From Methanobacteriota archaeon (lineage in GTDB: Archaea; Halobacteriota; Methanosarcinia; Methanosarcinales; Methanosarcinaceae), in assembly GCA_030054735.1 (NCBI GenBank), contig JASGVX010000114.1, positions 1 through 40,817 of the forward strand: a DNA stretch of 40,817 nt. The letters run 5' to 3'. Position numbers and translations under genes: made by a program. Under the pieces are notes generated by a model. That model ran no database searches. It was given only the letters and a program-made list of their open reading frames with translations, and was not told where the DNA came from. Positions within the stretch are counted from its first letter, which is position 1. Each line of letters starts with the position of its first letter. Positions 1-40,817 of this stretch are shown here, in pieces.

Positions 1-45
1 TTGATCGACAAGATAATCTTTTATGAGAGAGAATAAATCTACCAT
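1..45 (-). CDS. 5' end of an unidentified gene (partial)
   Basis: Only the first 15 codons lie in the window (reads MVDLFSLIKDYLVDQ on the minus strand) and the frame is still open at the edge. The start is supported by a strong Shine-Dalgarno, GGAGG at 54-58, eight bases upstream of the ATG at 45. The fragment is too short to assign a family. Confidence 0.45.
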   Translation of the reverse strand, partial: MVDLFSLIKDYLVDQ

Positions 46-581
46 TGACTCTGCCTCCTTATTTTTGTGATGAAGAAAAAGGATACAGAGTCAATCATAT
101 TTTACAGAACTTTCGGTACGCTATCAAAAAATGGGTTTTGACGGAGGAATTTTGAAATTTCCCGATTTTTTCAACCTTTTGCCTTCATTGAAATAATTTT
201 TATTTCCATTCCCAAAGCTTCAACTGAGAAATTAACCCAAATTTGATAGATCCTGCTAATTAATACAGTATTTTCTTACACAAAACACATTACATTGACA
301 CATTACATTTAAGTAATATGGTAAATGTCAAAAAATCATAAGATTCAAGACAAAACATTAAATTGTATGATAAAAACAGAAGCATGAAGCCCTCTTAGAT
401 ATTATAAACTCTATGCTTCTGTCAAATATGGGTTTCAGAAATAACAGCTCAAGCATGTAGCAAAGCCCCTGAGAGAAGAGAAAAGTGGACACTTGTACTG
501 CTTACGGAAAAATTGAAGAAAAAAGAAGGGAAATGCTCAATATTAATTAGTGAGCACTGCCAAACTTAAGTTTTAAAGATA
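46..581. other. AT-rich intergenic region with a dispersed repeat
   Basis: No convincing gene is seen. Positions 149-236, read on the minus strand, match 36152-36235 on the plus strand, so a piece of a dispersed element lies here. The rest is AT-rich, low-complexity sequence. It contains the 5' region of the leftward partial gene and the 3' flank of the F420-dependent NADP reductase gene. Confidence 0.5.
149..236 (-). repeat. Dispersed repeat, copy 1
   Basis: About 85 bp that, read on the minus strand, is similar to 36152-36235. The best matching block covers the CAGTTGAAGCTTTGGGAATG core and the following ATTTCAATGAAGG stretch. No open frame is carried. At the other locus the same block sits inside an element with terminal inverted repeats. 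Confidence 0.55.
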
Positions 582-1289
582 TCAATTAAAGTTCATTCCA
601 AGATCTTTAAGCCCATTTAGTTTTGCAAGATTGATAAGTAACGGTGTGAGAGATTCCACAGTATTTGCCTGTTTAAGAGGACCTCCATCCAGAGGTTTAA
701 GGCATCCCATATTTCGTGTGAGTTCCATAACAAATTTCTTTGCTTCAATATCATCACTACATATGATTGTGTCATAAACGTCTTTGCATTTAGTAATATC
801 CTTAAGCTTTGCTGCAGGGATATTATGATATGCTGCAACGACTTTAGTAGATGGCAGGACTTTTTCCCGGATTAAAAGAGCAGCCGAACCTTCTGATGGA
901 GCTTTGTAGATAAAAAGGCTCCCCTCTTTTACCATGGGAACAACAGGAGTGATAAGAATCTTGTTTTCAAGTTCATCCCGGATTTCGTCCAGCAGAGACA
1001 AAACATAATCAAAACGGATTGAGAGAATGATTAGTTCGGCTTCTCGAGCAGCTTCAAAGTTTGTATTTCCCGTGATGGTTATCTTAGATGTATCGAACCC
1101 TAAATTTTCTAGATTTATTAAGACCTGCTTTGCAGATTCTTCCGCACTTTCCTTAGATCTGGAACCAATAATTACTTCATTCTTTATGCCTTCGAGCGCA
1201 ATATTTTGAAGGGCTAACCTGAGAATCATTCCTTCTCCTAAATTGCCGGTTCCTCCAAGAATAGCTATTTTTAATTTTTTGTGATTCAA
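582..1289 (-). CDS. npdG: F420H2:NADP+ oxidoreductase (Fno/NpdG family), divergent paralogue
   Basis: Transfers hydride between reduced coenzyme F420 and NADP+ in the cytoplasm. The family is recognised from the N-terminal Rossmann motif GGTGNLGEG, the GSRS sequence expected to bind the NADP 2'-phosphate, the AYHNIPAAKL segment, and the C-terminal LDGGPLKQANTVESLTPLL block typical of archaeal Fno. About 235 aa, slightly longer than usual because of an insertion of about seven residues before GSRS; the usual TIPW-type motif reads LSIRFD. A TTG at 1289 is preferred to the ATG at 1304 because GGAGGT (1297-1302) lies seven bases before the TTG and inside the longer reading. It lies downstream of phaB on the same strand with a gap of about 370 bp. 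I infer that it supplies NADPH to the acetoacetyl-CoA reductase. The divergent motifs mean another F420- or NADP-linked reductase role is possible. Confidence 0.85.
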   Translation of the reverse strand: MNHKKLKIAILGGTGNLGEGMILRLALQNIALEGIKNEVIIGSRSKESAEESAKQVLINLENLGFDTSKITITGNTNFEAAREAELIILSIRFDYVLSLLDEIRDELENKILITPVVPMVKEGSLFIYKAPSEGSAALLIREKVLPSTKVVAAYHNIPAAKLKDITKCKDVYDTIICSDDIEAKKFVMELTRNMGCLKPLDGGPLKQANTVESLTPLLINLAKLNGLKDLGMNFN

Positions 1290-1302
1290 TGAAAAGACCT
1301 CC
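1290..1302 (-). promoter_or_regulatory. Shine-Dalgarno deciding a TTG start
   Basis: GGAGGT at 1297-1302 (minus strand) is seven bases from TTG 1287-1289. It lies inside the alternative ATG-initiated reading frame, which has no ribosome binding site of its own, so the TTG is the more likely start of npdG. Confidence 0.6.
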
Positions 1303-1464
1303 ATTTCTTTACCAATTTGCTATTCAATTGCTACATTGGCAATGTAAAACCCGTTACAAAAATTTTCTTTTTATGTTTTGAGGTTATAACTGGCACCTTT
1401 ATGTACCATTTTTCTGGGGGATAAAAATGATAAGTTTGGTAAATCTGAGTTTTTTCACTTATTT

Positions 1465-1538
1465 TATGAAACGCACATGATATTCTTCAAATAACAGGCA
1501 CAAAAAATGAAAGTACCTGAAAGCACTTTCATGCTAAA
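1465..1538 (+). repeat. Hairpin-bearing dispersed repeat, copy 1
   Basis: A block of about 75 bp containing CTTCAAATAACAGGCAC followed by a hairpin with 8-bp arms ATGAAAGT / ACTTTCAT. Related copies lie at 7571-7625 (minus, partial), 14659-14722 (minus) and 25268-25341 (plus). It sits in the gap between phaB and npdG. Confidence 0.65.
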
Positions 1539-1560
1539 TAACCAAATCTTTTGCGATGGA

Positions 1561-1595
1561 ACCTTGCCTTTTTCTCATCTTTTCGCAAGGATGGC
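1561..1595 (-). terminator. Possible phaB terminator hairpin
   Basis: CCTTGC and GCAAGG flank a pyrimidine-rich loop about 70-100 bp beyond the phaB stop codon. Read on the minus strand there is no long U tract directly after the stem, so the assignment is weak. Confidence 0.3.
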
Positions 1596-1661
1596 GGGCT
1601 GGAGTAGAGAGAAGTAGAGGGTTATCCCCCTACCAATGTATTCCCTCTAACATATCTATTT

Positions 1662-2417
1662 TTAGATGTAGTATCCTCCATTTACATCTATAATCTGGCC
1701 CGTTATGTATTCCCCGTCTTCAGATACAAGGTAAGCCACTGCTCCAGCTACTTCGGATGGTTCCCCGAGTCTTCCAAGAGGTATCTGGGAAATAATTTTA
1801 TCCAGTATATCTTTTGGAATCGCTTTGACCATTTCAGTCCCTACAAATCCTGGTGCTACTACATTTACAGTTATACCTTTACTCGCAAATTCCTTTGCCA
1901 AAGTTTTTGTCAGACCAATCAATCCTGCCTTTGAGGCTGAATAGTTTGCCTGCCCAAAATTACCCATTCTTCCTATTACTGAGGAAATATTCACGATTCT
2001 GCCATATTTCCTCTCGATCATACCATCTATAACTGCTTTGCTACAATAAAACGCACCGTCGAGGTTCACAGATATGACCTCAGACCACATCTCGGGTGTC
2101 ATTTTTACGAACGACTTATCCCTGGTGATGCCTGCATTATTAACGAGGATATCAATCTTACCTAATTCCTTCACAACCTCGTCTCGCATCTTAATCACTT
2201 GCTCAAAATCGTTCACGTTAGCTTGAACTATACAGGAACGCCTGCCCATAGAGTTTATCGCATCCGAGACTTCTTCAGCGTGCTCCTTTGAGGCCTGATA
2301 GTTTATAGCTACGTCCGCACCCTCTTCTGCTAATCGCAGAGCAATAGCTCGACCAATCCCGCGTGACCCTCCGGTAACTAAAGCGACCTTACCTTCCAGA
2401 TTTTTTTTCTCTCTCAT
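1662..2417 (-). CDS. phaB: Acetoacetyl-CoA reductase (PhaB/FabG-type SDR)
   Basis: Reduces acetoacetyl-CoA to (R)-3-hydroxybutyryl-CoA with NADPH, the second step of PHB synthesis. The 251-residue protein has the full classical SDR layout: TGGSRGIG (16-23), NNAG (93-96), N118, S146, Y159 and K163 (YSASK), and a C-terminal VNGG. The GRMGNFGQANYSASKAG stretch and the VIDGM segment resemble PhaB, although FabG-type 3-oxoacyl reductases share them. The start at 2417 is chosen because AGGTGA lies five bases upstream; a longer frame reaching back to 2468 overlaps the phaA end and lacks such a site. Only five bases separate it from the phaA stop, so the two are translationally coupled. The operon context favours PhaB over a fatty-acid role, since archaea lack a standard FabF/FabH system. 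Confidence 0.9.
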   Translation of the reverse strand: MREKKNLEGKVALVTGGSRGIGRAIALRLAEEGADVAINYQASKEHAEEVSDAINSMGRRSCIVQANVNDFEQVIKMRDEVVKELGKIDILVNNAGITRDKSFVKMTPEMWSEVISVNLDGAFYCSKAVIDGMIERKYGRIVNISSVIGRMGNFGQANYSASKAGLIGLTKTLAKEFASKGITVNVVAPGFVGTEMVKAIPKDILDKIISQIPLGRLGEPSEVAGAVAYLVSEDGEYITGQIIDVNGGYYI

Positions 2418-2422
2418 AGTGC

Positions 2423-3601
2423 TCACCTTTTTACCACCATGGCAATACCCTGACCTCCTCCAATACAAAGAGATGCAAGACCATAGGTACCTTTTCTTTT
2501 ACTTAACTCATGCAAGAGTGTCACTAAGATGCGGGTACCACTGGCTCCTATTGGATGTCCAAGGGCTATAGCACCACCATTGACATTTACTTTCTCAGGG
2601 TTCAATCCAATTTCTTCCCTAACCACAATGCTCTGTGCGGCAAAGGCTTCATTGAGTTCAATCAGGTCAAGTTGATCAACGCTTATGCCCGCGTGCTCTA
2701 TGGCCTTTCTGCTTGCTCCAACTGGCCCTAAGCACATTACCTCCGGTGGTACTCCATAGAGCCCATATCCTGCAATTGTGGCCATGGGCTTAATACCCTT
2801 TTCTTCGGCTTTTTCTTCGGACATCAAAAGGACTGCTGCGGCTCCATCATTAATCCCAGATGAGTTGCCTGCAGTTACTGTGCCGCCTGCTTTAAAAGCG
2901 GGTTTTAGCTTTGCGAGGGTTTCTATTGTCGTGTTGAAGCGTGGGTATTCATCGGTATCAAAGATTACAGGTTCGCCTTTCGGCTGGGGGATTTTTACTG
3001 GGGTAATTTCATCCTTGAACCTTCCTGCCTTGATTGCTGCCTCTGCCTTATTCTGACTTTTCGCCGCGTATTCATCCTGCGCTTCCCTGGTTACATTGTA
3101 ACTTTCGGCTGTGTTCTCAGCAGTCATTCCCATATGGAAATCATGGAAGACATCCCACAAACCATCATTTATCATCAAATCAACAACTTTATCATGGCCC
3201 ATCCGTACTCCCCATCGGTTGTTTTCCAGGGCATACGGAGTATTCGACATGCATTCTGTGCCACCTGCGAGAATTACATCCGCATCTCCTAGCATAATCA
3301 TCTGAGCCCCAAGAATCACCGATTTCAGACCCGATCCGCATACTTTGTTCACACAATAGGCGGGAACCTCGTTTGGAATTCCTGCATAAATTGCAGCCTG
3401 TCGTGCCACATTCTGGCCATGACCGGCGGAAAGGACATTTCCTAAAATGACTTCTTTAACTTCATTTGTCTCAACACCTACCCGTGTTAAGGTATCCTTC
3501 AATACCAGAGAACCAAGATGTCCTGGATCAAAAGATTTCAAACTCCCCCCAAACTTTCCGATTGCAGTCCTTGTTGCTGATACAATAACTACTTTATTCA
3601 T
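2423..3601 (-). CDS. phaA: Acetyl-CoA C-acetyltransferase (bacterial-type biosynthetic thiolase, PhaA)
   Basis: Condenses two acetyl-CoA into acetoacetyl-CoA. The 392-residue length and catalytic residues match the well-studied biosynthetic thiolases: C88 in KVCGSG, H349 in [14 protein letters not shown] and C379 in CIGGG, together with NEAFAAQ. The ribosome binding site GGAAGG lies just upstream of ATG 3601. This is the bacterial-type PhaA/AtoB thiolase. It is not the archaeal thiolase that pairs with an HMG-CoA synthase and a DUF35 partner for isoprenoid synthesis, and no such partners are adjacent. It lies between the MITE-interrupted SDR remnant and phaB. Transfer from bacteria is likely (inference), but codon use here is not obviously different from its neighbours by eye. 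Confidence 0.92.
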
Positions 3602-3660
3602 ATTTTCGCCTTCCTATACTAAGTTTTGATAAAGTAATTTAATTGTTTCCTATTGGTTGC

Positions 3661-3893
3661 ACTAGTGTCAAGAACGCTTAATTATTAATCACCTATAGGG
3701 CTTACGCAATTGAACTGAAAACCATAAGCGGAAAATACTTAACCGTATAACTCAGACTAATGCTGACGAGTCCGCATGTGCCTGATTTTACTCCTCAACT
3801 GCGTAAGTCCTAACCTATTAGATCTGAATCCTTGTGCTCTGAAGGTATAATACCAAAGACAATATGCAAAAATTAAATCACAATGACACTAGT
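3661..3893. mobile_element. MITE-like element with ACTAGTGTCA ends
   Basis: A 233-bp element bounded by perfect 10-bp inverted repeats, ACTAGTGTCA at 3661-3670 and TGACACTAGT at 3884-3893. It is flanked on both sides by TTGC (3657-3660 and 3894-3897), a candidate 4-bp target duplication. It has no coding capacity. Related ends occur in the tandem element at 26484-26656 and as a lone TGACACTAGT at about 39814-39823. It truncates the SDR remnant next to phaC and carries a 115-bp MITE inside. Confidence 0.65.
3697..3811 (-). mobile_element. 115-bp MITE, copy 1 (nested)
   Basis: Ends in the inverted pair AGGRCTTACGC / GCGTAAGTCCT. It has the same length as, and is the reverse complement of, the copies at 17820-17934 and 26369-26483. 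It is nested within the ACTAGTGTCA-ended element. ACCTAT occurs immediately to the left and one base beyond the right end, a possible target duplication. Confidence 0.75.
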
Positions 3894-4009
3894 TTGCAAA
3901 AATCCCTTACCGTTTTTCTCACATCAGCGACAATAAATTTAGCTCCTTCTTTTACAAATAGATTTGCAATCTCCTTTCCAATATCTCCTCCTGCACCTTT
4001 AATAGTCAT
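3879..4009 (-). pseudogene. Truncated short-chain dehydrogenase (N-terminal remnant)
   Basis: On the minus strand, just after phaC, a frame reads KVMTIKGAGGDIGKEIANLF and continues VKEGAKFIVADV. This is the beta-alpha-beta nucleotide-binding start of a classical SDR with the GxxxGxG glycine motif. About 33 residues survive of an expected 250. The frame then runs into the MITE-like element at 3893 and stops at 3879. The remainder of the gene is absent, so insertion was accompanied by deletion. It was probably once a second 3-hydroxyacyl-CoA dehydrogenase/reductase of the PHA operon (inference). Confidence 0.7.
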
Positions 4010-4039
4010 AACTTTATTTTAAATTCTCATTTTTCGTCT

Positions 4040-5218
4040 TTATACGCGTCGCTTCCTTCTTTGCTCAATATTTTCTTTTGCAGGATTTTCTTCTACCTCT
4101 TTAGGTTTTTCTTCTACCTCTTTAGGTTTTTCTTCTCCCGTTTGATCGGGTAAAGACTTAGGCTTTAACCACTCAACAATCGTAGGGCAGACTTCTTTCT
4201 GGGATTTGGAGCCCACAAACATGCCTGCATGGCCAGTCGAGATAACCAGAGTCGTTTTATCGTCACTCGATACCACATCACTAAGCGGTTTACTTGCTTC
4301 ATTTGGAACGAGGTGATCAAATTTCCCCATCATGTTTAGCAGGGGCATGGTGATATTTTTCAAATTGATAGTTTTTCCACCAAGCATCATCTCATTTTTT
4401 ATCAGGAGGTTTTTCTGGTAACAGTCTTTTAGAAACTGTCGGTAAGCCTCGCCAGCCTGACTGGGACTGTCGAATATCCACTTCTCCATTCTAAGGAAGT
4501 TCTTCATAGTTTCTTCGTTTCGAAGCTCACATTCCTCATCATCGTCACATTCCATTCGCTCAAATAGACCAATATACTTGTCAATCATTGTCCTGCAAGG
4601 GTCTGCAAGCAGGAACCCTATATTAAGGATATCACCGGGCACTATTCCATAGTAGTCTACGATTTTGTCCACGTCCAGGCTCTTCGACCAGGCAAAAAGA
4701 ATTCCTTCATCAGTATCAAAGTCAAATGGAGCCACAAGAGTGATAAGGTTCTTCACTTTCTCAGGATGTAAGGCAGCGTACATCACAGAAAAGGTTCCTC
4801 CCTGGCATACGCCAAACAGCGTTATCTTATCTACTCCCTTCCTTTCTCTAACCTTATCCACAGCTGTATTGATATACCCGTTCACATAATCGTCAAGTGT
4901 GAGATATTTGTCCAGTCCGGAGGGATATCCCCAATCAATAAGATACACATCAAAACCTTCATCCAGTAGCCTCTTTATCACACTTTTATCGGGCTGAAGA
5001 TCAAGGATATAGTATCTGTTCACAAGAGCATACACAATAAGTATAGGAGTATGGTGTGTTTTCTCTACGGTAGGAATATAATGGAGGACTTTCATTTTAT
5101 TTTCGGTATAGATGACTTCAGAAGGTGTCATTCCAACCGAATAGTCTGGATTTTTTAAAAGTACTTCCATCCCTCGTTTGAATTTTTCGATGTCTCCCAT
5201 AAATATAGGTTTGTACAT
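4040..5218 (-). CDS. phaC: Class III PHA synthase catalytic subunit PhaC
   Basis: Polymerises 3-hydroxyacyl-CoA into polyhydroxyalkanoate at the granule surface, normally with PhaE. The 392-residue protein has an alpha/beta-hydrolase fold with the modified lipase box GVCQGG, nucleophile C138, then D301 (GKFDHLVP) and H330 (STGHAGMF). The spacing is nearly the same as in the Allochromatium class III enzyme (C149/D302/H331). Other PhaC-like segments are VYLIDWGYPS (91-100) and LITLVAPFDF. An unusual charged tail (about 355-392) carries two copies of EEKPKEVEE and ends RRKRRV. GGAGGAGATTTC precedes ATG 5218. It lies 25 bp downstream of phaE and is presumably cotranscribed with it. The length and partner gene rule out class I (about 590 aa). 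The catalytic triad is intact, so activity is plausible. Confidence 0.93.
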   Translation of the reverse strand: MYKPIFMGDIEKFKRGMEVLLKNPDYSVGMTPSEVIYTENKMKVLHYIPTVEKTHHTPILIVYALVNRYYILDLQPDKSVIKRLLDEGFDVYLIDWGYPSGLDKYLTLDDYVNGYINTAVDKVRERKGVDKITLFGVCQGGTFSVMYAALHPEKVKNLITLVAPFDFDTDEGILFAWSKSLDVDKIVDYYGIVPGDILNIGFLLADPCRTMIDKYIGLFERMECDDDEECELRNEETMKNFLRMEKWIFDSPSQAGEAYRQFLKDCYQKNLLIKNEMMLGGKTINLKNITMPLLNMMGKFDHLVPNEASKPLSDVVSSDDKTTLVISTGHAGMFVGSKSQKEVCPTIVEWLKPKSLPDQTGEEKPKEVEEKPKEVEENPAKENIEQRRKRRV

Positions 5219-5243
5219 GAAATCTCCTCCCTCAAAAAATATG

Positions 5244-5807
5244 TCATTTTTTCATTGACAGCTCTTTCACCTGACTTGACAATTCCTTAACTGTTTTCTG
5301 TAAAGAATATAGTTCTTTCTCAATTTCATCGATATCGGTTTTTGTTGGAAGATTCATCGGTTTCAGGTAAGTTTCTTCGAGCATTTCCCGGTTAATTTTT
5401 TGAAAATCTATGAAACGCGACATGAACTCCCCTAAATCCTTTGAAAAATGATCAGATTTAAGGAATTCGTGAAAAGTCTCGCTAGATATATCCATCCATA
5501 TTTTGTAGAAGTCTTTGTATTGCCCAGGACTGATGTTTCCATCTATCATCTCGCTTTCTGTCTTTTCACGAACCTTGCGCATTGCATCCATGTACACAAT
5601 CATGAAATCGGTATTGGATTTCATCCATACCGTATTGAGATTGACAAAGGCCGAGAAACCCTTCATCTGTTTTTGGAAGATCTCACGTGTAGGCCCCATA
5701 GCAGGCATCTCAACAACCCTGCCAAGGGTATTCTGATAGGTTTTTAACCAGAAATCAAAGAATTCCTCTGTGGATTTAAAAGAGGATTCAGTATTGGAAT
5801 TTTCCAT
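5244..5807 (-). CDS. phaE: PHA synthase subunit PhaE
   Basis: Non-catalytic partner that activates class III PhaC. The 187-residue protein has the diagnostic C-terminus NLPTKTDIDEIEKELYSLQ (152-170) followed by a predicted coiled coil to about residue 185, the hallmark of the PHA_synth_III_E family. The body contains two aromatic helical units, FFDFWLKTYQNTLGR (16-30) and YKDFYKIWMDISSETF (97-112), of the kind repeated in the upstream gene. It is shorter than most bacterial PhaE (300 aa or more), closer to haloarchaeal PhaE in size. GAGGT lies six bases before ATG 5807. The gaps are 32 bp to the upstream gene and 25 bp to phaC. Confidence 0.88.
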   Translation of the reverse strand: MENSNTESSFKSTEEFFDFWLKTYQNTLGRVVEMPAMGPTREIFQKQMKGFSAFVNLNTVWMKSNTDFMIVYMDAMRKVREKTESEMIDGNISPGQYKDFYKIWMDISSETFHEFLKSDHFSKDLGEFMSRFIDFQKINREMLEETYLKPMNLPTKTDIDEIEKELYSLQKTVKELSSQVKELSMKK

Positions 5808-5839
5808 ATTAATACCTCATGGATTTAATATCCATTTTA

Positions 5840-6922
5840 TTACTTCAACCACATCTTTGCCATCATGTTAAAAGTGTCTGTATATATCTTTGCCATTGAA
5901 TATTCCTTTGCCATTATTTTCATAGGCTCCATAATTTCTTTCATCGGGCTTGCTATGGGCATGTCCTCAAAGAAGCTGTCAAAGGTTTTTTCGTACATCT
6001 TTACCCAGAGAGTATAGAAATTCTCATATGCGTTTGGATCATTGCTTTGTTCTGAGATTTCTCTGGACATTTGTGCGAGTTTTTCAAGTGCTTCTATCCA
6101 GATTTTGTACACTTTCAGATAATTATTGGTGTTCTGCAAGAAGTCCTCGAAGACCTCTTTTGAAGGCTGTATGGATCGGAAATCGAAGATTTTGCCACAG
6201 GTCTTCTGGTAGGTATTCAACCAGAGATTATAAAATTCCTTATACGCTTCAGGGCTTGCGTCTTCTCGGGAGAGCTCTGACATTTTGTAGTAGAACTCCC
6301 ATATAAATTCGGCCCATGGCTCATACATCTTGACAAATAAATTCTTCCATAGCCTGGATACCTGAACAAGAGAAGCTGAATAGATATCTGGGATACATTT
6401 ATAATTTTTAAATATCTCGTTAGTGCCCATCGTGGCAGGCAGGTCAAGAAGGTCGTCGAAGATTTTCTCATACGACTTCATCCACATGGTATAGCATTCC
6501 TTATATAGTGCCGGATCTTGCTTGTCCTGAAGTACCTGTCTTGTTTTCTGGGTATTATTATCTAACTCGTCAATCCATGATCTGAAAAGTTTATTTGATT
6601 CCTCAGCGCTTGCCATGAATTTTTCGAGCAGCTCATTAGTGGATTCTGGTGTTGGTATTGGATAAAATTTACCAAAGGTATTCTGGTAAGTTTTCATCCA
6701 ATCGTTATAAAATTCCTTATACTTCTGCGGTGCAGCTTCTTGTGATATTTCTGCCGTTTTCTCATTTAGTTCTTTCATGGATTCAAGCCAGGGCTTATAT
6801 AGTGTTCGATAAGAATTCTCCCACATCTTTGAGGCAGCAATGTAGCTGTCAGCCCAGCTCATAAAAAAGTCTTTTTGTTCTTTTCCTGTTGAAGATTTAT
6901 TCTCTTCACCTTCATTCACCAT
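5840..6922 (-). CDS. PhaE-like repeat protein (PHA granule/synthase-associated)
   Basis: A 360-residue helical, acidic and aromatic-rich protein built of four imperfect repeats starting near Y68, Y140, Y227 and Y299, plus a partial unit at 17-40. The repeat motif is approximately Y-K-E-F/C-Y-x2-W-x3-Y-x2-T/I-F/C, followed by a proline-containing linker and a second helix. The same unit occurs twice in the neighbouring PhaE, which ties the two proteins together. It lacks the LPT(K/R) and coiled-coil PhaE signature at its C-terminus. It has no signal peptide or membrane segment. It is the first gene of the cluster, with GAGGAG upstream of ATG 6922. It may be a duplicated and expanded PhaE, a second synthase activator or a phasin-like granule protein; the sequence does not decide. 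Confidence 0.75.
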   Translation of the reverse strand: MVNEGEENKSSTGKEQKDFFMSWADSYIAASKMWENSYRTLYKPWLESMKELNEKTAEISQEAAPQKYKEFYNDWMKTYQNTFGKFYPIPTPESTNELLEKFMASAEESNKLFRSWIDELDNNTQKTRQVLQDKQDPALYKECYTMWMKSYEKIFDDLLDLPATMGTNEIFKNYKCIPDIYSASLVQVSRLWKNLFVKMYEPWAEFIWEFYYKMSELSREDASPEAYKEFYNLWLNTYQKTCGKIFDFRSIQPSKEVFEDFLQNTNNYLKVYKIWIEALEKLAQMSREISEQSNDPNAYENFYTLWVKMYEKTFDSFFEDMPIASPMKEIMEPMKIMAKEYSMAKIYTDTFNMMAKMWLK

Positions 6923-7260
6923 AGATTTTCACTCCTCTTTCTTTACCTTTCACTGACAATTCCATTGAATTGAACAGGCCCTCTCATTTCATCCACTCCG
7001 CTATATGAAATGAAGAAGTAAATGAAGAATTATTATTCAGTACTGCTAAATAACTTATTTTGTTATTTAATTTTAAAGCAGTATACTTAATTTGCTGTAA
7101 AATTATAAATATCAAAAAATTATTGTATCGAAAATCCAACATCATGCGGTCAATTTATCTTGCAAGATACAAGAAATTGCCTTCAAATTTACAGCAAATT
7201 CGTAACACTGTCATTATTATATCATTTGTCTAAAATCACAGAACATCTACACTAGCTATT
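6923..7260. promoter_or_regulatory. Promoter/operator region of the pha cluster
   Basis: AT-rich leader upstream of the first pha gene. It contains a nested dyad: outer arms AGTACTGCT (7039-7047) and AGCAGTATACT (7077-7087), inner arms AAATAAC (7048-7054) and GTTATTT (7062-7068). A TTTAAAAT stretch that could serve as a TATA box overlaps it. Further out, 7089-7104 and 7186-7200 form a second inverted pair around TTTGCTGTAAA. The dyad is a candidate regulator-binding site; no regulator gene is adjacent. Confidence 0.4.
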
Positions 7261-7893
7261 ATGACCTGTATCTATTTAATTCATTCGTTCATCGGCAATA
7301 TCGAGTTAACGATTCAACCTGCATTCGGTAATACTATGTATTATTTCAAAATCGGAATCAACAAAAATTATGAAAAATTAAATGTCGATCTGCCGACAGA
7401 AGGTTTGAAATTAAATTTGCACCATTCCTTAGCATCCGTGATCGAAGTCACATTTGAGCCTTCGATGGCAATTAACTGGTTAGTTTCATCACGGTTTCGA
7501 AGAACCAAAATAAGTACAACCTTAATACCCAGGATAATGATGATGTTCATAGATAAAAAAGGGAAGGAAAAAAGTACTTTCATTTCTTTGTGCCTGTTAT
7601 TTGAAGAATTTCATATGCGTTCATATTATCTTGACTATGCCTGAAGATACTGATTTATTCTTTAATTATTATTTAATATATATAATCTCTTTACATATTT
7701 ATGCTCTCTGCTACTCAAGTTTACTTGTTCTGATCCATTAGCTCCCATACTTGAGAGATTTATTTACCTTCAAACTAATTTTATAAGCTCACACGCATCT
7801 GTTTCTTTTTACCGTAACCTTTATGTATTGATTAACTCAATTTAACTTTAGTTAATTCTACTAATCTTTACTTGATATCTTTGCGGTGATCCT
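7261..7893. other. Intergenic region between the divergent pha and cbi units
   Basis: Open frames occur on both strands (7261-7644 plus, 7368-7583 minus). Neither has a recognisable domain or a ribosome binding site, and both run into a dispersed repeat copy at 7571-7625. They look like decayed or chance frames. Downstream of 7650 the sequence is AT-rich and must hold the cbiM promoter, but I see no clear riboswitch or NikR-type dyad. Confidence 0.45.
7571..7625 (-). repeat. Hairpin-bearing dispersed repeat, copy 2 (partial)
   Basis: Read on the minus strand it carries the same CTTCAAATAACAGGCAC core and ATGAAAGT arm as the copies near 1.5, 14.7 and 25.3 kb. The second arm of the hairpin is missing. 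Confidence 0.55.
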
Positions 7894-8601
7894 ATGCATA
7901 TAATGGAAGGTTTTTTACCTGCTCCATGGTGGCAGGCCTGGTTTGCAGTATCAATCCCTGTGATACTGTACGGCATCTATAAAATGAATAAGCTGGTGAG
8001 CGAAAAACGAGAGATACTGCCTTTACTTGCAGTCGCAGGTGCGTTTATTTTCGTTCTATCTTCCCTCAAACTTCCTTCAGTAGTGGGAAGCTGTTCTCAC
8101 CCCACAGGAACCGGGGTTGCAGCAATTATATTCGGTCCAGCAATATCCGCAGTGCTTGGAACTATCGTGCTTCTCTACCAGGCACTTTTCCTTGCGCACG
8201 GAGGGATTACAACCCTTGGAGCAAATGTCTTTTCCATGGGCATTGTGGGCCCGATTGTGGCTTATCTTATCTATAAGGCAGGAATGAAAGCAAAGCTCAA
8301 TTTCTATGCTGTGGTTTTCCTTGCTACAGCTTTTGGGGACTGGGCAACTTATGTGGTCACTTCTGTGCAACTTGCCCTTGCATTTCCTGCTGGAGATGTG
8401 CTTACCTTCGCAGGCTTCATGAGCTCGTTTGGCAAATTTGCTACAGTCTTTGCAGTCACCCAGGTGCCTCTTGCTATCATGGAAGGAGCTCTCAGTGCTT
8501 TGCTCTTCAAGTATGTGGTCAATGTCAAGAGTGATATACTGGTCGAAATGAAAGTGATTGAAGATGCTGCTGTGAAAAAGCTGAGAGGGACTTCCGTATG
8601 A
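7894..8601 (+). CDS. cbiM: Cobalt ECF transporter S component CbiM
   Basis: Substrate-binding membrane subunit of a group I energy-coupling-factor transporter for Co2+. The protein starts MHIMEGFLP; the free N-terminal Met-His is the known metal ligand set, so the start is well fixed, and GGTGAT lies just upstream. The 235 residues form several hydrophobic segments and contain GSCSHPTGTG (about 66-75) and the HGG loop (LAHGGITTLGANVFSMG). The gene overlaps cbiN by four bases (ATGA). In a methanogen the imported cobalt feeds corrinoid methyltransferases. Nickel is an alternative substrate because CbiM and NikM are close relatives, but the following separate CbiN points to cobalt. Confidence 0.94.
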   Translation: MHIMEGFLPAPWWQAWFAVSIPVILYGIYKMNKLVSEKREILPLLAVAGAFIFVLSSLKLPSVVGSCSHPTGTGVAAIIFGPAISAVLGTIVLLYQALFLAHGGITTLGANVFSMGIVGPIVAYLIYKAGMKAKLNFYAVVFLATAFGDWATYVVTSVQLALAFPAGDVLTFAGFMSSFGKFATVFAVTQVPLAIMEGALSALLFKYVVNVKSDILVEMKVIEDAAVKKLRGTSV

Positions 8602-8939
8602 GCAGAAAACTTGAAATTATCGTACTTGCCATTTTCCTGGCATTTGGAGCACAGTTCGTTTATATGTCATCCACAACGGATGCTGAGTATGGAGGAGCTG
8701 ATGGGGAAGCTGAAAATGTTATAAACGAAATCACCGGTGGGGCCTACGAACCAAATGCAGAACCTTTCTGGGAGCCTCCAAGCGGTGAAATCGAAAGCCT
8801 TCTCTTTGGCCTTCAGGCAGCTATAGGTGCAGGGATCATAGGTTACTTCTTTGGGTATTACAACGCTAAAAAAAGCCATGAAAACGAACTTGGATACAAA
8901 GGGAAAAACAAGTCTGAAAGCGACAGGCAATCGCTATAA
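8598..8939 (+). CDS. cbiN: Cobalt transport protein CbiN
   Basis: Small accessory membrane subunit of CbiMNQO. The 113-residue protein has an N-terminal transmembrane helix, an extracytoplasmic loop with the family motif YGGADGEAEN and YEPNAEPFWEPPSGEIES, and a second helix near the C-terminus (about 74-90), followed by a charged tail. It overlaps cbiM by ATGA, indicating translational coupling. CbiN stimulates Co2+ loading of CbiM. Confidence 0.93.
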   Translation: MSRKLEIIVLAIFLAFGAQFVYMSSTTDAEYGGADGEAENVINEITGGAYEPNAEPFWEPPSGEIESLLFGLQAAIGAGIIGYFFGYYNAKKSHENELGYKGKNKSESDRQSL

Positions 8940-8957
8940 TCTCTTCCTCCCTGTTTT

Positions 8958-8990
8958 CTTTCCTTCCCACTCGGGAGGAAAGTTTTTATC
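8958..8990 (+). terminator. Hairpin with T tract between cbiN and cbiQ
   Basis: CTTTCCTTCCC (8958-8968) pairs with GGGAGGAAAG (8973-8982), apart from one bulged base, over a 4-base loop. TTTTT follows at 8983. It can act as an intrinsic terminator or attenuator, which would set cbiMN expression above cbiQO. Confidence 0.6.
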
Positions 8991-9050
8991 TTTTGCCTTT
9001 TATTTTAAATCCTGATTTTTGATAAACCTACTATCTGAGGGTTCTATAAT

Positions 9051-9833
9051 ATGACCAATATCCTTGATGATTATGCGCTTATGAGCCCTCTCAGGCACAT
9101 AAACAACTGGTTGAAGCTGGCAATAGTCTTTTTCGGGCTTCTTGCAGGAGTCTCATCCACATCCCCTATAACTCCTCTTTTCATAGCCTTTTGCATGAGC
9201 TTTGCAACAGTTGCTTTCGGCAGGGTCCCCCTTAAGTTCTACCTGAAGCTAGTTCTCGCCCCAGCAGGCTTTGCGCTTACTGGAGTGATTATTATCGCCT
9301 TCTTTTCAGGATCAGGGCAGGAACTTATCTCCTTTGAACTTGCAGGTTATCCTCTAGCAATAAGGGCAGACGGGCTTGAGCTTGCTCTCCTTGTGCTTTC
9401 ACGGTCCCTGGGCGGGATGTGCTGCCTTTACTTCCTTGCGCTTACAACCCCTATGATAGAACTCTTTGCCGTGCTCAAGGCTTCCAGGCTTCCGGAATCT
9501 TTTATAGAGCTTTCAATGCTGATTTACAGGTACATCTTTGTTTTCCTGGACATGGCTCTTTCCATAAAGTATGCCCAGACTGTAAGGCTCGGATACTCAA
9601 ATTTCAAGCGTTCTATAAATTCTCTCGGAATGCTTACAAGTACACTTTTCATTCGTTCCTGGGAACAGGGAGATAAGCTCTTTCTTTCCATGAATTCAAG
9701 GTGTTATGATGGAAAAATGGCTCTTTTTGAGGTCCACAGGCCTGTAAAGGTAGTAGAAATGTTTCTGACTTCCGTCTATTTTCTTTTGACTCTTGTACTA
9801 TTTTATTTTACAAAAAACATATCCATTGTTTGA
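9051..9833 (+). CDS. cbiQ: Cobalt ECF transporter transmembrane component CbiQ
   Basis: The T component that couples ATP hydrolysis to CbiM. The 260-residue protein has several transmembrane helices and the cytoplasmic coupling helices expected of EcfT/CbiQ, including the segments SLGMLTSTLFIRSWEQGDKL and MNSRCYDG, a variant of the family's second coupling motif (typically A/S-R-G or C-R-G). GAGGG precedes ATG 9051. The 110-bp gap after cbiN contains a terminator-like hairpin and a TTTAAAT box that could be a second promoter. cbiO follows after 11 bp. Confidence 0.92.
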   Translation: MTNILDDYALMSPLRHINNWLKLAIVFFGLLAGVSSTSPITPLFIAFCMSFATVAFGRVPLKFYLKLVLAPAGFALTGVIIIAFFSGSGQELISFELAGYPLAIRADGLELALLVLSRSLGGMCCLYFLALTTPMIELFAVLKASRLPESFIELSMLIYRYIFVFLDMALSIKYAQTVRLGYSNFKRSINSLGMLTSTLFIRSWEQGDKLFLSMNSRCYDGKMALFEVHRPVKVVEMFLTSVYFLLTLVLFYFTKNISIV

Positions 9834-9844
9834 GGTAACAGATA

Positions 9845-11206
9845 ATGATTATTCTTGAGACCAGGAGCCTTAAATACACGTATCCGGACGGGACTGCAGC
9901 TGTCCAGGACCTGAATATCAAAATCAAAAAAGGAAAAAAAGTAGCCTTTGTAGGGCAAAACGGCTCCGGAAAGACCACGCTTTTTCTTATCCTTAACGGT
10001 ACCTTAAAACCAGCAGAAGGTGAAGTCCTTTTCCATGGAGTTCCTTTTAAATATGATTCAAAGTCCCTCCGAGAAATCCGGAAATCAATAGGAATCGTTT
10101 TTCAGAATTCCGATGACCAGATCTTTGCTCCCACAGTGTATCAGGATGTAGCTTTCGGGCCGGCAAATCTGGGTTATTCGAAAGAAAGGGTTGATGTCTG
10201 CGTACTCCAGGCCCTTGAGCAGGTAGGTCTCTACCCTTTGAAAGACAGACCTCCACACCACCTCAGCGGCGGGCAGAAAAAAAGGGTTGCAATTGCAGGA
10301 ATTATGGCAATGGAACCTGAAGTAATAATCCTGGACGAACCGCTCTCAAACCTTGACCCTGTAGGTGCGGATGAAATCATTGATCTGCTAAACGAATTTA
10401 ACCAATTAGGAAGCACCATCATCATATCCACGCATGATGTGGACCTGGCATACCGCTGGTCTGATTATGTATACATCCTGTCAAACAGCAAACTTATAGG
10501 GCAGGGAACACCTTCAGAGGTTTTCAAAGAGCAGGAGCTTCTTAAAAAAGCAGGCCTCCGTCTGCCCACTACCCTTGAAATTTATCACGAAATCGAAAGA
10601 AGAGGGCTTGCACGCAGTAAAATTTCCCCGAAAACCGTACCTGAGCTTGTCAGTACTTTAAAGCCGCTGGACCTTATGTGGGTTGATATTCCTCCAGGAG
10701 TCCAGGAAGGAGACAGCCTTAACCTCGGGGTCATGTATGGAGAATATGCAACCCAATCCCCTTACGAAGCTGTTAACGCCACGGTTCTTCATATCTACCC
10801 TGGCGGCAGGGCTATTGTAGAGTTGAAACGTAAAGGGATCAAAGCCGGAGGAGTACTGCTTTACGATACTGACAAATATTCCCTGGATGAGGTCAGGCAG
10901 ATCCTTAAAGAAGGAGAAATCGTCTTCGTTGCTGCAATGGGCAAGAAAAGCAAGACTCTTGCCGAACAGGATGGAATACGCCTTGATGTTACTTCAGGCG
11001 TCATAGACAAGTCAATTCTGATGGCTCTCTGTGGAAAACGCTGCCTTATCCTTACAGCAGGCGGGATGATAGACCATGCCCTGAAAAGGATCAGGGAGTA
11101 TGTGGATAAAAGCGGAATAGAGTTTACTGTCGGCGTTGTTAACAGGGAAGGCGGATGCAAATGGTTTGAAGAGGCCGGTGAAAACCCTGGAGCGGTTAAA
11201 ATATAA
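9845..11206 (+). CDS. cbiO: Cobalt ECF transporter ATPase CbiO with extra C-terminal domain
   Basis: ATP-binding subunit of CbiMNQO. The N-terminal ABC domain has Walker [10 protein letters not shown] (37-45), Q-loop Q87, signature LSGGQ (140-144), Walker B ending LDEP (163-166) and switch H197. The usual CbiO ends near 270-280 residues; this one continues to 453. The additional part of about 180 residues contains a beta-rich section ([17 protein letters not shown]), then [16 protein letters not shown] and [20 protein letters not shown], and I do not recognise its family. The extension is continuous and in frame, and GAGGT at the cbiQ stop serves as ribosome binding site. The extra domain may regulate transport or handle corrinoid or metal (inference only). 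Confidence 0.92.
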
Positions 11207-11294
11207 TTTTCTTCTTTTTGCAACTATTAATCTGTGCTTGCAGCAACAGGTAGATTTTAATCTTTTTTGCCTGGGGCAATTGCATCTTTATAGC

Positions 11295-11336
11295 TTTACC
11301 TGGACGTTTTTGTTTTGATTATGAGCTCCAGGTAAA
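11295..11336. terminator. Bidirectional terminator between cbiO and the convergent gene
   Basis: A perfect 10-bp inverted repeat, TTTACCTGGA (11295-11304) with TCCAGGTAAA (11327-11336), lies between two convergent genes. It is followed on the plus side by AT-rich tandem AAGATTATAATTTAT units. Confidence 0.5.
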
Positions 11337-11372
11337 CCTTAAAAATGAATTATAAGATTATAATTTATAAGA

Positions 11373-12206
11373 TTATAATTCCATGTAAACTTTCTTTAGC
11401 AAAAGAGCGTCCTGTTCCAGTATAGGACTTTCGCAGATAAGAAGCCCTTTTACTTCGAATTCTTTAAGGGCTTTTAAAAGTTCTGGATAATTAAAGTCGG
11501 ATTCATTGAGGGCCAGATGTCTTTTTTCTCCATTCCTGTCGTATTCTATTCCCGATACGTGCATGTGCATGTTTGCAAGCCCTTCCTTTCCAAGGGCATC
11601 TTCCACTTTCGAGAGAATTGCCATAAACTCGGGATAGGAGTTTTCCTTTCCTTCCCTTGCATGCATATGGGAAAAGTCCAGGCAGGGCATGACTCCTTCT
11701 ATCTCTTCGCTTAATGCGAGGACTTCTTCAAGGGTCCCGAATTGAGTATGTTTACCCATTGTCTCAGGGCGGAGGACTGCGGGGATACCTTCATCCCGGA
11801 GCTGTCCTGCAAGCTCTCTGAGAGCTTTTGAGACATTCTCATAGACTGCCTCTTTGCTGCTCTTCTGATAAAAGGCTGCATGCAGTACGATTGATTCTGC
11901 CCCGCAGAGGCTGCCTATCCTTGCAGATTGATAGATCCTTTCCATGCTGGCTTTTAACTTCTCTTCCTCAGGAGAGTTCAGGTTGATGTAATAAGGTGCA
12001 TGTACGCTCAGGGCTATGTCTTCTTTTCTTGCTGTTTCCAGAACATTTCCTGCCCCTTTTTCACTCATGCGCACTCCCTGTACGAACTCAAGTTCCATAC
12101 AGTCAAGTCCCAGTTCCCTGACCCGTTTAATCCCTGCAATACTATCGCTGGTTTTTGTGCTCCGGGGAACTCCCGCAGTCCCAAACATAAGTTTTTCAGA
12201 TGACAT
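11373..12206 (-). CDS. Endonuclease IV / xylose-isomerase-like TIM-barrel protein
   Basis: A 277-residue TIM barrel of the AP-endonuclease-2/sugar phosphate isomerase superfamily. The metal-site segments of this fold appear in order: HAPYYINL, VLHAAFY, RPETMGK, CLDFSHMHAR, HMHVSG and ICESP. Together they supply the His/Glu/Asp cluster for divalent metals. The closest known archaeal relatives are annotated as endonuclease IV-like, so DNA repair at abasic sites is possible, but a sugar isomerase role cannot be excluded. It is not close to radA in one transcript, being convergent with cbiO and preceding a separate minus-strand unit. No strong Shine-Dalgarno is seen before ATG 12206. Confidence 0.75.
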   Translation of the reverse strand: MSSEKLMFGTAGVPRSTKTSDSIAGIKRVRELGLDCMELEFVQGVRMSEKGAGNVLETARKEDIALSVHAPYYINLNSPEEEKLKASMERIYQSARIGSLCGAESIVLHAAFYQKSSKEAVYENVSKALRELAGQLRDEGIPAVLRPETMGKHTQFGTLEEVLALSEEIEGVMPCLDFSHMHAREGKENSYPEFMAILSKVEDALGKEGLANMHMHVSGIEYDRNGEKRHLALNESDFNYPELLKALKEFEVKGLLICESPILEQDALLLKKVYMEL

Positions 12207-12304
12207 GTTTTCAAAGTATCTCTTTTTCCGAATGGTTTTTTTATTTCAGAGTGCAATTTTAATATATTTTTAAACTGTTTTTTTCTATTGAGCTGTTATC
12301 CGTT

Positions 12305-12637
12305 TTAGAAAATACCAACAAAGTCTTTTAGCTGTTTTGCCCTTTCCTGAGATACTTTTTCTGCGACCACTGCAACCAGTTCTTCAAGATCTTCGTCAAG
12401 AGACCGGACGTCTTCTTTTCCTTCAAGGGCAAGCCCTACAAGATAGTCAAGTTCAACCGCATCCAGCCTTTCAAGCCTTTCTCTGAAGTCTTCAGGTGAT
12501 TCGGCAAATTTGTGTGAGACCGGACGCAGGATGAATGGAAAGTGATGGCCTGCTTCTCTTGAAAACGTACTTCCTCCTGCTTCTGGAGCGAGCTTGTTAA
12601 AAATTTCTATCTCTTTTTGTGTAAATTCTCTGGGCAT
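12305..12637 (-). CDS. Conserved methanogen protein of unknown function
   Basis: A 110-residue soluble, acidic protein that I cannot assign to a family. It starts MPREFTQKEIEIFNKLAPEA and ends with a helical segment rich in Glu and Lys. The ATG at 12637 is preferred to the GTG at 12700 because it has GTGAT just upstream and because the extra 21 residues look like leader sequence. It lies 88 bp downstream of coaD on the same strand and may be cotranscribed with it. Confidence 0.6.
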   Translation of the reverse strand: MPREFTQKEIEIFNKLAPEAGGSTFSREAGHHFPFILRPVSHKFAESPEDFRERLERLDAVELDYLVGLALEGKEDVRSLDEDLEELVAVVAEKVSQERAKQLKDFVGIF

Positions 12638-12725
12638 GTTATCACTTATTATTCTATCCAGATTTATATCTGTTGTAGAGGAGAATTTCCAGAAAAGCAC
12701 ATGAATTCAGAAGTTTAAGATTTTT

Positions 12726-13190
12726 TCAAGCTTCTTTTTTTAGCCTGCCGTGCCTGTCTATTTCCCCTTTTGCAATCCTTGTAGATGAAATCGGGATCCC
12801 GTCTTCAGCCATAACGTACTCAACGTATACAATCTCCAGAGCTTTCTTTCCCTTTTTCTCCCTTATTCTGTTAATTTTCAGGGCAACTGGATAGGTTTCC
12901 GGGGAGACAATTATGTAGTCAAAGTCCTCTTCAAGACTTGGGCCGCAGGGGTCGTTCAGCCTGGTAACTTCATATTTCTCTTCCGGAACCCCCATTGCTA
13001 TTATATACTCAAGCAGCCGGCCTTTCCTGTTTTCATAACTATCGATGTCGTGGCTTTTCTGCAGCATCTCGTCTGAAGTAAGCCCTATGTGGACTTTTCC
13101 ACTGCCTGCTATCTCAAATGCTTTGTCAATTAATCGAGCATGTCCATCATGAAGATACTGGAACGTACCGCCTAAGGCAACCTTTGGCAT
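12726..13190 (-). CDS. coaD: Phosphopantetheine adenylyltransferase (archaeal CoaD)
   Basis: Transfers AMP from ATP to 4'-phosphopantetheine in coenzyme A synthesis. The 154-residue protein has the nucleotidyltransferase motif GGTFQYLHDGH (7-17; H14 and H17) and the C-terminal ISSTRI (134-139). Both are characteristic of the archaeal/eukaryotic-type PPAT family. No clear Shine-Dalgarno is visible upstream of ATG 13190. Confidence 0.93.
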   Translation of the reverse strand: MPKVALGGTFQYLHDGHARLIDKAFEIAGSGKVHIGLTSDEMLQKSHDIDSYENRKGRLLEYIIAMGVPEEKYEVTRLNDPCGPSLEEDFDYIIVSPETYPVALKINRIREKKGKKALEIVYVEYVMAEDGIPISSTRIAKGEIDRHGRLKKEA

Positions 13191-13396
13191 GATGGGTGAT
13201 AATCTGCTAAGTAAAAAGAATTTTTGGTTTTTCTCAGATTTTTTAGAGCTTTCTCTATTTTTTCCGATTTTTTCTTCTTTTCTTTTGGAAGTTTAAGCGC
13301 CTGAAAGAGTATTTATTATTTCCTTTTCTGTCAGGTTTTTTCGAATTAATTCATGCATTTTCCATGCGGTTTAGAATACTTTCACACCGTCTCCTC

Positions 13397-13408
13397 TAGA
13401 TATATATA
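13397..13408 (+). promoter_or_regulatory. radA TATA box
   Basis: TAGATATATATA lies about 75 bases before the radA start and is preceded by a purine/pyrimidine element that could be a BRE. Transcription would start near 13430, leaving a leader of about 45 nt. Confidence 0.5.
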
Positions 13409-13476
13409 CGTGCAAAATCATAGTTGAGCCATCGTTATGCACCTTATACAAACATGTGCATCCAGGAGAATATGTA

Positions 13477-14454
13477 ATGAGCGAAGTAACACTAGAAGAT
13501 CTTCCAGGAGTTGGTCCTGCAACTGCAGAAAAACTCAAAGAAGCTGGATTTAACACTGTTGAAGCAATTGCCGTAGCTTCTCCTTCTGAACTTGCAAACA
13601 CAGCTGAAATTGGGGAGTCAACCGCCGCAAAAATCATCAATGCCGCAAGACAGGCTGCTGATATAGGGGGATTTGAGACCGGAGATCTGGTCCTTGAAAG
13701 GAGAAAATTGGTAGGCAAACTTACAACCGGTTGTACCGAATTTGATGAAATGATGGGTGGGGGCATAGAAACCCAGGCGATTACCGAATTGTACGGAGAA
13801 TTCGGTTCCGGAAAGACCCAGGTGGCTCACCAGCTCGCAGTAAACGTCCAGATGGACAAAGAACACGGGGGCCTCAGCGGGTCCGTCATTATAATCGATA
13901 CTGAAAACACCTTCAGGCCGGAAAGGATTACCCAGATGGTAAGGGGGCTTTCCGAGAAGTATGGAATGGAACTAGATCCTGAAAAATTCCTGCAGAACAT
14001 CCATGTTGCCAGGGCATATAATTCCAATCACCAGATACTTCTTGTGGACTCTGCAACAGACCTGGCAAATGAGCTCAAGGAAATGGGCAAACCCGTTCGT
14101 CTCCTGATTGTTGACTCTCTTATGTCTCACTTCAGGGCTGAATATGTCGGAAGAGGCACCCTTGCAGACAGGCAGCAGAAGCTCAACAAACATATGCACG
14201 GCCTGCTCCGCTTTGGAGACCTGTTCAACGCCTGTGTTGTTGTTACAAACCAGGTTATGGCAAAACCCGATGCTTTCTTTGGCGACCCTACAAGGCCAGT
14301 TGGAGGACACATTGTCGGGCACACTGCAACCTTCAGGCTTTACATGCGAAAATCCAAAGGAGAAAAAAGGATTATCCGTCTTGTGGACTCTCCCAGCCTG
14401 CCCGAAGGGGAAGCTGTCATTGCAGTAACTACAGCCGGACTCACGGATCAGTAA
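13477..14454 (+). CDS. radA: DNA repair and recombination protein RadA
   Basis: Archaeal RecA/Rad51 recombinase forming filaments on single-stranded DNA for strand exchange. The 325-residue protein has an N-terminal helix-hairpin-helix domain ([20 protein letters not shown], about 6-25), Walker A GEFGSGKT (107-114), Walker B LLIVD (209-213), the L2 region with [14 protein letters not shown], and the typical C-terminus. The start at 13477 is chosen because AGGAGA lies just upstream and the protein then begins [13 protein letters not shown], as in its relatives. An upstream in-frame ATG at 13456 lacks a site. It is monocistronic by appearance. Confidence 0.97.
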
Positions 14455-14558
14455 TAAAGTGTATCAATAATAATTATCCCAAAACGAAAGCGGATCAGTA
14501 ATAATTATCCCAGAACGATAAATATACTGTTCAGCTCTAAAATCTGAATTTTTTTGTT

Positions 14559-14598
14559 CTGGAGTCAGGGTCGGTATAATATCCTATCCTGACTCTGG
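14559..14598 (+). terminator. Terminator-like hairpin after radA
   Basis: GGAGTCAGG and CCTGACTC form an 8-bp stem with a loop of about 18 bases. T-rich sequence lies on both sides (a T8 run about 15 bases upstream and a T7 run about 20 bases downstream). Confidence 0.4.
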
Positions 14599-14658
14599 AT
14601 GCTATCCTGAAACACTTTTTTTCTTTCTGATTATTCCTATCTCTGGCTCATTACTTTG

Positions 14659-14722
14659 GCATGAAAGTTCCTTCAATTACTTTCATTTTTGTGCCTGCTA
14701 TTTAGAAAATTTCATGCGTGTT
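14659..14722 (-). repeat. Hairpin-bearing dispersed repeat, copy 3
   Basis: Same 8-bp arms ATGAAAGT / ACTTTCAT as copies 1 and 4 but with a different 10-base loop. It is followed on the minus strand's 5' side by the TAAATAGCAGGCAC core. The stem is conserved while the loop varies. Confidence 0.6.
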
Positions 14723-14878
14723 TTTATATTATAAAGAATAATACTCTAGTTCAAAGAATGAAGCCTACAACGATTCATGGCTTAATTAGAGATTCGTGAT
14801 ATTTGATAATTCTATTTACATATAATTTCCAGATTTTAAGCAATTAGACCAGAAGTGATATCACAGCAGGTATAAAAA

Positions 14879-17425
14879 ATGGAAATGCCATTTGATCCCG
14901 AACATATAACTGGACTTTCAGAAGAAGAAGCATCTGAGATACTTAAAAATGAAGGGTATAATGAGTTGCCTTCACAAAAGAAACAGAGCCTTTTTTCCAT
15001 ATTAGTGGGTGTTCTCAAAGAACCTATGTTGCTTCTTCTTTTAGTTGCAGGTATGATTTATCTCGTCCTCGGAGAAGTAAAAGACGCTTTAATACTTCTA
15101 GTGTTCGTTTTTGTGGTTATAGGTATAACATTTAACCAGGAGAGAAAAAGCGAGAGGGCATTAGAAGCTTTAAAAAATCTCTCCAGCCCAAGGGCTCTTG
15201 TGATAAGAGGCGGAGAACAGAAAAGAATTGCAGGGCGGGAAGTCGTCAGGGGCGATATTTTGATTTTAAGAGAAGGAGACCGTATCCCTGCAGATGGAGT
15301 TATACTTTTTTGTACAAATCTTCTGGTAGACGAATCTTTACTCACGGGTGAATCGCTGGCAGTTAGAAAATGTGAATCTACCAGCTTAAACCAAACCCTG
15401 CTGCCCGCGCAACCTGGAGGAGATAACCTTCCGTTTGTCTATTCCGGGACACTGGTGATTCAGGGACAGGGAGTAGCTCAGGTAAATTCAACAGGGATAC
15501 ACACTGAGATGGGGAAGATAGGAAAAGCACTGGAAACGATTGCAGAGGAGGACTCTCTGCTAAAGAAAGAGACAACCTTAATTATAAAAAATTTGGCTAT
15601 TTTCGGGGGAATACTATGTCTCATTGTAGTGGTAGTCTATGGATTAACCAGGGGAGACTGGCTTCACGGCCTGCTGGCAGGACTCAGTTTGAGCATGGCT
15701 CTCCTCCCTGAAGAGTTCTCAGTGGTTTTGCTCGTATTCCTGAGTATGGGCGCCTGGCGCCTGTCCAAAAGGGATGTCCTTGTACGGCGTATGCCTGCTA
15801 TTGAGACCCTTGGCTCTTCGACAGTGCTCTGCGTTGATAAAACAGGGACTTTGACGCAGAACAGGATGAACTTGAGCTCGCTTTATGCAGAAGATGAGTA
15901 CTGTGAAATTGATAATGACAGGTGCCTGCTTGATGAAAAGTTTCATGAGCTACTTGAATTCGGCTATCTGGCAAGCCAGCAGGATCCCTTTGATCCGCTT
16001 GAGAAAGAGATCAAAAAAATTACTGAAAAATTCCTTCCAGACCATGAGGACATACACCGTGAATGGAAACTTGTCCGGGAGTATCCTCTTTCTAAAAACT
16101 TACTTGCACTCTCAAACGTGTGGAAATCTTATGACTCCCGCAAATATGTTATCGCTTCAAAAGGTGCCCCGGAGGCGATTTTTGATCTATGCCACCTTGA
16201 TGAATCAGAGAAAGAGAAATTACTGTCTCATGTCCAGGAGATGGCAAACAGAGGTTTGAGGCTTCTCGGTGTGGCTAAAGCCAGTTTTCAGGACGGATCT
16301 TTGCCTGAAAAACAGCACGATTTCGAATTTGAATTTATAGGATTACTCGGTTTTGTTGACCCTATACGGCCATCGGTTGCCCAGTCAGTGAAAGAGTGCT
16401 ATACTGCGGGCATAAGAGTAATTATGATTACCGGGGATTATCCGGGTACGGCTCAGCATATTGCAAGACAAATAGGTTTAAAAAATTCGGACCAGTATAT
16501 TACCGGCCCTGAGCTTTCCAGCATGTCAAAGGAAGAGCTCGCAGAGAAAACCAAGACAACAAATATCTTCGCCCGGGTTGTGCCTGAACAAAAACTGGCA
16601 ATTGTAAATGCCCTGAAATTAAACGGGGAAGTTGTTGCGATGACAGGAGATGGGGTTAACGATGCACCTGCCCTGAAGTCCGCTCACATTGGGATTGCAA
16701 TGGGTGAAAGAGGTACGGATGTTGCCCGCGAGTCTGCATCAATTGTCCTCCTGAACGACGATTTTCTTTCCATAGTCGCAGCCGTAAGGCTTGGAAGACG
16801 GATTTTCGATAACCTCAAGAAGGCAATCAGTTACATATTTTCAGTTCACATGCCTATTGCAGGGCTTGCAGTCTTCCCCATATTATTTAAGCTGCCTCTT
16901 ATCCTTTTGCCTGCACACATAGCTTTCCTTGAACTGATAATAGACCCTGCCTGTTCTACCGTTTTCGAAGCCGAACCTGAGGAGAAAAACATAATGAACA
17001 GGCCGCCTCGGAACTTGGAGGAAAGAATGTTCGGAAGAAAAAACCTGGCTTTGAGCCTGGTGCAGGGCATAAGCATGCTTATAGGAGTGATCGCTGTTTT
17101 CCTGTACGCATGGTATACGGGCAGGGGTGAAGTAGATGCGCGTACACTTACATTCGCTACCCTGGTAATTTCCAATCTTACTTTAATTGTGGCAAATCTG
17201 TCCTGGTCGCAAAGCTTGATCAAAACATTATTTTCGGAAAACAAAGCCCTGAGGTATGTGCTTATAGGAGCTCTTTCTGGCTTGCTTCTAGTTCTGTATG
17301 TGCCAGCCTTAAGAAGCCTGTTCCGTTTCTCACTGCTGCACGGTAGTGACTTGCTGATTGTGTTTGTTGTGGGAACTCTGAGTATTGTATGGCTCAGATT
17401 ACTTAAGAGCAAAATAAATGTGTGA
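14879..17425 (+). CDS. P-type cation-transporting ATPase (P2-like)
   Basis: An 848-residue ion pump. In order it shows an N-terminal amphipathic region, helices M1-M2 (about 45-85), actuator TGES (156-159), M4 motif PEEF (277-280), phosphorylation site DKTGTLT (D320), KGAPEA in the nucleotide-binding domain (428-433), MITGD (516-520), hinge TGDGVNDAPALK (589-600), and C-terminal helices M5-M10 including ELIIDPACS. The overall layout is that of Ca2+/Na+-type P2 ATPases. M4 has PEEF in place of PEGL, and the M6 segment reads DPACS, so the transported ion is not predictable; Ca2+, Mg2+ or Na+ are possible. The ATG at 14879 is followed by a second ATG two codons later. Only a weak AGGT is found upstream. 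Confidence 0.9.
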   Translation: MEMPFDPEHITGLSEEEASEILKNEGYNELPSQKKQSLFSILVGVLKEPMLLLLLVAGMIYLVLGEVKDALILLVFVFVVIGITFNQERKSERALEALKNLSSPRALVIRGGEQKRIAGREVVRGDILILREGDRIPADGVILFCTNLLVDESLLTGESLAVRKCESTSLNQTLLPAQPGGDNLPFVYSGTLVIQGQGVAQVNSTGIHTEMGKIGKALETIAEEDSLLKKETTLIIKNLAIFGGILCLIVVVVYGLTRGDWLHGLLAGLSLSMALLPEEFSVVLLVFLSMGAWRLSKRDVLVRRMPAIETLGSSTVLCVDKTGTLTQNRMNLSSLYAEDEYCEIDNDRCLLDEKFHELLEFGYLASQQDPFDPLEKEIKKITEKFLPDHEDIHREWKLVREYPLSKNLLALSNVWKSYDSRKYVIASKGAPEAIFDLCHLDESEKEKLLSHVQEMANRGLRLLGVAKASFQDGSLPEKQHDFEFEFIGLLGFVDPIRPSVAQSVKECYTAGIRVIMITGDYPGTAQHIARQIGLKNSDQYITGPELSSMSKEELAEKTKTTNIFARVVPEQKLAIVNALKLNGEVVAMTGDGVNDAPALKSAHIGIAMGERGTDVARESASIVLLNDDFLSIVAAVRLGRRIFDNLKKAISYIFSVHMPIAGLAVFPILFKLPLILLPAHIAFLELIIDPACSTVFEAEPEEKNIMNRPPRNLEERMFGRKNLALSLVQGISMLIGVIAVFLYAWYTGRGEVDARTLTFATLVISNLTLIVANLSWSQSLIKTLFSENKALRYVLIGALSGLLLVLYVPALRSLFRFSLLHGSDLLIVFVVGTLSIVWLRLLKSKINV

Positions 17426-17819
17426 CAAGAAGCCGGTTAAAGTTAAGAACTCAGATACATCAGTAACCCACCAGATCTTTGAAAAGCAAACCAGACTGGA
17501 TATAAACGCATATAGATATTTTATACACCAGTTAATGGGGAAGCATTTTCCCCTATTCGTATCCTCTTCAAATTAGGTGGAAATCTCTGGCTTTCTACTG
17601 AGGTTTTGCCATTTTCCATCAAATTCATTATTTTTCAATAATATTTGCTTATAATATTTATTTTGTAAAAAAATTTATTTAAGATGATTTAAAATCAATT
17701 TAATATGATATTACATCCTTAACTATAATTATGATCATTTTTCCTCATATAATATAGAAAAAAATTCTATTTAAATTTTTAACACATAATTAATATTTAT
17801 AATTTTATGAGATTTATTT

Positions 17820-17934
17820 AGGACTTACGCACTTGAAATGTAAATTCAGATACATACGGACTCGTCAACATTATTTGAGTTTATACAGTTAACTCACTTC
17901 CGCTCGTGGTTTTCAATTCAACTGCGTAAGTCCT
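17820..17934 (+). mobile_element. 115-bp MITE, copy 2
   Basis: Inverted ends AGGACTTACGC / GCGTAAGTCCT. Same length and orientation as the copy at 26369-26483 and opposite to 3697-3811. It cuts the small minus-strand ORF that starts at 18066. Confidence 0.8.
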
Positions 17935-18066
17935 AGATTTTTCAAGAGGAAGTATTTCGTATTGTGCAAGAATTTGCCTGGTAGATCGCAATTCAAAAAT
18001 GTTTAATATCTCGGAAAGCAATTTCCATTTGTGATCTTCGTGTATTGGGATAAGCGGAGGTTTCAT
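17935..18066 (-). pseudogene. Unidentified ORF truncated by a MITE
   Basis: An N-terminal coding fragment of about 44 residues, starting MKPPLIPIHEDHKWKLLSEI, runs directly into the MITE end at 17934 and then uses MITE sequence until a stop at 17881. No continuation was recognised on the far side of the MITE. The family is unknown. Confidence 0.4.
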
Positions 18067-18080
18067 AAAAAAACACCAGC

Positions 18081-18251
18081 AGAGGATAATACGTCCTCCT
18101 CAATAAATTTTACGACTTTTTGCAAGAGGAAATAGAATTTTAGACAAAAATATGATGTATTTTTTTAAGGGAAGCTAAATTTTATATCTTTTTTGGAGAA
18201 TAAAACATTTGTATTGCTTATTATTCTATATGATTTTTTAGGACCCTCTAT
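18081..18251 (+). repeat. Direct repeat flanking the glycosyltransferase cluster, copy 1
   Basis: About 170 bp, starting AGAGGATA and ending GGACCCTCTA, with a second copy in the same orientation at 21889-22056 and an inverted fragment at 22874-22908. The shared interior includes TCCTCAATAAATTTTACGA and AAGGGAAGCTAAATTTWATR. Together the copies bracket the three glycosyltransferase genes. Confidence 0.7.
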
Positions 18252-18308
18252 AATATATGAGCATCATCCAAAAAAGCATCCTGTTTGCCCACAGGAAGTT
18301 AACAAACT

Positions 18309-19249
18309 TCATATAATTCGATCATATACTGAGAGGATTTTTTCACATATCACCTTGTTATTATGAACCTTCTCAACATATTTTTTCCCATTAATTCCAA
18401 GATTTCCCCTTAGATTTTCATCAAGTATTAACTCCTCCAACCTTTGCTTTAGATTGTCTTTTGTTACATTAACTATTCCACTGGGCTCTTCTAGATAAGG
18501 CTCCAGTCCATGCTTAATCCATGTACAGCATGGAATTCCCATCTGTTGGACTTCATTAGTTAGAACACCGTACCACCCTAATACATCAACAGAATCAACA
18601 ACTATGTCACATGTCTGAAGCAATTGCATTGCTTCTTTATGGGGTTTGTTTTCAATTAACAGGCATTCTACGTTTGGATACTTTTTCTTGAGCTGGTCCA
18701 TCGCTTCAAGAAAATATTTTGTACCTTTGTAGAAGCGGTTTGTAGGAGCATGCCCTATTATTATTTTGCTGTCATTTCTATTGATTTTTTCCAGGCCATG
18801 CCAGGGGATACAGTTTGGAATCCATATAGAATCTGGTGCATATTCAAGCAAATCCGGGGTTGAAACTATTTCGGCACCTGCATATTTTGATCCAAAAGTT
18901 CTGCCATTATTTCTTAATTTACTGCCGTGCCAGTGGACAACAACTTTGCCAAAACGTTTAAAAAAAAGTGGTATGTCTATATCCTGGGGAAATATTCCTG
19001 CATCGTGAAGATGGAATATATCAAATTTCTCTCTTAATGTGATTTTTACAAGGCTTTTCGATATGATTTGGAAACGGCTGAGGATATCTTTTTTAGAATA
19101 GTTTAGCGGTAGATTTAAAGATATATCGGTACTTTCACTGGTATAATTTTCAGTAATCTCAAATAAAAGTACCTCATGACCTTTTTTTTTTGTTGTAAAG
19201 ATAGATTATGTGCTACATTTGCAATATTTCTTATATGTAATATTTTCAT
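18309..19249 (-). pseudogene. Glycosyltransferase (GT4-like) with a homopolymer frameshift
   Basis: The C-terminal 180 residues (from about 18851) are open and show the GT-B nucleotide-sugar part (IIIGHAPTNRFYKGTKYFLEAM, then CDIVVDSVDVLGWYG). The same frame stays open upstream to 19181 without any start codon, reading GHEVLLFEITENY and FHLHDAGIFPQDID. The expected N-terminus MKILHIRNIANVAHNLSLQQ begins at ATG 19249 in another frame. The frames meet at a run of ten T (19182-19191, A on the coding strand): one more base would join QQKKK to GHEV and give about 313 residues. This is a phase mutation, a sequencing slip at a homopolymer, or phase variation; the intactness of the rest suggests a recent event. 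Confidence 0.75.
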
Positions 19250-19369
19250 GTTTATCTAACACCTGTCTATTTAGATATTTTATCCCTTTAACTGCCGCAT
19301 CCAAATACGTAATTTCTTACCTGTTTCTTCAAATCCATTAATTGCAGTTCCGATTCATTTTTATAATTT

Positions 19370-20353
19370 TCACTGGATTTTTTCATAGATTTCTTTTATT
19401 CTCATGGTGTTTGATTCCCAGAAACGGTAATCTTCAGGGTTTAATTTTTCTGGATTTTTATCAAGATACTCTGAAATGACATTTTCAAGTTCGGAACTAT
19501 TTACAATCAACAGATTTTTTCTGTCCTCTTCCTTTGAGATTCCCGATGCTATTACAAGTTTTCCAAAATTGAGATATTCATTAAGTTTCCAGACACTTTT
19601 ATCGGTTGTATATGTGGTAAGAATGCTTTCCTGGAAAGGTATCATACATATTTTTGCATTTTGTATTATACCTGGTATATTTTCATGTGGTTGCCAACCT
19701 AAGTATTCTACATTTTTTGGTTTTTTTGCTAAATACCACTTTGCAAAAGGTCCATCTCCCACAATCCGAAACTTTTCTTCCTGAAACTTTTTAGCAATGT
19801 TCAAAAGGCTCTTTATACCCTCACGCTCACATATCCTGCCAAGAAAAGTTATTGCTTCATCTTCTTTCAAATTATGCTTAACACTGTTAACAAAACTTTT
19901 CCATGGGTAATTTGGAATTTCGTACAGTTCGGTCTGCAGATTTCCTAAGTAAGTTTGAACTTTTTCTCCGAGAGGCTTGTTTACTGTAGTGATAAGATCT
20001 GCGTTAACTGTTAGTTTCCTTTCAAAGTGTTCGGCTACTATCTTTCCTGCAAGACCTGTGTTCATTTGCAGCTCAAGACCCCAGGGTGACCTATAATCAT
20101 AAATCATTTTCTTGAAAAATTTGCCTTTGAGTTCTGGCAATCTACTGTATATCACATCAGGTACATTGAAAACATGAACTACATCTGGTTTTTCTTTCTT
20201 GATTAATTGCTCTGCAAATCCAGCTATTTTTATCCAGTTTCTAGTTCTAAATTTTGGAACTATAACATCATATCCAAGTTCTTCCAGACTCCCTTTGAAC
20301 ATTTGAAGGCGGGTTGTCCTCTCAGGTTGACTGGAAAGCAATAAAACTCTCAT
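19370..20353 (-). CDS. Glycosyltransferase, GT4-like
   Basis: A 327-residue GT-B glycosyltransferase, probably acting on cell-surface or S-layer glycans or an exopolysaccharide. The N-terminal half begins MRVLLLSSQPERTTRL and carries KPDVVHVFNVPD. The C-terminal half has ITFLGRICEREGIKSLLNIAKKF, FRIVGDGPFAKWY and NVEYLGWQPHENIPGIIQNA, then VWKLNEYLNFGKLVIAS, the usual donor-binding region with an acidic residue. The ATG overlaps the stop of the upstream gene (ATGA at 20350-20353), so the two are translationally coupled. The sugar specificity cannot be inferred. Confidence 0.85.
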   Translation of the reverse strand: MRVLLLSSQPERTTRLQMFKGSLEELGYDVIVPKFRTRNWIKIAGFAEQLIKKEKPDVVHVFNVPDVIYSRLPELKGKFFKKMIYDYRSPWGLELQMNTGLAGKIVAEHFERKLTVNADLITTVNKPLGEKVQTYLGNLQTELYEIPNYPWKSFVNSVKHNLKEDEAITFLGRICEREGIKSLLNIAKKFQEEKFRIVGDGPFAKWYLAKKPKNVEYLGWQPHENIPGIIQNAKICMIPFQESILTTYTTDKSVWKLNEYLNFGKLVIASGISKEEDRKNLLIVNSSELENVISEYLDKNPEKLNPEDYRFWESNTMRIKEIYEKIQ

Positions 20354-21471
20354 GTGGCTCTCCTTAAAACTTCTTCGTATTTTCTGGCAAGGACTTCCCA
20401 GTCAAAAGTCTTTGCAATTTCTCTATATTTTTCCTTATTAGTCGGAGTATTCAGAATCCTTTTTACCTCACAGATGAATCCATCTTTATCATCGTAGTAA
20501 TATAAATTATCTCTGAGCATTCTTACAAGGGAAATTGTCCTGCTGGATAACACGGGCCTTCCACAAGCCAGATAATTAAACACTTTCCCTCCAGCCGCAT
20601 ATTCATTTTTATCCATTTTTTTCAATGTATTGAGCCCTATATCCATAGCTGAGATATAGGTTCCAAGCTTCTCATAGGGCACAGCCCCAGTAAACTTTAC
20701 CTTATCCGAAACTCCCAGTTTGTGTGCCAGTTCTTTGATTTTCTCACCGTAATCTGTAAACAACCCCGGGCCCACAACCAAAAGACTTACTTCCAGGTCA
20801 GGAAGTGATTCTACAACCATTTCAAGATCTACCCAGTGCTCTAGGGAGCCTACAAACCCAATAACATTTCCTTTAAGACCAAGTCTTTTTTTTGCTTCTT
20901 CTTTTGGGATAGGTTTCAAAAGACTGCAATTAACTCCATTGGGGATCACATCTGCGCCTTTGACTCCTATTTCGTCAAGAAAATCTTTGAGTTCCTGGGT
21001 GACAGTTATTACAGAAGTTGCATGTTTCAGATTGTACCTTGTAATTTGCCTTACCCCGGTCTTGACGATTTTTCCAAAAAAAGATTCAGGGTAATATATC
21101 GAGGCGGATTCCTCTAAATGGTCAAGATAATCAAAAACAACAGGTACATTTAAGAAATTAATAATAAATGAGGGAAGGATGTTTGTAGAGAGAACAACAT
21201 CTATACCTTCTTTTTTTATTATTTTTCTCATTTTCAAAATATGCTCTGGCCAGTTTAATATGTAATATAGTGACGGATCTCCCACATCTATAAATTCTGT
21301 ATCTACAAGTTTGCAAGCTGTTTCTCTCGGCTTGTTATTTTTGAACTTCTTGAGCTTGAAATGCAGAACATACACTTCATGTTTTTCTGCAAGGATATCA
21401 AATATGAAATTAAGCCTGTTGGGTACAGGATGTCTGATCCAATCAGTGGTTGGTATCACAAGAATTTTCAT
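20350..21471 (-). CDS. Glycosyltransferase, GT4 family
   Basis: A 373-residue GT-B enzyme. The N-terminus is MKILVIPTTDWIRHPVPNRL. The donor domain contains VIGFVGSLEHWVDLEMVVE, LLVVGPGLF, VKFTGAVPYEKLGTYISAMDIGLN and the E-x7-like GGKVFNYLACGRPVLSS motif. The ATG at 21471 is chosen over a TTG at 21486 because AAAGGA lies six bases before it. It is the first gene of the glycosyltransferase run and overlaps the next gene by four bases. Its likely role is surface polysaccharide or glycoprotein synthesis (inference from the cluster). Confidence 0.87.
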   Translation of the reverse strand: MKILVIPTTDWIRHPVPNRLNFIFDILAEKHEVYVLHFKLKKFKNNKPRETACKLVDTEFIDVGDPSLYYILNWPEHILKMRKIIKKEGIDVVLSTNILPSFIINFLNVPVVFDYLDHLEESASIYYPESFFGKIVKTGVRQITRYNLKHATSVITVTQELKDFLDEIGVKGADVIPNGVNCSLLKPIPKEEAKKRLGLKGNVIGFVGSLEHWVDLEMVVESLPDLEVSLLVVGPGLFTDYGEKIKELAHKLGVSDKVKFTGAVPYEKLGTYISAMDIGLNTLKKMDKNEYAAGGKVFNYLACGRPVLSSRTISLVRMLRDNLYYYDDKDGFICEVKRILNTPTNKEKYREIAKTFDWEVLARKYEEVLRRAT

Positions 21472-21727
21472 AGGATTTCCTTTCAATTTTATGTATGTTT
21501 TTACATATAAGGCTTAAAATTGAGATACCATTTATATCTTTTTCTCATACTTTATAAATATATCATATGTTACAGTAATTAAGAATCAACTTATAGAACT
21601 AATCTACAACTCAAATTATGTCTTTAAATGCCGTATTTCAACAATGAATAGGGTTTCTGATATTATATCTGATATTGAAAAATGGCAGGTGGTTACGAAA
21701 TTCTCAAGGGGCAATTGCGTATATACG

Positions 21728-21884
21728 GGCCGTCTCAAAACTCAAACCATTTCTACAATTGGATAATGAGGTACGTTAACTTTAAAAATAAACCCACTTA
21801 ATATAGAGAAAATTAGACATAAAATCACCTTGAAGTGGAAAAATTGACACAATTGTAGAATTAACTTTATTTTTGAGACAGCCT
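21728..21884 (+). mobile_element. 157-bp MITE, copy 1
   Basis: Begins GGCCGTCTCAAAA and ends TTTTGAGACAGCC. It has the same length and orientation as, and is highly similar to, 39476-39632. No coding capacity. It abuts the 170-bp repeat copy. Confidence 0.8.
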
Positions 21885-21888
21885 GAGA

Positions 21889-22056
21889 AGAGGATATTAC
21901 CTACTCCTCAATAAATTTTACGATTTTATGCTAGAGAAAATAGGATTTTAGAAAAGAATATTATGTATTTTATTAAGGGAAGCTAAATTTAATGTCTTTT
22001 TGGAGAATAAAACGTTTATATTACTTATTATTCTTTAGGGTTTTTAGGTCCCTCTA
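21889..22056 (+). repeat. Direct repeat flanking the glycosyltransferase cluster, copy 2
   Basis: Same orientation as 18081-18251 with small indels. Ends TTTTTAGGTCCCTCTA. Confidence 0.7.
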
Positions 22057-22180
22057 GAGCTTTAAACAAAAAAATATACGTTTTTTCTTCCCTGTTATTA
22101 GTAATCTAAGCCGTTTTTATTGTTTCCCCTACAATCTCACCCTCAAACCCCCAATCGAGACTTTTTGCGTAGAACGCAAT

Positions 22181-22387
22181 TTAAATTATTTTTTCAAAGA
22201 TCATTGAGGATATGGTTATCAGCAAGTAAGCTATTGGCAATGATGCTATAAAAATATACAGGAAATATCCAAGCGAGCTCAGACCTCTCATTATCCGGAC
22301 TTCAATGCTGTTCCCCCCACGAATTACAGCACCATCATAGCCTATTTTGCTGTCAAACTGCATGAAATATGTCTCATCTGTTTTCAT
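22181..22387 (-). CDS. Small membrane protein of unknown function
   Basis: A 68-residue protein with a polar N-terminus (MKTDETYFMQFDSKIGYDGA) and one hydrophobic helix at the C-terminus (about 41-64). The ATG at 22387 is supported by AGGTGA five bases upstream; a GTG nine bases earlier lies within that site. I do not recognise the family. It has no neighbour within 800 bp upstream. Confidence 0.5.
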   Translation of the reverse strand: MKTDETYFMQFDSKIGYDGAVIRGGNSIEVRIMRGLSSLGYFLYIFIASLPIAYLLITISSMIFEKII

Positions 22388-22396
22388 ATATTTCAC

Positions 22397-23249
22397 CTAT
22401 TTTTTCTTCCCCACTGTAAAGTTCTTTTTTGATTTTAATTTGATAATATGTACAAGAACTTTACATAAATAGTTATCTTATTGAACTAATATTATTTTAA
22501 AAGTATTTCAGAGATATTGGTGATATTATAGTAGTTAAATGGACATATTAAAACCAGAAAAAAAATAATTGAGGCAATTTAACGCATTAGTTTTCCCACT
22601 TTTCCCTGGAACACACTAAAAATTATAAAATTTAATTTTAAAGTTTTAATTAATAATTTCAATCAGTTGATCTTTTGAATTTCGACCCTTACTGAGACTG
22701 TCCTTCAAGTTAAAGAGAAAAGGAATTATTCTTGTTTGTCTAAATTCTCCAGGATACCTACCAAGAATTTTTATTTCATGAGTTTAAACCAGGAGATTAT
22801 CCCTGGCAGACATGATACAGGATACAGTTCCAGAATTTTTTGCTCTCATAATTCCAGTTGAATATTGTAAACCATAGAGGGACCTAAAAAATCCTATAGA
22901 ATAATAACCTACATTCGGCAGGTCGACATTAAAAATCAGAACATTTCTCTTGATGTCGTTTTATAAATCCCTGCATCGGCCTTTTTGTAATCAGGATGAA
23001 AAATAAAGCAGAAGAAATCAAGAAACTGAGAGAGCAATATAAAAAGGACAAAAATATAAAAAAGGTAAAATAAGGGAGTAACAAAAGAGATGCTATCTGT
23101 AGCTTTTTACCTTCCCATTAAAACATTCTTTATGTAAATATCAAGTCCTTTTTACGTTTTTTTTCTCTATTATTTAAGTTTCGGGTTCATTATTCAAGTT
23201 TTGGGTTACATTATAAAGAAAGAAGCTTTTCATCTCAAAATTCCATTTT
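22397..23249. other. Largely non-coding region
   Basis: Contains an inverted fragment of the 170-bp repeat (22874-22908) and a 25-codon lysine-rich ORF (22996-23073 plus, AGG just before its ATG). A minus-strand open stretch of about 40 codons (about 22655-22775, reading GRYPGEFRQTRIIPF) may be a remnant of an unidentified gene. Nothing else stands out. Confidence 0.4.
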
Positions 23250-23816
23250 TCAAACCTTCACCTTTTTCGTATATGCAGTCCTGCACTCAAAGAACCCTGC
23301 CGCAGGAAGTTCGTGAATTGTAGTTGCGACAATCATGCCTTCTCCGATTTCTTTTACGACCATGATGGGCCTACCTCTTTCGTCTTCAAGAATGACCTGA
23401 GCATCGGTTTCTGAAAAGTAGCCGTCGCATCCTGCGGGAGGATTAATGTTTTCTATAAGTTTCTGAGCTTCATGTTCGCCCACAGGACGAGGTGTACAGG
23501 GGTTTTCTTCCATTATGTATTTAAGAGAGAAAGGCAGCCATTCATACTGATATTCGGGCACAAGAGGGCTGAAGATAAGAAAGGTTCCACCTTTTGCCAC
23601 GAATTTTTCAAGGGAACGTTTACCGCGTTCAAGTCCGATTCCTGTTTTCGTATATTGTTTATTTGCAAAACCGGTAGGCAGGACAAGAATTTTACAGGCA
23701 GGCAGATAAGGAGTACCAAGGGACGTTGAGAGTGCACGGCTGCATTCAAGTCCATACTCTACAAAGAGTTTTTCAAAGAGAAGAGGACTGTCCCAGAGAA
23801 TAATTACATCACTCAT
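23250..23816 (-). CDS. Class I glutamine-amidotransferase-like archaeal protein
   Basis: A 188-residue soluble protein. It has a flavodoxin/GATase-like layout: VIILWDSPLLFEKLFVEYGL, then CKILVLPTGFANKQ, GKRSLEKFVAKGGTFLIFSP, and a C-terminal GEGMIVATTIHE. These match the strand-turn pattern of BPL_N/ThuA-type GATase-1-like proteins, but no Cys-His-Glu triad is evident, so it is probably not an amidotransferase. A TATATG element about 27 bases upstream of ATG 23816 and the absence of a Shine-Dalgarno suggest a leaderless transcript. The family call is tentative. Confidence 0.55.
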   Translation of the reverse strand: MSDVIILWDSPLLFEKLFVEYGLECSRALSTSLGTPYLPACKILVLPTGFANKQYTKTGIGLERGKRSLEKFVAKGGTFLIFSPLVPEYQYEWLPFSLKYIMEENPCTPRPVGEHEAQKLIENINPPAGCDGYFSETDAQVILEDERGRPIMVVKEIGEGMIVATTIHELPAAGFFECRTAYTKKVKV

Positions 23817-23867
23817 GAAAAGGGATAATGAGCTACCATATATGAATTTATCCGTCCGAATAAAGAT

Positions 23868-25001
23868 TCATGGAGAAAAGGAAGGTTCAGGTTCAATGTC
23901 CACCAGCCGGGGTTCAGAAATACGACTGGCATTCAAGTTATTTCCGAACTCAAAAACAATCATATGAGGACTGGAAGTAACTGTAAATGGATAACCAATC
24001 AATTTGAAAACATTTGAATAATATAAAATAATGAGTTCACAGACTTTACTGTCGGTGTAATCGTGAATTAATCTTACGTATTCGCTCCCCTTATCAGTAC
24101 AGACTTCAATTTCAGTTCCTATGCTATTAGTAAGGTAAATTTCTTTAAAAATCATGATATTTTCTGCAAGAGTGAAAGCCTCGGGTGGCCTGCCTGCAAA
24201 TAATTCGAATTCTCTTGCCATATCGTCAACTGAGGGGAGATTTCCGGAAACAAAAGCTTCAAAAACTTTTTTATTGATGCTGAGCCGCTGATAATTTTGC
24301 TGTTTATAGATCTTGATGAGGTTTTTCCAGAAATCCGGTTTTCTCTGGATCTCTCTGAAAGTCCTTTCCATTGTCCCAAAGTGTTCTTCAAATCCTTTAG
24401 GAACTTTCTCATAGTTAAGAAACTCAAATCGTTTAAGATATACTTTAGTTACGTTTGACCTGCTGAATAGTCCCTGTACATCCAATCTCATCTGTTTTGC
24501 AAGAAAAAGAGCAAGGCTGTGGGCAATTACTCCCCTGAAATAAGGATTGCCGTCATAGAGCGTCAGGATTACAGATTCAGGTTCCGGACTTCCAAAACAC
24601 TCTGCATCAACTTTAATTTTCCAGCCAATCCTGTCATTCAGTGAATTTACATAATTGAGAAAATCAGGAATTTTTTTAATAGTATATGGATTTATTAACT
24701 CGTATACAGTTGATTCTTCAATAAGAAGACCTGAAGTTTTCTTAACAAACCACTCAAGCATGGTATGATGGATAAGCAGGTATTCTTCATCTTCAACCAT
24801 TTTGTTACGGGATTCTGCATACTTTAAAGACTGATTTGGATCATTTTCCCCATTTTCATTCTTTTTTCCATTAATAGCCTGAAAAGCAGTTTCGATAGAG
24901 TCCCTTATCGCTGCACTTAAATTTCCATTATTTTTGTCCAGAAAGGGCTTTAATTTATCTATATAGCACTGATCAATCGATATATTTTTTCGGACAATCA
25001 A
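23868..25001 (-). CDS. Ribbon-helix-helix N-terminal protein of unknown function
   Basis: A 377-residue soluble protein. The first 45 residues (RKNISIDQCYIDKLKPFLDK, then NLSAAIRDSIETAF) look like a ribbon-helix-helix DNA-binding domain. A variable linker and a large C-terminal part of unknown fold follow (for example YVRLIHDYTDSKVCELIILY and HMIVFEFG, reminiscent of V4R/sensor-type folds). It starts at TTG 25001 with GAGG eight bases upstream. I infer a one-component regulator or sensor; no ligand is predictable. It is transcribed toward the GATase-like gene, 51 bp away. Confidence 0.6.
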   Translation of the reverse strand: MIVRKNISIDQCYIDKLKPFLDKNNGNLSAAIRDSIETAFQAINGKKNENGENDPNQSLKYAESRNKMVEDEEYLLIHHTMLEWFVKKTSGLLIEESTVYELINPYTIKKIPDFLNYVNSLNDRIGWKIKVDAECFGSPEPESVILTLYDGNPYFRGVIAHSLALFLAKQMRLDVQGLFSRSNVTKVYLKRFEFLNYEKVPKGFEEHFGTMERTFREIQRKPDFWKNLIKIYKQQNYQRLSINKKVFEAFVSGNLPSVDDMAREFELFAGRPPEAFTLAENIMIFKEIYLTNSIGTEIEVCTDKGSEYVRLIHDYTDSKVCELIILYYSNVFKLIGYPFTVTSSPHMIVFEFGNNLNASRISEPRLVDIEPEPSFSP

Positions 25002-25440
25002 GCGGACATCCTCTTCTCCCTTTTTGAAAGTGCAGGGGATTCGAGTTTATCTAACTTCCCGCAATCTTCTACACTTATAGGCCAATAATAGATTGTACTC
25101 CTACTTATTAATTTTTTTGCTAGAGCATAGAATGAAAGACTTATATACAAAAATTGGAGGTACAAAGTAAAGAGGATGAAAAAACAGAATCATGAAATAC
25201 AAAGATAAAACTATGGACAAATCTGGAGAGGTTCATAGACACCCGTTACTTATACAAATATTTTTTTTAATGAAACGCATATGAAACTCTTCAAATAACA
25301 GGCACAAAAAATGAAAGTACCTAGAAGCACTTTCATGCTAAAAAAGATGAATCATCTGGATAATATAAATTTGTACATTCTCTGACAGCTTAACTTGACA
25401 ACCGGAATGGTTTTAAGGTCTGCATATATTGTTTAGCTCC
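25002..25440. other. Divergent promoter region
   Basis: Lies between the divergently transcribed RHH and PUA genes. Holds a dispersed hairpin repeat (25268-25341). A TTTTAAG element at 25411-25417, about 25 bases before ATG 25441 and with no Shine-Dalgarno, suggests a leaderless PUA transcript. Confidence 0.45.
25268..25341 (+). repeat. Hairpin-bearing dispersed repeat, copy 4
   Basis: Nearly identical to copy 1 (1465-1538). Arms ATGAAAGT / ACTTTCAT enclose a 10-base loop, preceded by CTTCAAATAACAGGCAC. Confidence 0.65.
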
Positions 25441-25923
25441 ATGAGATGCGACATAGAAAGACTTTCAAGGGTCCGTATGATTGCGGATTACCAGTTTGGG
25501 AAAGGTACAGGAAAAGAGCTCTTCCCAGATGGATCAACGTTTCAGTTGTCCCGGACAAAAAGAGTACGTCAGGTCTTACACTCAGGTAAAAGAATAGCAA
25601 CTGCAAGAGCAAAGGACGGTTTTTTTACTCTCAGTATTGAAGGAGCTTCCATAGTCCATAAACTTCTTTCCGGAAAAAAGCTCAGGGTAGTCGTTTCCGA
25701 TGACGCTGCACCGTTTGTGGAGGCAGGCAAAACAGCTTTTTCAAAGCATGTAGTTGAGATTGATCCGGAACTCCGGGCTGGAGAAGAAGTGCTTGTTACA
25801 GATAAAACAGACAGGCTGCTTGCAACAGGGCAGTTGCTCTTATCCCCTGCAGAGATCATTACTCTAGAAAGTGGAGCAGCTGTGGATGTGAGGGTAGGGA
25901 CCGCTTCGAAAAAAGAAGAATAA
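25441..25923 (+). CDS. PUA-domain protein
   Basis: A 160-residue archaeal protein. The N-terminal part (IERLSRVRMIADYQFGKGTG, then SRTKRVRQVLHSGKRIATAR) precedes a C-terminal PUA RNA-binding domain: LRVVVSDDAAPFVEAGKTAF, then VVEIDPELRAGEEVLVTDKT and LLATGQLLLS. It corresponds to stand-alone proteins related to the C-terminal part of archaeosine tRNA-guanine transglycosylase. A role in tRNA or rRNA modification is likely but the substrate is unknown. ATG 25441 is preferred to a TTG at 25429, since the TTG would lie inside the promoter. Confidence 0.75.
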   Translation: MRCDIERLSRVRMIADYQFGKGTGKELFPDGSTFQLSRTKRVRQVLHSGKRIATARAKDGFFTLSIEGASIVHKLLSGKKLRVVVSDDAAPFVEAGKTAFSKHVVEIDPELRAGEEVLVTDKTDRLLATGQLLLSPAEIITLESGAAVDVRVGTASKKEE

Positions 25924-25982
25924 ATTTGTAACTATTCAGCCTATTGATAAAAAAATATTTTTTGAGCAAAATTTTTCCATTT

Positions 25983-26315
25983 TCAGTATAATATCGGTTC
26001 CCCTTCGAGCGCCGCAAGAATAGCTTCAATCAAAGTTGCGCTGGTGCACCCCGCAGCAAGCTAGCGGGGTATTCGATTATAATAACATTGACCCCATTCT
26101 TTTATACTTGTAGAAATATACGCTCTAATTCATACGCTCTAATTCTGCAGAAAGCTTGCACTCCTTGTATGTTTCTGAAAGTTCCTGATATTTTCTGCTG
26201 CAGTTTCATCATTCTTATATCTCTTTCTGCCTGATAATTATCAAATGGGACTCTCAAATCATTGAGGAATCTCAGTATTTTTTCTTTGTCTTCTATAAAC
26301 CGAACAATATATTAT
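25983..26315 (-). pseudogene. IS66-family transposase C-terminal remnant
   Basis: On the minus strand the sequence reads IVRFIEDKEKILRFLNDLRV, then PFDNYQAERDIRMMKLQQKI and SGTFRNIQGVQAFCRIRAY. This is the conserved C-terminal core of IS66 TnpC transposases. It then shifts frame (ISTSIKRMG), is interrupted by about 60 bp containing a GC-rich hairpin, and resumes with TLIEAILAALEGEPILY and a stop at 25983-25985. The N-terminal two thirds are absent. Mobility is lost. Confidence 0.8.
26050..26078. repeat. GC-rich hairpin inserted in the IS66 remnant
   Basis: ACCCCGC and GCGGGGT enclose a short loop (AGCAAGCTA), followed by ATTCGATTATAATAAC. The hairpin interrupts the transposase reading between NVI-like and IEAIL segments. 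It resembles the hairpin ends of IS200/IS605-type elements, though no such transposase is present. Confidence 0.4.
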
Positions 26316-26368
26316 TGGTAGCGCAGGATATAAATCCAGCCTGTAAAATCCAGACGTGTAAAAAATTT

Positions 26369-26483
26369 AGGACTTACGCACTTGAAGTGTAAAATCAGAC
26401 ACATGCGGGCTCGTCAACATTATTTGAGTTTATACAGTAAAGTCATTTCCTCTCGTGTTTTTCAATTCAACTGCGTAAGTCCT
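26369..26483 (+). mobile_element. 115-bp MITE, copy 3
   Basis: Inverted ends AGGACTTACGC / GCGTAAGTCCT. Same orientation as 17820-17934. It directly abuts the tandem ACTAGTG element. Confidence 0.8.
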
Positions 26484-26656
26484 ACTAGTGTAGTGTCAAT
26501 CGTCAAGGAGTATGTGATTTTGAATGGTTGTAATCGATTATATACGATATCTTAACGTTGATGCGACACTAGTATCGTGTCAGTCATCAAGGATTATACT
26601 ACATTGAATCGTTTTAATCGATTATGGGCGACAAATTAGCGCTGACGCGACACTAG
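26484..26656. mobile_element. Tandem ACTAGTG-ended repeat element
   Basis: Two related units of about 85 bp (26484-26572 and 26573-26656) share GTCAAGGA/ATCAAGGA, TAATCGATTA and GACGCGACACTAGT-type ends. Outer ends are ACTAGTG and GCGACACTAGT. The ends match the element that broke the SDR gene at 3661-3893, so these belong to one family. Confidence 0.6.
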
Positions 26657-27254
26657 TTTTTAGATCTAAGGACGAAAAAAAACCATAACATGGATTCCGG
26701 TTATTTAAAAACCACTTTAGGGTCACTCCAAATCAACGCTAAAACTAAGGATATATGATGATTATTTTGGCCGATAGGTATGCATTTCGAATTCCTCCAA
26801 TAAAAGTACACTCTAAAAACTGATTTTTTGGATAATAGCCTATAATTATCTTTAGACTGATAAATGAACGAAATAGAATCTTTACTGCTCACAGTTTTTA
26901 TTAACTTCTAAATAAGGCACATGTGCTATCACTTTCTTCCATACAAAATTCAATGCTGAAAATAAAGAAAAAAAGGCATTTAATCCGCTAATTGAGGTAT
27001 ATAAGCTATTTAAATAGTAAATAAATAATTTAAAACATGTATTTCTATTGGTAAAGAAACGACACTATATTTAATTGATTAATAAGGCTTAATAGTCCTT
27101 AAAAAACATATCCTCTTTTAAGGGGTCTAAAATTTATACCTGAAGGTGGGGAAATTTAAACCGACCAGAATTGGGAAAATTAAACCGCCTTTGTCATCTT
27201 ATGAGTGGCGACAATTAACTATCTTTTTCGAGGAAAAAGCCTCTCCAGAACCCT

Positions 27255-28520
27255 TTAAATTTCTTTTCTCACAGGCAGGGTCTGCCCTCCGTGAGGCATC
27301 AGGTGAACTTTTGCATCCGGATTCTCTGAAAGGACTGCAGATAGAGCTTCCTGCACGCTTGCCATAGGGGTAAAGAATGCAGACCTGGCTTTTTCTTCAG
27401 GAAGATTCGAGACAAGGTAAAGCCTGAACTTCGTTGAGGCTTTTGCAACGATTGCACTCTTGTGGCCTCCAAACTCGAAGCATTGCTTGAAACGCTCTAT
27501 TGCATCCTCAGGAGTTTTACACTCCATGTTCCAGCATTCATATACCTGGTTTCCTATCCCCTCGGCGCATTCCGCTACAAGAATGATCGAGCCGCCGTCT
27601 TTTACAGCCTGAGTTGCGTTGTCCAGGGATTTGCTTGCCTGGTAGAGGTTGATGTCTTTGGGATAGCCACCGCAGGAGACGATCACAGCATCTGCAGGCT
27701 CCACTGGCACTTTATACATCGCATCCACAATCTCTACTCCTTTCCTGTGGGCAGCAATAAAATCGCCTGCAACTGCAGCAACGATTTCTTTTTTGCTGTC
27801 AAGTATGACATTAAGAATGAATTTAAGGCCGAAGACCTTTGCAGCTTCTTCTATATCCTGCCTTACAGGACTGTCCACCCTTCCGGAAACAGCATTTTCT
27901 TCGATCATCATTTTATGGTTGCTAAGCACGGACTCCTCAGAGCTTACTCCAGGGAGTATGGACTTTGCTCCTCCACTGTACCCTGCATAATAATGAAACT
28001 CGATTCCTCCCGTAGCAATAACAATATCAGACTCGAAAACTTCTTCGAAGATATCAATAGGAGTGCCACGGAAGGTTTCCCCGATCCGTCTGCACCTGGA
28101 AGTGTCATGCTGGATGCAACGGATTTTCTTGTAGATCTCTTCTCCAACAAGTTTCTTTGATTCCTCCTCAGTTTGCTGACGGTGAAGTCCGAGAGCAAAT
28201 ACAATTGTAATGTTCTCATCCCTGGCTCCGCCAAGGTAAAGCTCTTCAAGTAAAGGAGGAAGAATTTTTGCTGTAGGAGTGGGTCTTGTGACATCACTTA
28301 CAATAATTGCAATCCTCGACTCCGGGTTTATAATCTCGGATAGTCTTTTACTTTTTATAGGGTTCTCAAGCGCTTTCCTGATTAAAAGAGCTCCATCCTC
28401 TTTTTTTTCAGGCTCTGAAGGTAGTATCAGGCTGGAGATATTTTTCTCAGGAATATTCAGCTCAGAAACCCCGTTTCCAAAAGCAAGTGGAATCCTTTTT
28501 ATATTTGTCGTCATGTTCAT
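27255..28520 (-). CDS. larA: Nickel-pincer racemase LarA (lactate racemase family)
   Basis: Interconverts D- and L-lactate or another 2-hydroxyacid by hydride transfer to the nickel-pincer nucleotide. The 421-residue protein has SDVTRP (75-80), H113 in GLHR, H176 (EFHYYAGYSGGAK), cofactor-attachment K186 and nickel ligand H202. The spacing matches Lactobacillus LarA (H108, H174, K184, H200), and the PKDINLYQASKSLDNA segment is conserved. The catalytic set is complete. No larB, larC or larE for cofactor synthesis lies nearby. GTTTTATATA about 25 bases upstream of ATG 28520 and no Shine-Dalgarno suggest a leaderless mRNA; a second ATG two codons later is possible. Substrate is uncertain since LarA homologues racemise diverse hydroxyacids. 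Confidence 0.9.
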   Translation of the reverse strand: MNMTTNIKRIPLAFGNGVSELNIPEKNISSLILPSEPEKKEDGALLIRKALENPIKSKRLSEIINPESRIAIIVSDVTRPTPTAKILPPLLEELYLGGARDENITIVFALGLHRQQTEEESKKLVGEEIYKKIRCIQHDTSRCRRIGETFRGTPIDIFEEVFESDIVIATGGIEFHYYAGYSGGAKSILPGVSSEESVLSNHKMMIEENAVSGRVDSPVRQDIEEAAKVFGLKFILNVILDSKKEIVAAVAGDFIAAHRKGVEIVDAMYKVPVEPADAVIVSCGGYPKDINLYQASKSLDNATQAVKDGGSIILVAECAEGIGNQVYECWNMECKTPEDAIERFKQCFEFGGHKSAIVAKASTKFRLYLVSNLPEEKARSAFFTPMASVQEALSAVLSENPDAKVHLMPHGGQTLPVRKEI

Positions 28521-29306
28521 GCCGATGATTTCTTATTAATTATATAAAACCGTATAGGTAAACAATAGTAAAAGTATGTGTGAAATGAAATTTAAATCTG
28601 CGCTTTAAACCTGTATTCAGATCCTTCCTGAGAATTACAGGAAATATCATCTTAACCAATTCTCATTAACTTTATAAGCTATTCATCTATTTATTTAAAC
28701 AGAAATATCCAGATGAAAAAATAAGTGAGCTTTAGGAGAGCGAAGGAGAAGTGTGCATCTCATCCACAACGCCGACAGAGATTTCATTTTCGCTTTTTAG
28801 GTCCTCTAACTCCTGACCAAATTTCATTATCCATATTTGGACAGAAAGATGACTTACTCCTAAAAATCGTCCTGGTGAACGGAATCCTGATCCTTCTAGA
28901 TCTAGATATAGTTGCAAAGCCTCTCTTTTAACAGAAGTGGAAAACACAGTTGATTTTAGTTCTACAGAATGCTTATATCCACAATATTGACATTTGTAGC
29001 ATTGACGTCAATCAACTTTACCGTTCTTATTATAACTGGAACTCTTACATCGTGGACAGTTCATGAAGAAATATACTTTCTCATAATATGTATCAGTATT
29101 TATGTACCACTACCCAAACTTTTTTTGAAAAAAAATCCTCAGGGGTTTGAATTATTCTGCATGAATATTATTTCTGCCCAGAAGATTTTTAGCATTTATT
29201 TAAATGTATCTTTCTAAAAGACATTTTGTGTTTTAGAACCAGTTTAATTTTTAGAGATTCTTATTTTAGTTCGGTCTCGACTCGGCAAATATATATTCTC
29301 TGTTCT
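28521..29306. other. Region between larA and the flavoprotein gene
   Basis: Contains the larA promoter (28541-28550 TATA, minus), an IS1-type transposase remnant (28732-29064, minus) and AT-rich sequence to the 3' end of the flavoprotein gene. No other gene is seen. Confidence 0.55.
28732..29064 (-). pseudogene. IS1-family transposase (InsA-like) remnant
   Basis: Reading from ATG 29064 on the minus strand gives MNCPRCKSSSYNKNGKVD, an in-frame TGA, then RQCYKCQYCGYKHSVELKST. These are the two CxxC pairs of the IS1 InsA zinc finger. The frame continues GFRSPGRFLGVSHLSVQIWI (helix-turn-helix) and ends VVDEMHTSPSLS, diverging just at the DEMHT start of the catalytic part. The internal stop and the loss of the catalytic domain show a dead element. 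Confidence 0.8.
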
Positions 29307-29885
29307 TTATCTATTTTTCTGAATAAGCTCCAGGACATCACAAAGCTTCTTTGCGGTTTCAGAAACGGTCTGCATTCCTATTGTATCTTCTTCTGCCGGG
29401 TTCCATGTTATTCCGCCGAAGTGGGAATTGTCTCCGACCACAATCATCCCATGAATATGCATCCAGTCATGGATGGCTTGAATTGTTTTTTCCTGTCCTC
29501 CGTTTCTTGAGCCTCCAACTGAAAGAGCTGCCCCTACTTTATTTTTTAGTGCAAAGTTTTTGCGGCGGAGCAGGACAGTTCTATCAAAAAGAGCTTTGAG
29601 CTGGGCAGGATAATTTCCCATATATACGGGGGATGCAACGATTATACCGTCTGCTACTCTCATTTTCTCATTAATCTCTTCCATACTGTCATCAATAACA
29701 CAGCATTCCTTTTCTCTGCAAGCCCCGCAAGCCTTGCAGGGAGAGACCTCCGAGCTGGAAAGAAAAACCCTGTCTGTTTCAAATCCCATTTCTTTTGCAA
29801 GTTCAAGAGCAGCTTCAATCATTTTCTCACAGTTCTGGCCCTTTCGCGGGCTGCCTGAAATTCCCAGTATTTTCATTTGTTTCAT
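29307..29885 (-). CDS. Iron-sulfur flavoprotein (Isf family)
   Basis: An electron-transfer flavoprotein binding FMN and a 4Fe-4S cluster. The 192-residue protein has the flavodoxin-like P-loop GISGSPRKGQNCEKM (8-22), the compact cluster motif C50-x2-C53-x2-C56-x4-C61 (CKACGACREKEC), then ASPVYMGNYPAQLKALFDRT and SVGGSRNGGQE. This matches Isf of Methanosarcina thermophila, which accepts electrons from ferredoxin. A start at M4 (29876) is an alternative. It is divergent from pta, so a shared regulatory region of about 250 bp separates Isf from the acetate-activation genes. The physiological partner is not evident from sequence. Confidence 0.88.
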   Translation of the reverse strand: MKQMKILGISGSPRKGQNCEKMIEAALELAKEMGFETDRVFLSSSEVSPCKACGACREKECCVIDDSMEEINEKMRVADGIIVASPVYMGNYPAQLKALFDRTVLLRRKNFALKNKVGAALSVGGSRNGGQEKTIQAIHDWMHIHGMIVVGDNSHFGGITWNPAEEDTIGMQTVSETAKKLCDVLELIQKNR

Positions 29886-30007
29886 TCCGGAATTCTTTTA
29901 TACATCCATTTATCACTTATATTCATAATAGATCTTTCGAGTTATAACAAAATTCAGCAGTAACTGCATTCAAGCTTCATATACCTTAGGACAAATATAT
30001 AATATGG

Positions 30008-30036
30008 ATATATATTTTAAATTTTGAAATATATAT
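30008..30036. promoter_or_regulatory. Palindrome in the pta/isf divergent region
   Basis: ATATATATTT (30008-30017) and AAATATATAT (30027-30036) form a perfect 10-bp dyad about 100 bp upstream of pta. It could be a regulator site or simply AT-rich promoter DNA. Confidence 0.35.
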
Positions 30037-30074
30037 TTCTCATTTATATATAACCACCAATACCATTTACGTAA

Positions 30075-30084
30075 ATTTATATAT
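30075..30084 (+). promoter_or_regulatory. pta TATA box
   Basis: ATTTATATAT lies about 55 bases before the pta start. A transcript start near 30105-30110 would leave a leader of about 25 nt including AGGAGG (30119-30124). Confidence 0.5.
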
Positions 30085-30132
30085 CAAGACCCAGCTAATT
30101 AAATTACTCTAATTATATAGGAGGTTGGTTGA

Positions 30133-31134
<1,002 letters not shown>

Positions 31135-31137
31135 TCG

Positions 31138-31279
31138 AAAACGTTTACTAAGGAATGATGAAAATATAACTTCTAAATTTCATTTTGGGAATTGATCTAT
31201 AGTTCCATTTCCCTCCAATAACAATTCTTGGTAACAAACCCCTTGATATTATATTTGAATCATTCCTAAGCGTTTTTTT
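31138..31279 (+). terminator. Long-range stem between pta and ackA
   Basis: The sequence just after pta (31138-31160, containing CTAAGGAATGAT) can pair with 31257-31279 (ATCATTCCTAAGCG), giving about 12 paired bases around a loop of about 100 bases and ending in T7. It may partially terminate or process the transcript between pta and ackA. No known function is documented here. Confidence 0.4.
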
Positions 31280-31354
31280 AACCTTCATACATATTAATAA
31301 TTATCCTGAAGATCTAAGTTGATTGAAAAATAATGTATAAACTGGAGTTTAGAC

Positions 31355-32554
31355 ATGAAAGTACTGGTTATAAACGCAGGAAGTTCCTCTCTCAAATATC
31401 AATTAATTGATATGAAAACTGAGTCCGCTCTTGCAGTGGGGCTTTGTGAGAGGATAGGCATCGACAACTCGATCATCACCCAGAAGAGGTCTGACGGCAA
31501 GAAGCTGGAAAAACAGACCGATCTCCCAACCCATAAGGTTGCCCTTGAAGAAGTCGTCAAGGCTCTTACAGATTCGGAGTTTGGTGTCATTAAAAGCATG
31601 GATGAAATCAATGCAGTAGGGCACAGGGTTGTGCACGGTGGGGAAAAGTTCACAACTTCTGCTTTATATGATAAAGGTGTAGGACAGGCTATTGAGGATT
31701 GTTTTGAACTGGCACCTCTCCATAACCCGCCAAACATGATGGGAATTACAGCCTGTGAAGAGATCATGCCTGGAACACCTATGGTTGTTGTTTTTGACAC
31801 AGCATTCCATCAGACCATGCCTGCATATGCCTACATATATGCTCTTCCGTACGCTCTGTACGAGAAGTATGGGATCAGAAAATACGGTTTCCACGGGACT
31901 TCACACAAGTATGTTGCAGGAAGAGCTGCCGCTATGCTGGGGAAGCCCGAAGAAGACTGCAAGATTATCACCTGCCACCTTGGAAACGGTTCAAGTATTA
32001 CAGCAGTGAGAGGTGGAAAATCGGTTGAGACAAGCATGGGCTTTACCCCACTTGAAGGTGTTGCAATGGGTACCAGGTGCGGCTGGATTGATCCAGCAGT
32101 AGTTCCTTTCATTATGGAAAAGGAAGGCCTTACAACCCGTGAAGTCGATACCCTCATGAACAAGAAGTCCGGTGTGCTTGGAGTTTCCGGCCTCAGCAAC
32201 GACTTCAGAGACCTGGATGAAGCAGCTTCGCAGGGCAACGAGAGAGCAGAACTTGCCCTTGAGATTTTTGCATACAAGGTCAAGAAGGTCATTGGTGAGT
32301 ATTTAGCCGTGCTCAACGGTGCAGATGCGATAGTCTTTACTGCAGGTATCGGAGAAAACAGCGCAAGTATCAGAAAGAGAATTCTTGCCGATCTTGATAA
32401 TCTTGGCATGAAAATCGATGAAGAGAAGAACAAGATCAGAGGCGAGGAAATCGATATAAGCACTCCTGATTCAAAAATCAGGGTTCTTGTCATCCCGACC
32501 AATGAAGAACTTGCCATTGCAAGGGAAACAAAAGAAATCTGTGAGTTGAAGTAA
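31355..32554 (+). CDS. ackA: Acetate kinase AckA
   Basis: Phosphorylates acetate with ATP to acetyl phosphate. The 399-residue protein contains all catalytic residues at their M. thermophila positions: N7, R91, D148, H180, R241 and E384, within [46 protein letters not shown] and the C-terminal segment. The ATG at 31355 follows GGAG seven bases upstream. With Pta it feeds acetyl-CoA to the decarbonylase/synthase for methanogenesis. In the reverse direction it can excrete acetate. It is about nine residues shorter at the C-terminus than the M. thermophila enzyme. Confidence 0.97.
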
Positions 32555-32578
32555 AGCTACGCAGCTTACCTATCTGTT

Positions 32579-32617
32579 GGCAAAGGAATTTTTCCTTTGC
32601 CTTTTATTCTCTTTTTT
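32579..32617 (+). terminator. ackA terminator
   Basis: A perfect 8-bp hairpin, GGCAAAGG / CCTTTGCC (32579-32601), with a 7-base loop followed by TTTTATTCTCTTTTTT. Confidence 0.75.
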
Positions 32618-32624
32618 CACCCCG

Positions 32625-32853
32625 AGTTGCGTTTCGTGATCAGAGGGATCAAAGCCTACCCGCTACTTGCTGGTGTCCAGGGCGCAAAACCTTCAGATGT
32701 TGGTGCTCTGGTCGATACCATTTTGGAGGGCTCAAGGCTCGTATATGACTTCCCGCAAATAGAGGAATTTGTGAGATTAATCCCAAGATGGCCTTTGAAG
32801 AAGGGAAGGGCGCTCTTGCTGTGGATATGAGGCTTACTTTGAGTAAAAGTTAA
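32625..32853 (+). pseudogene. ADP-forming acyl-CoA synthetase C-terminal remnant
   Basis: The plus strand reads FVIRGIKAYPLLAGVQGAKP, then SDVGALVDTILEGSRLVYDF and PQIEE in one frame. After a frameshift near 32768 it continues INPKMAFEEGKGALAVDMRL and stops at 32851-32853. This is the C-terminal end of the ATP-grasp (beta) domain of ADP-forming acetyl/acyl-CoA synthetases, where DFPxIEELDINP is diagnostic. Everything upstream of about 32625 is missing. It sits directly behind the ackA terminator. Confidence 0.8.
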
Positions 32854-33198
32854 TACTTTGACGAAAAATTGCTAGTTTGAAACGGAAGTAACCGGATTGA
32901 TTACTTTTGTTATGCATGGTCTTTTTTCTCTTTCTTTTTTTCTTAACCTATCCATAATCTATCTGTTTGTTTATTTGCTGCATCTATTTGCCTGTCTGTT
33001 TGCCTGCCCGATTTATGCATTATTTCGGCTTATTTTTCGTCCCTTCGGGGGCAGCCCTCTTTTTTTAGATTCATGCACGAATTTTTTCGATATCAGTTGC
33101 CTGTGGTTTCAGAAATCTGAGACGTCTCAGGTTCAGGTCAAACTAAAAATATAACATTTGTTTCGCACATAAATAAGGGCAGTAAATGAGTTGGTAGT
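32854..33198. other. Intergenic region before the HEAT-protein operon
   Basis: T-rich, low-complexity sequence with TTTGCCTG-like short repeats. AAAAATATAAC at 33145-33155, about 45 bases before ATG 33199, is a candidate TATA box. No gene is seen. Confidence 0.45.
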
Positions 33199-33864
33199 AT
33201 GATCCAAGAACGAAAAAGATTCGTGCTGGCTGTAGGTATCTTGTTTTTATCAAGCATTGTCGCCATTGACCTTCTTCTTGAAGACTCACCCGTGGTGATA
33301 CAGCTTGAAGGAAACGCATTCAAAGTTGTGGATATTCCTTATGTGTATACAGTAAAAGAAGCTTATATTCTTCTTTTTTCAGGGTTTATGGGAGGGTTAG
33401 CTCTGGCTCAGGTTCTGCGGTCTTCAGGGATTCAGGACCCTGTTTTTTCTGTAACGAGTTCTGCATCTCAGGTAAAAGCTCTCAATTTTGCAGCGGAGGA
33501 AGTTCCGGAGAGGGAATTTGAGGCTCCAGAAAAAAAATCTGAGTTCTTTTCTGAGAATGTCCCTGTCGGGGAATTTCGGCCTTCAAGAATTAAGATTGAC
33601 TCATCGGATATCCTTTTGAGAGCCCTTGAAGGAGACGAAAGGAAAGCTGTTGAACTGATCGCAGCAAAGGGAGGGAGAATTCTCCAGAATGAACTCGTGA
33701 ATTCCCTTAATTTTTCCAAAGCCAAGGTTTCCAGGGTTCTTATGAACCTGGAAAGGAGAGGCATAATAACAAAGAAAAAGTACGGGCTTACCAACTGCAT
33801 TTCGATTGCTGATGATCTTCAAGACAATGCTGGAATGAAGATTAAAGGGATGGAGGAGGAATAA
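33199..33864 (+). CDS. Membrane-anchored winged-helix regulator
   Basis: A 221-residue protein with two N-terminal transmembrane helices (about 8-26 and 52-73) flanking a short external loop and a charged linker (about 95-130). A cytoplasmic winged-helix domain follows (about 140-205): AVELIAAKGGRILQNELVNS, then SKAKVSRVLMNLERRGIITK and a wing ending GLTNCISI. This is the archaeal pattern of a MarR-like domain tethered to the membrane. It is cotranscribed with two downstream genes; GGAGGAAT near its end serves as ribosome site of the next gene. It probably senses an extracytoplasmic or membrane signal and controls an unknown target (inference). Confidence 0.75.
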   Translation: MIQERKRFVLAVGILFLSSIVAIDLLLEDSPVVIQLEGNAFKVVDIPYVYTVKEAYILLFSGFMGGLALAQVLRSSGIQDPVFSVTSSASQVKALNFAAEEVPEREFEAPEKKSEFFSENVPVGEFRPSRIKIDSSDILLRALEGDERKAVELIAAKGGRILQNELVNSLNFSKAKVSRVLMNLERRGIITKKKYGLTNCISIADDLQDNAGMKIKGMEEE

Positions 33865-34725
33865 ATGAGGAAAAGTACCTTGATTTATGTTTCGCTTGCC
33901 TTATTGGTTTTGTCTCTTGGGGGTTTGTGGTATTATGGGGATTCGGCTGATGTGCATATTGCAGCTATGAACGCTCCATCCATCGGGGTAAGGGAGCCAG
34001 GACAACTGGATATAGTGCTTCATAACAATGGTTCAAAGCCTGTGGACGTATGGCTTGAGGTGGAGAATACTTTTGTTGACAGTGATGGAATGTCTCACCA
34101 TAACTCTGGTCTGCTAATTCCCGGCAATTCCGGAGATCTATGGAGTGCTGAATTCGTTTCTCTTGAAAAACCGATTCTTCTTCAACCTGGAAATAACTCG
34201 GCCAGCGTATGGATAGGGTATGCTCTTCCCGGAAAATACCCGGTAAAGGTGAAGGTTGTGGATAATTGCAGGACTCTTGATGAAGGCACATATCTGGTAG
34301 AGATTCCTCCCCCCGAAGTTCCCGAAAATCTTTCCCTTAAGCTGGAATATGAAATGGAGAGCAGGAATGCTTCTTATGTTTACAGAATCTACGGATATCT
34401 TATCAATAAAGGATCAGGATCTGAATATAATGTATCTACGAACCTGACAGTGATAGATGAAAGAACGGGGAAGACGGTGTTTACATCTACAGAGATTTAT
34501 GGTGTGGGAGAATATGATAAAACTCCTCTGTGGACCTGGCCGGATTATCCCTATGCAGTTGTGGAAATCGCACACGGAGAGCCTTCTGGAGATTCCTATA
34601 TGCCCGTTAAGAATGTGGTGATTGGTGAAAGAGGTGGGCGTTTCCGGATTAATGTAACTTCTACGTGGCTGGATCGGGCGGTTTCTGCTGAGCTCTTACT
34701 TCCTTCCGAGGAGGAAAGAAGGTGA
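33865..34725 (+). CDS. Exported/membrane-anchored protein of unknown function
   Basis: A 286-residue protein with an N-terminal hydrophobic signal anchor (about 5-24). An extracytoplasmic beta-rich domain follows: DIVLHNNGSKPVDVWLEVEN, then a second such segment with YGYLINKGSGSEYNVS. Both resemble CARDB/archaellum-associated immunoglobulin-like folds, and several N-x-S/T sites are present. No catalytic motif is seen. The ATG immediately follows the stop of the upstream regulator. I could not name the family. As it sits between a membrane regulator and a lipoprotein, a cell-envelope sensor or surface-protein role is likely. Confidence 0.65.
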   Translation: MRKSTLIYVSLALLVLSLGGLWYYGDSADVHIAAMNAPSIGVREPGQLDIVLHNNGSKPVDVWLEVENTFVDSDGMSHHNSGLLIPGNSGDLWSAEFVSLEKPILLQPGNNSASVWIGYALPGKYPVKVKVVDNCRTLDEGTYLVEIPPPEVPENLSLKLEYEMESRNASYVYRIYGYLINKGSGSEYNVSTNLTVIDERTGKTVFTSTEIYGVGEYDKTPLWTWPDYPYAVVEIAHGEPSGDSYMPVKNVVIGERGGRFRINVTSTWLDRAVSAELLLPSEEERR

Positions 34726-34730
34726 TGCGT

Positions 34731-36050
34731 ATGATAAAGCAATGTGAACTTATCAACAGCAGACATGCAAAAATTTTGCTTCTCTTGCTTTTGTTTTCCG
34801 GAATCTGTGCAGGCTGCGTTGGCCAGGACCCTCTCGAGGTCAGGGTGGAGAAACTGGTCAGGAACCTCGGAAACGAGGACCAGAATGTAAGTTATGCTTC
34901 GGCTTATGCACTTATCGATATCGGAGAACCTTCAGTGTACTCCTTAATAAAGGCTTTAAAAGACGATAATCCGCAGGTACGCAGCCTTGCTGCCTTTTCT
35001 CTTGGAAGGATAGGAGAACCAGGGGCTTCAAAAGCTCTTATTGAGGCCCTTGAAGACCCTGAGCCTGAAGTCCGTATGAATTCGGCTGAGGCTCTCGGTA
35101 AGTTGAAAGCTCAGGAAGCCGCAGACTCGCTCATTAAGCTTCTTGATTATAACAATGTTGAAGTGCGCAGTAAAGTCGTATTTGCTCTGGGAGCTATAGG
35201 AAACCAAAAAGCTGCTGTCCCTCTTATAGACCTGTTTGGTGACAGGGAACTCGGGGGTTCTGCGGCAAATGCTGTGGGAAACTTAGGATGTAAAGAAGCT
35301 GTTGAAAAACTCCTTGGACTGCTGGACAGCAGCGACTCGAATATTCGTATAAATAGCATTTGTGCCCTCAGGCAGATTCATGACTCTAGAGCTGTCCCTT
35401 ACTTAATTGAAATGCTGAATGATAAGGTTCCAGAGGTAAGAAAGGAAGCCGCTTTTACTCTGGGCTTTTTTATAGAGCCAGAGGAAGCTGCCCAAACGGA
35501 GCTAGCTCTTATCAATGCTCTTGGGGACAGCGAACCCGGGGTACAGAAAGAAGCTATTCGCTCTCTTGGGAAGATTAAGAGCAAAGATTCGATCCCTTAT
35601 CTTGAGGCTCTCCTTCAAGATAAAAACCAGAACATCCAGATTTCGGCCGTTACGGCTCTGGGAAATATTGGAGGTTCTGAAGCTGTGAATTCTCTTACTC
35701 CACTTCTTGAATACGAGAAATGGCTGGTGAGAATGAAGGTTGTAGATGCCCTCGTTGAAACTGGAGACCCCGGAGCAATTGATCCTTTAATCTCTTCGCT
35801 TGGGGATGAAAATTATAGAGTAAGGCAACGTGCTGCAGACGGTCTGGGAAAACTTGGAGATCAGAGAGCCGTAGAACCTCTCCTCAAAGCTCTGGATACT
35901 GAAAGAGAATGGGAGGTTCGGGTTGCGGAGGTCCGTGCTCTTGGGGAACTTGGAGGCTCCGAAGCTATTGAAGGCTTGCGCCGGATTAGCACGGATATGG
36001 AAGAATATTGGAATGTGAGGAACACTGCAGAGGAGTTACTCAAAAAATAA
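34731..36050 (+). CDS. HEAT-repeat lipoprotein
   Basis: A 439-residue exported lipoprotein (lipobox SGICAGC, C29 in this numbering) with about ten HEAT/PBS-lyase-type helical repeats of about 31 residues. A repeat unit resembles ALIEALEDPEPEVRMNSAEA plus LGKLKAQEAADSLIKLL. Such repeats form a scaffold for protein contacts. The start at 34731 is preferred because GGTGAT four bases upstream is a canonical archaeal Shine-Dalgarno, although ATG 34725 and GTG 34722 overlap the upstream stop. Together with the two preceding genes it forms a probable operon. No catalytic residues are seen. A phycobilisome-lyase role is not suggested by the context. Confidence 0.8.
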   Translation: MIKQCELINSRHAKILLLLLLFSGICAGCVGQDPLEVRVEKLVRNLGNEDQNVSYASAYALIDIGEPSVYSLIKALKDDNPQVRSLAAFSLGRIGEPGASKALIEALEDPEPEVRMNSAEALGKLKAQEAADSLIKLLDYNNVEVRSKVVFALGAIGNQKAAVPLIDLFGDRELGGSAANAVGNLGCKEAVEKLLGLLDSSDSNIRINSICALRQIHDSRAVPYLIEMLNDKVPEVRKEAAFTLGFFIEPEEAAQTELALINALGDSEPGVQKEAIRSLGKIKSKDSIPYLEALLQDKNQNIQISAVTALGNIGGSEAVNSLTPLLEYEKWLVRMKVVDALVETGDPGAIDPLISSLGDENYRVRQRAADGLGKLGDQRAVEPLLKALDTEREWEVRVAEVRALGELGGSEAIEGLRRISTDMEEYWNVRNTAEELLKK

Positions 36051-36569
36051 TTTTATTATTACAAACCTGAAACTGACTTTCCGCAGATGCTTGCAAAAAA
36101 ATAACATTTTTTCTCTTATTGATTTTGGAGAATTATTCGAAAATTTGCATTAATTGGCTCAGTTGAAGCTTTGGGAATGGAAATAGAAAGTATTTCAATG
36201 AAGGAAAAAGATCGAAAAATTCGGGAAATTCCAAAAATACATGTTTGAGTAACCAGGGAGTATTTCTGATAAACGATAGCATGAAAAATTGTGAAAAATT
36301 GAAGGACATCTGCGGAAAGCTGACTGTAAGAATAAATCTGTTTTTAAAAATTTGAATTTTAGCCTCTTGAAAGAAGCTAATTTTTATTACCCGTAAATTA
36401 GTCCATTTAATCTCAGCTCAATAAAAACCCATATATTAGTTCTCTCGAGCGAGCGAGTGAAAAGAGCCGTGGGCTGTTGCGATTACATCACAACTCCCAG
36501 AAAATCTTAGATTTTTTGTGATCCTGAAACGGAACTCGGGTGGTGCAAATCAGGACTACTTGGTGAATT
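36051..36569. other. Intergenic repeat region
   Basis: Contains a non-coding element with terminal inverted repeats (36073-36326) and a palindrome AAAATCTTAGATTTT at about 36500-36516 that could be part of the pdxS terminator (minus). AT-rich remainder; no gene is seen. Confidence 0.5.
36073..36326. repeat. Element with TTTCCGCAGATG inverted ends
   Basis: CTGACTTTCCGCAGATG near 36073-36089 is inverted as CATCTGCGGAAAGCTGAC near 36307-36324. The interior (36152-36235) recurs at 149-236 on the other strand. About 250 bp, with no coding capacity. Confidence 0.5.
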
Positions 36570-37466
36570 TTACCAGCCGCGTTCCTGAAGTGCTTCCTGT
36601 GCAGGGATCATATCTGCACTGATGCCTTTCATTCCTGCACCCACACCTTTTGAGACTTCTGCGAGTTTTGCAGGGTTATTGTAATTATTTACTGCTTCAA
36701 CAATTGCTTTTGCCATCTTCTCAGGGTTTTCGGCTTTAAAAATTCCTGAACCGACAAAGACACCATCTGCACCAAGGCGCATCATAAGAGCGGCATCTGC
36801 TGGGGTTGCAACTCCACCCGCTGCAAAGTTTAGTACGGGCAAGCGCTGCATTTTAGCGGTTTCGACCACAAGCTCTATAGGAGCTTCAATTTCCCTTGCA
36901 GCCATTATAAGTTCTTCTTTGGTCTTACCTGCAAGAGCACGGATTTCTCCCTGAATCTGCTTCATATGCTTTACTGCCTGGCTGACATCGCCTGTCCCGG
37001 CTTCTCCTTTCGTCCTGATCATGGCTGCGCCTTCGTTAATCCTGCGGAGGGCTTCTCCTAGGTTTCTTGCTCCACAGACAAAAGGCACGGTAAACTGTGT
37101 TTTGTCTATATGATAGAATGGATCGGCAGGAGTAAGGACTTCGGATTCATCTACCATGTCAACGCCGAGTGCTTCAAGAATTTCGGCTTCGACAAAGTGT
37201 CCTATCCTTGCTTTTGCCATAACAGGGATGCTAACCGTATCAATGATCTGCTGTACGATTTCAGGGTCTGCCATACGGGCAACCCCGCCTGCCTTTCTGA
37301 TATCCGCAGGAACAGCCTGAAGGGCCATAACAGCAACTGCTCCGGCTTCTTCTGCGATTCTGGCCTGTTCGGGAGTAGTTACGTCCATGATCACACCCCC
37401 CTTCTGCATCCGTGCAAAGCCCCGTTTGATAAGTTCGGTCCCATGTCTTAATTTTTCAAAGTCCAT
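36570..37466 (-). CDS. pdxS: Pyridoxal 5'-phosphate synthase PdxS
   Basis: Builds pyridoxal phosphate from ribose 5-phosphate, glyceraldehyde 3-phosphate and ammonia in complex with PdxT. The 298-residue TIM barrel shows MDVT (D28), [16 protein letters not shown] (catalytic K85), [13 protein letters not shown] (K153 nearby), [20 protein letters not shown] and FVGSGIF. The start at 37466 is supported by GAGGA eight bases upstream; an upstream TTG at 37493 has no site and would add a non-conserved leader. No pdxT lies adjacent, so the amidotransferase must be encoded elsewhere. Confidence 0.97.
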
Positions 37467-37493
37467 GAATGTCTTCCTCGTTGTTTTGATCAA

Positions 37494-37929
37494 ATTTGTA
37501 AGATTTTGCCGTGTGAAATCTTTCCCAGAGGTGAAAGAACCATTAAGTCCTTTCCACCAGTTACAACCAGCAGGTTGCGATTTTCAGTTTGCTATTTCTC
37601 CAGTGAATTGTGAATACGCTCAATAGTAAAAAGCATTATTTAAGTTATTCCTTAATTATAGAGCACAGTATAAATTAACTTATAATGATTTAACATTTTT
37701 TGTATTTTATACTGGTGGTTAACACTTTTACTGTCTTTTTTCTCCGGAATTTTTATACATGTATATTCTGTAGTTTTCAATAATATCTGACTATCCAGGG
37801 AATAATATGATTTTAATCTTCTTTACATATTATTTCTTAGATATAATTTCTTGGATGAATTACAGGAATAAGATATATCTGAGCCTTTATTATTCCTGTT
37901 CCTTATTTACTTCACTTTTTTCTATTACT
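37494..37929. other. AT-rich intergenic region upstream of pdxS
   Basis: Contains the pdxS promoter region and AT-rich sequence without recognisable coding capacity or structured repeat. Confidence 0.4.
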
Positions 37930-38118
37930 CTACTTATTCCGTAGAGTTTCTTTTGTACAGGCCAAGATATCTACATAAATCCATATAGTAAATGCGGGGA
38001 TAAAAGCCTTTAAGAATTCTATAAGCGGAGCCCTAAGGTAACTTACAGTATCAGCAATATCAAACCCAATATCAAGAACAAGAGTGGATAACCCGAACAT
38101 TACGAGGGTGATAAACAC
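37930..38118 (-). CDS. Small membrane protein (possibly truncated)
   Basis: A 62-residue frame starting at GTG 38118, with two hydrophobic helices (MFITLVMFGLSTLVLDIGF and FIPAFTIWIYVDILA). The frame is open upstream to 38172, where a TAA sits at the edge of the hairpin at 38177-38255 (reading EKGLQEDTGTAEQRTLR). No start with a ribosome site is found, so the protein may be a remnant. The family is not recognised. Confidence 0.4.
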   Translation of the reverse strand: MFITLVMFGLSTLVLDIGFDIADTVSYLRAPLIEFLKAFIPAFTIWIYVDILACTKETLRNK

Positions 38119-38176
38119 CCTGAGAGTTCTCTGCTCCGCAGTTCCGGTATCTTCCTGGAGACCTTTTTCTTATAAT

Positions 38177-38255
38177 ACCTAACTTCCGCCTTTTTAAGCA
38201 CATAATAAGATATCCGAAGAACCTTATGCGCTTAAAAAGGCGGAAGTTAGAATGG
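38177..38255. repeat. Long inverted repeat (hairpin)
   Basis: CTAACTTCCGCCTTTTTAAG is followed by its near-perfect reverse complement, with about 29 paired bases in total and a short central loop (around TATCCGAAGAA). The arms also form the N-terminal coding parts (L-K-R-R-K-L) of two opposing small ORFs. It may be a small MITE or an inverted duplication of a gene start. Confidence 0.7.
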
Positions 38256-38396
38256 ATATTTTCCAATTTCCAGGGAATTACAGAACTTATTACTCAAAAA
38301 AAAGGGAGATTTGAGTCAGAATTATTGAATATGGAGGATATTCACTGGAAGATTTTGAGTCTCATGGGGGAGAAATATGAAAATATCTATCTCTAA
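38226..38396 (+). CDS. Short ORF starting inside the hairpin
   Basis: Reads MRLKRRKLEWIFSNFQGITE and continues to MEDIHWKILSLMGEKYENIY-L before a TAA at 38394-38396, 56 residues in total. It has an ordinary amino-acid composition and no clear ribosome binding site. Probably a remnant of a larger gene; family unknown. Confidence 0.3.
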   Translation: MRLKRRKLEWIFSNFQGITELITQKKGRFESELLNMEDIHWKILSLMGEKYENIYL

Positions 38397-38543
38397 TAAC
38401 GTTAACCTGCCGAATGTAGGATACAGGGTTAGATTCAGTTTCAGCCGGGTCTCTGTAAAATCTTTTTTTTCCATTCTTTTCCGTATCCCATCGGGCATCA
38501 TAAGGAAGAAATAAGTACCATCCGTTGCAAAATAATTCATTAT

Positions 38544-39461
38544 ATGAAATCCAAACTTCTCACCTTTATCCTTGTCCTTTCTCTTGTTGCGAATGCTTAC
38601 TTTATTCTGTTCGAGCTAGCTCCGGTTGAAGGGGAGCAGGTCCAGAAAATGCAGGCAGAGATAAATTCTCTTGAAACGGAAAATAAAAGACTCGAGATGC
38701 AGATAGTTCAGGATAATCAGTCTCTCCAGTCTTATGCCTCTCAGCTCGATTATTATCGTGAAAAAATCTATGAGCTTCAGAATGTCTCTCAAATCTGTCC
38801 TGTGAGTATGGAAGGATCTGCTACCCTCCAGGGTCCTGCAGTTTTCCATAAAATCCAGACTGAGCAAAACGGTCCTTTTATCAGACAGTCGGTTTCTGAA
38901 GAAGGTGCCCTGATAAATATCTCGGTTGAGATACAGCCTGGAAAAGGCCGTGTGCTTGTTCAGACAAGACCTCTTATGGGCATGGTCTTTCAGGATGCAG
39001 CAAACACTGCGGTTTTTTTGGCTGAGAATAAGACAGGAAAGCAACTCTCAAGCAGTGATGTTATCTTCAGTATTACTGCAGATCAGGAAATCCCTGGTGT
39101 CGATGGTCCCAGTGCTGGGGCTCTCATGACCCTTCTTACAATTTCCGCGATCAATGGAACCGAACTTAACGACAGCATAACCCTAACAGGTACTATTGAT
39201 TATGAAGGTGCTGTCGGTGTTATAGGCGGGGTCTTTGAAAAAGCCCAGGCTGCAAAAGCCGGGGGTAAAACTCTCTTCCTTATTCCCAGAGAAAACAGTG
39301 AGCTTGTTACTTACAAATTCGTAAAAAGAAACATCGGAGTTTTTCAAGTTATTGAGAGAATCCCGGAATTTGTAGATGCCGAGGAGTATATTGAGGAGAA
39401 TGTCGGGATAGACGTCGAGTACGTGGATACTATTGATGACATACTGAAGTATGAGATGTAA
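38544..39461 (+). CDS. Membrane-anchored Lon-like S16 serine protease
   Basis: A 305-residue protein: N-terminal signal anchor (about 5-23), coiled coil (about 30-80), then a Lon proteolytic domain. The catalytic dyad is visible: S190 in GVDGPSAGALM and K233 in GVFEKAQAAKAGG, separated by 43 residues as in bacterial Lon (S679/K722). TGTIDYEGAVGVIGGV is also conserved. There is no AAA+ ATPase domain, so it cannot unfold folded substrates by itself and presumably works outside the cytoplasm or with a partner. No recognisable partner gene is adjacent. Starts at ATG 38544. Confidence 0.85.
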   Translation: MKSKLLTFILVLSLVANAYFILFELAPVEGEQVQKMQAEINSLETENKRLEMQIVQDNQSLQSYASQLDYYREKIYELQNVSQICPVSMEGSATLQGPAVFHKIQTEQNGPFIRQSVSEEGALINISVEIQPGKGRVLVQTRPLMGMVFQDAANTAVFLAENKTGKQLSSSDVIFSITADQEIPGVDGPSAGALMTLLTISAINGTELNDSITLTGTIDYEGAVGVIGGVFEKAQAAKAGGKTLFLIPRENSELVTYKFVKRNIGVFQVIERIPEFVDAEEYIEENVGIDVEYVDTIDDILKYEM

Positions 39462-39475
39462 AATTGATGAGATCA

Positions 39476-39632
39476 GGCTGTCTCAAAACTCAAACCATTT
39501 CTACAATTGGATAATGAGATACGTTAACTTTAAAAACAAACCCACTTAAAATAGAAAAATTTAGACATGAATTAACCTTGTAATGGAATAAATTGATGCT
39601 ATTATAGAATTAACTATATTTTTGAGACAGCC
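39476..39632 (+). mobile_element. 157-bp MITE, copy 2
   Basis: Perfect terminal inverted repeats GGCTGTCTCAAAA / TTTTGAGACAGCC, extended by TCA/TGA to 16 bp. Same length and orientation as 21728-21884. It is inserted next to or into the IS630-type transposase remnant. Confidence 0.85.
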
Positions 39633-39800
39633 TGAATGTCATGAATATAGAATGTACAGGAAGAAGGATTGGTGACATAGAGACTTTGGTTCATGAAGTA
39701 GGTGCGTGGACTAAAAGAAGGAACAAGCATGAAAGAAAGATAAAATGGAAATTTACGCGAAAAATTTCTGACGAGAATATGTCCATATATTATGCACCAT
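39633..39800 (+). pseudogene. IS630-family transposase C-terminal remnant
   Basis: The frame reads LNVMNIECTGRRIGDIETLV, then HEVGAWTKRRNKHERKIKWK and FTRKISDE. This is the C-terminal end of IS630/Tc1-type DDE transposases (RRI-x2-IETL-x-EV-x-AW-x2-RN, then W-x-F-T). The frame enters directly from the MITE end and the rest of the gene is absent. Confidence 0.75.
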
Positions 39801-39841
39801 TATTAAACAGCCATGACACTAGTAGCGAAGCGGAATACCAG

Positions 39842-39913
39842 GTCGCACCCTTCGCGGGGTGTGGGTTGAAATAACATCCGCACGAAGGATGGTTATACGA
39901 CAACCTGTCGCAC
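39842..39913 (+). repeat. Solitary CRISPR-like repeat (type I-C-like)
   Basis: A 31-base stretch at 39842-39872 begins GTCGCACCCTTCGCGGGGTG and ends GGGTTGAAAT, close to type I-C repeat consensus (GTCGC...GGATTGAAAT) but two bases shorter. GTCGCAC occurs again at 39907, giving a spacer-sized interval of 34 bases and a truncated second repeat. No cas gene or further repeat is seen in the window. Confidence 0.4.
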
Positions 39914-39944
39914 ATTCATTATTTTATAATCGGCCTATCATTTA

Positions 39945-40490
39945 TTACCAAATAATTTCTATTTCTTTTATTCGACCCATTCCACGCCAGTTTGTGTTCT
40001 TCTTTAGTAAGCCCTTTAATATTAATGATCCGCCTACTTCTAAGTTATCTCTATCTTCACATGATGCTAACAAGTCCCATTTCTCACTAGTTGTATAAAT
40101 CATACCTTTATCGGTTGTATTGAAACAATTCAACACATAATATTTGTCATCATAAAAATATACATATGCTAATCCAGATTTAATACCTTTCATAGTGGCG
40201 TTTTCTTGTACTCGTATAGCACATTCTACACAATCGTAATATTTTATTTTATCTGTAGTATCGGTATTTATAAATGATATTACTCGATTATATGTTACAT
40301 CTTTAGCGACATTGATATAATCATTTTCATTCTCAACTATTGTTTCATTCTCAACTATTATTTTATTCTCAAATGTTGTTTCATTCTCAACTATTGTTTC
40401 ATTCTCAACTATTGTTTCATTATTCTCGATGCAACCACTCCAGATCAACGTTATAAATATCGTTAAATATAGTAACTTCCTATTAATCAT
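39945..40490 (-). CDS. Lipoprotein with NET-repeat linker and degenerate transglutaminase-like domain
   Basis: A 181-residue exported lipoprotein (lipobox IWSGC, C20). Residues about 23-56 form a low-complexity linker of five to six ENETIV-like units. The C-terminal part has YYDCVECAI (C87 and C90) and AYVYFYDDKYYVLNCFNTTDK, resembling a family of Methanosarcina transglutaminase-like surface proteins in which the second segment usually carries a His before LNAFNTTDKG. Here that position is Tyr, so catalysis is doubtful. GGTGATC lies five bases before ATG 40490, a canonical archaeal ribosome site. The family call is tentative. Confidence 0.65.
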   Translation of the reverse strand: MINRKLLYLTIFITLIWSGCIENNETIVENETIVENETTFENKIIVENETIVENENDYINVAKDVTYNRVISFINTDTTDKIKYYDCVECAIRVQENATMKGIKSGLAYVYFYDDKYYVLNCFNTTDKGMIYTTSEKWDLLASCEDRDNLEVGGSLILKGLLKKNTNWRGMGRIKEIEIIW

Positions 40491-40817
40491 AATAGATCAC
40501 CATAGATCAGACTATTTACAATAAAATACTATACTATATAATATTTCTATATATATTTATACCTATTAGAGATTGATAGAGTATATATATTTGCGAGTGT
40601 AGTATAAAAACAAATAAATAATTACGTTGAAAATTAAACCAAAATATAAAATCTTAGTAATACTCAAGATCCAAGAGACATTCAGTCTCTTTCAGTAGTT
40701 CGCTAAAATTTTTCCTCCACCTTTAGTCTAGCTCCATTATCTCAGACACCATACTGCTGTCCTGACCCTCAACTTTCTTCTTAGCCATTCCCCAATTAGA
40801 AGTATAAACATTTCAAA
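40491..40817. other. Right-edge AT-rich region
   Basis: Contains a TATA-rich promoter region for the lipoprotein (around 40530-40560). A minus-strand ORF of 21 codons (40723-40788, MAKKKVEGQDSSMVSEIMEL) may be the truncated start of a mobile-element gene. Confidence 0.35.

Follow-up and report, generated by a model that had tools for sequence, protein, structure and literature searches.

In H. mediterranei, the PHA genes are arranged in the order phaJ-phaR-phaP-phaE-phaC, and PhaP is the predominant granule phasin (PMC10948481). The Haloferax larsenii locus likewise has PhaP encoded directly upstream of phaE. Haloarchaeal PhaP, like other phasins, is thought to be helical. A survey of 427 proteomes found complete PHA synthesis pathways in halophiles only (PMC6355812). 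PHA storage is experimentally supported for Ca. Methanoperedens, with phaC and phaE among its highest transcripts (PMC11337218), and a pangenome study reported that PhaE, unlike PhaC, forms no gene cluster in Ca. Methanoperedens (PMC8561730). Searching the open-access literature, we found no description of a tail-less, duplicated PhaE or of a Methanosarcina PHA operon.

The stretch of DNA analysed here (the window; 40,817 nucleotides) comes from a genome (2.88 Mb, 99.4% complete, 0.04% contaminated) that we place in Methanosarcina on the basis of the other genomes of its group and of Methanosarcina-type genes in the window, and it carries a full PHA pathway, consisting of PhaA, PhaB, PhaC, PhaE and a repeat protein, at positions 1662-6922. 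All five genes are on the minus strand, and the first (5840..6922) encodes a 360-residue protein that we call the PhaE-repeat protein on the basis of its ORF, the comparison of its units and its homologues. The ORF is genuine, with an ATG at 6922, a stop at 5840 and a GAGGAG-type ribosome site. It is followed after 32 nt by phaE (5244..5807), which encodes a 187-residue protein with two helical units and a C-terminal tail (LPTKTDI...) that matches PF09712 over profile positions 151-310 (E 7.9e-21), and phaC (4040..5218) begins 25 nt beyond phaE, placing the repeat gene beside a class III PHA synthase gene. The 392-residue PhaC contains a GVCQGG box and KFD and GHAGM motifs and scores 460.5 bits against TIGR01836 (cut-off 365.3). 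The last two genes encode a PhaA-type acetyl-CoA acetyltransferase (thiolase; 2423..3601), assigned by family profile scans, and a PhaB/FabG-type acetoacetyl-CoA reductase of the SDR type (1662..2426; TIGR01829, 319.6 bits, cut-off 302.1). The first-pass annotation, made from the sequence alone, had placed the repeat protein at the head of a PHA cluster, and the identification of PhaE, PhaC, thiolase and acetoacetyl-CoA reductase-like SDR genes downstream confirms that placement. Because the cluster shares its contig with Methanosarcina-type genes (phosphotransacetylase and acetate kinase at 30133-32554, cobalt transport, RadA), contamination is unlikely. A cbiM operon adjoins the PhaE-repeat gene divergently (window 6922-7894).

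The PhaE-repeat gene thus holds the slot, directly upstream of phaE, that phaP holds in haloarchaea. The two proteins, however, have no sequence similarity (the Haloferax larsenii PhaP scored 1.6 bits, no match, against a profile of the repeat family), and they differ in length (360 versus 154 residues) and in construction, since the repeat protein is built from what appear to be PhaE-derived repeats.

Four related units make up most of the 360 residues: unit 1 (residues 22-100; 6623..6859), unit 2 (residues 101-180; 6383..6622), unit 3 (residues 184-260; 6143..6373) and unit 4 (residues 261-345; 5888..6142), all encoded on the minus strand. The four unit starts proposed earlier, at Y68, Y140, Y227 and Y299, were borne out. 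All six unit pairs score far above shuffled sequences (z 12-24), with the best scores between units 1 and 3 (z 23.8) and between units 2 and 4 (z 21.4). Alignment of the first half of the protein (residues 21-183) with the second (184-360) gives a score of 304 (z = 35) against a background of 500 shuffles with a mean of 39 and a maximum of 76. It had also been claimed that the units occur twice in PhaE, and both units of the neighbouring PhaE indeed match repeat units (z 6-15): the first PhaE unit matches unit 3 (z 15.5) and unit 1 (z 11.5), and the second matches unit 1 (z 11.7) and unit 4 (z 10.2), while the two PhaE units compared directly with one another give a z of only 0.6. Each of the six types of unit, in a tree built from 74 units, falls on one side of a branch that splits units 1 and 3 and PhaE unit 1 from units 2 and 4 and PhaE unit 2, a topology based on few columns that is suggestive. 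These data are best read as a duplicated pair, with units 1 and 3 of the PhaE unit-1 type and units 2 and 4 of the PhaE unit-2 type, so that the earlier description of tandem units stands in a refined form, as a two-by-two arrangement rather than four equal repeats. The simplest history would be one tandem duplication of the PhaE two-unit module that predated diversification of the family.

Relationship to PhaE was evident by BLASTP of the PhaE-repeat protein against the neighbouring PhaE (E 9e-15) and by profile-profile comparison, which had been set beforehand as the decisive analysis and in which 18 family relatives aligned with 16 PhaE sequences at a probability of 98.5% (hhalign, E 1.6e-15). 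PF09712 matched 48 of 56 relatives at E <= 1e-3 (best 1.7e-14), many of them over the cut-off, and 17 of 18 in a smaller set; TIGR01834 matched 28 of the 56. The window protein itself reached only 12.6 and 8.6 bits against PF09712 (cut-off 25.7), and Pfam and NCBIfam scans with this protein alone yielded nothing above cut-off, with matches at the level of chance. A search of PDB sequences with it found nothing. The family profile also recognised Haloferax larsenii PhaE (E 2.9e-8, in a search of 6 sequences with Z set to 1). The C-terminal PhaE segment, corresponding to PF09712 profile positions of about 255-310, is the clearest difference: the motif LP[TS][KR]x[ED] is present in 39 of 42 short PhaE proteins and in none of 56 members of the repeat family, in agreement with the earlier statement that the repeat protein lacks the C-terminal PhaE signature. 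Hence the protein resembles PhaE (PF09712/TIGR01834) in its two-unit helical module, in its operon with PhaC and in the profile matches of its relatives, but it differs from PhaE in having the module doubled to four units, in lacking the C-terminal segment and in its gene setting, beside a normal PhaE, frequently as multiple copies, and elsewhere by itself. Calling it a second PhaE, as the first-pass annotation did, is apt with respect to ancestry, although the protein lacks a feature that defines PhaE, the C-terminal segment. On these comparisons, it is best read as a PhaE paralogue that arose by tandem duplication of the helical module and is without the C-terminal tail.

AlphaFold2 predicts an all-helical PhaE-repeat protein composed of four units, each a long helix followed by a short one, in a model of modest confidence (pLDDT 68.8, pTM 0.42), and it predicts similar units plus a C-terminal helix for PhaE (pLDDT 81.9). 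Foldseek and VIA-align searches with the predicted models returned generic, unrelated helical bundles (Z about 8 or lower) that are not interpretable. The helices of the repeat protein are strongly amphipathic, with a mean moment of 0.337 compared with 0.200 +/- 0.017 for shuffled sequences, but the moment of PhaE is similar (0.313), and amphipathicity therefore does not discriminate. Aromatic residues constitute 17% of the PhaE-repeat protein. Bacterial phasins (PF09361, Phasin_2; PF05597, Phasin) are also amphipathic and all-helical, and Phasin_2 matches 3 of the 56 relatives weakly (best 5.3e-6); the window protein, however, is matched by neither profile up to E 10, and its length and repeat architecture differ from those of bacterial phasins. 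PF09361 had no match in the source genome, and PF05597 gave a short match of 33.9 bits elsewhere in that genome (L162/L163, G000:C121:37414-37713). The same PF05597 search was weakly positive in many control genomes, including that of M. acetivorans, and the match on C121 may be unrelated to PHA.

We propose, with a probability of roughly 0.5, that the PhaE-repeat protein is a PhaE-derived, phasin-like scaffold of the granule surface and a third component of an archaeal class III PHA system. We infer granule binding, packing with PhaE and synthase tethering: helical units that are amphipathic and rich in aromatic residues would pack both on the polymer and on their counterparts in PhaE, and the protein would in this way coat the granule and hold the PhaE-PhaC synthase there. 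Of the two roles suggested earlier, synthase activator and granule coat, we favour the coat or scaffold because the C-terminal PhaE segment has been lost, because copies repeatedly occur alone and because phasin genes occupy the same slot in haloarchaeal operons.

A close rival, which we consider somewhat less probable, is that the PhaE-repeat protein serves the class III synthase as an obligate third subunit, using its PhaE-like helices to join PhaE and PhaC in a single complex and activating or shaping the enzyme instead of coating the granule. Descent from PhaE and strict synteny with PhaE and PhaC would fit this role. Members of this conserved family come almost exclusively from Ca. Methanoperedens, which are methane-oxidising archaea. 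Of 68 loci recovered by scanning 84,980 species genomes, nearly all belong to this group; the others come from an ANME-2 bin, from a few bins with bacterial labels and from L077, a SPRUCE peat bin labelled Methanomicrobiales. Among 393 genomes of the phylum, the repeat protein was found in the source genome, in Methanoperedenaceae and in one other genome (G240), to which the L077 locus probably belongs. Its presence follows that of PhaC, a pattern that fits either reading: of 34 Methanoperedenaceae genomes, 25 encode the two proteins, 7 lack the pair, 2 incomplete ones have the repeat protein without PhaC, and no genome has PhaC alone. Gene order is almost invariant, with short gaps, and linkage of this tightness is what a synthase subunit would be expected to show; in Methanoperedenaceae, one to three repeat genes lie upstream, always on the 5' side, of 48 of 53 genes for class III PhaC scoring over the cut-off, and a repeat gene directly precedes 50 of 52 short phaE genes. 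The contigs of the five other PhaC contain no PF09712 match and thus no PhaE nearby. Methanoperedens also has another type of class III-like PhaC, which lies near neither PhaE nor the repeat protein (G152:C2:467215, G154:C6:69323, G163:C118:34864, G179:C1:39722 and G153:C143:19378). The archaeal repeat protein and PhaE are also present in bins labelled Nitrospirae and Dehalococcoidales (L088 and L143, the latter with PhaC as well), both of which are probably mis-binned, although the branches of L143 are long.

The missing C-terminal segment in every family member argues against the subunit, and so do copy number and location. Near-full-length repeat copies number 81 compared with 53 PhaC, with up to 3 in tandem in Methanoperedenaceae, and 23 of the 81 have no class III PhaC within 4.5 kb. 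Although some of these are contig-edge cases, at least 15 are intact, stand-alone copies with long flanks of unrelated genes and with neither PhaE nor PhaC nearby. In a tree of 66 proteins, the stand-alone state has many separate origins (13 changes, of which well-supported branches force at least 10), ruling out a single specialised clade of stand-alone proteins. Retention of such copies outside the operon of their partners fits a phasin-like granule protein that is supplied in trans. A few stand-alone copies directly precede a gene for a PhaB-like reductase. Two others (525 and 557 aa) are greatly extended at the N terminus and lie just ahead of cobalt transport genes resembling cbiM/cbiQ/cbiO (L126:4482-9310 and L129:4386-9301). 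Some second copies within operons are broken or shortened (L098:6001-6810 and L105:4992-6083), which suggests gain and decay of tandem repeat genes. Returning to the scaffold, we tentatively extend it to a general scheme, itself short of an even chance, in which Methanoperedens and a few methanogens would use a three-part class III system, with a PhaE-derived repeat protein replacing the phasin, its units packing with those of PhaE and holding PhaE-PhaC at the granule.

It is unlikely that the PhaE-repeat protein is instead the N-terminal part of a split, bacterial-type long PhaE, such that the long and short proteins together equal one bacterial PhaE. The match of the short PhaE to PF09712 is confined to the second half of the profile (151-310), and some long relatives match positions 2-139, as a split would predict; most long relatives, however, match positions 112-255, overlapping the coverage of the short PhaE, and the unit tree pairs units 1 and 3 with PhaE unit 1 and units 2 and 4 with PhaE unit 2, as for a duplicate. 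The bacterial plasmid PHA loci that we examined contain short forms of PhaE only.

That the repeat gene is merely carried along in the source methanogen with no PHA function is very improbable, even though just one Methanosarcina genome of 31 has the cluster, since the gene keeps its full reading frame, ribosome site and conserved unit residues, the PhaC motifs are intact, and the distant peat methanogen represented by L077 has the identical five-gene order at 68-78% identity.

The distribution of the cluster within Methanosarcina (class III PhaC exceeds the cut-off in the source genome alone among the 31) does not support vertical inheritance in this genus, and in the PhaC tree the window protein has the peat Methanomicrobiales copy as its partner (97/87), the two lying at the margin of the Methanoperedens sequences. 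The cluster closest to that of the window is likewise the one in L077. Across 112 Methanosarcinaceae genomes, the repeat protein was found only in the source genome and in one other Methanosarcina genome, G094, where a relative with 44% identity is encoded on a short contig. This relative (L076:804-2303) is 499 aa long, has three N-terminal repeats of the form SSWWEERKxIGQPSPxDQEK and is not followed by PhaE on that contig. G094 also contains an open frame of 918 aa, beginning at a contig end (L164:3-2759), in which part of a PhaC-like hydrolase (GMCQGG) is in frame with an apparent DNA polymerase D small subunit, representing either a fusion or an assembly chimera.

Our analysis indicates that profile annotation files two different proteins as 'PhaE', and treating the tail-less repeat protein apart from true PhaE may partly explain why PhaE lacks a pangenome cluster. 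The repeat protein is a concrete candidate for an archaeal granule coat outside the haloarchaea and a case of how a synthase subunit may become a structural protein by duplication. For the source Methanosarcina, the presence of a complete PHA operon makes carbon storage testable.
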